A DNA stretch of 64,000 nucleotides from Beverwykella pulmonaria (taxonomy: Eukaryota > Ascomycota > Dothideomycetes > Pleosporales > Melanommataceae): the NCBI GenBank assembly GCA_001599595.1, contig BCHH01000003.1, forward strand, positions 1,858,263 through 1,922,262, given 5' to 3'. Numbering within the stretch: position 1 is the stretch's first letter; each line of letters begins with the position of its first letter. The translations under genes and the position numbers were made by a program. Of this stretch, positions 1-64,000 are shown piece by piece. The notes beneath the pieces are model-generated. The model worked only from the letters and a program-made list of their open reading frames with translations, ran no database searches and was not told the DNA's origin.

Positions 1-134
1 GTCAAGTCTTTAAATGTAACTTCATCCTGATCCACTCCCAATGTGTGTGAAAGAATTGTATACAACGGGATGTTCCTGCCGACATGTTCAACCAGGCTGA
101 ACTCGCCGTCATCTTCGAGCCGTAAAAAACGCAT
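1..134 (-). CDS. HET-domain protein, N-terminus only (runs off window)
   Basis: The minus strand from an ATG at 134-132 reads openly to base 1. It encodes about 44 residues of the form MRFLRLEDDGEFSL, then a V-E-H stretch, then YTILSHTLGVD and EVTFKDL. This is the start of fungal HET (heterokaryon incompatibility) proteins, where the usual block is YAILSHTWG followed by an acidic stretch and EVTFKDL. HET domains trigger regulated cell death after non-self recognition, often fused to NACHT/WD or ankyrin modules, which cannot be seen here. The Trp of SHTWG is Leu in this copy, so the gene may be diverged or damaged. It lies on the same strand as, and downstream of, the micro-exon gene at 2125-379. 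The family call is fairly firm; whether the gene is intact is unknown. Confidence 0.72.
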   Translation of the reverse strand, partial: MRFLRLEDDGEFSLVEHVGRNIPLYTILSHTLGVDQDEVTFKDL

Positions 135-378
135 GAGGAGATAATCCTCGCTAGTTATGTTATTGGAAGAGACTTCAGGAAACTACGTATAAGTTGAGCG
201 GCCAAATAACTGCAATTATGCTAGGTAAGGAGGCATTTGAGGAATGAAACCCACATGACAGGGTTGTGGAGAGAATGGTGGAGCAGCGGCAGCAATACCG
301 GTATAACACCAAAAACCTTTGCATTTGCACTAAGACTAGGGAAATCGCAGGTAATTCTAGGTAAAACCTAGTCAAGGT

Positions 379-2125
379 TTACGTCCCCACCACCGTGATC
401 CAGCATCCAACATTCCTAATCCCCAATCGAAGTGTTCGTAACAGACAAAGATTCTGAGCACTGCGTTCATATTAGCGCCTATACAAACTGGCCTAACACA
501 GAAGGCAGAGGGACACAACATACAGTCTAAAGCTTCAAGTCCAACATGTTAGTGCTTAGATCAAACAAGTTGCCAAGGGAGGCGAAGAGGCACGACTTAC
601 ACACTAAAGCGCCAGACCCACCATATCAGCGCCTATACCAAACCAGTCGGCTATAAAGTCGAAGGAAAACCACTTACAACCTAAAGTGCCAGGCCAAACA
701 TATTAGTATCTATATCAAACTAGCCGGCTACAAAATTCAAAGAAACATCACTTACTCTCTAGAATACCGGACCCAGCATGTCAGCGCATATACTAAGCCA
801 GCCTGCTAACGAAGGCAGAAGAACGACACTTACAGACTAAATCGCCAGACCCAGCATGTCAGCGCCTATATCAAACCAGCTCGCCACAGAGGGTAGAGTG
901 AAGCTACTTACAGACTAAAGTGCCAGGCCCATTATGTTAGTATTAATATCAAATAGTTTGCCACAATAGGTCAGGGAGGTCTACTTACACCCTTAAGAGC
1001 CAGACACAGCATATTAGTGCCTGCACAACCTAGTCCGCCACAGAGGGCAAAGGGACGCTACTTACACCCTAAGCTAGCATGTCAGCACTTATATCAAATA
1101 GTTTGCTGCAAGAGATCAGGGAGGACCACTTACACCCTAAAGCGCCAGACCCAGTACATTAGCGCCTGTACCAACCTAGCCTGCTAAAAGTGGCAAAAGG
1201 ACACCACTTACAGGCTGGAGCGCCAGGTTAGCATATTACTGCTTATTGAAACCAGTCCTGCTATAGAAATTATAGGGACACTACTTACTAACTAGAACGC
1301 CAGACCCAGCATGTCAGCACCTACCCTAATAGGCGAAGGGACACCACTTACGGGCTATATCACCAGACCCAACATATCAGTGACTAGACCAACCTAGCCC
1401 GCCATAGAGGGTAATGGGACACCACTTACAAACTAAAGAGCCAGGCCCAGCTTGTTAGTCTCTATATCCAAACAGTCCTCTACAGAACATTAATAGAATA
1501 ACTTACATCCTAAAGTGCCAGATCCAGCAAATCAGCGCTTAGACCAAGGCAGGCGGCCACAGAATCCGAAGAGAGGCCACTTACATACTAAAGCGTTAGA
1601 CCTAGCGTGTTAGTGCATGCAGTACACTAAATAAACTTGCTATGAAAGGTGAAGGGACGTTACTTACACACTAAAGCGCCAGACCCAGCATATCAGTAGC
1701 TGCAGTACACCCAAAAATCCCACTATAGGAGGTGAAGGGACACCACTTACTTGCTAGAACGCCAGAGCCAACATATTAGCATATATACCAGGCCAGTCAA
1801 AGATACACCACTTACTTTCTAAAGAGCCAGACCCAGAATATCAGCACCTATATCAGATAGTGTGCCATATAAGGCATAGGGGCACTACTCACACCCTAAA
1901 CTAGCATGTCAGTGCCTGTATCGAAGTCTTTGCTACGAAAGGGAAGGAAGGACCACTTACACCCTAAAACACCAGACTCATCATATCAGTGTCTACATTG
2001 AAAGAGCCCGCAACGGAAGGTGAAGGGACCGCACTTACAGCCCTTTCTTTAATACCATTGTCAGGAGTAGGTGCTGCAGCTGCGATGGCAGCGAAGAAGC
2101 CTACTAGTAGAATTTTGGCGTTCAT
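379..2125 (-). CDS. Secreted small protein gene made of twenty single-codon (3-nt) micro-exons
   Basis: Exon 1 (2125-2039, 87 nt) encodes 29 residues: a signal peptide (MNAKILLVGFFAAIAAAA) and a short propeptide ending KERA. Twenty exons of exactly 3 nt follow, all phase 0, at 1963-1961, 1895-1893, 1818-1816, 1753-1751, 1670-1668, 1587-1585, 1509-1507, 1432-1430, 1354-1352, 1291-1289, 1214-1212, 1136-1134, 1068-1066, 991-989, 914-912, 836-834, 758-756, 680-678, 603-601 and 526-524. In order they encode G, G, K, Q, C, Y, D, F, P, L, P, G, G, G, S, S, R, V, C, T. None is a stop. The last exon (453-379) adds 24 residues and TAA. The product would be 73 aa with four Cys after the signal peptide, like a small secreted cysteine protein or effector. 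No family is recognised. One long intron 2038-454 would also be in frame (53 aa), so RNA data must decide. Splice signals are described under the intron array. Confidence 0.7.
454..2038 (-). repeat. Array of 21 homologous introns (60-80 nt) separated by 3-nt exons
   Basis: Read on the minus strand, each unit is an intron starting GTAAGT (19 of 21; the others GTGAGT at 1892 and GTATGT at 523). It carries a branch-like CTGAC/CTGAT/CTAAT about 20 nt before the end and finishes in a CTTTAG-, CTAG- or similar AG. Lengths in order are 75, 65, 74, 62, 80, 80, 75, 74, 75, 60, 74, 75, 65, 74, 74, 75, 75, 75, 74, 74 and 70. The introns are clearly related: a core like GGCGCTGACATGCTGGGTCT recurs with point changes, whereas the triplet between AG and GT differs from unit to unit. 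This resembles introner-like elements or tandem duplication of an intron-plus-codon unit. It is not a simple minisatellite, because splice motifs are the best-kept parts and codons the least. Confidence 0.8.
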
Positions 2126-2240
2126 ATTTGCGGTACGGGAGGATAATCTAAACTAAAAGCTGATTGCAGGGATAGGCAGGAACGGTATAAGAAAACGGGA
2201 CAAATGTGAAGTGTGATGGAGGTTGTTCGATGAGACGAGT

Positions 2241-2247
2241 TTATATA
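2241..2247 (-). promoter_or_regulatory. TATA-box candidate of the micro-exon gene
   Basis: The minus strand reads TATATAA here, about 115 nt upstream of the ATG at 2125-2123. That leaves room for a short 5' leader. The position supports transcription of the micro-exon gene on the minus strand. Confidence 0.4.
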
Positions 2248-2249
2248 CA

Positions 2250-3074
2250 TGGGCTGGCGGGCTGTGGTCCATCCAAGAACCGTATACGCAATATATCGCT
2301 CCCTAGGTGGACGACGAGATGCTGGCGTCAGCCCCTCATAACAATTTTCGATTTCTTCTTTTTATTTCCTATTGCAGAAGGATGTCTTACCTGTATTAGC
2401 TTTTTAGCAAGGTGCCGTCTTCAGCTCTAGACTATGACAAAGCATTAGCGCATTAGGATGCCAATACGTGAGAAGCACTGTACTTTGTATCCTGCAGCGT
2501 ACCTGTAGGCTTGCTTTTCATGTATTAACTGCGGTATAGGGCATAGATGAGTAGCCTCACGCCAATGATTACATCCTTACTGCCAAGTCCAGCTCCACAT
2601 GCATACGGAGTAAATTAAAACGAGGAAATATGATATAGAAGGCCTGTCTACTGTGGGATCAGGTTTAACCGCTGGCACAGCATTCAAATTGTCTAATATT
2701 CCTGTTAGCCTCCACTCTTAGAAAGAATATGTTGTTAACTCATCCTCGCAAGTTGCTTTATATTCGGACGCACGATATCCATTAACGCGGGATTTAAGTA
2801 TGTAGTAAACCGAAAATTGGGTTTTATTTGAGAAAGCCACTTTCCTACTGAGGTCCTTTCGAGAGTGATCTCGCCAGATGAGAAAGCTGAAAGTCGCGCA
2901 TGGTAGACCGACAGGCCGCTAAACCTATTCTGAATACCTTGTTACGAAACAAGACTTCCAGAGAGTGGTGGCGTCTCCTAAAATGTGAGCCAATTCTGGA
3001 TTATCTGGGCTCACATTTGGTACCTTGGACAGTCTCGTTACCATAGAGTCTGCTGGCTAGCTGAAACTGTCACT
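2250..3074. other. Gene-free stretch with one hairpin
   Basis: No convincing coding sequence is seen on either strand. An 11-bp perfect inverted repeat (2981-2991 AAATGTGAGCC and 3008-3018 GGCTCACATTT, 16-nt loop) is the only clear structure. It could be a transposon-end relic. Confidence 0.4.
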
Positions 3075-3378
3075 GTTAACGGTAGCACAGCCAACAGTAC
3101 GTATTCCGTATATAAGTAGGATTGACGAGCCCTGTACGGTGGAGTTAGCCTGTACGTACGTACGTACGGAGCTCAGTAGGAGGTGCTTACGGATTCGTAT
3201 ATAAGCCTTCTTACGTGCGTACGGAAGCAGCTGTATACGCCGTATTTGGAGCTTTAAGCTACGTACGTATGGCTAACAAATCAATTTTCTTGTACGTACG
3301 TACGGTGCACGGCTTATATACGGACCGTAAATACGGATCGTGCTACGTACTGTTCGCCATGCTAGTTACTAACCTTCT
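3075..3378. mobile_element. Fold-back (MITE-like) element rich in TACGTA
   Basis: The ends are inverted: AACAGTACGTA at 3093-3103 matches TACGTACTGTT at 3344-3354, and weaker similarity extends outward. Inside, GTTAGCC plus a TACGTACG run (3143-3170) is inverted against TACGTATGGCTAAC (3264-3277). GTATATAAGCC (3197-3207) pairs with GGCTTATATAC (3310-3320). The whole of about 0.3 kb could fold into one long hairpin and encodes nothing. This fits a non-autonomous miniature inverted-repeat or fold-back transposon. No target duplication was certain. Confidence 0.45.
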
Positions 3379-4014
3379 CCTCTATGTGTGAAGACTTGAT
3401 TAATTAAGAGATGATGTTCGAGACCTAGGTATAGTGGACGAGGATGTTTAGCTTTTGGAGTGGCTGAAGGTTCTCTTGTGCTAGTATTAAACCATATCTT
3501 AGTAGTTTAGGCAGAGAGGGTGGAGATTGGAGGGCACGGCATTGTTCAGCCGGCGGGAGTTGGCATGCGCAGAGCACAGTACGTTTCTTGGCGCCGTTCG
3601 AAATAATCGCTCTGGTCAACTTCCGCACGCTATTAAGGATGAGTCATGGGTGCTTATGGTGGGTGCTATTATAGATTGGCTTCCTCTGGTAGTGACAGGT
3701 TGATAGGCTGAGTTTTGAATAGCTACACTTTGACTGGAGGAGTAATACATACACCCCTACTAATTACTTGGCGCGCTGAATTTGAGCTGACCGATTATTT
3801 TGAAATCGAAAATACTATGGTATCTGGGGTAAGTTGGTGAACCCGCCACCCTGATGACCTGAGTGGCTTGGCGCCTACTTGGCGCCTACTTGGCCTGTAT
3901 TGTTTGTTTGTAATCTACACGTAATTCATACAGAATTGAACAGGCTTCTGCTCGTGATATTATCAAGTTGGCCTAATTTGGCGATCATAAAGCTTGTTAA
4001 GAGCGACTAAGGCA
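3379..4014. other. Gene-poor stretch, probably transposon debris
   Basis: A minus-strand 67-codon open frame (3628-3425) matches nothing recognised. TTGGCGCCTACTTGGC is partly duplicated near 3870-3895. The stretch lies directly beyond the C-terminal side of the dead transposase at 4015-4330 and may be the rest of that element. Confidence 0.3.
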
Positions 4015-4330
4015 CAGCATCCCAAGCCCCCAAGGCCTCCTTCACAAGTGTTCTCGATTGCGGGTATCTAAGGTAAGCGTTGGCACCTCCTTTAGTTACA
4101 ATATAGTAATTCATCTTACACCAAATAGTCTCAATTACATCAAGGTTGGGAGAGAGAACTAGCTAGTTAATTTTTGCCCAAGTATTTAAGGCCTTCGTGT
4201 GTGAGGCAATCCTTGTGGTCAGGAGCGTTATCTTACATAAAGATAAACTTCAGGTGCTCTATAACAGGGCACTCTTCAACTAGAAGGCCTTTGATGATAC
4301 GTAGACATTCTTAACTATTCATACTCATGC
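4015..4330 (-). pseudogene. Tc1/mariner transposase relic (DDE C-terminal part)
   Basis: The minus strand reads KFIFM-stop-DNAPDHKD, then GLKYLGKN-stop-LASS, then SPNLDVIETIWCKMN. These are the second and third acidic blocks of a Tc1/mariner transposase (usual forms QDNAPCH and SPDLNPIENLW), with the D-to-E spacing of about 34 residues expected for that superfamily. Both stops are TAA, one replacing the conserved Gln by a C-to-T change. The N-terminal half was not recognised. The copy is inactive. Confidence 0.6.
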
Positions 4331-4361
4331 TGCCTTACCAAGCCAGATTCCTAGCTCAAAG

Positions 4362-5369
4362 CTAAATCGTAAACTCTTTAACCTTCCCACCTTCGAGCGC
4401 CTCAATCGCCTCGATAGCCCCAGGTGTCTCAACCCACGCCTTGTAATTGTAGTTCAGCGCCAACTGCATCTCTTTGTTGTTCCCAATATTCCAACTGTCT
4501 GGTGTCACCGTCAAGTCCGGCCTTGGATGCAGCACTGCGGGCCAAAATTGGCTATTCCCTTCTTGAACTGCAGTATACATAGTCCTAACCTGGTCTGTCA
4601 GATTCTCTATGTCCTTGGCGTAATCATCGCGCTCGAGAATGTTCTTGTTACAGGAAATCGCGGAACTGGTAAGGTGTGACCTGATCTCGTCCAGGATCTC
4701 CCTGGGTACGGTTTCCCCGATTTTTGTCGAACGTTGGAGCGCTTGTAAGTCGATGAGTAGTCTCAACTTCAGCAACGTGAGAGCCACCATGAACGACAAG
4801 CCTGGGCACTTCCCCTTGAAGAACTCGACATCCTCGAACACGTCCGCCTTCTCGTTCTTAGAGTCCTTGTACAGATGCGGGCTCGGACCAAACAGATCCG
4901 TAGGTTCCGGAGCTGTAACCCACCATTTCATGAAATCGTATGCTTCTTGATCCCGTCCTAGCCGTAGGAAACACGCGGGCGCGAGTTCTGGAGGTCCTAT
5001 TCGTGGATCTTTCGTGATATCTACCATTTCCAGCAGTAGATTTAGGCCAGTTTCAACGGCGGTGTGGGTGTCGATTTGCAACTGGGCCTGAGCTAGCTGG
5101 AGCAGCGGATCGATCAAACTACTGCTGCCAAGCATTGCTGATAGACCCCCTCCGTGGGCATTGAAGAGGGCAGTCTCGTGCCGTTCTTGGACGAGGATTG
5201 CGGTCTTTTTGGCGATAGTTTTGCAGATAGACTTGTGCGTAGGGCGGTCTTGACGTTGGTGGTCGATGCCGCAATATTTTACGACTTTGCAGCCTGTACA
5301 GAGGCTGAGCCCATAATTTCGGTGGCATACGAAACAGCCCAGAGTGAGGATTGAGGTTGGAGTTGCCAT
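4362..5369 (-). CDS. MYND-type zinc finger protein
   Basis: This is a single uninterrupted frame of 335 codons. Residues about 12-49 form a MYND finger: C-x2-C (CFVC), then C-x2-C (CTGC), KYCG with the fifth Cys, H-x3-D and a closing H-x3-C (HKSIC). MYND fingers bind short proline-containing peptides and serve as protein-interaction modules. The remainder, about 285 residues, is helical in character (LLQLAQAQLQ, LTLLKLRLLIDLQALQR) and resembles uncharacterised fungal MYND proteins that lack a SET domain. The ATG at 5369 places the finger 11 residues from the start, as is usual. The precise role is unknown. Confidence 0.85.
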   Translation of the reverse strand: MATPTSILTLGCFVCHRNYGLSLCTGCKVVKYCGIDHQRQDRPTHKSICKTIAKKTAILVQERHETALFNAHGGGLSAMLGSSSLIDPLLQLAQAQLQIDTHTAVETGLNLLLEMVDITKDPRIGPPELAPACFLRLGRDQEAYDFMKWWVTAPEPTDLFGPSPHLYKDSKNEKADVFEDVEFFKGKCPGLSFMVALTLLKLRLLIDLQALQRSTKIGETVPREILDEIRSHLTSSAISCNKNILERDDYAKDIENLTDQVRTMYTAVQEGNSQFWPAVLHPRPDLTVTPDSWNIGNNKEMQLALNYNYKAWVETPGAIEAIEALEGGKVKEFTI

Positions 5370-6834
5370 GATTGGAACGTATCAAATGCGACTTGAAGAA
5401 TTGGTGGGGCTGGTCGAAGCCGAATTTTGCTGGTGAAGACAGATGTGATTAATTTAGAAGGGGAGAGTGTTGTGAGGCTTGAGCAGGCGTGTTTCAAGTC
5501 GTGACAACTTGGATCACCAAAACTTTGTTTTATCTACGCGTTAAGAAACACGGAACGACAGAGAACAGCTTGAAAGCTTGGTGGCACTGATAGTCTACGA
5601 TGAATAGTGAAGTGTTTGACGATTCCAAAATCAATTGAATCTTACCTAACATACTCTTGTCCTGTAGATGTTCTTTCCAACACTAGCGATATAGACTTGA
5701 AAAAGAACCGCACATGGTCCGTGCATCGCATCCCCACGCACATATAATCAAGGACTCTGTACTAAAGGGATAGTATCTAATGAAGAATCGTTATGTACCA
5801 TTTGAAGTAACGGCAAAATTACATGTAGCAGATGAAACGGCGTTTTCCAGACTTAATCTCATCATCTTGGCTATTTGCTAAATGTCCATGCAGAATTCCT
5901 TTTTGGATATTGGAACAAGGTCAAATAGAAGAAGAATAGTCATAAATGTAATCCTTTGCCTCTATTTAACTATTTATTCATGTAAATTTCTGGTAGGTTA
6001 TGCTTTCAATAGGTTTGTTCTGATAACAGGGCCATTCACAGACAAAAATGACGAAGAAATTTAGAGCAGCTTAAGTCCAAGTGCAAAGCTCCAAACTAAA
6101 AGGACATTTGAGTGAGGACATTTAGTTCGGGACACTGAGAAAAGAAAAATGTGAAAGCACCTTAATTCTAGGCGAAGCATCTGACAACACAACTCAGACC
6201 TACAATAACTTCTCAATATCTAAATCTCCTCCTCAACCCATCCCCTCAAACAGACCAGGTCCCCCCGCAGCCTTTGCCTCGCAGCACACGCATATTTTAT
6301 ATTTCCCTAATATCGTTATGGCATAAATTTAGACTTCGAGAACAAGAGTTAAAACACGCCTTGGCACAGTTACGTACACCCAGCAACTAACCTCTTGGCA
6401 ACTCCACACACCAGTGGCACTCCGAGTTAACGCGTGTAATGCGATCCTTGTGATAGGTCCGCAGTTGCTGTGTGGCTCCCTCTAAACTGTTGCATGCGTA
6501 GCCCCCTGCAGGACTTCGGTCAAAATGTACGACAACAACTTTAGGAACAAGGCTTCGTCTTGGGGGAGCTCTGATAACCCGCGTCAGCGCAACGCCCACG
6601 ATGACGAGTAAGAGGGCACTGCAATGTCAATCACGTAGTGGAACTTGTGGTTCATCCGAACTGACCCCGACGGGTTCCTGCGTATAAGGTTGTCTGCGTT
6701 TCCTAATGTTTAAACCTTCTCATCATCAGGAACCAAACACTTCTCATTCGTTCATTCTTGTTTCTTTGTAGATTTCGTTTCTTGACCAGTTCCTGCACTC
6801 TTTATTTACCTTTTCGAGTTGGATCAACTTCAAC
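5370..6834. other. Intergenic region
   Basis: About 1.46 kb lies between the divergent MYND and dioxygenase genes. It is AT-rich around 5640-6200, and small open frames such as 5882-6064 show no family likeness. A CT-rich stretch just before 6835 is typical of a fungal promoter. Nothing else is seen. Confidence 0.5.
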
Positions 6835-8014
6835 ATGCGTTTCTCCAGCACTGTTGTCTCGGGGCTAACACTTCTGGCCGGCGCTGCCATTGCCCATCCT
6901 GGGCATGACGTCCGCCAGGAGGCCCAGGAGCGCCGTGACTTCCTCACCACCGTCAAGCGCACCGATCTCAGTCACTGTGCCGCAAAGCTCAAGGCTCGCG
7001 GTGTTGATAAGCGAAATGTCGCTCGCCGTGTAGCTCAGGTCAACAAAGCTCGGGCTAAGAGTACGTCGAGCATCAGACTAAAAACATCATGTCAAGTACT
7101 AACAATTCGTAGGGGGGCTCACCAAGCGTGATACCGCCAGCGTCCTGGCTACATCTCACAACGCCACTGACCTGGGGTACTCTTTCGCCACGGATGCTGC
7201 GACCATATTCTCTGGAAACAACTCTTGTGTATTGACGCCCGAAGTCACCCAGGGCCCATACTACGTCAGCGGAGAGTACGTCCGTCGCAATCTTGTCGAA
7301 GAGCAGGAGGGTGTCGACATCGTTCTCGACTACCAGGTCATTGATGTCAACACCTGCGAACCCGTCGTTGGCGTCTATCTTGAAATGTGGCATTGCAACT
7401 CCACTGGCGTATACTCTGGCATCTCTGCCAGTGGCAACGGCGACTCCTCAGATGCTTCTAACCTCAACAACACCTTCCTGCGCGGCATCCAGACGACGGA
7501 CGCTGATGGGGTCGCTCAGTTCGAGTCGCTGTTCCCGGGCCACTACACGTCTCGGGCAACCCACATCCACCTCATGGTTCACACCAATGCTACTCTGTAC
7601 GGAAACGGAACTCTAGGCAACAGCGGCCAAGCTTCCAGCCACGTTGGTCAAGCTTTCTTCGACCAGGACCTGATTACCGCTGTCGAGGCCGTCACGCCCT
7701 ACAACACCAACACTCAGGAACTAACCACAAATGCCGATGACTCTATACTCAGCGAGGAGACTACTACGGATGGTGTCGACCCTTTCTTTGAGTACACACT
7801 GCTCGGAGACTCTGTTCAAGATGGTCTGTTCGCTTGGTTGGCTTTCGGTATCAATGCGACGCAGTCCAACTCAGTTACGCCTGCTGCCTTCCACTATGCT
7901 GAGGGTGGTGTTGCCAACCCTAACAGCGGCGGCGGTGGCGGCGGCAGCCCGCCGGGTGGTGCTGGACCTAGCGGTAACTCCTCTGCTCCAGCTCCTACGG
8001 GAACTGCTGCGTAG
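6835..8014 (+). CDS. Secreted intradiol ring-cleavage dioxygenase
   Basis: Exons are 6835-7060 and 7113-8014; the 52-nt intron starts GTACGT and has ACTAAC before the acceptor. The product is 375 aa. A signal peptide (MRFSSTVVSGLTLLAGAAIA) is followed by a propeptide-like segment with RR and KR sites, then the protocatechuate 3,4-dioxygenase-like core. Visible core motifs are CVLTPEVTQGPYYVSGE (first ligand Tyr region), VYLEMWHCNSTGVYSG and FPGHYTSRATHIHLMVH, which carries the Tyr-x5-His-x-His iron ligands. The C-terminus is a Gly/Ser/Pro-rich tail. The family opens catechol-type rings with Fe(III); the extracellular fungal branch is thought to act on lignin- or plant-derived catechols. The exact substrate is not readable from sequence. 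Confidence 0.92.
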
Positions 8015-9976
8015 ATTTCCATAGAGATGCTGTCTTGTGGTTTCAGCACTAGATGAGCGTTGAAGGCTCGAGTTCTTGTACATACTTCACTTCTTAAGCG
8101 ACCTGCTATTCAAGGCGGGCTGTTTTTCCTTCTTGCATTGCATTTATAAAGCTGTCCAGTTAAGCTTAGGATCACAGCATTGTCTAGACAGATTAGATCA
8201 TGGTCAAATCTCAAATTTGTGCTACTCTTGTGCTACTTGCGAAATATAAACCTCTTCCCTCGTCGGAGTCCGTACCAGTTATGGCTGGGCAAGTTAAAGC
8301 ATACTGAGTAAAATGAAAAGCGAGGATGATGTGTGAAATGAAAGATAATGAGACATTGGACGGACTTTGACTGCGGGCATGGTGATGTATTGTATGATAT
8401 TGAAGCTGAAATCCAAGCATGATGTGGAACATAAGCTGTTCCAGGCTGACTTATTGAACGGCACGCAGCAGTATAACAAGCACATATTATGACCAATGAG
8501 CTGAAGCCAGAAGGCTAGTCAACAAAGAAAGGGAGTGCTCACCATATACGAATACCAAAGAATATGACCTAGGTCATAATCAACAAGCTTATTCCACCAC
8601 GTCAGTCTCAAAGGGGCCGATCAAGGCCTACCGCTCCCAGTCTCTGCGACCTCATTCTGCCTTGCCTCCAGAGCACCCCTTCCCTTGCAGCGTACCACGT
8701 GGAAACCCGTCCTTATCAGGTGCAGATTCCTTCCTCGCCGTCCTGCATCGATATTATGTCACCCCGACTCCCACCCTACCGCGTGCGTGCAGTCCACGAA
8801 TGCCACGAGACCATCATCTGACACGGGTCCAATCCAGTCCCTTCCTCATATCCAGCCTGTATCCACGAATTTGGACTTTGGAATGCCGATCTGCTCAATG
8901 CCAAACGGTTGGAATTCAGAAGGCTGGCCCGGCACTTGGCCGTCAGCTTGACAGGGCAGGCACGGAGAATTGATGAGGGTGCATATATCCAATGTGCTGC
9001 TGCGCAATGCATGCATGCGCTTCCGTAAGGGAGTGAGCGTGTCAGATGTCAGATGTTGGTTGGAAATTGATGAGGTGGGCGTTGATGTTGACGGGGGCCA
9101 GGAGGAGAGGGGCCGATACATTCTGTCTCTGGTTGTTGTCTTTTCATCGGTCAGTACTCCGGAGGATGTGAGCGGAGAAGGGCATGGGGAAGACGTGTTC
9201 CTCTGATCAGAATGATTGGATTTGACCATGGATATTGCCACGCATGGCGTGTGCTCAAGGTTGCTCTGCGTCGTCTTCTGACATGTGTCTCTCAATGCCT
9301 GCCTCCCACTCTTTCATTGCAGGCCAACAAACCTGCTTCTGCACCTTTTGCACGCCCCCGCATAAGACGTTCAACCTCGCTTAAATTGCTCTTTCGCGAA
9401 AAGATACGAGGGCGTTGCAAAAGCCAAAGACGTTGAAAAATCAAGACAAGCAAAACGCCTTAGGTGGCGTTACATAAGCGCAGCCACAATCGACGTAATC
9501 CCTACGCGAAAGCCTCCACTGGCATTTCTCCAACTGCTGTACCACGCTCGTTGCCTCCATCTCGTATATCGTCCCAGTCGCGAGTGTATCATTTCGCACG
9601 TGTGAAATCGCGCGTGCATTGCTCGCATACCCATCCCCGCAGGATGAGGATAAGGTTGCTCATCCACAACCACACAATAGGACACCAACCCACCTACAGC
9701 CCTAAATTCTCACTTATGTTTCACAGCTCTAACCCGTAGCCCTATCATCTAAACCCTTTCTCAGGCGGCCCATCCCACCGCTCCTCCTTATCCATCCGAT
9801 CCGCGCTTCCGGAAGCCCGCCTCTCAGGCGCAACCGCTATATGCGCGTCCTACGCCACTACAACACACGCATCCGTCATCGAATCAGACACAACTCACCG
9901 CGCGCAGACGAGCCTTAGGTACTCGCCCGCACGCACGTCGTCAGGCACACCACCGGCCCCCCACCCCACCCCCAAC
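8015..9976. other. Long intergenic region
   Basis: Nearly 2 kb without a supported gene. Several overlapping frames of 70-150 codons occur on both strands (for example 8846-9295 minus, 8662-8973 plus), but they conflict with each other and show no domain, so they look spurious. Confidence 0.5.
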
Positions 9977-10444
9977 ATGACGAACCCCAGCCCTGCCCGG
10001 CGCGCCGCCCTTCTCAGCACCACACACGCCTTCTGCTCTGCGCTGCTCTCTCCGCCGTCGCCTTCCGAGTTGCTGTCTACGTACTTTCACTCCGCACCAC
10101 GAATAACAGAACACGGCCCTTCATGGGCAAACGCCCGACTCCCCTTCCTCGGGAAACCCTTCATTGGTGTTTCTTCCTGCATCACCTACTTCGCTGTTCT
10201 CGGCGAGGTTCTGGAAATGAACTTGAGCGCAGACGCGTTCCCGGGGCCGGAGGGGTATATTGTAGATGCTGAGGCGGGCATGGTGAGTGTGGTGGGCAAG
10301 GGCAGGTTTGTGAGCAAGAAGACGGGGAGGGAGTGGGAGGAGGAATTTATATATAGGTTTAGTGGGTTTGACGGCGAGGGGAGGATTGGGCATTGGGAAA
10401 TTTGGGCGGATCCGCTGAGTGCGTGGGAGGCGGTTGGGGAGTGA
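9977..10444 (+). CDS. SnoaL-like / NTF2-fold protein
   Basis: A single exon of 155 codons. The sequence has the make-up of a small cone-shaped NTF2/SnoaL fold: an N-terminal helix (ALLSTTHAFCSALLSPPSPSELLSTYF), a loop with ITEHGPSWANARLPFLGKPFIG, and four C-terminal strands, including GMVSVVGKGRFVSKKTGREW, EEEFIYRFSGFD and IGHWEIWADPLSAW. The last resembles the W-E-x-W-x-D-P-L-S-A block of many fungal SnoaL-like proteins. Members are small cyclases, isomerases or ligand binders; no substrate can be named. Strong GC bias at third positions compared with flanks supports coding. Confidence 0.75.
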   Translation: MTNPSPARRAALLSTTHAFCSALLSPPSPSELLSTYFHSAPRITEHGPSWANARLPFLGKPFIGVSSCITYFAVLGEVLEMNLSADAFPGPEGYIVDAEAGMVSVVGKGRFVSKKTGREWEEEFIYRFSGFDGEGRIGHWEIWADPLSAWEAVGE

Positions 10445-10914
10445 ATTCGGGAGGTGGATAAAAGAGGCTCGTTGCATAGCTGTGGGTAAGATTGATCGTC
10501 AACTGTAATAGACTACAAAATCTCAGAGAGACGCAAATTGTGCGCCAAGAGCTTTGGTTGATATATAGTTCTCGATTGGATAGATGGAGGCCGGCTATCT
10601 TGAAAGACCAGCGGCCTCGAGTTAAAGTGATAAGAGAGAGAAGGCCGATGCTATCCCGCTTCTGGCTGCAAAACAAGGAAAAGATGATATCGAACAGCTC
10701 CTAATCCGGGAGATAAGAGTAGAATCATACCCTGAACAATTTGCCCTTGAAAGGCGACCCAAACGCCTGGTATCCATGCCCGATTCCTGAGTAATCCGAT
10801 GCTCCGTGTCCTAATAATCCCACAAAATCCCAGCCCGAGTCGTAATTCCATCCTAAGAAACCTCAGGGTCGCAGTAATGTGAATGATGTCGTCCTCGAAC
10901 TCGCGATTGTCCGC
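10445..10914. other. Convergent intergenic region
   Basis: This 0.47-kb stretch holds the 3' ends of two convergent genes. No coding or RNA feature was recognised. Confidence 0.5.
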
Positions 10915-12098
10915 CTACTCCATCGCCGTAAACAAACACACCTGCCGCGCCATCTGACTCGCCAGCAGCAACTCCCTGAACACTTGATCCATCCCGCCCG
11001 CGAAATGGATCGTGTAGCTCTCGACCTTGCCCTTCCTCTTCTTCTCGCCCCAGACCAACTTGGTCGGCCTCGCGTCGTCGTTTCGCTTCCCCGTCCTGCT
11101 GCCCGGCTTCGCCCAGTCGCGCTGGAACTCGTACAGCGTCTCTGGCATAACGTCGTCATGCGGGTCTCCGGGCTTCCAGACGAAACGGCGGCCGCCGTAT
11201 GTGAATCTTCGCGGTGACCAGGGGATCTTTTGCTGCCGGTCCGGATACTCCTTTATGGGCGTGGAGAAGGGACCATTCAGGTGGATGCAGCGCGATTTGT
11301 AGGCCGCGCTGCTGTCGCGCTTGTCAATGCTAGACAGCATGATGGAGATGCACGACTGCGGGAACTCGGCTACGCGGTAGAATTCTGCCGAGGTTACCTG
11401 GTTGTCGCCGCGGTGTGAGCTCTCGAGCATGTAGAGTGAGTAGCGGTCCGAGCCTTCACGCGCGCTGTAGATGTACTTGCGGGCATCGGAGGTCGACCAT
11501 TCGCGTGTCCGGTGCAGGTGGTAGGTTGTCGGTGGTTGGGAGGGGTCCAGCATCGAATGGTAGGGGATATCCGGTGAGGGGAGCTCTTCGTACAGTATGG
11601 GCGTGTAGGAGAGGGGTGAGTAGTTGGCTTGCCATGTGAGGAGATAGTGGACCTGAGAGCTTCGTTAGCTCCCGATGCGGAGCGAAATCGACGGCCAAAG
11701 AGGAAGGTACGACGTGTCGGGCAAGAACTTACCGAAGATAGACTCCCGCTCTCCTCGTCGAGGTCTCCGTTCGCGCCCCAGTGGTTCGGCGCAGGCACAA
11801 ACACGCACTCGCGTCCCTCCTCGTCCTCGTACCCACTGCCGCTCTCCAAGTGCGGCCGCAGCGCCCGCTGCCTCTCCCTGTGGATGGTGATCTGTGTGCG
11901 TGCGATCCTCCTGTGCTCGTCCGAGTTCCCGTCGGGCGAAATGCTGAGCAGCGAGTTTTCGATTTCCTGCTCCAGGGCCAGCGCGGCGGCCTCGTGCTGC
12001 ATGTAGGACGAGTCGTAGAGCTGTGCGTGCTCGCTCTCAAAGGCGGAGCTGCGGAGCAGCTCCAGGTGCTCGTGAGAAAGGGCCTCCATATTCCCCAT
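10915..12098 (-). CDS. Conserved fungal protein of unknown function
   Basis: Two exons, 12098-11733 and 11652-10915, give 367 aa. The intron (11732-11653) starts GTAAGT and ends CTCAG; both exons are in phase 0. The N-terminal third is rich in acidic and helical sequence (EHEAAALALEQEIENSLL-like, then HRRIARTQITIHRERQRALRPHL). The C-terminal part from VHYLLTWQANYSPLSYTPIL onward has many aromatic and basic residues, with WSPRRFTYGGRRFVWKPGD, PETLYEFQRDWAKPG and a basic stretch KLVWGEKKRKGKVESYTIHFAGG, ending in FRELLLASQMARQVCLFTAME. I do not recognise a named domain. The long codon-biased frame and clean intron make it a real gene. Confidence 0.75.
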
Positions 12099-15000
12099 GG
12101 CGTGCGTGCCTCGGTGGTAGAGGTGTGTTGGGAGGGAAAGAGAGAGGGCGAGGTGGGCGAGGGCTTGTAGATGCGGAGTGTAGCCGCGTGGTTGCTTGGG
12201 CTTACATGTCAGGATGGAGGGACGGAGGGCTGAAAGGCTAGACTAGGTCAAGCTGGGCCTGAACCGTGAGGTGAGGGGACTAGGGGCTGGAGTCCGTAAT
12301 CCGCATCCCTGTCCCTGTCGAACGTGCACCTACCGCTCTCGTCAGGCGCATTCAGGCACTGGCGGGGGGGAGCGACGGCCAATCAATACTCGGCACCTAG
12401 ATTATTCTCAATGTAACTCTCGATGCGATGCCAATTAATTCGCTGTGCGCTGCGACGGTTGCTAACATTAGCAGTGGCCAGCGGCATTCATATCGAGCCT
12501 CACCGCTGGACAGCAAGGCGGATACCAGAGACCTGTCTCCGTGCGAATCCGCCAGGTGGCATGCTGTCCTGTGAAATGCTCGATCGAGTGCATGGCTTGC
12601 CCGCGTAAGACGGCGCCAATCTGCGCTCAGGAATCAAATGACGAATCTTACCTCACTCCCCCTCTGCTAGCCTTGGTGCTGCAGAGAGAAGGCGAGGAGG
12701 CCCCGCTGGCGCTTAAGCCCTCATCGGACTCCGAATATCCAAGACCCATCACCGCGCCATGGCAACCACCCACTCATAGACCTCACAATCGTCCTCACTA
12801 TGCCGAATGACGCGCAAACCTCGCTTTCTACCCGATTAGCTTCTTCTCGAAGCACTTGAAACGCTTCCATTCCCGTCTGGATGCCCAAATTCACACTCGG
12901 TTCCTGGCTATGAACCCAAGAATCCGCTGTCCCGATGATGCCTTCCATCGTGGCGGCTTACCCCAGGAAATCTAACTTTCTGTTTCCCGCCCCTAGCTCC
13001 AGCCCGTTTGGCACACCAACCCTTCTCTTCCGGCTCCACAACCCCGAGTCAGTGGTGTGTTTAAAAGCCGCCTTCGTGCTCATAGGCTGTGGAGACGTCG
13101 CCGAACTGACACAGGAAGGGATGCCCGGACGAGGCTGCGCTAGCATCTCATGGAACATCGGCTATGCTCGCCATGGCCCGTCGTAGCCTTAACCGTGGGA
13201 CCGCCCAAGATCCCGAACTCACACACCTCCTCCGCCGTGCGTTCACGTGTGCAACGATTGCTGCCTCGCGAGGGAAAAAGAGTGGGAAGGTGTGATACAC
13301 ACCCCGAGTCTTCCGCTACCTGAATCCTTGGATGCGTTCGAAGTTTGGGGGTCCGCAGTCACTTGTGGAATGTGCGGTTGTTCTTGACGGACGAGGTGGA
13401 CGGCGGGGCGTGATCGCCCTTCTTCCCGGCTCCATTGGCCAGATCAGGCAAAAAGGTTTGTTTACCTATGCTTTGCCTCACCTTCGAGAGCATAACTTCC
13501 CTTCATCGACTCGCTGCTAAGACTACCCCGCGCACTTAGCTATTCTCCTCACAGATGAGAACATGTTTGCGTTGCATCTGCCTTTCCGCACTATGTGTCC
13601 TGCAAGAAATCGACGCGTGGTTCCGCCGTAAGCACTAGCCAACTGACTGTTACGTAGACTCGGCTCTTCAAAATATATGCCATGTACTCGATTTTCTGGT
13701 TCTAGAGAACCACAGGACTGCCACCTGTTGACGTTGTTCCGCCAGCTGAAAAGCTTGTGACGACGTTCCTGGGCGCCGAACAGGTCGCCGAACGGGTGCT
13801 TCCCGGCGGCGCGTGCTCCACCGTCTCCACCCAAGATCTCAAAGCTCCAAACGGCCCGATCACCGTACCAAACTGAATTCAACGCTGGAGCTCGCTATAC
13901 GCTTCCACATCGAGGTTGCAGTGCAGCAAGCCTCAGGTTATTAGCAGCTAAACGGCGTGGTCCAGTTGAGTTGGCTGCGCCAGATTGGTTATGCTTTCGT
14001 ATGAGTCAATATTGCGCTAGTATGCTTTGGGGATATGGCATGGGCCGATTCCAAATTTCGTGGCGTTTTGGGGAAGGCTGTTCAAAATGCTCACCGGTGC
14101 TCACCGGTGCTCGTCGCGACGCCCGGCGCGCAATGCACTATGAGAAGGCAGCATGCGGCCGCATAGAGAGAAGAGCCTAGTGGTCGCGAATAGTGTTTTC
14201 TTTCTGTGAGGCTCTCTTGGAATATTTCGCTACCCAAGTCAAAGAATGCAGTCGTCATTCTGAGGCCCGAAGAAGAGATGGAATGCCACGTTCAATATCG
14301 GAAATGGCGCCGATTGACGAGGAACATTTTGAATATGCGCAAACAATATTCAACAAGGTTTGCGATCGCCCTTGGGGTTTCTTGCTTTGAATACCGATAG
14401 AGTTTGCGCCAAGTCATACACATCTCACAAACGCTGCGAGTCTGCAATTAATGTTCTCCTTCGCTTTCCCTTCGCTTTCCCTTCGTCTCCGCTAGAAAGC
14501 AGTATCATCAGTATTAGCAATGGGTGGCCTATGCAATGATTTGTCTTAAGGGACAAATTGCCGTAGAGAGGAATGCGAAAGAGAATAGAGGCAGAAGATG
14601 AGGTCGGAGGTGGAAACTCGAGCTTCGTCTTTGGACCGTGGTAATGCTTTCCTTTGCCAACCTCATTACACTACGGTCCTGCGCAGGAGCATAACATTTA
14701 TCTGCGCTCTCCACACTTCACTTCACCGTGCTACCTTTCCTTTCATTTCTTTCATAAAAATCCTTCCTGCCTCGGATTCACTGCATACCCCATCCGACAC
14801 CCTGCTCTAGCGTTAAAGGTTCGCAGCGCAGTTGAGGTGGCGCGTCCATCGAATAAGTACCTATGCGGTGTGCAGCTTACTCTCGATACTGGCTCTGGTT
14901 CCCGGCACGTTTGCGAGCACACGACTACTACCATTGCCCATCTGAGGAGTTTTGACAAGAGATTCAGCGAAGCGGCTTCATTCTTTGCCGCGACCACGAT

Positions 15001-16626
15001 GAACTGAGCGAAGGACTTAAAAGGACGATGCCGCGAGAGGGATCGATGCTACCACCGCCGCTACGTTGGTGAAAGACTCCGCGGAGTTGCGTTCGAAGCA
15101 CACCGCAGAATTTGGACGACCCATTGATCCAAGTTTGCCTGCCGGTGAGAGTGAGTCACTTCCACGCTACCAAGAGAGGGCAGCGGGCACGAATCTTAGC
15201 GCATCAGCTTATGGTATTACGCACTGGACGATGAACACATTCTTTACAAACTTACCATTATTCTTTGAATCCGGCCGCTCGAAGGCGGACAGCTATGCAA
15301 TGCTTCTATCAATATCGACCGCGATCTCCGGTTCCGCTTGACAGACTCGACGCACGAAGAAGATAGGGCGAGTGTGGAATCTCCTCTGCTGGAGAGTTAA
15401 ATCGGTCTGGCGATCTCGGTCAGGATCCTTAAAGCTATGGTCGCAGAACGTATCAGTACAAACATCAAACTCGTCACCAACATCAAAGCAGGAAATGGGA
15501 GACACAGGGTATGTCGAAGTCAAGATTGATGTACCTGCTGGAAGCAATCAGCAAAAAATGGGGCGATGAGATTGTGGGCGGCCTTGGAGAAGATGTTCCA
15601 GCACCCTTTCAATGATTTCTTCTAATGAACACCAATATTGGAAGCCAGTTGAGCGTTCTGCAAATAGGGAGTATGATTGGAAATGAGAGAAAACGGCCAG
15701 AAGGGTTTGTGAGCAGGTCGTGACTGCGAAACTGCGGAAAGAAGTGATACGCAGTGGGTCATTGTCTTTTGATTCCCAGGACCGGCGAAGATATTCTTAA
15801 ACTAATAGAAGACAAGACGGATTTACATCCACCCGGTGTTAAAGCGGAACTGGGACGATGTTGAGTAGGAACGCTCCTTCGGGTATAGTACAAGTCTCCA
15901 GTTATAAGGAAGACCATTCCTATTTGTTGTGCTTCATTTATCATTTCTTAGCCTTGCCTTTTAGTTCTTTCTACCTCTTTCTTTCTTTATCTCAGATATC
16001 TTCTCCGGTATTAGTATGGACATCGCCATAGTTTTAGAGCGAGCTACTTGGAAGGATACGGATTTAACGGAGTCTCGATTAAGAGACTCAGAAGCATCAC
16101 AACAGCGCCAAAGTCCATACTAGTGATTACCAATCTTACTAATCCGTACCTATTCGGAAACTTTCCGTTCGTGTTAAAAGTGGATCCCACCCGGAGAACA
16201 CTTGCCAAAGGCAGGACGCGATTTATTGGTCAATGTTGCGTTTGTGTGTCTCTAATCTACGAGTCGAAAGAGTATGGGTTTGCATTCGACGAATGTTATT
16301 GTGAAGATACGCAGGCTTACTGCTAACTATCAACATAGATGTGAACTGTTCACATCCCATACCTCTGAACATCAGCACAGCTTTGAGGAAGATCATGACA
16401 TAGGGAAGGATGTGGACAAGGCTGAATGACCTCGGCTCGAAAAAGGCCGTGTTCGATATTGCGGCGTCATATAAGTAGGTGCTATCTTCCCCTCGCGTTC
16501 TAACCTTTCGAAATACCAACTTTACCACCAGTTCAACTACACAATAGTCTGCCTCTACACCTCCTATCACTTCCAACTGCTAACATCTCTCCAGCCCACT
16601 CCCAACCCCCAACGCAAATAACCACA
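12099..16626. other. Very long gene-poor region
   Basis: About 4.5 kb contains no gene I can support on either strand. Open frames of 60-120 codons (for example 13882-13523 minus, 14654-15007 plus, 15066-15341 plus) lack domains and conflict with frames on the other strand. Short direct repeats occur: GCTCACCGGT twice near 14090-14105, and TTCGCTTTCC twice near 14460-14480. It may hold regulatory DNA, non-coding RNA or old transposon sequence. Confidence 0.45.
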
Positions 16627-16944
16627 ATGTCCGGCAAAGGCGCAACCGTCACGGTCCTCTACCCCAAGACCGAGAGCTCGACATTCAACCTCGACTACTA
16701 CCTCAGCACACACATGCCAATGGTGTCCAAAGCATGGACCCCTTTGGGCCTTAAGTCCTACACGGTTACGAAATTCGGCGTTGAATCTCCTTACACCTAT
16801 GCTGCTGCTATGGAGTGGGAGAGCTTGGAGGCGTTTGGGAAGGCGGCTGCGGATCCCTCCACTAAGCCGATAATGGAGGACGTGGACAAATTTAGCAGTG
16901 AGAAGCCAGTTCTGATTGCGGGGGAGGTTGTGGATAGGTCTTAG
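16627..16944 (+). CDS. EthD-domain protein
   Basis: A single exon of 105 codons, a usual size for the EthD family (ferredoxin-like dimeric alpha-beta barrel). The motif order fits: VTVLYPKTESSTFNLDYYLSTHMPMV gives the first strand with the typical F-D-x-D-Y-Y-x-x-x-H-M-P block, then WTPLGLKSYTVTKF, and the closing strand region FSSEKPVLIAGEVVDRS. Relatives support degradation of ethers or act as cyclases and isomerases in polyketide pathways, so the reaction cannot be fixed. It sits 320 nt upstream of, and on the same strand as, the 4-coumarate-CoA-ligase-like gene. Confidence 0.85.
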   Translation: MSGKGATVTVLYPKTESSTFNLDYYLSTHMPMVSKAWTPLGLKSYTVTKFGVESPYTYAAAMEWESLEAFGKAAADPSTKPIMEDVDKFSSEKPVLIAGEVVDRS

Positions 16945-17263
16945 GTGGATGAAATGGATGAGATGGATGGTGTAGGGCGAGCGTGGAGATGCTGTCATTG
17001 GAGATAAATGTGGGGTGGAGGGTAGCTCGTACCTAGTGCGAAGCTAGAGAGCGAATGGATTTTCATGCCCCGCACCACCATGCATCCGAGGCATTTCATC
17101 TTTCTTCGGCCTTGATTGCGAAGTGCGATGGTGCTGACTATCAGCATTCGAGTCGATGTACCTTTTACGTGTCTCTTCTTGTTACAGAGAGTCGCTGCCA
17201 TGTACTCCCCAACCCACGCTCCAGCTCTAGACCAGAGTCCACAACAAGCCACGTTCGTTCGCT

Positions 17264-19205
17264 ATGCCGTTCCTTGCTGAAGACCACATTGAAATTACGA
17301 ATAAGGATCTCTTGTCGTGGATGTTTGATGAGCAGACTTATGATCAGGAATTGCCCGTGAGATAATCTTCGTGCAGACTACCAACCTAGGATTCTTTCTT
17401 TAATGGCATACTGATTCTATTGTCTAGATATACATCGATGCTGCAGACCCATCTCGAACAATATGTTCGCGCCAAGCCCGAAGCACGATCCGGAAGCTTG
17501 GTGCTGGCTTCAAGGCAATCGGTCTTGAAAAGGGCGACTGCGTCTGCATGCTCTCATTCAATGATGTATGTGAGCCGAGCTCGTCACATGACACTGCCAT
17601 TCTCTGAAAAATCCAGCTCCACTAACATTCCCAGATCTACTACTCCATAGCCTTCCTGGGCATATTGGCTTTCGGCGGCATTTTCGCCGGCTCCAACCCC
17701 TCCCACACACCCTACGAACTCGCCTACGCCTTCAAAATCGCCCAAGTCCGTGCCTTGATCGTCGAACCTGAACTCCTCCCCAACGCCCTGAAAGCCGCAA
17801 AACAATGCGGGATCCCTAGGTCGCGGATCTTCATCTTCGACCACCACACTTCGCTTTCCATTCCGTATGACGAAAGAGAAGGTTGGGGCGAAGGGTTGGG
17901 GGCCGAAGACAAGTGGGGCGGGTTGAAGAGCTGGAGGACGTTGATGAGTCACGGGGAGAGCGATTGGGAGAGGTGGGATGATAAGAGGAGAAGTGAAGAG
18001 ACGACGGCTGCGAGACTATTCAGTAGTGGGACGACAGGGTTACCCAAGGCGGTGGACATGACCCATTATAACTTTGTAGCCCAACATACGATGGTGTTGG
18101 AGTACAAGCCGCGAGATTATGAGGTGAGTGGAGACTACTTTTCTCACTTTCATTGTAACAAATGATCAGGTGGGCGTAGGCTGATGTTAATGACAGGTCG
18201 TTCGGCTACTTTGCACCCCCATGTTTCATGTCTCCAATGTCCCTCGGGCGCACACATCTCCGCTCCGTAGTGGCATGAAAACCTACATCATGCGACGCTT
18301 CGAGCTGGAGTCCTGGCTCCGAAATGTCGAACGCTTTCAGATTACTGAAGCCAACATGGTACGCACACCGATTTTCATTCTCACCTTCCACCACTCACTT
18401 GCGACTTGACTAGGTTCCCCCAATGGTAATCCAAGTAATCAACTCCCCCCTTACCTCAAAGTACTCCCTGCACTCCATCCGTAACGGCTGGGTCGGCGCC
18501 GCCCCCTTGGACGCCTCTTCTCAATCCCGTCTAAAATCACTCCTGCGTCCCTCCGCCCCCTTCAACCAAGTCTGGGGCATGTCAGAAACGTCGTGCATCG
18601 CGACTATGGTACACTACCCCGAGTACGACGCCTCCGGCTCTGTAGGCCGCTTCCTGCCGAACCTCGACGCTAAGATCGTCAACGACGATGGAGTCGATGT
18701 CACCGATTACGATGTTGTAGGGGAGCTTTGCGTAAGGGGGCCACTGATCGTAAAAGGATATTTTGGGAATGAGGAGGCGAATAAGCTTGCTTTTGACGAG
18801 GAAGGGTATTTCCATACCGGCGATGTAGCGGTTAGGAGGAGAGAGAATGGACTATGGTATATCGTGGACCGCAAAAAAGAACTTATCAAAGTGCGCGGAT
18901 TCCAGGTTGCGCCTGCAGAACTCGAAGGTATTCTCTTAGCGCATCCTGAGATTGCGGACGCGGCTGTGGTAGGGGTCCCAGCTGGGGAGCAGGGCGAGGC
19001 GCCGAGGGCATATTTGGTGCTTAAGAAGGGGAGTCGGTTGACGGAGGGGGAAGTACAGGCGTATATGGGGAAGATGTTGGCTGGGTATAAACAGTTGACT
19101 GGCGGGGTAGTGTTTGTACCCGTGATTGAGAAGAATGCTAGTGGGAAGATTTTGAAGGTCGCGCTGAGGGAGAGGGCGAGGAGGGAGGTTGGGGCCAAGC
19201 TTTAG
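17264..19205 (+). CDS. 4-coumarate-CoA ligase-like AMP-binding enzyme, peroxisomal
   Basis: Five exons (17264-17356, 17428-17565, 17635-18123, 18197-18358, 18414-19205), all joining in phase 0, give 557 aa. The N-terminus MPFLAEDHIEI and the block KDLLSWMFDEQTYDQELP are typical of fungal 4CL-like proteins. The adenylate motif is LFSSGTTGLPKAV, followed by MTHYNF. Further motifs are TPMFHVSNVPRAH, NGWVGAAPLD, VWGMSETSCIA, YFHTGDVAVRRRENGLWYIVDRKKELIKVRGFQVAP and the catalytic-lysine region KNASGKILK. The last three residues are AKL, a PTS1-type peroxisome signal. The family activates aryl or fatty carboxylic acids to CoA thioesters through an acyl-AMP. Peroxisomal placement suggests side-chain beta-oxidation of phenylpropanoid or similar acids; the substrate is an inference. 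Confidence 0.92.
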
Positions 19206-20125
19206 AAGTTATAGAAAGGAATAGATGGTTGGTGTCAATTTTTTGGCTTATTTGTTTAGCGGTATTTGAGGGCAAGAGACTGGAGCAGCAAAGCGGTGGG
19301 AGGACACTGAGGTAAGAAACAGCCATTCGTACATTCTTCATCACGATAAACAATGTATGCAAGCACTGATTTCGAAGAAAAGGAATGAGAAGAGAAGAGG
19401 AGAAGAGGGATAGAACTTATGTGTCCCCAAATAGCGCCAACTCGAAATATGCCGGTTACCGAGTCATAGAAGGAGACTGCTTTTCATCCTTGGTCATCCC
19501 ACATCGTCCACTTTGCAAACGACCTGCAAATCGTTTATGCCTTCAAGGCTTCAGTCACAAAGTTGTCTGCTCTTTTCTTGCAATTGTAACAGCTATTATT
19601 CGTTGGGTCTCTTAATACGCTTCTTGAGTTCCATCCTTCCCTGTACATTATGACCCTACAAGCTCAACAGTCGAGCCGCCACCCGCACGTTACAATAGAG
19701 ACGTAAGGCTTACCAATGACAACCCTGTTAACATCTGCTTAAGCGCCTGCTAAATATAGCCAGGGATTCCCCAGGCTCAAACTTCACATACTGTACAACA
19801 TGCTCCATTTGTCGTAGAATCACCATCGAAGCTCTCTGCTCTGAAACAGGATTTCAGCACGCAACCTCTGGTGAGGATCTTCAGCGCGTCAGATTCTGCC
19901 GTCCATGTGGGTGCCTTTGGCGCCCAGAGGATATTGAACCTATGATAGACGAGCTGGGGAGAACTAAGGCAGATACGCTGGGGGTCAGGTGGAAGACGGA
20001 GCAGTCGAGAAGCGGGAGTGTACTACGAGCTTAACTTAATGGGAAGAGGACCTATTTTGAGGATCTGGGGCGTGAACACGCTACGTATGTAACTGCTGTT
20101 GAGCGTAGGTGGGTCCATGACATGA
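19206..20125. other. Intergenic, with possible upstream debris of a HET gene
   Basis: No intact gene. From about 19788 the plus strand can be read as a Cys-rich segment (CTTCSICRR, then RFCRPCGCLWRPEDIEP) that may be the decayed N-terminus of the HET pseudogene starting near 20126. Confidence 0.35.
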
Positions 20126-20700
20126 TTGTGGTGTCGAGCTAATGCTCAGATGCTAGAGGATGTTGCGGCGGAGTTTAGTGTTACTTGCGAAGCGGACCGG
20201 AAATTCTCAGGATCGCAATATCACATTCACAGGGCGAAGGCTTGGATCCATGAATGCCAAGACTTGCGCGATTGTACAGGTATAACGCGAATTTCATTGA
20301 ACGAGTATTGGCCTCGACGACTCATCTACGTTGGTGACTCTTCTAGCAACCCAAGACTGGTGGAGGTCTCCAGTCTTGGACAGCGGCAACCCCATTATGC
20401 TACGTTAAGTCACTGCCGGGGTCCCTCTGGACTAGATGACTTCCCTGCACCTGGTATGTTTACCGGAGTACGGCCATAGACAGTTTATCCATGAAGTCTC
20501 GTATTTCCTTGCAGTCATATCAAATCGAACTTGCGGGCTCCGATCCTTTTGGCCAGGTCACTGCAGAGCGACTCCACATCCGAGGGAAGACACTCATGGG
20601 AATTGAAGTTCCCCAGGGGCTAGGGGCGTTCCACTACAACCCAGCTGAGATATTCTTATATCTCACATGCCGCGATGGACGCACTAAGGTCCGACAGTAG
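20126..20700 (+). pseudogene. HET-domain gene with the middle deleted
   Basis: The first open piece (20126-20479) contains AKAWIHECQ, RRLIYVGD, RLVEVSS and HYATLSHCRG. This is the classic start of HET domains (C-x-x-H helix, R-L-I-D-V-G, Y-x-x-L-S-H-C-W-G), with Trp replaced by Arg. It ends soon after. Only 11 nt further, a second piece (20491-20700) carries LAGSDPFGQVTAERLHIRGK, a block normally found several hundred residues later near the end of HET proteins. The core between them is missing, so this is a deletion relic. Function, if any, is lost. Confidence 0.7.
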
Positions 20701-21584
20701 AAATCTAATTCAGGGCCTCACCTTCAGCATGAAGTGGATGCTGTGTCGAAACCCGAATATTTTGGATTCAAAGAAACTTTCTCGGTGTCTCCGAATGCAA
20801 TACCAGGGCGAGATCGTTGAAGTGCAGTGAATACATTTGTGAATCAGCGGCTGATCAGTAATCGTTCTAACCGAATCCGGTACGCGCGATTAGTAGTCAT
20901 AAGAGTTATTTACTCCCGAAAATTAATCAACCACGACCAGATACCACAAAAGGTAAAGAGTGCCAATGTCTTCGGCCTCAATTTATACGATGACTGTTGT
21001 TAGTGGGCTTTGACTAAGCCACAGTGAATGCATAGTTTGGTGAAGCGGCACGAATAGCAACCGAGTATATCTTTGAGGCTGATTGATGATCACTTACAAG
21101 TAAAGAATGGGAAGTGATGATAATAACAAGGCCGAGGTCCGAGATCCCGTTTAAGTAAGACGAGTTCCGGAAGCAGTCTGGACATGCATGGTGCAATACA
21201 CCCCTTTTGCTCATTGCAAGCCGTACGCGCCACTACGGACGGTGTATAATATCACCACTGCTACACCTATGTGAGCAGGAGGTAAGTCTCAAGAACCAAA
21301 CATCCTTTAGAATTACAAAGCCTCATCCGTAGTTGACACTCTCTAGGGTGCTTTGGCGTTGCAGATCTTAGCGCATTACTGGCCGGACATAGATGTCGAA
21401 GAGTGACGTGAATCGGGGAGGAGCACGTACATGTTGTCGCCTGGTTGAGAGTACACATGTGCTGCCACCTTGAAGTCTTTGAGGTAAGTTGATGCAGATA
21501 TATAAAGCAGCCCGTCAGTAGTGAATTCTAAGAAATCAATTCATAGCGACTCATCATTCTCAAACTACGTTTCCATCCACACCA
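20701..21584. other. Intergenic, promoter of the alcohol dehydrogenase
   Basis: No coding feature is supported. ATATATAAAG at 21499-21508 is a TATA-box candidate about 80 nt before the ATG at 21585. Confidence 0.45.
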
Positions 21585-22697
21585 ATGTCTGATTACGAAG
21601 TCTACCGTGGTGTCGAAGGTGCCGTGAAAAAGAGTTCTTCACCACTTCCTCCCCTCGGACCGAAAGACATTCTTGTTAAGATCACGCACTCTGGACTCTG
21701 TGCATCGGATCTTGCTTACATTCCGTATGGCATCGTGCTCGGACATGAAGGAGTGGGAATCGTCGAGGCCATTGGAAGCGAGGTTTCCCAATTCAAGGTT
21801 GGAGATCGCGCAGGCGGTGGCTACCATCGCAATTCATGCGGTCAATGCACCTATTGTCTTTCTGGTCAAGACATTTGGTGTTACGAGCGTAATATCTTCG
21901 GTGAGAAGGACTACAACAACGGAACCATCGGTGAGTACTACATCGGGGTTGAGACATATCTCCACAAGATCCCGGACAGCCTTGCTAGTGAGCACGCTGC
22001 GCCGCTGCAGTGTGCGGGAGCCACGACCTATAACGCTCTTGTATCTGTTGTCAAACCCGGAGAGCGGGTTGGCGTTCTCGGAATTGGGGGATTAGGCCAT
22101 CTGGCGATCCAATTCGCTCGGAAGCTTGGTACCGAGGTCGTGGTTTTCAGTACCAGCAAAAACAAAGAGGAGGAGGCCAGGAAACTTGGTGCTTTAGAGT
22201 TCTACTTGCTCGACGAGCTGGAGAAGCTGAAGGAGCCGGTCACCACTCTGGTCGTTGCTAGCAGCCGATACCCTGACTGGAGCAAGTAAGTACTCAAGTT
22301 TTCTACTGGAGAAAGACCAGGACAGCGCTGATAGATTGATGAAGGTTCTTAGTGAAGAACGTTCTCGCTCGTGCAGGGAGCATCATTCCTCTCGTGGCTC
22401 CCCACAGTCCCGATGGATCATTAAGCCTTCCGTAAGTAGATATGCTACTTGTCTTATGGACTAGTTGCTAATCGTTCTAGCGCGTTTCCGCTCTTCTTCG
22501 ACGGATTCAACGTTCGCTCAAGCTTGGTTGCGTCGCGCGCTAAACACGACGAGATGCTCGCGTTCGCTGCGGCCCAAGACATAAAGCCATTGATTGAAGA
22601 ATTTGAGCTCAGCGAGAAGGGAATTGAGGAAGCTATTGAGAAGCTTCGCGGAAACAAGCTTCGATACAGAGGCGTGTTGGTTGCCAAGAATGTCTAG
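21585..22697 (+). CDS. Zinc-dependent alcohol dehydrogenase (MDR superfamily)
   Basis: Three exons, 21585-22285, 22345-22431 and 22481-22697, give 334 aa. The second exon starts after the GAAG at 22341-22344; this acceptor keeps the frame through KNVLARAGSIIPLV. Catalytic-zinc residues lie in SGLCASDL (Cys) and GHEGVGIVEAIG (His-Glu). The structural zinc site is CGQCTYCLSGQDIWC (four Cys). The Rossmann motif is GVLGIGGLGHLAIQFARKLG. The C-terminal substrate domain has FFDGFNVRSSLVASR and GIEEAIEKLRGNKLRYRGVLV. The length is near the family norm of 340-350. It would oxidise or reduce an alcohol/aldehyde pair with NAD(P) in the cytosol. The nested transposon begins 321 nt downstream. Confidence 0.92.
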
Positions 22698-23018
22698 ATT
22701 GGTATCCAGGAGCCATTTTTCCGCCGTAAAGAGTCTGATGGCCTGATAGCTACTTATTACACTCATTAAAATCAAATACAATGTAATTGTGGGAAAACAC
22801 GACAAGACATGATGAGAAAACTAAGAGACGGTTACGCGATGCAATGCGACTCCAAATGCACGGGCCTTCTTACCCAGGACCTCATCACTAACCCTCCTCG
22901 ATGGAACTCTACAGTATTCAAGATGAGTGCATAATCCAAGTATACTGCAATGAACCGTACCATAGGCGTCCTGTTGGATAAGCGCTTTCAGCTCCCAATT
23001 GTTTGTCAAAATGAACTA
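22698..23018. other. Short gene-free stretch ending at the transposon TA site
   Basis: The 3' flank of the alcohol dehydrogenase. The TA dinucleotide at 23017-23018 is the left half of the pogo-element target duplication. Nothing else is seen. Confidence 0.5.
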
Positions 23019-24799
23019 GAGGTGGCCACCTGCTTATGCAACCGACTCGCTTATGCAACACCAAAACTTGGTCGCACACTAAACTTGAAAAATTAATAAC
23101 TCAACAACCACGATGGATATTGACAAAATTTTTGATGATATTTACTCGTTAAAACCAGACNAACAAAATGAGCTACCAATCAAACCAGGACCTCATCGAT
23201 CAACTGTATGGCGGCGACAGAGAGGAATTACTGGCTCCCAGCATGAAGGCTACGAAAAACAACGTTTGTTAAAGGCGCAGGATACAGAGGATCTCATACG
23301 CTATATAAACGATCTTACGCTTCGTGGCTTGCCGCCTACAAAGGCAATAGTTCAAAACTTCATTGGAGAGCTAGCTAAGAAGCCTCCAGGCAAGAACTAT
23401 ATTCAGAAGTTTCTCAAGCGCAATTAAGATTGACTGGATAGTAGATATCTCAAAGCATTCAACATTAAACAAAAACAAGCTAATAACCCGGCATGGATAG
23501 GGCCATTCTACAACAGATTAGCAGAGAAGGTGAAGAAGTACAACATCCAGCCGTGTAACACATACAATATAGATGAGAAAGGCTTTTTGCCAGGGATCCT
23601 TACCATGCTTAAGCAAATATTCTCCAAGGATCTCTAGGAGAGTGGCTATTTAAAAGGGGCTGGCACTAATGGCAATCGCGAGTGGATTACGCTTATAGCA
23701 TGTATCAGTGTTAACAGCAGCTGGGTCCCCCCAGCTCTCATCTACCCAGCTAAAAATACTACTCTAATGGACTCCTGGTTCCAAGACTTTGATCCTAAGA
23801 CGCAGCTTTGCTACTTTACTAGTACAGAGACTAGTTGGACAAATAATAAGGTGGCAATTAAGTAGGTAGAAAAAGTCTTTAATCATAAGACTAAGGCCAA
23901 GGCTCATAATAGCAGGGACTGGAGACTTCTAATAATAGATGGCCACGGCTCACACGTTACCATGGCTTTTCTTGAGTACTGTATGAAGCACAGGATCCTT
24001 GTTGATATCCTCCCACCTCATACTACTCATCAAACCCAGCCATTAGATCATACATTGTTTAGCCCTCTTCAAAGCGCCTATACCTCAGAGCTAAACAGCT
24101 ACATGCACCATACTCAGGGTCTCTCAGCACTTACAAAACGTGATTTCTTTAAGCTGTTCTACACAGCCTAGGTCAAATCATTTACAAAAAAGAACATCCT
24201 ATCAGGATTTCAGCAGTGCGGCATCTATCCGCTTGACAAGGCTGTCGTCCTCAATACATTCAAAATAGAGCTGTCAAAAGAGCCCCCTCAGCCATCCAGC
24301 AGCAACTCCAGCAACTCTAAGCTCTCCTTGAAAGATAAGAGAAGGATTCAGCAGCTGCTTACAGAAGAGGTATCTACGCTTACACCTAATNGCNNGCTGC
24401 TTAAGAACACNGTCCTCNATCTTCTTAATACAGCTATCCTTCTAAGAGATNAAGTATCTAATCTCCNAGCTACAGTAGTTGCAGAGAANAAGAAGGGAAA
24501 GCGTGGCAAAAATCTTACAGAGCTTCTACGTGCTGAGGATGAGCATTACCAGCTATTTTTTAGCCCAGCTAAGGTGGCCCGTGCCAAGGAGCTGTTGCAG
24601 CAAAAGGAGGACGAAAAACAGGCCAAATTAGATCACAAGATGGCTGAGAAGCTTGAGCGACAGCAGAAGAAGGAGAGTGAGGAGGCTGCAAAGCAGATAA
24701 GGAAGGAGACGCGCGAGAATACCAAGCGTCATCGAGAGGCTGAGGCAGCTGCTAAAGCTCTACTCAGGCAAGAAGCAAAGGTGGCCCAAGAGCTCAATC

Positions 24800-24930
24800 T
24801 GTAAGCCGAGGACACCATAATGTCACGTGGATATGCCACTGACTAATCAGTCCGTCATATATATATCAGCTGTACATACATCACATACAATACACATCTT
24901 GACACCTCTTCCTCCACACTCCAGCTTACA
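24800..24930 (+). repeat. Left LTR of the copia element
   Basis: 131 bp, TGTAAGCC to GCTTACA with short inverted ends (TGTAAGC/GCTTACA). It contains a CATATATATAT segment that may serve as a TATA box. Confidence 0.92.
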
Positions 24931-24941
24931 GTTATGAGCCC
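24931..24941 (+). other. Primer-binding site matching the initiator tRNA-Met anticodon arm
   Basis: GTTATGAGCCC begins immediately after the left LTR. Its complement GGGCTCATAAC is the anticodon stem-loop of eukaryotic initiator tRNA-Met (CAT anticodon). Drosophila copia is known to prime from an internal fragment of that tRNA, so half-tRNA priming is likely here too. Confidence 0.7.
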
Positions 24942-25027
24942 GGTTCGTGCCTAACCGCACCATCAAATATCGTTTGACTATCACCGTTGTTTATTATTTG
25001 ATCCTACCTATCAACCTCGTCGTCACT

Positions 25028-28000
25028 ATGTCTTCTACCGAACCCATTCTTCAAGGAAAATCCGACTGGGAGCACTAGATCTTTGTGGTCAAGCGAGTCG
25101 CTCAATCAGGAGGCGTATNGGATTATCTCAACCCCGAACAGCCTTATCGTCCTCTCAACAAGCCTGAGAAACCTCCTCGTCCAACTGCCGTTCCTAATGC
25201 TGCTGGAACTGCTTCTATCCAACCTACGCAGGGAGAGCTCACGCTATACAGTCAGGATATGAGCGCATATTACAAAGATATCAAAGAGTATCAGCAATTG
25301 CAAGATAAGTTAGGACAAGTTGGATCCCACATTGCTAAAACAATTCATCAGGATCTCATCTACCATATCCAAGACAAAGACACTGTATACGATTAGCTTA
25401 AGGCGTTGGAAAAGCACTACTCACCTACGAGCCAGGATTAGAAATATCAAGTTCAACAAGCGTACGAAACAGCCAAGATCCTGCATGCCCGCCGAACGAA
25501 TATCAAGGACTGGTGTGACGCCTTTCTCGCTGCCTACAATCGCGCAAAACTACTTAAGTTGCCACAAGCACACGGCTTTCAACCTTACCACAATCTACTG
25601 CGAGCAATCAATCAGGTCAATCCAGGATATGCCGCTAATATCTCGCGTGAAATCTTCACCACTAAGAAAGCCTAGGATGCAAACCCTAACGCTCTAATAC
25701 CAGAATCTGTACAGTTATCAGCTGTTGTTGCTAAATACCTCCAATACCATCATGCCACACAATCAAAGAAAACCAATATCTATAGGGGAGCATTTGGAGC
25801 AAAGCTAAACAGTAAAGAATCTCTATACAACAAGAAAACAGCTAGGAACAGTAGTAATCTAGCCAAGCTGTGCCTGTGTAGTAATATACACCACTAGGGC
25901 CAATGTCCCTACATTATTACATCACTAAGACCAAGAGGATTTGTCAAAGACCCTAAAAAAGCCAAGAAAGTTGCTAATTACAAGGCCGCAGACAAGAGAG
26001 GTATACTAAACAAGGTCTGCAATAGGCAGCAGCGATACAAGAAGCGTTTTAGCAAGCAGAATAGCAAGGGTAATAACAAGAGGGACAAATCTAATTTAAT
26101 AGAGATTGACGCCAGAGATAACACTGCTCAGCCACTAACACCACATGCATTTGTAGTGTTCTTATTAGCATTTAGTCCTTAATCACATTAGCACTATCCA
26201 CTCCTTCACTCATGGACCCTGGATCTAGCCACTGATATCCACATTTGCAACAACCTAGCTGAATTCTAATGGGTGGCACCTGCAGCTGACAATAATATTG
26301 TACTCGCCGGCAATACTAAGATATCTATTCAAGCATAGGGAGAAGTGACAATACCCCTATTAACGCTGAGAGGTATCAAATCAACAACGCTCAAGCGAGT
26401 AGCGCTGATCCTGTCCTTCTTCACCAACCTTGTCTTACTATCACGCCTTGCATCATCAAATGTCCACTTCAACTCTGGCCGCAACGTCCTGTATTAGCTG
26501 ACAGGATCAACACAGGAAGACATCGCGCACCTTACTTAATATGGTGGTCACTAGCTTGTCGTGCACTATACTAAGGCTATAACACCTTATCCTTATCAGC
26601 CACCTTAGCCATTCGCATATGCAACTACTAATCGTCAACCACAGTACTCCGCGCAGCCGCTTTGACCTTAAGCACTCACTAAGCCTTAGCTGCATGTCTT
26701 AATAGCACACGCAGGCAGTGATGCAATCAACTACCTGTCCAACAACGTTATTAGTATTAACCTACCTAAGGGATCTGCTCCTTGTACCATTAACTGCAAA
26801 GAATGCTTGCAAAATAAGGCCTACAAAATTATATCTTAACACATTAGACATGAGAGAGGTGCATCACGTCTATTTGAAACAGTTGCTATCAACATTATTA
26901 AACTTAATGCCCCTAGTTACAATAGTCATTAATATGTGTTCCATGGATTTGACCTATTCACAAAGTTCAATTTTGTATATACAATGCCCCAACGCGATAA
27001 GGAAGCACTACTTAATATCCTTATACAGCTAGATTAAACTATCAAACGCGAGTTCAATACTACTGTCACATTTATAATCGCGGATGACGAGAGAGGATAT
27101 GGTCTTAATAATAACTTAGTTCGTGCATATTGCGCAGCACATAGTATCAACTTTTAGATTAGAGCACCTTATACTAAGGAGCAAAACAGTTCCGCAGAAC
27201 GCTCAGGAAAGAATCTAATTGAAAAATTGCAATCTATAAAAGGCACATTAAACCTACTACTAGCACTCAGCCCTGAAATCTATGTAACAGCAGGATATAT
27301 ACTTAATTAAACGCCGACAAAAGCATTAGGCTAGAAGACTCCATTTGAGGTGGCATATAACAAGAAGCCTTTAATCGCTCACCTTTATATATATAGCTGT
27401 CGCGCATATGCACTCTGTACACAGATACCCAGAGGCGACAAATTAACACCACGTGCTTTGATTAGATACCTTGTTAGTTATAACTCTTCAAACATATACT
27501 AAGTATGGCTGCTAAAAGCCAGAAGCAGAGCACATCAAGGAAAGGTTATTTAGACGCAAGATGTTACTTTCAAGGAGGATCTATTCTATGATTACTGAGA
27601 TGATTCTAATATACTACTGTGAGGACAAGAACTAGAGGATATCTCACAAACACTTTACATGCCACCACTTTAAAATCTAGAAGAATCATCCAAATTAGAA
27701 TTAGAACACAAGCCTGATCAACTATCTAATCAACCTGCTTATCCTCATCAATCTAATCAACCTTCCTATTACTATTAATTCAATCACCTGATTGATCAGA
27801 ATCAAATCAATCAGTCAAGCTAAAACAAATCACATGATCAGCCATTTCATCTACTAACTCCTAATAGCTTAATATTACCATCACTGAATATCACTCCCAA
27901 TTCGCACACACAGTTATTAACTACACAGTCATCAACCGTTCAGTCAACTACCTCTAAAACAAGCGACGCTCGTCAACTACACAATGAAGAAATGGCCGCT

Positions 28001-29848
28001 GCATCTACCTCTGCTGCCTCTACCGCCACTTCCACTAGAAAGCGCAAGAGATGAGATTTAACTAACTTAAATGCAGCATGAAATCACAAACTTATTGATA
28101 GCAACCTGCGACAATCTCATATCCTTCCGCAAGGATCCACTAGAACTAGGAAACTGTTACAAAGAAATAGCAGCTTCTATATCACCAAGTACTAGTTAAC
28201 CTTCGTCGCCGCCCTATTAAGAGGAACCAAAACACAATTTTATTAAAGTCAGCTGCCACCAGAGCCAATATCCTACAAGGAGGCAATGAAGCTCCCTTAT
28301 CTACACAACCAAGGATTCCTTGCAGCTGCTCAACGCAAGATCAGCACAATCCAGCGCAAAGGGACATATACAAAGATAGCGTAGAAAGACTTCAATGCTA
28401 ATGAACACAAAGTTCTCCTGATGATGTGGAGATTCACACACAAGCTTAACAGTAAAAGATATCTCACTAATTACAAAGCTAGGATCTGTGTGCGCGGCAA
28501 CCTCCAGACTACCACTAAAGACACATATACAGCCACATTAGCTATTCAAACCTTCTAAGCCGTGATGGCTATCGCAGCTCATTTCAATCTGGAGATGAGA
28601 CACTACAACGCTGTTAACGCATTTACCAACGCTTAATTAGAAACGCCCGTCTACTGCCACGCACCAGACAGCTTCTCCAACCCTAACCACTTATGGGAGC
28701 TGCACCGCGCGCTATATAGCCTCAAGATATCACCACTACTATAGTACAAGGACCTTACTAAGTCACTCAAGGAGCTAGGGCTCAAAGAAGTCAAAGAAGC
28801 TCCGTGCCTGTGGATGAACAACAAGCTACTGGTATTTTTCTACGTGGATAATATTATTGTCCTTGTCAAACTAGGTCATACACAAGTCATTAAACAGTTT
28901 GAACAAAAGCTCCTGCAGTGATATAAGATTAGATGCTTAGGAGAATTGACCACCTTCTGCAGAATTTAAATTTGACGCAACTAAGAAGCGGGAAAGATAT
29001 AGCTATCACAAGCTGCTTATATCAACAAACTAGTGCTTAAATTCCCGCCACCAAAGCCTATCAAAGCTTCAACACCACTACCGCTTGAGGAACTGCTTCC
29101 GTCACCAAAACAGACAGAAAATGAAGCCAATATTACTCACTACGGTCAGCTAGTTGGATCAATCGGACACGCTGCGGAAGTTACTCGGCCCGATATCGCA
29201 AAAGCATATTCCAAGCTTGCCGAATTCTTGATCAATCCGTCGCAGCAACATATCGACGCCGCATATCACGTGATCGCATACCTTGGTCAGACACGTGATC
29301 GGTCACTGTGCTATAATGCATCAGTATCAACTGACTCAGCCTATATCGCCAACCGCGAAGAACCCGACTTCTTTGGAGCCTCAGACGCATTATATGCTGA
29401 TGACAAGGCCACGCGCAAAAGCTCACAAGGGTATATCTTCTTCCTATTTGGCGGTCCTATCGACTGGAAAGCGACGCTGCAGCGCTGTGTCACCAAATCA
29501 ACCACCAAATCCAAACTAATCGCTGCATCATCAGCCGGCACTAAATTGATATGGTGGTGGAGACTATTCAAATCCATCAGATTCGAGCTTGACAATGAGC
29601 AACTGCTATACTGCGACAATCAACAGACAATTCAATTGCTAAAAGAAGCTTCTCCGCGTCTCAAAACCAAACTACGGCACGTCAATATCCATCATCACTG
29701 GCTTTGTCAAGAGGTTCAAAACAATCAAATCAATCTTGCATATATCCAGACCAATAGTCAACCAGCTGACGGTCTTACAAAGCTGTTGCCGAGACAAAGG
29801 CATGAACACTGGGTATCCCTTTTGCATTTTGAGGATTTCCCATTATAA
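25028..29848 (+). pseudogene. copia gag-pol, stop-riddled
   Basis: ATG 25028 starts gag, with the first stop at W18 (TGG to TAG). Open blocks then show gag (NKPEKPPRPTAVP, TNIKDWCDAFLAAYNRAKLLK), a C-x-C and H-x-x-x-x-C knuckle relic near 25870-25915, a protease-like LDLATDIHI, and the integrase core (YVFHGFDLFTKF, then IIADDERGYG and TKEQNSSAERSGKNLIE). Reverse transcriptase follows (YKARICVRGNLQTT, then FYVDNIIVLV with YVDN for YVDD). RNase H and the C-terminus (29033-29848) are intact for 271 codons, including THYGQLVGSIGHAAEVTRPD, TKSTTKSKLIAASSAGTKL and QPADGLTKLLP. Nearly all stops are TAG and explained by G-to-A at Trp or C-to-T at Gln codons. Confidence 0.85.
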
Positions 29849-30098
29849 CTGTCCTGTGTATTTTCATTTATTTTGTATTTATTTACTGTACATTGCTGTC
29901 AATTCCTGTAAACGGCTATTTTAAACCTCCAACCTCCATACAGAACACACGAAGCACAAACAAGATCGCCCCATCTGGAACTGCACCAGCAGTGGTTGAC
30001 AGGCCTGTACTACAGCAGGACAGACCCACAAATATGCAGCTCTGCCTGAGAAAGGTAGAGGATGGCCTTCGATCGCTCCAGCTTTAAAGTTCAAAACT

Positions 30099-30108
30099 GA
30101 GGGGGGTG
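30099..30108 (+). other. Polypurine tract of the copia element
   Basis: A purine run (GAGGGGGG followed by TG) directly precedes the right LTR, where plus-strand DNA synthesis is primed in LTR retrotransposons. Confidence 0.65.
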
Positions 30109-30239
30109 TGTAAGCCGAGGACACCATAATGTCACGTGGATATGCCACTGACTAATCAGTCCGTCATATATATATCAGCTGTACATACATCACATACAAT
30201 ACACATCTTGACACCTCTTCCTCCACACTCCAGCTTACA
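30109..30239 (+). repeat. Right LTR of the copia element
   Basis: 131 bp, the same sequence as the left LTR by eye, followed by the CAATC duplication at 30240-30244. Confidence 0.92.
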
Positions 30240-30702
30240 CAATCGCCAGCTCAAAAACGACTCCCAATTCGCTAAGAGAAACACCAAGAATCGTACTACA
30301 AGGAAAACTACTATCCAAATGGAGATAGTCGAGGACTATGAGATTATGGATGCGGAGGAAGGAGAGCCAGGGCCATCCAGGCCTCGACGGCAACGCCGTC
30401 GGCCAGGCTACTTAAAAGACTTCGAGATCTACGAGGATTGATAGCTCTACTTAGTGCGACTACAACACCAAAAAATTGAGCGATTTTACTATACTATTGA
30501 GCTCAATAGCCTCATTTTTGTGTGGGTGATGACTAAGGAAATTCGGTTGCACGAGCCACTCGGTTGCACGAGCAGGTGGCCACCTGTAACCCGGAAATCG
30601 GTCCTCGGCTAACCTTCGGAGCTAATTATTCTATTTCTTTTTCCTCAACCACCCTGTCATGCCTCATCAATCAACATCTCCACCCTATATTCCTAATTAC
30701 AA

Positions 30703-31887
30703 ATGGTTTCCGGCGCACATGTATCTCGCCTTATTCCTCTCGAAAGCTCTCAGTCACTAATTGCTCTCAGGATTCAAACACGCCCGCCATAGTTAGCTTG
30801 GCCGCTGGTGGCGTGGCTGGGGGCATCGAGGCTTTCACATCCGTTCGTCTTTCTGTCACAAGACTGGGAAAGGGGGTTAATCTGACAGGCTGGAACAGTA
30901 TCCAATGGAGTTTGCAAAAACTCGCGTTCAGCTCCGCAGTCAGAAAGGCATACCGACGCCTCGAAATCCGTTTCTCGTCGTTACCGGGGTGTATCAGAAG
31001 GAAGGCCTTCGGGCTCTGTATAAAGGTTGTGGTGCTCTCGTCGTTGTAAGTTCAGCCTTTTATTTCCGTCTCTTTTGCTCTCTTCCCATTTGGTAATTGT
31101 TTCAAACGCTTTCCTGCTTTTGCACCGGGTCTGCTTTTCCGAAAAAACCTGATATATCACGATCACGGTATCCACAGTCCGACATAGAATTCACGGTTTC
31201 TGAGCAAACGTCTAGGGCTCCGTTGCCAAAGATGGCGTCCGATTTTTGTTCTTTGACCAAATCAAACTTGCTTTCGCCGACCCAGCGACCGGCACATTAT
31301 CACCCGGCCGAAACTTGCTTGCTGGTATGACAGCAGGGGTCGTAGCCTCCATAACCGCTGTGACTCCAACAGAGCGTATAAAAACAGCTCTCATCGATGA
31401 CGCGAGAAACGAGAAAAGATTTCGTTCTAGCATCCACGCAGTTCGAGTAATTTGGGCCGAACACGGAATTCTAGGTCTCTACCGAGGCTTTGCCGGAACG
31501 ACCTTGAAGCAAGCATCCGCAACGGCGTTTAGAATGGGCACATACAATATTCTGAAAGACTACGAGACAACCAAAAATATACCACAGAATACCGCGACGA
31601 ATTTTGCTAACGGCTCAGTAGCTGGCATAGTCACGACGCTCTGCACGCAACCCTTCGACGTTATCAAGACAAGATCGCAGAGTGCAAAGGGGACGAGCAC
31701 AGCTGAGGCAATCAAGAGTGTTTTGATTGATTACGGCGTCAGAGGGTTCTGGAAAGGCACTACGATGAGGTTGGGACGAACGGTCTTCAGCGGCGGCATC
31801 CTCTTCACGTCATATGAGGCCGCTGTCAAGGTTATTAACCCCCTATATTCTGGGCTTACGCATACGGTAGTCGCCGAGACCGCATAG
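30703..31887 (+). CDS. CTP1: Mitochondrial carrier, tricarboxylate (citrate) transporter type
   Basis: Exons 30703-30720, 30771-30842, 30899-31045 and 31216-31887, all phase 0, give 302 aa. Exon 1 is only six codons (MVSGAH). Three carrier repeats are present: VSLAAGGVAGGIEAFTS-YPMEFAKTRVQLRSQKG; LLAGMTAGVVASITAVTPTERIKTALIDD; FANGSVAGIVTTLCTQPFDVIKTRSQS. Each has the P-x-[DE]-x-x-[KR] signature or its citrate-carrier variant (PMEFAK, PTERIK, PFDVIK). Order and wording, including GLRALYKGCGALVVGSVAKDGVRFLFFDQIK, match the fungal citrate/malate exchanger of the inner mitochondrial membrane. The second intron starts GTTCGT, an unusual donor, chosen because it joins FTS to YPMEF exactly as in the family. 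The pogo element ends 116 nt before the ATG. Confidence 0.9.
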
Positions 31888-31964
31888 ACTAGATATCCTT
31901 CATTGAAGATAGTATGTTTCTAAATATTGTACTCTAGCTTAGGGCTTTCGAGCTACATTGGCAT

Positions 31965-34900
31965 TCATGCCTTCCCATCATATTCGTCGATTACACTAAC
32001 CGGCTTGACAAACCTGCCGAGCGGCTTGTACTCGAAATGATCCATGTTAAAGCCCTTCGGCCCTCCGATTTCGATGCCTCGAGGGCTCGTCCACCGCTCA
32101 CTCGCGGTAAGTCCGATCACGAGGACTAACAATCCGTACCGATACTCTGGCGTTCCAATGGCCTCTCCGTTTTGCGCGTCGATGACCGCGATCAGATCAG
32201 GCACTATGGCCAGCACATCATCGCTTGTCTCTTCATCTACCAGACTCTCTTCGCTCTCGCGTATCCGGATAGCAGCGATGTTCTCATTTTTAAAAGGGAT
32301 CTTGATCCTGCCCGTGAACTCAGAGGGTGCAGCACCTGAGGTCGCCGCATCGTTGACGTCGGCACCCTCGATAATGACCTCGCCGTATATGTGGCCCATT
32401 CTCAGGGTTCTTTCAACACCCACTATCTTTCCTTTGAAGAGAACACGGCCAGTCTCCGGCCCACCAACAGCGTCAATGATAGATTCCGCGACACTGTCAA
32501 TCCTGTTCTCCTTCCTCGCCCTTGCGACCTCTCTACCAATCCGCCACGAAAGTGAGATTGTGTGTTCGACCGCCCACCTTTTCGTTTCCGCACCAGTCAC
32601 AGGCCCATCAGCGCATGCAACATGACTTCCCATCTGTGACAGCGCCGCTCTTATGATCTGCTCGACTTTCAGATCACTCGTCGCTGCCGGCATGAACAGC
32701 ACGTTGCCGTTTCCATCCGCGACGGCAACAGGGGCGAAGATGATATCGCGTTCTTTGAAGACAACTGGAGTGGTCTGCCATTTAGTTGGGTATGCGCGAC
32801 CCATCCAGTCGCCGTCAACGACGGGGATGTTCATGTTCGTGGAAGCGCCGATGATCATGCCTTGCAGGCCGTTGGAGCCGCCGATTTCGAGAGCGATCAT
32901 GTGGGTTGCGCGACCACCCTGGTATAGCTTATACAGCTCTTCTTGAGCCTGCATCATACTACACCCATGTCAACCAAAGCTTCATATTGCTTGTGTTAAG
33001 ATTACTTACTCGTCACCAGCCAACTTCTCAATACCAACAGTCGGACTCCCAGCACCACCTCCAGATCCTACTATATCATTATCTTTGAGGTCGTACGGAT
33101 TCACAACTCTTATTACGCCACCGCTGCGCAGAATGCCGCGCATGCGCAACATGCTGGAATACGGTGAGCCACCTCCACCCGTACCTAGGATGTAGCAACC
33201 AATGGTTATCCAGTCAAGGTCGATTTCGGAAACGTACCATGTACGCCCTGTAACTTTGGGCCTGTACGCCAAAATATCGACATCAGGAGGCGCATCATCT
33301 TCTGCGGAAGTGTCTTCGATCGAAGCAGGTGCAATGCCGTTCTCGGAAATGTCGAGCTCGGCCTCCTTTACCTCACTATTGGTGATGTGAAGCCCAGTAA
33401 AGTCGCTGGCTCGCGAGAAGTCGAAGTCGCCTGCTGCTCGAATGATGAAGCGCGTTTTGTGGGCGATGTACGCGAGCGGTAGATTCTCGACCTCCACCAC
33501 CTCAACCGATTTCAAGGATGCTCCAGCCTCAATTGTTTTCTTCTTTGCCTCTTCTGAAATCTCTGCTATTATCTCTTTTGTTGTCTTCTTCTCTGTGGAC
33601 TTCACAGTGTCGATGACAGCACTCACTCTTGCCATTGCAGCACCTATTGCGTTGGCGACTCCAGACCATTCAGGCTTGATCACTCGACTTGCTCCCTGCA
33701 ACTCATCTGGCGCAATCACAGCACCACCTCCAACTAATAGAACAGGAAGGTCTTCGGGTGATGTCTTCATGGTGTCAATCACCTTCTCCAACATCCTTTT
33801 CGTCTCTGCTTTGAAGTCTTCAATATCCCGCTCCTCCAGCTTGCCTTTTAGGTTCTCTGGATCGCCTATTAAAACTTCGGCCGAACCAGCTACCGTGTAA
33901 TCCGTCGCTGTTGGTACATCTCCTCCAAATACCAAAGCTTTCTCGGGCAACTTGTAACCAACCGACTCCGGACCTACAGCCAGCTTCCCTTCAATTCTTC
34001 GGACAAGAGAACCCCCACCAAGTCCAATGCTCTTCACATCTGGGTAAGAGAAGTTCATACGCACACCAGAGAGTTCAGAATATGCGGCTTGCTGGCGAGG
34101 GAACCCATTTGCGAGCAGCAACCCGACATCTGTTGTAGTACCACCAACATCAACGACCATCATCGCCTCCCCTTTCTTGCCCTTCTCCCCGCCAACAAGG
34201 AATGCGGCACCACGCATGCTATTTGTTGGCCCCGAGGAGAAGGTTCGGATAGGCAGCCTCGATGCTGCATCTCCAGAGAGAATCGTGCCGTCATTCTGTG
34301 TGATGAAGACTGGGCAGTTCAGACCAAGTGCTTTGATCGGAGACTGAAATGACGAAATCGTCTTCCGCGCGAAATCAAGAATAGATGCATTCAGTATCGC
34401 TGCGTTCTCGCGCTCGAGGAAACCAAGGTTTGCAACCGTTTTACTAAGTACAACGTCAACGCCTGGAATCTCCCGCTTGATAATCTCGCCAGCGCGCTCC
34501 TCTTGCTGCTCGATAGTGTCGATGGGCGAGAATATGCCATTCACGACAACTGATTTAATCCCTTTCGACGTGATGATCCGGCATTGATCTATAATCTCTG
34601 CTTCTTTAATATCAGATATAAGCGCGCCATCGACTTCGATCCCCCCTTTCACGAGCGCGTAATGGCCTAAGATCAACTTGCGGAGGGAGGGGGGCCAGTC
34701 AATGCAGGGCGGCGCGTGTTTGCTGAATGGACCTGATAGACGTATTACGGCAACCTGTGACAAGCGTGTGTGGTCCCGTGTTATGACGGCGTTGACAAAG
34801 TGCGTTGTGCCAATAGTCACGCTTGCTACGTGGTCAGGGCTCACGTGCGCCGATTTGAACATCGTGGTGATGGCAGCGGCGATGCCATGGCTGGGGTCCG

Positions 34901-35270
34901 GTGTAGTTGGGGCTTTATGCCTGGGGAGCAGTCAGTCACTAAATCGCGGTGAAAGTAACGGATCGATGGATGCGGTGTACCCATCCAGGTATCCCAATGA
35001 AGCATAGCGCCCCGGTGAGGGTGAAGGGCCGTTCACGTGCTCGAGCCAAGCCCGCAGTCCCGATCACGTCCTTCGATTCTGAGACTTGTACATACCACGC
35101 AACAATACCTCTCCCTACTTCAGATGACTTTGTCGGATCAATGATGACTCCATCTGTATTCGTCCTGCGTAACGGTTAATTTCTTTCTTTCGAGCTGTTT
35201 GCTGTCGAGGGGAAACTTGCCCGCCAACATCAACACCGATGCGAAGCTTGGTTGTAGAAGCTAGGTGCAT
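31965..35270 (-). CDS. Hydantoinase/oxoprolinase-type protein fused to DUF917
   Basis: Four exons, 35270-35221, 35164-35096, 34920-33010 and 32958-31965, give 1007 aa. Exon 1 (MHLASTTKLRIGVDVGG) meets exon 2 (TNTDGVIIDPTKS) through an intron with a GC donor (GCAAGT), rebuilding the ATP-binding signature RIGVDVGGTNTDG at the N-terminus. The hydantoinase A part continues with VTIGTTHFVNAVITRD, VFITQNDGTILSGDAASRLP, TFSSGPTNSMRGAAFL and MMVVDVGGTTTDVGLL. From about residue 590, YILGTGGGGSPYSSML and DIVGSGGGAGSPTVGIEKL begin the DUF917 half, which runs to the end. Such fusions are thought to open cyclic amides (hydantoin, oxoproline or related lactams) with ATP. It is transcribed away from an NCS1 permease, suggesting uptake and hydrolysis of one substrate. 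Confidence 0.92.
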
Positions 35271-35384
35271 GATTCGGATCAATAACAGCAAAAGTCAGTC
35301 GAATGAGAAGAAGGAGAGGAGGGCAGAAGTGACACAGCTTCCTGCCAATGTGTTGTGAGTGTTGGGCTGGCTGCCGATCTAATC

Positions 35385-35400
35385 AGATAAGATAGGATAG
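35385..35400. promoter_or_regulatory. Clustered GATA sites in the divergent promoter
   Basis: AGATAAGATAGGATAG holds two HGATAR sites (AGATAA, AGATAG) and a third GATA core. HGATAR is the binding site of AreA/Nit2-type GATA factors that switch on nitrogen scavenging genes. The cluster lies 115 nt from the hydantoinase start and 431 nt from the permease start. Confidence 0.6.
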
Positions 35401-35830
35401 GTAAGCCGAGAGCGGGTCATCTCCGGTCTCGGACCGAAGTACCCCGCAGCATAGCTACAACACCCTCATTGCTCCAAGGTCTGGTCAAGGTACTGTAACC
35501 TTTTCATATTTCCAATGTGATTATAGCAACCCAGCCTCAACAATTCTACTACCATCATGAACGGCGTCGTGCAAGTACCAATTTGTGTTGTTACCCGGAA
35601 ATAATATTCGACGTTTATGTGGCTACAATTCCCCACTCCTCGACATCACGTCGATCAATCTCAATCCTTGCCAACCCGTATCACGGATTACGATTTCAAG
35701 GTAGCATGCCGAGCATGCGGATCTCGGAGCTCCTACTATTAGTCCAATTTTGATTAACATGAGAACCCTCCCGCCGTGGAATGCATTTTGCCTCCCTTTC
35801 TCATCTCGTTTGACTTAGATCTCTATCAAT

Positions 35831-37705
35831 ATGGGTCTCAGACACCCCCTCGTGTCTCTAAACCACGCAATCAAACTGAAAGGTAACAAAGCACAGCACG
35901 AGCAAACCGATGCATGGAGCAACCGCGATCTCATCCCTCTGCCACCAGCGAGAAGGACATGGGGATGGTTTAATTACTTTGGGTTCTGGGCTATAAGTAG
36001 TTTGAATATTTCGAATTGGCAGACGCCGAGTTCGTTCTTGAGTATGGCCGTTCCATCTACCTTTCCTTATATAACATGGGTTATGTGAACATTGCTAATG
36101 TTATACAGCTCTGGGATTGTCTGTCCGCCAGGCTATGCTCATCATCATTGTCGGTCGGATCATCATTGCGCTGTTTTCCGCACTCATCGCTTGGTGTGGA
36201 CTGGAATGGCATATAGGATTCACAGTACAGAATAGATATTCCTGGGGCATGAGAGCGAGCTATTTCCCACTGCTGCAGCGGATCTTGCTCAATTTTATCT
36301 GGAACGCTGTTCAATGTGAGTCTTTCTCTCCACCCAAAAAAAAAGAAGCCCATTGTCGATGAAGTGGTACTGATGTGCATACAGGTTGGAATGGCGGCCG
36401 CTTAATCGCAGTGTGCATAACATGCATCTGGCCCTCCTTCGCTCGCATCCATAATACCTTCGGCTTCAACATGCCCACTACAACCTACGAATTCGTCGGT
36501 TTCGTAATTTTCTGGTTCCTTTCAAGCCCCTTCCTTCTCCTCCGTCCTGAGAAATTCAAACTCCCCTTCCAAATCGTATGCATCTGGTGCGGTCTTGGCA
36601 TGTTGTCGTGGATGATTTGGGGGCTTGTCGTAGCAGGTGGCGTGGGCCCCCTATGGAATACCGGACAGTCGTTGCCGAAGGGGAGTAGATGGAGTGCCAG
36701 TTGGTTAATCATGGCGGGGATCAATCAGACGGTGGGTGGTCTAGCCGCGGGAATCACGAATGGGAGTGATTTCTCGCGGTACGCAAAAGCGAAAAGATCC
36801 TACGTTATTGGCACGATTACCAGCTGCGTCATCACCGGAACGTTAGTCTGCCTCGTAGGTCTCGTCACTGCAGCATCATGCCAGAAGATCTACGGCGAGG
36901 TGTACTGGAATCCCCCGGACTTGTTGATGGTGATGATGGACTCGGGGAACGGGTCTTCAAAAGCACGAGCTGGCGTCTTTTTTCTTAGCGCGGGATTTGC
37001 TTTCACAGCCATGTTCGAAAACATCTGCGGCAACACCATCGCTGGTGGTATCGACCTGGCGGGGCTCTTCCCGCAATACATCGATATCCGACGGGGTGCT
37101 ATTATTACCTTTGTCGCTGCGTGGATCGTGCAACCCTGGCAGCTCATCAACCGCGCTACGACGTTCATCGCAGTTCTATCCTCGTTCTCTGTTTTCCTAG
37201 CGCCGATCATGGGGATTATGGCTTGCGATTATTATTTGTTGAGAAAAAGGAGGGTTAGATTGAGCCATTTGTATCGGACGCACGACTCAATCTACATTTT
37301 CTGGCACGGGGTCAACTGGAGAGCGATTCCGGCATGGACGTGCGGCGTGGCTCCTACTATCGGCGGCCTTGTCGTTACCGTTCGTCTTGACCCTGATCCA
37401 CCGAGAGCTTTAGTTCAGCTCTATTATATGGCGTTCTTGATCGGTAAGCCGCACCCCATCTAGCAATGTAGGCGTGAGGAGTGTTTGCTGACTAGAAGGA
37501 AGGGTTTTTTATCAGTGCAGTTGTGTTCTATGGGTTGAATTGGGTGTTTCCGGCTAAGGACGCTATGGATCAGTATGACGAGGTGGATGTTTATGGAACG
37601 TTTACGGTAAGGGAAGCGAGGAGGCTGGGAGTCGTTCTGGTCGAAGATGAAATAACGGGAGAAGAACAGCATGTCATCATCAATGGGAATGATAGGAAAT
37701 TGTAA
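35831..37705 (+). CDS. NCS1 nucleobase/allantoin/hydantoin permease (Fur type)
   Basis: Exons 35831-36041, 36109-36315, 36385-37443 and 37503-37705 give 559 aa, close to the 550-580 usual for fungal Fur-type carriers. The cytosolic N-terminus has NRDLIPLPPARRTWGWFNYFGFWAISSLNISNWQTPSS, the conserved entry to helix 1. Later motifs are RYSWGMRASYFPLLQRILLNFIWNAVQCWNGG, GGLAAGITNGSDFSRYAKAKRS, and ENICGNTIAGGIDLAGLFPQYIDIRRG, followed by AAWIVQPWQLINRATTFIAVLSSFSVFLAPIMGIMACDYYLLRK. Proton symport of uracil, allantoin, uridine or hydantoin is known for the family; the neighbouring hydantoinase-type gene favours a cyclic ureide or lactam. Final-exon acceptor is the AAG at 37500-37502, set by frame. 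Confidence 0.93.
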
Positions 37706-37991
37706 CGCCTCGTAGATTTCACCCTGCATTCAACATTCGGATAATTTGGTGTTAGAGAATATTAGTATCCGAGATTTAGTGACGCCCATATATTCAGTTC
37801 TTCATTTTTATGACGTATATCCGAGGGCTTTACAGTCGTGAGTGGACTACGGCATTGCACGTAATGTTCCATAAGTGAGCTGGGTACAACTTTAGTGTAG
37901 CAACGATATGAGAGATCAGTTAAGCAACTTTGAAGTGTTGAGGAGCGTTAAATCTGTCTTTTTCATGCCTGGACTCCGTTTTTGTGGACTT
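37706..37991. other. Intergenic spacer
   Basis: The 3' flank of the NCS1 permease. No feature was recognised. Confidence 0.4.
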
Positions 37992-38267
37992 CTATTTTAT
38001 AGGCACTTTCTTCTCTACTCGAATAATTCCACGCTGCACATGGTCATCACGACGCTCTTCTAACATGGCTAATACGTAGTCATGCTGCTTGTCCGACACG
38101 ACTGATCCATGATCTTGCTGCTCATCCAGCATAACCAATACATGGTCATGCTGCTTATTCAACACGGAGGATTCATGGCTTTGCTGCTCATTCGAAACGA
38201 CAGATATGTCATTCTATTCTTCCTCAGGCACAGTGAATATCTGCTCATGCTGGTCATGTACCTCTCA
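37992..38267 (-). pseudogene. Relic of a repetitive coiled-coil-like coding sequence
   Basis: The minus strand from about 38264 to TAG 37994-37992 reads as imperfect repeats of about 16 residues: NEQQSHESSVLNKQHDHVLV, LDEQQDHGSVVSDKQHDYVL, then a basic tail HVQRGIIRVEKKVPIK. A TAG at 38216-38214 sits where Gln is plausible, and TGA at 38267-38265 and a frame change break the upstream part. The same bases read on the plus strand give a Leu-rich artefact. I do not know the family. It looks like the 3' end of a decayed gene. Confidence 0.3.
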
Positions 38268-39507
38268 ACTCTTCTCCCAGCTCTTCGTGTTGAGTAGGCT
38301 GCCGCGTCTCCTTCCAGCTTAGAGCCAGTGATATATCGCCGACTTTGCTCTCTTATATAAACATAAGCTAAGGCTTGTATTTTCTTCTGAATGGGGCTCA
38401 AATCAATTGCTTGACTGAAAAAGGAAGAGCACCAGGGTGTTTGAGATTGAGGGTATCTCCATTGCGACCGTACGGACCAGAGAAAAATGTCTGTGACCTC
38501 CGGGTGCATCTCCATAATGTGATGCTCAATTTCACTTGCACCCAGATGTATGGAATGAGAGATGTTTGCTAACTGAGTCGTTGTGCTAGAAGGATCCAGT
38601 CGATGACGGTCCTATTAAACATTAGGATATGAGCTAATGCAACCTATGTGTACAATAGCTCACAGTGTTGATGCTGGCAAGGGCGTATGGAAATTCTACT
38701 ATAGACTTTCCACCGTCTGCTTCAAGAAGAGTAGGTCTTCACGTCAGAACGGGTATGACACCCGGGACTTCCAGTACCGAACCGCATTCCGAAACCCATC
38801 GGTAGGTTCTCTAACATTCGAGGGTTCCAGCTTTTTCCGAATGCTTTCCAGAGTACTTGAGTAGGCTGGAATGCCCACATTGGCAAGAAGAGTACTTGGA
38901 TCGGTGACAACACCCCCAGCAACTTCAGCCATAGCGTTTCGAGGTGATGATGAACTTCAGCCTAGTTAGGCTGCGCGTGGGAACAACTGCATGTTTATTT
39001 GAACCACGATGCATGAGAGCGGGGAGAAGCGAGGTTGAAGAAAAAAAGCAGCTCTACGAAGTGATTGGTTCCATGGACCTAAAATATGTTTGTCTTGTTA
39101 GCGTCTTGTAATTAGCTTTGGTTACCTTCCTATGCTACGCGTTTTTTGAGCATAATATTGGGGCTTGTGATTGCCTTGGCATCTACTTTACTTTTACGTC
39201 CAAAGTCTTGAAGGAACACAGTATTAGCATCTGCATATTCCAAATTGAGTTGTAGGTACCATTGTGTGCACGTGCTCACCAGCCTAAATCCTAGTTCGTG
39301 TCCGGAAGAACGTGATTGGTTGACGCATTTTCCGAGCATCGCGCGCTACTATCGAATATAGAAATTATATGACATATAATGATTGACGTTGCACGTTCTC
39401 TATTAACAGTGCATGACTGAGTGTGTGAACAGTATAAAGCAGAGGTGAACGTACTTGATGCGATGAGAAGAGACTAACATTTACCCTCGAGACATCGATA
39501 GCACATT
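38268..39507. other. Gene-poor stretch
   Basis: No gene is firmly supported. A minus-strand frame at 38932-38744 (starting MAEVAGGVVTDPSTLL) has protein-like composition but no partner exons or family likeness. Confidence 0.4.
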
Positions 39508-39984
39508 ATGAAGCTCTTCGCCTTCTTTTTCTTGCTACTTACATTCGTGACCGGCCTTCCGGTCACTTCTCCTACTGCTGGCGATATCGACCCCTCGGAT
39601 CCGTTCGCACCGAGACCCATTGATGGTAGCCCTGTTACTGGCCGTCCCGCAGAGCCACGCCCAGTGGAGCCACATCCCATCGGTTCCCGGTTCCTTAAGA
39701 CCCGCCAGATGACCGTGCCTGGAGCATACATCATCGAGTTCAAAGAGGGTTATGTACGCCCGAACCTTCTCTTCTATTCTCTTTCTCTGCTACTGATCAT
39801 GATATTGCAGACCCATGACCAGTTTAGAGCGTACTTAGAACAGAGCAAAGTTGCGTACGAGTTCCGCTACATCTACAACAGCCCGAAGGTCTTCGTGGGG
39901 GTTTCGATTCAAATAAAGGATAATGCGGATTACCTAATGGTTGCGAGTTGGGAGGGCGTGGGAACAATCACCCCCGTACGGTAA
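39508..39984 (+). CDS. Secreted subtilase propeptide (inhibitor I9) without a protease domain
   Basis: Exons 39508-39753 and 39811-39984 are joined across a 57-nt in-frame intron (GTACGC to TTGCAG with CTGATC before it), giving about 139 aa. The signal peptide is MKLFAFFFLLLTFVTGLPV. A Pro-rich linker follows, then VPGAYIIEFKEGY, YEFRYIYN, VFVGVSIQI and GVGTITPVR. This is the inhibitor I9 prodomain of secreted subtilisin-like proteases, which folds the protease and blocks it before removal. Protease blocks with the catalytic Asp, His and Ser do not follow. It is either a truncated subtilase or a free-standing inhibitor of the kind known in other fungi. The stop TAA overlaps a GTAAGT, so a lost downstream exon is possible. 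Confidence 0.65.
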   Translation: MKLFAFFFLLLTFVTGLPVTSPTAGDIDPSDPFAPRPIDGSPVTGRPAEPRPVEPHPIGSRFLKTRQMTVPGAYIIEFKEGYVRPNLLFYSLSLLLIMILQTHDQFRAYLEQSKVAYEFRYIYNSPKVFVGVSIQIKDNADYLMVASWEGVGTITPVR

Positions 39985-42083
39985 GTAAATTTGCGCCCGG
40001 GGCACAAGTAGTTGTGCTTCATATCAGCCGCGAAGTTCAAGAGATGCCATCCCGGTGGTGTTGAAAGCCCTTCCCCCCTTCAGTGCTAGCACTAGCAACT
40101 CTCCACTTATCAGAGCTACACTGACTGTGAAATTAGTGTCGTGACGATCCCGCCACTTCCTGGAAAAGAGCCCATAGGTGTGGAAACCTGATATAGGAGA
40201 GATGCTGACGGGAAGCCGAAATCTATAATGTCAGCAGCGAGGAATAGTTGGCATAGGAAGTAGATGTTACTAAGAAGCGCACAAGATATTCTCTCTATGC
40301 TTTGCTGAGGAGTGGATGTTGAAATCAATTGATGTTAATATCATGGTTTATCATTAGCAACTATGAAGTTGAAGTAACAAGCAGCAATGACGTTATTTGA
40401 CGGGGATTAGTTAGCGTCTGCTCAACCTCATTTCGCTTCCACTTTCACGTCTCAAATTCCACCCAAGTTAACCATCTACTACAAATTCTCAAGAATCAAG
40501 ACTAATCTACTTCTCTTGCTCGCACCTCTGCGTTCACAAAACCTCTTGTATACACAATCTACTGATTGCAAAAAGCGAGAGATGTACCTCGGGCTTCAAA
40601 ACCTGCCCAAGTGGACACTCCTCTGAGAGAAACACCTCAAGGACGGTGAATTATGTGTCTTGGAACAGATACACGCCTGTATCGTGGGAGTGGCGAGTCC
40701 GACATGTTTTGCTTCGAACGCCACCAGGCCTGCTCAGGTTTCTCAGGCTCTTATCAGTGACCACGGCTTCGGGTATGGACGTGCATTCTCCTGAGAAAGA
40801 ACTCGCGAAGTTGAGTTATGCTCGGGTTTCTTAATCGCTGCATCAAACGCCTGAGTGGGCCTGGGGCGAGGATTGTAATCACATTGAGTCCGCTTTTGAA
40901 TTTATCCTGTCCCTTTCTGGCAATACCAAGACGGTGCTTGAAAGGGACAAAACCGCCAGCACACTTAGGGCACCGATCTCACTATGGCATTTCAATACCA
41001 AGCCAAATCTCGCGGCTTAGCGGTCTTGAAGAGGTGGGGGCCACCCTTCCTTGCGTTTCGCGTGGGGTGCCTTGGCATCACATTTGGCCGTTTCGACATT
41101 CGTTTCAAGGTTACCTGCGGCGGCAGGCACAGTCTTTCAGCCGCATCGTGTTCCGCTGGCTCTGGTTGCTCATCTCCTTCTCCTAATACCTTCTTGGCTT
41201 GGACTGTGTGTCGGGAAGATTCGGGAAGCGCGAATTCGCGAAGCTGTTCGCGGAAGCTAGCTCTTCGACAAGTTTGGAAGGTTTTCCCCTGTTCCACGGC
41301 GCCCTTCCGCTTCCCCTACGAAGCGCCCGTTCTGTTCTCGAACGCTGGCGCGTCCTTGATATCACGGCCTTACTTCCTATATTTGATATTTGGCCACAGT
41401 CGTCAATGTCCAGCGCCAAGATAAGTGATCGAATGCGATAATCGGCCACCATGGACCGAAATCATTCAAAATATTAGTCGCCGCTCGCATAAGATCTAGT
41501 CTCAATCACGGAACCAAAAATAACTTAAATTCAGCGCAAGCAATTTACTCGTCATCAAAAGGCATAGAGACAACCAAAAAAACCTACTAGTATCGGCGGC
41601 GTGTCACATGCCTTGGCGGAGCGGACCGCCAAGAGCGTGCTTCGCTTTCTGTATTCGTTCACGTAGCTAGGATCTCAGGTCTGTGGCCAATCGCACGTGC
41701 ATTAGCGTTGGCACAGATTCTTATCTGAAGCCTTCGCAGTGGGTACAAGGAGAGGTATCGAAGTAACACCTCACCTCCGCCAAGGTAAATGGGATTCTAC
41801 TCCACCCCTGGGCGCTACATCGGGGGTCGAGGTTGCTCTGCTAACCGCCTCTCCATATATTTTGCTATCTGTGGGTTGAAACTGTCTCGAGATAGCAGAA
41901 ACCGTGCTCATGGCCATCTTGTATTTGCGTGGTTAAGACTTCGCTCCTTCTCCTCCTTTTTCCTCCCAACGGCCGGGCGCTGAGAGAACTTGCGATTTCC
42001 TTTGTGTTTCTTTCATACATTCTGGCGTTCTTATTCATTCGTTTCTTCTGGTGCAGGTCACCTTTTTCCGGCCTCTCGAAATA
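39985..42083. other. Gene-poor region with conflicting open frames
   Basis: Between 40640 and 41450 open frames overlap on both strands without a recognisable domain. The stretch may hold a decayed gene. CT-rich DNA at 41935-42060 is the leader and promoter of the transporter at 42084, with GTGCAG at 42051-42056 as a possible leader-intron acceptor. Confidence 0.4.
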
Positions 42084-43653
42084 ATGGATACACAATATCG
42101 TCCCGACGATAACATGGGCGAAAACAGAGGCTTCAATCCCAATTTTGATCAGGATCAATCTGGCCATTCCCGCACAAGCACTGTCAACACCTGGGTTCAG
42201 GTTCCTATTCCTCAATATGCTAGTGAGCCAGCGTACTTCAACGGACAAAATGGACAAAATGGCTATCCGATCGACATGAAAGGGAAGCAACCATCATATG
42301 TGGTCCATGAGCATTCAGTACAGCCAACACCTATGGACACCCCTCGGGATTCACTCGACCTAGAAAAGCAGAGCAAAGAGATTCATGCTATACCTCATGA
42401 TCCGCACATGAAGGATCCCAATCAGCCAAAGATTCCGTTCGGACAGCGAATCAAGCACTTCACTTGGGCATGGTAAGGTTTAGATCCATTCTTCTTGCTT
42501 CCCGTCCAGGACTAACCTCTTGAAGGTACACATTGACTATGAGTACGGGTGGTTTAGCCACGCTCATTTCAATTCAGCCGCATGCCTTCCCAGGCTTGAT
42601 ATCGATTGGAGCATTCTTCTATGCCCTCAACCTTATCATGTTTTCGACTCTTTGTACATTGATGATAATTCGGTTCGCCAAATTTCCTGGTTCGTTCAAG
42701 GAGTCTATCAAACATGAGCGAGAAGGTCTTTTCCTCGGTCCATTCTTCCTCTCTGTGGCAACAATCATTACGAGCACTCAGAAATACGTCGTACCAGCCT
42801 ACGATATGACACACCCCACGCGTGGATGGATGATTACTAGCATATCCATCGCCTTCTGGCTTTACACCTTCCTCACATTCTGCCTCGCAGTGTTTCAGTA
42901 CTCGTTCTTGTTTGTCGGCCATACATACATGTTGACCAAGTTCATGCCGTCGTGGCTCCTCCCAATCTTCCCCATAATGTTGGCGGGAACCATTGCGTCT
43001 ACGATCGCTGCCGACCAGCCAATCGAATCAAGAATGCCTATACTTGTTGCTGGATTAGGATGTCAGGGTCTGGGATTTACCGTCGCTATTCTCATGTATG
43101 CCCACTATATCGGTCGCCTAATGCAAGTGGGACTACCAAATCGTGAACATCGGCCAGCAATGTTTATTGGTGTTGGTCCCCCGTCTTTCACTTGTCTGGC
43201 TTTGATTGGAATGGCCAACGCTCTCCCGCAAGATTTCGACCTTCAGGGCGATGGATTGTTGGATGGAAAATTGCTGCGGACCATGGCTCTTGTTGTGGCG
43301 TTGTTTCTTTGGGTGTTAGCAATGTGGTTCTTCATGATTGCCCTAGTTGCCGTGAGTCCCATTTCCCAGTCGATACTTGCTTTCTATTATGCTAAATCTC
43401 TCTTTAGACTCTCCACTCACGACCCAAGTACTTCCATCTCGGATGGTGGGCTATGGTCTTCCCGAACACTGGTTTCGTCATTGCCACTATTTCCATTGGC
43501 AGAGAGCTCAAAGATGAGACTATTCTTTATGTTGGCAACGGACTCACCATCGCGATTATCGTTATGTGGGTATTCGTACTGTTCTGCAACCTGAGAGCTG
43601 TCTGGGTCGTAGATATCATGTATCCTGGACGAGACGAGGATGTTGAAGACTAG
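42084..43653 (+). CDS. TDT/SLAC1-family anion transporter (malate/sulfite type)
   Basis: Exons 42084-42472, 42526-43351 and 43408-43653 give 486 aa. A hydrophilic N-terminus of about 125 residues (Gln/Asn-rich, with NGQNGQNGYP) leads to the family entry RIKHFTWAWYTLTMSTGGLATL. About ten membrane segments follow. Diagnostic blocks are LISIGAFFYALNLIMFSTL, LPIFPIMLAGTIASTIAADQP, HYIGRLMQVGLP, MFIGVGPPSFTCLALIGMAN, and FHLGWWAMVFPNTGFVIATISIG. The family moves C4-dicarboxylates (Mae1), sulfite (Ssu1) or other anions across the plasma membrane. The FPNTGF and GPP-S-F forms fit the Mae1-like branch, but the substrate is an inference. The start is taken at ATG 42084, the first in-frame ATG. Confidence 0.92.
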
Positions 43654-45780
43654 ACGATCGATCAAATCGTACGTTACAGTTACAACAATCGTCGCCTCGT
43701 ATCAACACTACGCATCAATCTGCACGGTTCGCCCAGCTATAATCGACACTTCGATTATTAACAACACAAAATCGTTATCAGCTCGCAGTTACCAGATTGC
43801 GATTTCATTACGTTAAAGCTCACTCGTTACCCCATTCCAAAGTACGATCTTCTTTCCTTTCTCTTTACTCACAATTTGTACTACTACACGGCCCACCTTC
43901 AACACCATCGGGTTTCCTTATCGATGGTAGACGTAGAATTAGCAAGACAAATAGATGCGGCGTCTGGAAATTCATTAATTTTTCACTTTCACGCATAGCG
44001 ATGGCACATTTTGGGATTAGCGTACTGGGCATATAGATCTACGATGGCACGAAATTCAGATCTCTATTGTAATGCACATATGCTCTTGCCTTCCCATCGA
44101 TTTCTTAATCGCAGCACAGAACCCGAGAATACGAAGACCAAGGCCCCACTCCCCGTAAACTGCAAAGGTGTCGCACTCTCCACTCTTGAGTCGGGCATCG
44201 CGAATCCGGATAGTAGAAAGAACCCACTTGTTTCGAGGGAAGATGCAGCCGAAAGAGGCTGTGTCGCTTGGTATTTTGCTTGAAGTTCTTGGGAGTGGGT
44301 GCCAAGATATGCTTTTGTCTCGTGTGCCTTGGTTGTGGGGGTGGTTGTTTCTCGCTTCGAAGGTTTGATGTGATCTCTTTTTGCATTCGGAAGACGTGCG
44401 AACTTGTCGAGGCGTATGTTTGCTCTAATTGTGTCAACCTCACTATTCAATCCAACAGTGACCATTGTGCCAGAAGAGAAAGCAGTGAGCGTATATAAGG
44501 AAGATCTACACACTTGTAACCTCACCCCGTAGATGAAGCATCGTTTCAAAGCGCTCTTGCCGTGATACATGCATATTCTCTTCGGAAACTGTGCCATTCG
44601 ATTATGGCTATTTGCCCCTCCCTTCAATTATTTCCTTCATGAATATGAGAGCAGACGTCTTGGAAAGCTCTGCCGTCTCTGAAGACTCGGTCTGGCATTG
44701 CTCTTTTTTATGACATTTTGCATGTGGCGCTCACAGGCTCGCGTCACTCTGAAGCGAGTAGAAGCTGGATTACTGGAGGCATAACAACATAACTGCGGCG
44801 GCATATATTCATCCGTAAATCATGCATTATTTCATGACCCTAATAAAAGCTAGGTGTCAAAATTGCCATGCTCTGGCTCACACGAACTTACATTGGAGTG
44901 GTGACGCTGTATGTGCAGCATTTTTATTTACGTCTCGGTGCACAAAGATGGATAGTCCAATTCAAGCGATGTTATAGCAAGGCCATGAGACATAAAAGCG
45001 TGACATATTTCTCAAAGTAGTAAATTTCAAATATTCAGTAGCCTCCCTAGCTCTCTTGTTAACAATCGAAGAGTGAGAGGATAAAGAATCTGCTAAGGGA
45101 TAGGTCTGCTTACGATCACGCTGTGAGGAGTTCCTTGGTCATCTTGCGCAATGGTGCTCACTATAAAGTTGTATGGATTTTCAATGAGAGCATCAGATTT
45201 ATATGGCTGATCAGCCTCGTCTTCTCGGGATGCGGACCTGTGCTGGCCTGCATGATACCCGAAGTTCCACTGAGAACTGAGCTACATACTAAATATGGGC
45301 TTGAAGACAGAATGAAAGAAGGCAAGGAGGCAGGGATGTTAGCAGTAGCTGGAGAATTTAACGGTTCGACGTGTTAGTGTTCCAGTTATATTTCGAGGAT
45401 TAATTTGACTAACCTGGTCAGAGCATGATCTCAATATTGAAGCCCTTCATCTATATGGATATCACCTTGACTCAACCCTTCGCGGAAATCTCATAGCCCA
45501 GCTCATGCTTGCGCAAATGTGTTTGTCGTGGCTTCGTACCGTTCCTTTGATTGGCTGTTCGTATCTCATTCTATTTACTAAACAATAACCGAGCCCCTAT
45601 TCCTCCAAAATGTGCTGCACTAGTCACGATTGGAAACGAGCCAAGCCCTGCTGAATAGGATACAAAAGATACAATCTCGCAACCTTTCCTGGCAGACCGA
45701 CGTCAATAGTTGGTAATATCGATATTCAACCCTGGAATTTCTACTTATATCAACAACCCAGGCCTCTCAACGCCGACAAT
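43654..45780. other. Long intergenic region
   Basis: About 2.1 kb without a supported gene. The longest frame (44627-44064 minus, 187 codons) overlaps frames on the other strand and has no domain or intron signals that would make sense of it. Confidence 0.45.
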
Positions 45781-47340
45781 ATGGACACCATATGGCGCGC
45801 ACTCGGAGTATCCCCCGCAAGACATCCGCCTCCACCAATCGAGAGTGACGACATCTACCCGGTCCACATGCTAGACGACACCAAGACGCTCCGAAACATT
45901 GTCGTCACGTGGACGCTGCGCTTCAACGACGTACTCGACGCGGATCAACTCCATGCCTCTCTCTCTCGACTTCTGGAAATCGGAGATTGGAGGAAGGTTG
46001 GCGGCCGCCTAAGGTTGAAGGTTAGCTTCTTGTTTGAATCTCCAGCCGGTCCATAAATGCTGACTCATACCGATTAGGAGAATGGAAAGCTGGAGATCTA
46101 CGTGCCGCGGCCCTTTACAATAGACCGTCCGGCCGTGTCATTCACACGCCAAGATCTAGCAATGTGTATTGAAGATCATCCGCTAGCAAAGACACTCCCC
46201 AAGACCACTGAAGGCCCGTCTATTCAGCCTGGAGCCCAGGAATTTCGGGCCTTCGCGGCTCGTGGAGATGCGCCTGCGACTCTCGAGGATTTCATCTACG
46301 CAGACATGCCCCAGCTATCGCTCCACATCACTTCCTTCAATGACGCGACAATCGTGGCTCTGTCCTGGCCACACACTCTCATGGATGTCATGGGCCAGAA
46401 GGCACTTCTGTATAGCTGGTCTCTGGTGGTTGCAGGACGGGAGTCTGAAGTGCCTCCTCTGCTTGGCGCGCGAGAGGACGCGATTTGCGTTGCCACCGAT
46501 GCGCCGGTGGAGAAAGAGGAAGAGTACAAGCAAGGCCACAAGCGGCTGAGGGGACTAGCTATGGCCCAGTTCGGACTACGGTTTGGGTGGGACTTGCTGT
46601 GGAACCAGGTGGTCGAGACGCGCACAATCTTCTTACCTAAGAGAATAGTGGATGAAATGCGTCGCCAGGCGCATGCTGATCTCGCCGCCCAGAAGAACCG
46701 GGAAGATTCGCCATTTATCAGCGATGGCGACGTGCTGACAGCGTGGGCAACTCGCGCGGTTGCTTCCTCACTGCCTCAGCCACGGCCAGTGGTGGCGCTT
46801 CATGCTCTTAATGCGCGATTCCGGCTCCCGTTGCTGGTCCAGGCTTCGGGTGTTTATGTACAGAACATGGCCGTGGCCGCCTTCACGCCCTTACCCGCCG
46901 AGCTTGTGACGGGACCTTTAGGATTTATTGCTCTGGAAAACCGGCGCCATCTGACAGAGCAATCGGCCGAGGCTCAAGTGCTAGCTTTTCTGCGTGAGCT
47001 GAGAGGGGAGTCTAAGTCTGGCGGCGACAGCGACCCGGCATTGATGTTGTGCTTCGATTCTGACGCCTTGCTTATGCCCTTTACCAATTGGACTAAGGCG
47101 GACTTCTTCAAGATGGCCAACTTCGGCCCAGCAGTCGTGCGTGCTGGGGAGGTGGGACAGTCGAGGAGAAACCCACCCGGTACCATGGTGTTCCACCATG
47201 CATCTTCAATGCGGCAGAGCCCGACGGTCAGGAATGTGATTGTGGTGTTGGGGAAGGATCAAAGTGATAGCTATTGGCTGAGTGGATCTCTGCTACCGCA
47301 AGCGTGGGCCAAGATCGAAGAGGAGTTGAAAGGTATGTAA
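45781..47340 (+). CDS. BAHD-like acyltransferase
   Basis: Exons 45781-46020 and 46078-47340 join in phase 0 to give 500 aa. The intron is GTTAGC to GATTAG with CTGACT upstream. The catalytic motif H-x3-D appears as SWPHTLMDVMG at about residue 180. The N-terminal half has the first acyltransferase lobe (LRNIVVTWTLRFNDVLDADQLHASLSRLLEIGDWRKVGGRLR). The usual second-lobe DFGWG block is not clear; the nearest is NWTKADFFKMANFGPAVVRAG. Fungal members acylate secondary-metabolite alcohols using acyl-CoA. The acceptor is unknown, and no polyketide, peptide or terpene synthase is in the window. No signal peptide is seen, so it is probably cytosolic. Confidence 0.85.
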
Positions 47341-47699
47341 CAAGGCCGATAATGAAACGGAAAAGAGGAGCGATCGATGTGGATGAGTGCTCGCTATAGC
47401 GGACTGACAAATTCACTCGTCTGAAGGTATGTAAAGAATTTACTTTCATTGGTCTCCGCATGTGCCGTATTTTGAATTTCTCGAACACGCGATTACAGAT
47501 CGTCATCCACTCGTCGAGAACAAGCACGTCGAGCTTTACTTTTCTGCCAGATTGTTCGCCCGCTGAGGGTTGTTGTGAGATAGGATCGCTCTTGATTTCA
47601 AGTCAGTACTATTTCTGCAGATGCGGATTTCTAACTCTCAAAATCAGAAGGTAGAGAAACCGGTCAGCAAAGGTAATAGCTGTGAGAGGTTCTTACGCA
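47341..47699. other. Intergenic stretch
   Basis: The 3' flank of the acyltransferase gene. Nothing recognised. Confidence 0.4.
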
Positions 47700-48405
47700 A
47701 GCGTTGACAGCTCGTATGGTCCTCCCTTCTCCAATGCCCGTTTACGCTAGTCTGTTAATTACCATGTCATGCCATTTGGACAGCTTACGATACTTATCTA
47801 GCTCAATGTAGCCTCTACCAGTCACCTCATCCATGGGAATAACCATGTTGAAATCTGCCAAGCCGAGCTTCTTGCCTATGAACCATAGTCGTTCCTTGGA
47901 CAACACATATTCCGAGGTCTATTAAATGATTGTCAGGTCAGTCATGAAATGATTTTGGATGCGTGGCACCATCAGAAGGGTGAAGGGCCGCAATATTAAG
48001 AACAGCATTGTTAGAATGACATCAAATGTGGCGAAGTTGTCGACCCTAGTGAGCAATGAGCTATTAACGAACTCTTGAAAGAAGGTAGTTCAAGTTTTGT
48101 CTTCTTCTGACTCTATGACAGTAATTGTTAGAGATAAATTGGACGATGAGTCGCGCTTCAGTCAAGCCATTCAGTAGGATCCGATAAACGACTTTTTGTT
48201 CTCCATCGATAGACTCCAGCGTCGCTGCCGGCAATTTGTCCAGCGATGATTATTACTTAAGGACTTTGTATGTGTCGGCGCTTCGTCGGGGGAAGTTCAC
48301 TAATTATGTTGTATTTGATGCCAGTGTCAGCGAGCTCCTCAAGTGCTCAGAGGACCCCGCGCTTTTGTCGAGGACGTATTGTTCACGGCTAGCATGTCTT
48401 TTCGT
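47700..48405 (-). pseudogene. Glutathione S-transferase relic
   Basis: Minus-strand pieces line up with fungal GSTs in order: ALEELADTGIKYNIISELPP (end of the first thioredoxin-fold helix and second strand), LDKLPAATLES, EEDKT-stop-TTFFQEFVNSSLLTRV, RLWFIGKKLGLADFNMVIPMDE, KYRKLSKWHDMVINR and, in another frame, KRALEKGGPYELS. The last matches the usual C-terminus of these enzymes. At least one stop, frame changes (a 2-nt loss near 47755 would explain one) and missing pieces show the gene is dead. Living relatives join glutathione to electrophiles or reduce peroxides. Confidence 0.6.
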
Positions 48406-48670
48406 TGCTTGTTTCCGACCATGGTAGTTAATTAGATAGGCCAGGCTAAATGTCGTGAATGTTGCCGAACGTTGAGAAGTTGAAGTTTATTTGATGGCGA
48501 CCAAAGCGTCCCGCCCAATGCACCGATCGCCTAAAAGGGCAAAGCAGGTGGATGTGCCAAGTGGAACACTAAACAGCAGGCTTAATTCCCCGCAATCTCA
48601 CCACAATCAGATCACGAAGGTTCATCAACGGCAACGAAAAGAATCTTATGACAACTGATCGAACTCAATT
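48406..48670. other. Promoter region of methionine aminopeptidase 2
   Basis: No gene seen. The ATG of the downstream gene lies at 48671. Confidence 0.4.
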
Positions 48671-50271
48671 ATGGGCTCTAGGACGCCAGATAACCATCGT
48701 CGAGGACCAAATGGTATGGAAACAACACCAAAGTCTTGGTTTGCCAACAATTCTAACGCTTCGAGCAGAGGCATCAGCAAATGTGGCAATTGCTGCCACC
48801 AACCCCCCCAAACCGGCCGCAGCAAGTGGCCTCATTTTTGGGGTGCTCGAGGGGCAAGATGAAGATGGAGAGGATGAGGACGATGACAAAAGCGGCGCCG
48901 ACTTGATGCCCGGCAGCCAGTCTACCAATGGTGAGCCTACCTTTGAGCAGAGATACCCTTGTTGTTGACGCAAACAGGCAAGAAGAAGAAAAAGAAGAGT
49001 AACAAAAGGAAGAAGAAGATGATTCCGGAAGGACGACAGACAATTCCTCCGAGGGTTGCACTCGCCAGCCTATTTCCCAACCAGCAGTATCCGGAGGGCG
49101 AGATTGTCGAGTATGCAACCAGCAACGATAATCTTCAGCGTACCACCGCAGAAGAACTGCGCCATCTATCTGTCGTCAACAACATGGACGATGAGTTCTT
49201 GAACGACTACCGCAAGGCGGCCGAAGTTCACCGCCAGGTTCGCCAGTATGCGCAAACAATCGCAAAGCCCGGCATTTCTATGAGTCGACTTGCCGAGGAG
49301 ATCGAAGACGGCGTTCGGGCACTTGTCGGCCATCAAGGTCTTGAGATGGGAGACGCTCTCAAAGCCGGTATGGGTTTTCCAACTGGGCTTTGCTTGAACA
49401 ACGTGGCTGCCCACTGGACTCCCAATCCTGGAGCAAAAGAAGTGGTTCTTCAATACGACGATGTCCTGAAGGTGGATTTCGGAGTCCATGTCAACGGTAG
49501 GATTGTCGATAGTGCATTTACCGTAGCTTTCAACCCAGTCTACGACCCTCTGCTCGCGGCTGTGAAAGCAGCCACCAACACTGGGCTTAAGGTAAGCTAA
49601 CGAGGCCTGCATTGTACGATTAAAGCTCAAGTCGTTACCTAGGAAGCTGGAATTGATGCCCGAATTGACCATATCAGTGAAGCGATTCAAGAAGTAATGG
49701 AGAGTTACGAAGTCGAACTCAACGGAAAGATTGTCCCTGTTAAAGCTGTTCAGAACATCACCGGTCACAACATCCTGCGTTACAAGATCCATGGCGAGAA
49801 GCAAGTGCCCTTTATCAAAACGAGAACTAATCAGCGTATGGAAGAAGGTGACGTGTTTGCCATCGAAACCTTCGGAAGCACCGGCAAAGCCTATCTCAGA
49901 GATGACATCGGCATCTACGGCTATGCACGTAATGAACACGCTAGTGCAACTAGCTTTCATCACGCATCCGCGAAGTCGCTTTTGAAGACCATTGAAGAGA
50001 ATTTTGGGACTCTGGTATTTTCCCGGCGCTACCTTGAACGGCTTGGAGTGAAGAGTTACCACTTCGCTATGAAGTCTCTCGTCTCGAATGGTGTTGTCGA
50101 GTCATATGGACCGCTGGTCGATGTTCCTGGTTCTTATGTGGCCCAATTTGAACATGTGAGCATGACTCACGAGTAAGAATCTGGAGAATATGCTGACTTG
50201 AGCACTTCGAATAGACCGTCTTGCTTCGGCCCAATTGCAAGGAAGTGATTTCTCGAGGAAACGATTATTGA
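48671..50271 (+). CDS. MAP2: Methionine aminopeptidase 2
   Basis: Exons 48671-48713, 48769-48930, 48978-49591, 49643-50155 and 50215-50271 give 462 aa. The N-terminus ([14 protein letters not shown]), an acidic stretch ([11 protein letters not shown]) and a poly-Lys block are the ribosome-associated extension of type 2 enzymes. The metal ligands are visible: D in [13 protein letters not shown] in [12 protein letters not shown] in QNITGHNI, E in [12 protein letters not shown] and E in AQFEHTVLLRP. The substrate-pocket His is in [14 protein letters not shown]. The C-terminus [11 protein letters not shown] is canonical. It removes the initiator Met from nascent chains in the cytosol and is the fumagillin target class. 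The first two introns restore the frame of the extension. Pezizomycotina usually have two MetAP2 copies; this is one. Confidence 0.95.
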
Positions 50272-51332
50272 CAACATTTTGGAAAGTATACGCCAAATCG
50301 GTCTCGGGACTGCTGACTGGATTTAATTCTCGGTGTTCCTGACTTCAACAGTCACAGAAAACATCTTGGCGGAGCAATTCAACATGCTTCCCCCTTATAC
50401 CATTGATAACACTCATTTGAATATTTATATGTTCTACCATCTTTGGATGTCCCGATGTGAAGTGTTACCTTTGCTCTATCGCTGCGAGGCAGAAATCGCG
50501 GAGTTACTATGAAGAGCCGCTCACATAGAGGATTTCAGCGCTGGTGGCGTTTGGGGCCTCTAGGCGAGAAATGATTTCCTTTTTCATTATGCCTTATTAG
50601 AAGAGTGAGGGGTGTTTGTGTGGTGTTTGTTCGACCCCGAAACTCTGCCATTGCCACTGCCTTAATATGTGAGTGAAAGAACACCAACATTTCCGGAAGC
50701 CATGGAATGGGTTGAACCCTGCAAATTGTAATTCCGACAATCTTGCTGTGACAGGAAGCTTAGCGTGCTCATTCCTAACTTAAATAGTTTTACAGTCATC
50801 AGCACGCATATGGTTACGCAAGGTAAGAGCACTACTCACGACGCCCAAGGCCTGGACTAACAGTGACACGTTTGCTATTCTCGTTGATGTCCTCTCGTGA
50901 AGCTATGGGTACTTTGAGCAGGTGACTGAGCGGATTGAGTTACAGCGATGAATATCAGTTTACTACTCGAAGTCGGCCACTAGATGCTCATTTACTCTCC
51001 TCATTGAGTGTTCCGCCTTGTTTTCATCTTTCAATATACATAGATCCCATTCTTTGTCAGGACTCCGTTCGAGAATTTCAAACCACAAGACTCCGTGCTT
51101 GTAGCGTACTATATGAACGAAACAGATGGATTCCAGTGACCTGGAATAGATAAACGACTCGATATTCGGAGCTCAATGCGTTCACGTCATAAACCAAAAC
51201 TAAAAGTTCTCATTCACAATGCATTTCCAAGGCAAGGTATTGTATACCACATTAACATTATTTTGCAATCTCCGTTTCGCAAGCTATCGTATCAGATCAT
51301 GGTCGAGTCCCCACTTCTCCCTTGACTTCACC
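50272..51332. other. Intergenic region
   Basis: About 1 kb between convergent genes. No feature was recognised. Confidence 0.45.
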
Positions 51333-52940
51333 CTAGACCCACCTTTGGTACGCCTTAGTCTCCTTATGAGCCACACTCCTTCTCTTCACTGTCCCCTTTG
51401 GCGGCAAACTATCAAAGCTCCTCGCATATGTAGCCACCATATGTGCAATGGCCCTGGACATCTCAATCCAGCACTCAAAGTTCAAGTTATTCACCGTATC
51501 CCCATCCTCATGGTAGTTAACGTCATACTGAACGCCCGACGCACCACCAAACATAGCCACCTCCTCCTCAGTCTTCAGGCCCTCAGCTCCGCCTGCGATT
51601 CCACCGGCGGCAATACCGGCCTCGAGGAAAGGCCCATAGTCGGAGCGCCCGTCGAATTCGATTTCAGTATGGTTGAGCTTCGCGATATTGGTGAAATAGT
51701 GCGTGAACTCCTTCTCGGCTTCAGCAGAGCCAGGCGGGCCGGTGGAGTTGAAAGCTGAGCCATCGCCGTCGTAGATCTGGTAGGCGAAGTTGGGCGAAGC
51801 CATCATGTCAAAATCTAAGAACAGTCTGATCTTATCTTTCTCGGCCTGAGAGAGCTGCGCCACATAGTATGTCGCGCCAAGCAAACCTGCTTCTTCTGCA
51901 GTCCACCATGAAAAGCGGACGGCATTCTTGACGCTGAACTTGGTGAGCTGGATGGCGATCTCGAGGAGCGAGATGGAACCAGAGCCGTTGTCGTTGATGC
52001 CGGGTCCCGCGGTCACCGAGTCAGAGTGACCTCCAAGATGGATCACGTTGTGCTGGTCTCCGCCTTTGGTTTGCGCAATCACGTTGTAGCTTGTGATTGT
52101 CTTCGATGTGGTGGTCAAATCGACGATGATTTCGGCCCCAGCTTCGAGCCGCGCGGCGAGGGCCTCACCCTGGCCGCGGGTGATGCCGCCAGTGGGAATG
52201 TACGGCGTTGTCGCGTTTTCGAAGAGGGATAGGGAGTAGCCCTTAAGGTTGCTGTCCCCGTTGTTGTATGCGATGACACCAAGAGCGCCTTTCGAAGAGG
52301 CGAATGCAACCTTAATGCCGAAGGAGCAGGTTCCACGGAAGATGAGCGCGATTTTGCCTGTGAGGCTGGCGGGGAAATCGGCCTAGATATGAGTTAGTTT
52401 CTGTTATTCGATATTTCACCAAAGATTTTCCTCCCACGCAGGATAATCTAGTGAATTGAGACATACCTCTTCACATCCCAAATTAGGAATGGAAACCAAA
52501 GGTCCAGTAACATGGCCTCCCGGAGCCAATGTGACGGGATAGACTTCGATAGTCTTGTTGTTCGCGGTAAGGTTGGCCGTCACACCAACCACTAGAGGCA
52601 CTGGCTGCAGTTCCACTGTGTAGTACTCTGGGAGCTTGGCAATCTGGTCGTGAAGGTAGTCGATTGTATGCTGATGTCCCTGGCTGCCAATGACGCGGTT
52701 CTTATCCGGAGAGCTGTAGGCGATGTCCTGGAGGATCTCTGCCTTCTTCCTTAACGCTTCTGGTTTGAGGGCTTTGCGCAATGCTTCCTACAATTTCTAA
52801 TGTTAGCTTCAAGCTCCCCGGTAAAGACAATTGCTAGTATTTACCGATGTGACAAGCTTGTTGCGAGGTTGCAGAGCTGCTGCATCGACGACAGCGACAG
52901 CAAGAGCCGCCGCAATCGCAATTGACTTCCAGATAGCCAT
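51333..52940 (-). CDS. Secreted/vacuolar M28 aminopeptidase (aminopeptidase Y type) with PA domain
   Basis: Exons 52940-52845, 52787-52467 and 52382-51333, all phase 0, give 488 aa. A signal peptide (MAIWKSIAIAAALAVAVVDAAA) precedes QPRNKLVTS. The propeptide-like part has SPDKNRVIGSQGHQHTIDYL. The PA domain spans KIALIFRGTCSFGIKVAFA to NATTPYIPTGGITRGQGEAL. The M28 di-zinc site is visible: H in HLGGHSDSV, D in GPGINDNGSG, E-E in WWTAEEAGLLGA, D in FLDFDMMASPN, and H in VNYHEDGDTVNN. Fungal aminopeptidase Y enzymes remove N-terminal residues from peptides in the vacuole or outside the cell. The product ends in a basic tail after KRRS. Confidence 0.93.
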
Positions 52941-53586
52941 ATTAAATCTTTTCTTTCTCTGTTCCTGAAACTCGTAGAAGAAGTCTAGGATGAGGGCTGC
53001 AAGACGACAGGGTGAGCTCCAGCTTTATACCTGCAGCCCATTATCTCTATAGGTAGCTAGAACCCCACAACCAGGACCGCAGCCATAAACGCTGACGTGC
53101 TTGTGCGCCGCGCTACAAAACCACGCTTCTTCTTAACGACCTCCTCGAACAGGTAACGACCTCCATCCTGCCGGTGAGCGACCAAGCATTTTGCACCTTG
53201 GCAGTGTCACCCTTGGCACTCTTGATTTAACCGTTTCCTCCGTTCCAATCCTAGGCACTCCTCGATAAAGGTCCTTGGCGGGCTTGGCTGCGTATATTAA
53301 TGGTTGATTGCAGGAGAAGCCCTGCTTGAAAGGTCTTGTTCCTTCTCGTTCGTCGCTGGAGCGGAAGTTTGGCGAGGCCGGGATCAAGATGACAACTCGT
53401 ATTAGTATGAGAACCTTCCTTTATAGTGTTTATCCCGAGTATGTGTGAGATTTTCCTTTGTAGGGCTTCGAGATGACGAAAATCGCCAACCCATTTCAAG
53501 TGCAATTGTAAGCATAAACGTCGGCGCACAATCGGAAGAAGGATTCGAAATATTATTCCTGCTCGATTCCATGCTCATATATGCCA
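52941..53586. other. Intergenic region
   Basis: The 5' flank of the aminopeptidase. A stretch near 53130-53170 repeats ACGACCTCC twice (CGACCTCCTCG, ACGACCTCCATCC). No gene seen. Confidence 0.4.
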
Positions 53587-54192
53587 TTACTTCGAGGATA
53601 TCGTCGCTTTCTTCCTCGTATCCACATTTCTTCTCTCCAACTCGCACACATCCTCTTCCGGCGCTTCATAGCATTCACAGCCTTCCCACATCCCATCCGC
53701 TAACTGCGATATAGTGAGTTAGGATAATTCAATCCTTACAATACATGACTTCAGAGGATGGTAACCGAAATTCCAAACGCTTACCCCAACGCATTTTGCA
53801 TTCGGCTCGCCGTCATACGTCCATGGCGTCACATCTTTCGCACCGCCGCAATGGTCGCAGGAGAAGATGTCTTCGTCTCTATCGTCGCTTTCGGGGCAGA
53901 TGTATGGTGGCTTTTGGGGCTTGGGCGCTACTTTAGGGTTTGCTTTGACCTCGTCGTGAGTAGCAAGGGCTGAATCCGGGGAGGGTGAGGTTGTAGATAT
54001 GGGGCTGAGGGGGGGGGACAACGTCGTGCGCAATGCATAAGCCGATACTAGAGCTTGGTTGATGGCTTCCGACGCTTCTGAAAGTCTTTGTGGGGGTAAT
54101 ACTGCAAATCCTGCTTGCTTCCCGTAATCGAGAGCGATGGGGGATAGGAGAGTGAGAGGAAGGACGTAGAGTAATGACTTGGTGTCCAACAT
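53587..54192 (-). CDS. Small secreted Cys-containing protein, family unknown
   Basis: Exons 54192-53785 and 53703-53587 are joined in phase 0; the intron starts GTAAGC and has CCTAAC before GCAG. The product is 174 aa. A hydrophobic N-terminus (SLLYVLPLTLLSPIALDYG) looks like a signal peptide. A Ser/Thr/Pro-rich middle (TTLSPPLSPISTTSPSPDS) follows. The C-terminal region has Cys in YICPES, FSCDHCGG, NAKCVG, WEGCECY and EDVCE, eight in all, which suggests disulfides or a metal site. I recognise no family. The joined second exon continues the Cys pattern, which supports the splice. A secreted role is inferred. Confidence 0.62.
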
Positions 54193-54907
54193 AGTTGATA
54201 GGTGAATTGAGATATGGCAGAGGCGAAACCGAATGAGTAGACACAGTATATATATGCAGTATGAGAGTCTCAGGTAGAAAGCCCGTAGCGGGGTTTACTG
54301 TCCCTGTCGCACGTAAGCACCTGTGCAGTGCCCCTCGCACGTGATGAGTGCGAAGTTATTAATGTTGGGATTTCGTTCCGCCCCGCCTTGATGGCACCGG
54401 CCTCTTGCGGGGCTGTGAACTCCGAAAATAAGCACAATGAGCGATATCGCAACATTACGTTCTCTACACCCAAGCAAGATATAATTGTATAGTTTTTATG
54501 CTTGATACTGTTAATAATGTCTCTATCTTCTATCTGTGACCTCTATACAAATCGTGTAGGTTGTTGTGTTGTTTTGTGGGGTGTTTTATGACCGAGCCTA
54601 TTTTCGGAGAATTCCGCCCCGTAAGAGCCGGCATCTTGCTTGTGCCAAGACACACTAACCGTTTATGTAACCCTTAACGGCCAGCCAATGATATCGACAT
54701 CAGCTTTGGTAAGTATTCACAAGATAGTCTTTCCTCTATGACAACGCAAAAGGCTACAGGATCGTCCTCAAATGCAATTTTCAACTGTCTGGTGGCTCGT
54801 TGGAAGCTTGAAGTTGTATTACGCCACTTGGCAGCTTCGTTGACGTCTGATTGAGGAAAACGACTCATGTAGGTTTTCGTGAAGAGTATATTGGAATTCA
54901 AGCGTGC
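54193..54907. other. Intergenic region
   Basis: TATATATA at 54248-54255 lies about 56 nt upstream of the secreted-protein start and is a TATA candidate for it. No gene is seen. Confidence 0.4.
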
Positions 54908-56830
54908 TCATCCCTTCTTCTCCCCCTTCAGCCCCTTCGCCCTCAGCCCTCTCTCCTTCCTCAAATCCTCCAGCGCGTCCTCCGTAACCCCTTGTCGAAA
55001 CATCTGTTCAACAATCAATTTCTTCCTACTCCTCCTATCACCTACCGTAATCGTGATCCCCGCAGAGATATTACAACTAATACTGCAGCTCAGAATCACC
55101 GCCGTTAACGCCTTCGGTCGATTCTTGTAGTAGATTCCCCAAGTTGTGCCGCCCAGCGCCATCTGGAATAGAGAGTGACAATCAAGCAGGACGACGATGG
55201 CGATAAGTAAACGCAGGGAGAAGGCGTAGTGTGTGGACGTCTCGTGGGGTTTATAGAAGGAGTGGGACTTTGAAAATTTGGCTTGGTGGTGTTCGAGATT
55301 TCGCTGTTGCGCGGCTGTGAGGACTATTTCTTGGACTTCAGGTTCCTCTGGCTCAGCGGCTTCCCAGGCGTGCGATTTGGGGCGGGCGGGTAGCTCGTTG
55401 TGATCTACAAGGTCAGGAAGGCCACGTTCTTTCCGGAGGCGCCAAGTCCTATGGGCGTAGTACGCAATGTAGATCATATGGTACGTGTCTACTGCGCGCC
55501 AGGGTGCGAGTCCGATTCCAACGACGCAGAATAGCGCTGTGAGAATCTGATCACAGATCTCAATAAAATACGCTTGGCGGCCCTCTACACTGATCCACCC
55601 AATGAGAAACAAGACCCAGGCGGCGCCCCAGAAGGTCAATAGAAATGCGTAGAGCGATACGAGGAAGCCGACAGGTTTGCGGACGTAGCGACCGAAGCCA
55701 CGCATACTCCTCTTGAATTTAGCTCTTCTCGAGTGCAGCAAATGCCGGACGTGATCATTCAATGCCGCCTTTTCTTCGGCAGTCCAGCCTGGCAATGACG
55801 CGCCATGAGGCAGAACAGCATAATTATGGCCTTCTGACATGCCCGTGAGAACAGACGATATAGTATCGGTGGTTTCCAGCCGGGTGGTTCCAGGTCTTCT
55901 TACATCCTCTTTTTCGGTGTCGGTTTCTTCCTCCCCTATACCATCTCCGAGCTGGGTGCCTTTCTCCGCATCTCCCTGGGCAAGGCCAATTTCGTTCTCT
56001 TCGTCCGATGTATTCGGCGACGACTGCGAGAGTTCGTACGTGGGTTGGCGGCGGTACAGCCAGCCAAGGTTCGGGATGAACAGGGAGTTCTGGACATTGT
56101 TCAGGGTTGTGAGGGTCGACACTTCGGGATCTAGCACACCTGCAGTTAGTGATGCCAGCTACGAATATTGCCATATGAACGTACCGATGACATCAAGCAT
56201 ATCAATCACTCGCGCATCATACAGCTGCTGCTGCTCCGTCGCATCCTGGACCCCATCCTGCGCATCATCCTGGCCCCTCGACCGAAAACTATTCAACGAG
56301 AATTGCCTCCTAACACCCGGTCTCCTCGAACTCCGCGACGGAACTGGAGTCACAGGCACGAACTGCTGCGTTGAAGCTGCGGGGCCTTCTTCATGGAGCG
56401 TCTGTAGCGGCGTGGCCGTGACCTGCTTCCGTATCTCCAAATCATCATCTTCCAGACAGGGCGCTAGCCGCGGTGGCTGCGGGTCTGAGCTGGCCCTTCT
56501 TCGATTGCTCCGCTGAGTATCTACTGCAGCGGGTGCTTGGATGCCATTGTCGGCGCCGTGTCGTCTGATGCGGATCGAGGGGGGCCGGCGCTCGGTTTGT
56601 GTCGTGGCAGGAGCGGTAGGAGGGGCTTGGTAGGAGGGGGTCTGATGCTGGTGCGTCGCCGTAATACTTGGGTGGGTCGTTGCTATCGACTGCGGAGTGC
56701 TGGCAGTCACCGTGGTGCCAGGCCCGACTGAGGTGTGACTCGTGGTAGTAGTTTGGGGGCCATGGGTTGTCGTGGTTGTCGTCGAAGTGGTTGTCGTGAC
56801 ATGTGGTCTGAGGAGCGAATTATCTGCCAT
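54908..56830 (-). CDS. DUF2985-type integral membrane protein
   Basis: Exons 56830-56185 and 56139-54908 give 625 aa; the short 45-nt intron is GTACGT to CTGCAG with ACTAAC. The N-terminal 250 residues are low complexity: a Thr-rich run, many Pro, Ser and Arg, then an acidic stretch. From RVIDMLDVIGVLDPEVSTLTTLNNVQNSLFIPNLGWLYRRQPTYEL onward the sequence is conserved fungal membrane protein. Segments are VGFLVSLYAFLLTFWGAAWVLFLIGWI, YFIEICDQILTALFCVVGIGLAPWRAVDTYHM, SLRLLIAIVVLLDCHSLFQMALGG and ALTAVILSCSISCNISAGITI. The GLAPWRAVDTYHM block, followed by RTWRLRKERGLPDLVDHNELP, is typical of DUF2985. Its biochemical role is unknown. Confidence 0.82.
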
Positions 56831-57503
56831 ATTTCACCCGGTCAACTCGAAACGAAGTTCTTGTTATAGATCTCGTCCCATCCCATGCGTTTTTCAAGGG
56901 TCCAGGTCCCAACATAATGGGATTTGCGCGCTGACCCAGTTCTGGTTTTGCGAGTGCACAGTTTCTTAGCCTGGTCGATCGGCGGGGCACGAACCGTTCA
57001 ACCGTGCAAGCCAATAGGAGGATAAGGCTTGGAGTGCCTCTGAGGACTGATTCGGTATGGGCTTGTCTAATTTGTGCGAAAGAGGATGGGAAAGTGTCAG
57101 CCAACGTCATAGCTTCCGGATGGGGGTCGATGTGTGAACCTCGCGGGAATTGCCGATGACCAACACCCTTCTTGGCCTAGTGTGAACTTCAAAAGATATC
57201 AAGTTATAAATTGAAACCCGGTGATTTTGGCCCTTTCAAGGCTGTTATACTATGTATAAGTGATAAACAAAACGAAGCGCGAATGGCTGGATAAAGAGTT
57301 CACGAAGTATGTGAAATGCCATATGCACGTTGTTAAGCAATTCAAAACCTAATTGCGGTACAAGATATTATTCAAAACTGAAGTGTGCGGTATGAAAACA
57401 GTAGCCCACGAAGATCTATCTGAGCAGAGAAGTAAGTGGTAGGCGTCTAGCCAAAAAAAATCCTCTTCATCTCCCACCCAAATCATCCCAGGTCACCGAC
57501 TTC
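56831..57503. other. Intergenic region
   Basis: The 5' flank of the DUF2985 gene and the 3' flank of the MFS gene. No feature was recognised. Confidence 0.4.
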
Positions 57504-59130
57504 CTAAGCATTGAAATGCCATCTCGGATGCCTATCCCCCTGTGCCAAATCCTCATCCGAATCATGGAATCCTCGTGTCTCCGGATGTTGCACAAGGTAC
57601 TCTTTCTTCTGCTTATTCTCCCTATTCAACAACCACCATAAAGTCCCCACAACCAGTAGGTTTGCTACTAAGTACCCAAGCGCAAAACCATGGCCTAGCA
57701 GGTACCTTGGCGCAGTCTTCGGTCGGTAGAGCTGGGTACCTAACACAGCGCCCAAGTTTCCGATGCTAATCTGCATAGCGTTTGCAGTGGCACGTTTCGT
57801 TTGTCCAGAGACATTGATGGCGGGCCAGCAGAGGACGAGGGCAACAGACGGATAAATCCCCATGGCGGCAAAGAACGTGCCCAAGTAGGAGACACCGGGC
57901 TTCTTACTTGGATGCTCGTTGGTGATAAGGATGATATAACCGATAATGGCAATGGTGGTCGTAATGGCGATGAAGACAGCGCGCTTCTTAAAGCGCTCCG
58001 AAAGGACTGCCCAGAAGATGGTGAAGAGGGTAGCGCAAGCGTAGGGAGGAATGGTCAGGAGTTGAGAGTGTGCGGCCGTCCAACCCATGTCCTTGATGAT
58101 GGTTGGTAGGAATAGCGATAGCGTGTAGAGCGGTAAGCTCATAGTATGGAATGCGAGCCCGTAAAGCCAGCATTTGGGGTCTTTGGCCGCTAACCGCACG
58201 CCGGCCCAAGTGAACCTCTCGTCATTTGTGTTGTCACTGTCGGCCTTCAGGCGGGCTTGGATGTACGAGCGCTCATCTTTGGAGAGCCAGCTGACAGTTT
58301 CGGGGTAATTACTGATGAACCAGTAGGCCACGATGGCGACAACAATGGTCAGAAGACCTTCCTTGGATATGTTTAGTATAATATCGTCTTCGGACAACCA
58401 AGTCGAGCTTACCAAAATGAAGATCCACCTCCATCCTTTATAGCCTCCCACGTTCCTCATATGAGCGATGCCATACGCCAAGATACCTCCGAATGCTCCA
58501 GCAAGGGAAGCGCAGCTGAAGAATAGCGAGATTCGGTACTGTCGTTCCTCTCTCTTATACCACATTGAAAGATAATAGACAACTCCAGGGAAGAGCCCTG
58601 ACTCGGCAACTCCTAAGAAGAATCGGACAGCGAAGAAGCCAGCAAGGTTTTGGGTTACACCCATAAGTGTAGCAACGATTCCCCATAACAGGGTAAGGGT
58701 TGGGAGCCAGAACTTGGGCGTGGTGCGCTTAAGGATGATGTTGCAAGGGATCTATGTCCTGTCAACATTCTGCTGTCAAAGAAGAATGCGCAGCGTACTT
58801 CAAAGAGAACGTAGCCAATGAAATATAGAGTAAGACCGGTAAGATATTGATTTCCGGTCATTTTGAGATCCGTCGTAAGACCCTCAATTCTCGCGTTTGC
58901 CACTACACACATGTCAGGTACACTCTCTAAGGGTACACAGAAGACTTACCATTGCTGCGATCCAAGAATGAAAGCAAATACAGAACAGACACCGCAGGAA
59001 GCAGTCTTATATCCAACTTCCTCAGCAACCGCTTTTCATTGATGGTGCCTACCGTCTCGAGCTCCGAGTCGGACGAGTCGGTGTTAATCGCCCCCAGCCT
59101 ATCGATGTCAACTTTCTCTTCCGAAGCCAT
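57504..59130 (-). CDS. Dal5-type MFS transporter (anion:cation symporter family)
   Basis: Exons 59130-58950, 58902-58799, 58751-58413 and 58361-57504 give 493 aa. The cytosolic N-terminus ends in KRLLRKLDIRLLPAVSVLYLLSFLDRSNVANARIEGL, the hallmark of the allantoate-permease branch. Further motifs are KRTTPKFWLPTLTLLWGIVATLMGV, RFFLGVAESGLFPGVVYYLSMWYKREERQYRISLFF and GWRWIFILEGLLTIVVAIVAYWFISNYPETVSWL. Twelve membrane spans are expected. The third intron (58412-58362, 51 nt) is itself open and in frame; removing it joins WIFIL to EGLL as in all relatives. The family imports carboxylates such as allantoate, nicotinate, pantothenate or tartrate. The substrate is not known. Confidence 0.93.
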
Positions 59131-60387
59131 GGTTCTGGGAGTATGCAGGTTGATGAATTAAACAATTAGACTTCGTCCCTCAAGCACTAAATCACGGGGG
59201 GAACAACCACATTTTAAAGTCGTCTTGCGCGGGATATCTCGCTTCCGCACATCTCTGACATGGTGGGTATGAAGCCCGATGATGCAATATCATGGCTTTC
59301 CAGCTCACCGGCTCAGTCTTTCCCCAAGTTACCCCAGGGCGACATGCGAACTGTGGTGCGATTGGGCTGATGGCGAAGCTTGTCCCCCCGCGCCCACAGA
59401 CACAGGGCCTGGATGCAGATATGCGGGCGGGTGTTTGTGTGTTTTGGTAGCTAGTTGAGATATCGGAATTCGAGGGTGTGATGTCGTGATTGCTGATCTT
59501 GCATGGGTGGTGCGCTAGCCGAGATGGGGCGCATGGTGAATGGAGGACGGTATTTTGGGTACATAGGAAAAAAAATTATTGTCAGAAAGGCTGAGAACGC
59601 GAGGATGGTGGGAAACCGATCGAGACGGGGGAGATGAAATGTGAGATGGTGGACGCTAGATTTGTGGTATGGAAGAGGAAGTGGGATGTTCTGAACAATG
59701 ATCGAGGACAGAGCTGCGCTCGGGCCTCTCCCCTAACTTCATCCACAAAATGTTTGGTGGTTGTTTTGACCTTACTCCGTCACGATTGAACAGCAAAATC
59801 GTCTCAGAGACGTGCCGGATGGCGCGAAGGGGGGTACATTGAGGTGACAAAGAACGCAAGTGGGAGAAAACGATGGCGAGCGATGCGGCTATGTCGCTCA
59901 GTGGGGTGAAGGCAGAGAGTACATTCCGTAATATTGGAATGTTCGGCTTAGCAGAGACAAATGATGTAAGTGAGATGTTTATTGCAAAGAGCTAACAGTG
60001 GAAGCAGACGACCCAAGTCATCTCTCGCTCATGCCAAAAGCGTATCTCAGACCCAATACCCATTGCTAAGCCGTGACCGAACCACGTTAATGCCCCATCA
60101 GCGAAAGAAAGAAAAAAATGTAGGGGTTCTAATGGAATGGTGACGGCAAGTCAATACGTTTTGCCATCAAGCGGGCCAGCCTGACGGAAACTGAAGGAAG
60201 CTGCGCGCGATGCCAACGCCATCCCTATCCGCGTATGCATGCAAAGTGGGGAGTGATATGGATCATAGGAATTCCTGATGATGTGAATGCGAAGCCGGTG
60301 GATGTTGAAGAACAGGGCCTATGTGGCGTTAGATGTGGTGTAGGGTGAAGGTGGGTATGTAACAAACATCGCGATATGGAAAGTCGC
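59131..60387. other. Intergenic region
   Basis: About 1.25 kb; the 5' flank of the transporter and the 3' flank of the nuclear protein. No gene is supported. Confidence 0.45.
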
Positions 60388-61032
60388 CTAAGCATTCTCG
60401 CCTCCCTCCTCAACGATAGCAGCTGTATCGGCGTCGGGCTTTGTGTCCTGGCTGTCGTCGGAGTCCTCAGTCTTGGGCCCGTCCTTGACTTCGGTCTTGA
60501 TTTCTGCTGCGCTCGTTAGTGTAACTTTGATGGGTCTAAGTGCTTGGAGTAAACTCGCCGGCCTCCTCGTCACCGGAATCCTTCTTGCCCTTGGCAGAAG
60601 GGCGGCCCTTCTTCGTCTTCTTCGGGGAGCCGCTATCACCATCGATTCCTTGCTTCTTCGCGTCGCGCTTTCGAGGAGTCTTCGTGGGGGTATCAGCGCC
60701 CTCCTCCCCATCAGACTTCTTTGCGACCTTCTTCGGTGTGCCCTTCTTCGGAGCACTATCAGCGTTGAGCTGAAGCTTGACGCGGATCCTGGACCAGGCG
60801 TTGGCCGCAGAACGAGGATTGCTCATGCCTGCAAACGCAGCCAGCCTGTCGTAGTCGATCTATGGCGAGTTAATAGACATTGCGACACTTGCTGATACGT
60901 GGGAAGACATACATCCGGCGGACCAGACTTGAGCGACTGCATGGCCCAGCCAAGCATCTGCAGCTCGCGCTCGGTGAAGGTGGGAGCAGCTCCAGTAGCA
61001 CCACTGCCGTTGTAGTTGCCAGTGTCAGACAT
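60388..61032 (-). CDS. Myb-like/SANT small basic nuclear protein with acidic tail
   Basis: Exon 1 is 61032-60913 and exon 2 starts at 60859 (intron GTATGT to CATAG). The join gives FTERELQMLGWAMQSLKSGPPDIDYDRLAAFAGMSNPRSAANAWSRIRVKL, a Myb/SANT-like three-helix fold common in fungal proteins with histone-H1-like tails. A Lys/Ala/Pro-rich region with TPKKVAKK and TPRKRDAKK follows, typical of DNA-compacting tails. The last part is uncertain: exon 2 can end at FTPST followed by TAG (60538-60536), but an acidic coding stretch in another frame (60503-60388, IKTEVKDGPKTEDSDD to EEGGENA, stop 60390-60388) follows an ACTAAC-GCAG acceptor. No donor of the right phase has a good consensus. It is probably nuclear and DNA-binding. 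Confidence 0.72.
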
Positions 61033-62351
61033 GATGACGATGGTTGAAGAAGATGGGAAGATGAGTAGTTATGAAGAGCTGTGGAAGGAAGTGGTAAGGC
61101 GTGGGAGCAGATGGGGGTAGAGAGTTGAAATTGATCTCAGGTGCAGTGGAGGTAAAGTAGGAGGAGTCTAGAGAAGTGGGCAAACGAGGTGATTATATAC
61201 CCAGCCGACCGCAGGTGAAGCTGGATGCGTCACTATGAACGATCATGGCGGCGCGTGTCGTGCTATGAGTGCCTTCTAACTCACCTTCACCTGGACTATG
61301 GTCGCGAAAAAGGGAGTGGCAGTGTCGATATTTCACTTCCCCCCAGCCAATAGGTGGTCGCCTCTTTGGTCAATTGTTTATTTAGTCGAGCTTCTACCGC
61401 AAGCAACAGCGAGTTAAAACGTCGGTGAGCATAAACCAGCTAAATGTCATTTGGGCGACCAGCGCTGGATAGATGAAATGCCAGTGATATCCCGAGGGCA
61501 ACATTAGAGGCGAGTGCACTCTTCCTATGTAGGAATTTCATGCCATGGCTGAACTTCGTACTTGCGGAATTTAGGGGCCAGGCTCTTGAAAGGTATCAGC
61601 AGGGCCGTCAAATTATGAGTTCGAATAAACGCCGAGGCATCGTCTTGGTAAACGCATGAGTATCAGACGCAGATGCCAGCGAATTAGGGGGGCAATCATC
61701 AAGCGTTGCCAACTTGGGTGTTTTTATACGTGGTATTCAGCTGGCACCTACATGCACGCGCATAGTTTTAGCATTTCAAACGCATTGTCAACTTTCTGCA
61801 CCTATATCGTTATGCACCTCTTGAACTAGGAAGAGTAGTACCGCCCAGGCTCTACTATTTCTAAGTATGGCCACTCTAGTAGGGACCAGAAAGATGCGTC
61901 GGCTGCCAATTTCGTTCGTTTTTTCAGGCTGTCTCTCCTCTCCTCTCTTCACCTGCACAACTTCCAAATGAATGAGTACCAGTCTATTTGGAACACATAG
62001 AATTTGTGAATCTCGATAGTCCCATCTGCTTTCAAGACCCCGTGTTGCGTGAATGAGCGAGTGAAAGTAGTCTTAGACTGGAACAGAAGGCGCGACAGAA
62101 ATAGGCGTCGAAAAGAAAATAACGTCACTGCCATACACAACATGCCCTTAAGTCGACTCCGTCTTCGAATATACAGCACTCCGGCGTGGTGGAAGAAGTG
62201 AGGTTCATGCCGCCAAACCGTAATGGGCCATCTTTCTCCCCACCAATCGTGTCCGCACAGACCGCCAGCTACCACGTTGGAGGGGCGCGGCCAAGCTCTC
62301 TCCCGCTCCAGCGCCACAGACAGCTCAAGCAACGACAGCAACAGCGACGCC
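61033..62351. other. Divergent promoter region
   Basis: About 1.3 kb between divergently transcribed genes. Nothing coding is supported; the frame 62365-61949 minus overlaps the capping-protein start and is spurious. Confidence 0.45.
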
Positions 62352-63326
62352 ATGGCCGACCCCATAGACAGTGCCCTGTGAGTTGGATCCCTCGTGCTAC
62401 TATTATGTCTATCTAATTTGCTCTAGCGACCTCCTCCGGCGCCTCAACCCCAAAGACGTCAAGGCCAACGTCGACCATCTCATCAGCCTGAACCCCGATC
62501 TTACCGAAGACCTACTCGAATCTGTTGATATTCCTCTTACGGTGAAGAAGTGCTCAAAGACGAAGCGGGACTTCCTGTGCTGCGACTACAACCGTGATGG
62601 GGACAGCTGGCGCAGTCCATGGAGCAATGAGTTTGAGCCGCCGGTTGAAGAGGGTGAGGGCGTGACGCCGAGTGAGCGGATCAGAAAGATGGAGATCAGG
62701 GCAAATGAGGCTTTTGACGTATATAGGGAGCTGTGAGTACGAACCGCGAGCGGAGCATACAGGGCTGAGAATGTGGGCTAGGCTTACGGTGACAGGTACT
62801 TTGAGGGCGGCATATCAAGTGTGTACCTCTGGGACATGGACGATGGCTTTGCCGGTTGCGTTCTCCTCAAAAAATGTATGCTCCTGTTTCGCCTTACCAT
62901 TTCTTCCCAGACATTCTGACACCCTCCCTCACAGCCGTAAACCCCACCCCCAAGAGCTCTGGCAGCTGGGACAGCATCCACGTCTTTGACGCACAAGACC
63001 GCGCACGCACCGCCCATTACAAACTCACATCTACCGTCATCCTCTCGCTGGGTACAGACTCCGACGCGCTGGGTGGACTAGATCTCTCGGGCAACATGGT
63101 GCGCCAGGTCGAGCAGGATATGGCCGTTGATGACGACATGTCGCATGTTGCCAATATTGGCAAGATGGTCGAGGACATGGAACTTAAGATGCGGAACTTG
63201 CTGCAGGAGGTGTACTTCGGCAAGGCGAAGGATGTTGTGGGCGATCTGAGGAGCATTGCGCCTCTTAGCCAGACGAATAGGGATCGGGCAACACAGAGGG
63301 AGATGATTAGTAGTATTTCGAGGTGA
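62352..63326 (+). CDS. CAP2: F-actin capping protein subunit beta
   Basis: Exons 62352-62377, 62427-62732, 62796-62875 and 62935-63326 give 267 aa, the normal length. The opening [46 protein letters not shown] is characteristic. Later blocks include [54 protein letters not shown], and the tail [21 protein letters not shown]. With the alpha subunit it caps barbed ends of actin filaments and sets cortical patch dynamics. The TGA overlaps a possible donor (AG/GTGAGT), so a tiny extra C-terminal exon cannot be excluded. Confidence 0.94.
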
Positions 63327-63690
63327 GTAGACATGACGGGCGAGGGAATGCGATATGGCGTAGTAGGTGGAATGAGAAAATATAGACATGATCAGAACCA
63401 CAACCTCCTTGGAGGTAGTTTTGCGATCCTCGACGGGTTTATGCAGAGCATATCGAACCTTAGGAGGAGAACAGAAGATTTAGTTGAATTACTCGGCTAC
63501 TCCGACGAGCTACCCCAAATTCTCAGAGCATGCAAAATCGGAAAACATGATCGTTTCATCATTGTAGCTCTTGGAAATGCTTGTATCGACGGTACCTCGG
63601 AACACGGGTGTGCAAGAATTGAGCGCGCAGGGGCCCCGCTTTCGATCAGAACTTCAAAACAAAGCCCTCATACCGACTTCAACACCACAC
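63327..63690. other. Intergenic stretch before a terminal transposon
   Basis: Holds the 3' flank of the capping-protein gene and probably the 5' end of a Tc1/mariner element. No certain inverted repeat was found. Confidence 0.35.
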
Positions 63691-64000
63691 ATGGCTCCAA
63701 CCACACCTAAAAAACGCGATAAAAAGACTGATCGACGCGAGCACGATACTATTAAACGTAATAGATTCTTCGACGCCTTTGATTCGAGGCGAAATGACCA
63801 AACAACTGGCGATATCGCACGACTTCCAGCTATCAATATACCTCCCTCTACCGCGCGCACCTGGATCGCAAAACGAGAAGCTATAGGCCAAGCTGCAGTT
63901 AGAAGAACCCGAAAAACCAGCTCTACCTTAGGCNGCAAGCCCTTAGTATCTGCGTCCAACCTNGCAAAAATAACAGACNAGAACNACNAAATCCACNAAA
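63691..64000 (+). CDS. Tc1/mariner-type transposase, N-terminus (runs off window)
   Basis: From ATG 63691 the frame is open to the window end, apart from N bases. It encodes MAPTTPKKRDKKTDRRE, then RNRFFDAFDSRR, a helix-turn-helix region (DIARLPAINIPPSTARTWIAKREAIG), and RRTRKTSSTLG. This is the start of fungal Tc1/mariner transposases, whose N-terminal helix-turn-helix contacts the inverted repeats. N bases at 63934 and in the last 40 bases suggest the assembly struggled with a repeat here. Whether this copy is complete cannot be told. Confidence 0.6.
   Translation, partial: MAPTTPKKRDKKTDRREHDTIKRNRFFDAFDSRRNDQTTGDIARLPAINIPPSTARTWIAKREAIGQAAVRRTRKTSSTLGXKPLVSASNXAKITDXNXXIHX

Follow-up and report, generated by a model that had tools for sequence, protein, structure and literature searches.

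Putative secreted-protein genes of a fungus in which long runs of predicted exons consist of a single codon each

A gene on the minus strand of the window (the whole 64-kb stretch of DNA analysed here) has a signal-peptide-like first exon, after which 21 introns alternate with 20 exons of one codon each and a short last exon closes the gene. The 45.6-Mb genome (31 contigs) contains at least seven more such genes, with 22 to 88 single-codon exons apiece; the observation is thus larger than the first-pass annotation, which described the window gene alone, had seen. These are very probably real genes whose transcripts would be spliced intron by intron and whose arrays would have grown by tandem duplication of an intron-plus-codon unit. 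The evidence is the sequence of one genome. If transcripts confirm the reading, entire protein domains are built from single-codon exons, up to 88 of them consecutively, and the genes would both test the closest spacing at which two introns can still be spliced and show gene growth residue by residue without frameshifts.

Anatomy of the window gene

The first exon has 29 codons and the boundary GCT/GTAAGT; as the first-pass annotation had it, it ends in phase 0 at a GTAAGT. That annotation also claimed an uninterrupted run of one-codon exons, and this was confirmed: all 20 inter-intron exons are exactly 3 nt long and in phase 0, and none is a stop (0/20). Their codons and coordinates are given in Table 1. 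The introns are 60-80 nt long (n=21; the last is 63 nt). Their donors are GTAAGT (19), GTGAGT (1) and GTATGT (1), and their acceptors TAG (18), CAG (2) and AAG (1). The start of the last exon has two candidate acceptors. The one at 461 is the first AG past the branch point and gives a last exon of 14 codons and a predicted mature part with three Cys; the one at 454 gives 24 codons and four Cys. The 24-codon exon and four Cys described earlier therefore hold with acceptor 454 and not with acceptor 461.

Table 1. Coordinates of the window gene and of the seven further genes
Feature	Position	Strand	Comment
TATA-like box TATATAAA	2240..2247	-	about 115 nt upstream of ATG; putative role
Exon 1, signal-peptide-like start and short propeptide MNAKILLVGFFAAIAAAAPTPDNGIKERA	2039..2125	-	ends in phase 0; assigned by eye
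Array, 21 introns (60-80 nt) and 20 single-codon exons, GGKQCYDFPLPGGGSSRVCT	461..2038	-	last acceptor 461
Codon exon 1, GGT	1961..1963	-	
Codon exon 2, GGT	1893..1895	-	
Codon exon 3, AAA	1816..1818	-	
Codon exon 4, CAA	1751..1753	-	
Codon exon 5, TGT	1668..1670	-	
Codon exon 6, TAT	1585..1587	-	
Codon exon 7, GAT	1507..1509	-	
Codon exon 8, TTT	1430..1432	-	
Codon exon 9, CCC	1352..1354	-	
Codon exon 10, TTA	1289..1291	-	
Codon exon 11, CCT	1212..1214	-	
Codon exon 12, GGT	1134..1136	-	
Codon exon 13, GGT	1066..1068	-	
Codon exon 14, GGT	989..991	-	
Codon exon 15, TCT	912..914	-	
Codon exon 16, TCT	834..836	-	
Codon exon 17, AGA	756..758	-	
Codon exon 18, GTT	678..680	-	
Codon exon 19, TGT	601..603	-	
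Codon exon 20, ACT	524..526	-	
Last exon, version A, CSESLSVTNTSIGD and stop	416..460	-	acceptor 461
Last exon, version B (alternative to A), 24 codons and stop	379..453	-	acceptor 454
C1 gene	2.44 Mb; C1:2435566-2441588	-	83 single-codon exons; glycine-rich repeat protein
C2 gene	2.67 Mb		37 single-codon exons
C3a gene	168-175 kb		88 single-codon exons
C3b gene	184-190 kb		80 single-codon exons
C5 gene	2.40 Mb		22 single-codon exons
C15a gene	33-39 kb		44 and at least 12 single-codon exons
C15b gene	445-449 kb		55 single-codon exons

Seven further genes in the genome

A genome search with TTTAGNNNGTAAGT gave clusters elsewhere, and further patterns together with a DNA search gave the seven genes. 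In the eight genes 442 internal exons were read, of which 441 are 3 nt long, without a single stop, and one is 4 nt (in C15a, at the zero-length site described below). The seven share one intron family with median lengths of 66-69 nt; the first intron of the C1 gene has a GC donor. Exon 1 is also alike in all seven, with MKFL.LF.ML...LP...RQ and variants (six were aligned with that of the window gene, C15a was compared by eye). A stop codon, TAA or TGA, opens the last exon in six of these genes, and CCA TAG opens that of C15b, so that beyond exon 1 the predicted family proteins are written one codon per exon (in C15b, all but one), and a product lacking the array would hold little beyond the signal and propeptide.

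Conserved sequence also flanks the arrays. TATATAA lies 109-122 nt upstream of the ATG in seven of the eight genes, and C2 has TATAAG. Each of the seven family genes is followed by a 3' element of about 100 nt (for example C3:190058-190177) with the hairpin-like core GGTTTCAGCTCAGGCCGG, one base of which differs in C5; all seven genome candidates at E up to 1 are these, with none elsewhere. The element folds as a hairpin, yet changes on both sides were seen in just 2 of 26 pairs, and an RNA structure is not claimed. Rfam gave no match at the two loci searched.

In C3a, C3b and C15a the stretch between exon 1 and the first codon corresponds to two intron units. About 60 nt past the end of exon 1 it contains a zero-length exon, CAG directly before GTWAGY, which resembles a recursive splice site. 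Such sites occur once per gene, in the first intron, and in these three genes only.

The window gene differs from the seven in its intron sequence, in exon 1 and at the 3' end. Either it separated early from the others, then, or the build arose twice. Comparison of its introns with those of the seven for common ancestry gave shuffle z values of 1.2 to 4.5 on consensus sequences.

Counts of the bare patterns are by themselves no proof of arrays: CAGNNNGTAAGT had 473 genome matches vs 318 for its reversed control, with array units making up 276 of the 473, and TAGNNNGTAAGT had 302 vs 414, with array units making up 122 of the 302. Inspection of these matches covered 100 places for each pattern, so small arrays of another sequence type may be missed. 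A full genome listing of TTTAG, TTCTAG or TCGTGGTGCAG followed by a codon and GTAAGT held no ninth locus. Decayed short clusters of the same units are present on C11 near 578 kb, C8 near 1417 kb and C18 near 141 kb, and one of the three appears, by eye, to be split by other DNA. A dispersed repeat of about 300 bases lies upstream of the C2 gene (C2:2666600-2666910), with more than 30 copies over the genome among the matches listed. It swamped the DNA search with the C2 region, which added nothing else among the 40 of 152 candidates that were scored.

Splice signals and intron bodies

The introns of the window gene are diverged copies of one another, with a mean pairwise identity of 0.70. Agreement with their consensus (20 of the 21, the short last intron omitted) is 0.99 at the donor, 0.98 at the C, T and A of the branch motif and 1.00 at the AG, vs 0.70 in the non-signal columns. 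Over the eight genes, non-signal columns agree with their own consensus at 0.70-0.81, and mean intron identity inside an array is 0.70-0.78. Donors deviate at 31 of 2274 sites in seven genes (counted over all genes except C15a, leaving aside the last intron of the window gene and the first and last introns of the others), a figure that is partly by construction because the finder accepts a donor only when 5 or more of its 6 bases fit the consensus (the limit being looser in C2).

The units follow one another with next to nothing in between. Of the seven genes checked (all except C15a, with C3a and C3b counted from the second donor), six have every intron within 1.5 times the median length, and selective reporting of good units is therefore an unlikely cause of the regularity. 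The exception is C2, where one unit without the usual acceptor was treated as skipped, giving a double intron of 141 nt.

The chain finder links introns (donor, branch motif and AG) through 3-nt exons and reports chains that score about three introns or more. It found no chain on either strand of 20 Markov-1 random sequences, each 64 kb long, nor in the window outside the gene, and all 12 genomic stretches free of arrays were likewise negative. Of the three relic stretches, one gave no chain and the other two gave chains of four and three introns.

Coding signal in the triplets

The strongest indication that the triplets are translated comes from one pair of paralogues. When the last 26 units of C3b and C15a are compared in register, 16 of 26 amino acids are identical and the codon bases agree at 0.77, vs 2-6 amino acids and 0.30-0.51 at 18 shifted registers. 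The introns of the same units agree at 0.771 in register vs 0.680-0.730 shifted. The codons are thus kept in register while the introns barely are, and the triplets behave as coding sequence. Drift has carried the introns of this pair most of the distance to the background of the arrays, with some register signal remaining, while the codons stayed. C3a and C3b, compared over 9 units, point in the same direction (3 of 9 amino acids in register vs 0-2 shifted); judged on these alignments, the register test is strong for C3b and C15a only and weak for C3a and C3b.

The absence of stops from the 441 codons, where base composition predicts about 4.6 (P about 0.009), is a supporting but modest result, since 319 of them end in T and cannot be stops. 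The remaining third positions are A in 74, C in 39 and G in 9. ATG and TGG are absent from the 441 codons and NAG occurs once; the rarity of codons ending in G could mean that a second acceptor within the exon is avoided. In one ordinary ORF of the window the third positions are close to even.

Probable growth of the arrays

Twelve runs of at least three units are near-identical (identity at least 0.88) to another run and have the look of recent copies. Units 56-60 and 61-65 of C1 have introns 94% identical and spell GGREG twice. Units 47-50 and 50-53 of C15b (95%) spell TGIS and SGIT, and units 2-5 and 14-17 of C3b (93%) spell GLPT and GLPG. In 2 of the 12 runs the codons differ strongly, with matches at 3 and at 5 of the 9 bases. 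Among unit pairs with similar introns, codon identity is 0.848 vs 0.961 for the introns (22 pairs), and in the next bin 0.656 vs 0.911 (130 pairs), the pairs in both bins not being independent. Divergence of codons beyond that of introns fits diversification of the residues after copying, but it would also fit weak coding constraint. Copying of this kind adds whole codons, so the frame cannot shift.

Proposed mechanism and alternative explanations

Each gene would be transcribed into a single long pre-mRNA, in which every 60-80 nt intron would be recognised alone, by the donor, branch point and acceptor that it carries, and the ordinary spliceosome would take it out. Because neighbouring splice sites are 3 nt apart and could hardly both be occupied at once, adjacent introns would probably be excised in succession rather than together. 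Joining of the 3-nt exons would yield a short mRNA, each of them supplying a single codon of the mature peptide. The arrays would have grown by tandem duplication of the intron-plus-codon unit, one at a time or several together; every copy would add whole residues in frame, and the new codons would then mutate. Unit-by-unit reading was proposed in the first-pass annotation and now draws on splice signals kept amid diverged intron bodies, on the seven further genes and on codon conservation in one paralogue pair.

Instead, the whole array might be excised as one intron, perhaps stepwise by recursive splicing, with the triplets left untranslated. The reading frame would still be kept across the junction of exon 1 with the last exon, and the zero-length CAG/GT site about 60 nt past exon 1 in C3a, C3b and C15a resembles a recursive site. 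The product would, however, stop right after exon 1 in six of the seven family genes, and the codons surpass the introns in register conservation and contain no stop in 441. Classical recursive sites also have nothing between AG and GT, whereas here there are 3 nt in 441 of 442 cases. Excision of the array as a single intron is for these reasons very improbable. Slightly less so, yet still improbable, is the repeated insertion of introner-like elements into ordinary genes, between codons and perhaps with duplication of 3 bp at the target. Such elements are reported from Dothideomycetes (PMC4457414), and the array introns are alike (mean identity 0.70-0.78). Against this, insertion should not produce a spacing of 3 nt in 441 of 442 cases, and near-identical blocks of several units are visible. 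A search with the C15b array gave 22 matches, all 22 of them in arrays or in the three relic clusters, with no dispersed single copies. That the arrays are non-coding satellites or decayed genes that mimic introns is scarcely credible: relic clusters do exist on C11, C8 and C18, but donor, branch point and acceptor are kept in nearly every unit (one C2 unit lacks the acceptor), and the arrays stand behind TATA-like boxes and similar first exons, seven of them ending at a common 3' element.

A different question is what purpose unit-by-unit splicing might serve. Exons of 3 nt in phase 0 preserve the frame when any set of them is skipped, which holds for 441 of the 442 internal exons, and splice sites 3 nt apart should ease skipping; the C2 unit without the usual acceptor, with its 141-nt double intron, may be a case in point. 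The arrays could on this account exist for variety, with exon skipping making a peptide library from each locus. In-register codon conservation (in one paralogue pair) and the well-kept splice signals suggest one main product instead, and variety as the purpose is unlikely. Under the preferred reading, of genes spliced intron by intron and grown by unit duplication, the unit of protein evolution could be one codon in an intron-bounded cassette, by which residues are gained, lost, copied, edited without frameshift and maybe skipped. We put this forward tentatively, as somewhat less than an even chance; if it is true, new secreted peptides are composed residue by residue.

Relation to known systems

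Known micro-exons are mostly several codons long, and the exons of aphid bicycle genes are longer than 3 nt. The micro-exon genes (MEGs) of schistosomes encode secreted proteins and have many very short exons in multiples of 3. The fungal genes resemble them in encoding putative secreted proteins and in having many tiny exons in multiples of three (441 of 442 being 3 nt); they differ in that each internal exon is one codon long and in that their introns are tandem copies of each other. For the two proteins of the eight that were searched in the protein database, those of C3b (E up to 1) and of the window gene (E up to 10), no homologue was found.

Aphid bicycle genes are summarised as fast-evolving putative effectors with many small internal exons of one phase and about 17 exons on average, and the megacycle gene as having more than 100 microexons (PMC9168663). 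As described there, these are animal genes with internal exons almost all in phase 2, whereas the fungal arrays are in phase 0 with exons of 3 nt. Exons of a single nucleotide are reported in Arabidopsis APC11 (PMC4674806) and, with read support, in Fusarium CYP621A (PMC12940212). By these accounts the spliceosome, that of a fungus included, joins exons shorter than 3 nt, although APC11 and CYP621A each have one tiny exon in an ordinary gene, compared with the runs of 20-88 found here. Very short exons as functional units are likewise described for Drosophila homothorax, with a single 3-bp exon that is alternatively spliced (PMC7392893), and for Xlr2 of the filamentous fungus Trichoderma, with an alternatively spliced micro-exon (PMC11121469); as reported, there is one per gene, unlike the arrays.

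Families of similar spliceosomal introns within one genome are described as introner-like elements in Dothideomycetes (PMC4457414). According to that account they multiply into many genes, whereas the array introns stand in tandem, 3 nt apart, in eight genes. The stwintrons of Hypoxylaceae are also presented as similar fungal introns in unusual arrangements (PMC8469720); they are introns within introns, whereas each array intron is complete and separated from the next by a codon. The first-pass annotation had called the build one not met before, and likewise no gene with a run of single-codon exons was found in the open-access literature searched, mostly at abstract level. In that literature genes of more than 100 micro-exons are already known, from the aphid megacycle gene, and it is for runs of single codons that no precedent was found.

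Predicted proteins

The products are putative secreted proteins, the signal peptides having been assigned by eye in the aligned first exons of the window gene and six family genes and in C15a, viewed separately. The claim that the window gene encodes a small secreted protein with central residues each set by its own intron-bounded unit is supported to that extent, with both splicing and secretion predicted. The mature parts vary widely, being cysteine-rich, glycine-rich or hydrophobic, which would fit secreted proteins pressed to diversify. The predicted mature part of the window gene contains cysteines, and the C5 protein reads DCIGDQCYGRCPLDQYGNCCGC. The predicted proteins of C3a, C3b and C15a are hydrophobic with a common FCA...KC-like end. 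The C2 protein has, by eye, a cystine-knot-like spacing, with a Pfam E of 0.027, below the family cut-off, and a PDB E of 0.46.

The spliced C3b protein had no match in the protein database at E up to 1, and that of the window gene none at E up to 10. A protein of the window used as a control matched Pleosporales (best identity 90% in Melanomma and 89% in Pleomassaria). Five proteins gave nothing above the curated cut-off in Pfam (best E 0.017 and 0.027), and two gave nothing below E 0.46 in PDB. Viral contigs scanned with a pattern yielded 95 stretches; the 80 listed held one match each, and these were taken as chance.

In the seven arrays measured, introns make up about 96% of the length of each. 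With this share, and with two proteins unmatched in a database that contains Pleosporales, gene finders probably miss such genes. Elsewhere in the window, on the plus strand at 29033-29848, lies an ORF without a Pfam match that resembles the end of a copia-type retrotransposon polyprotein.
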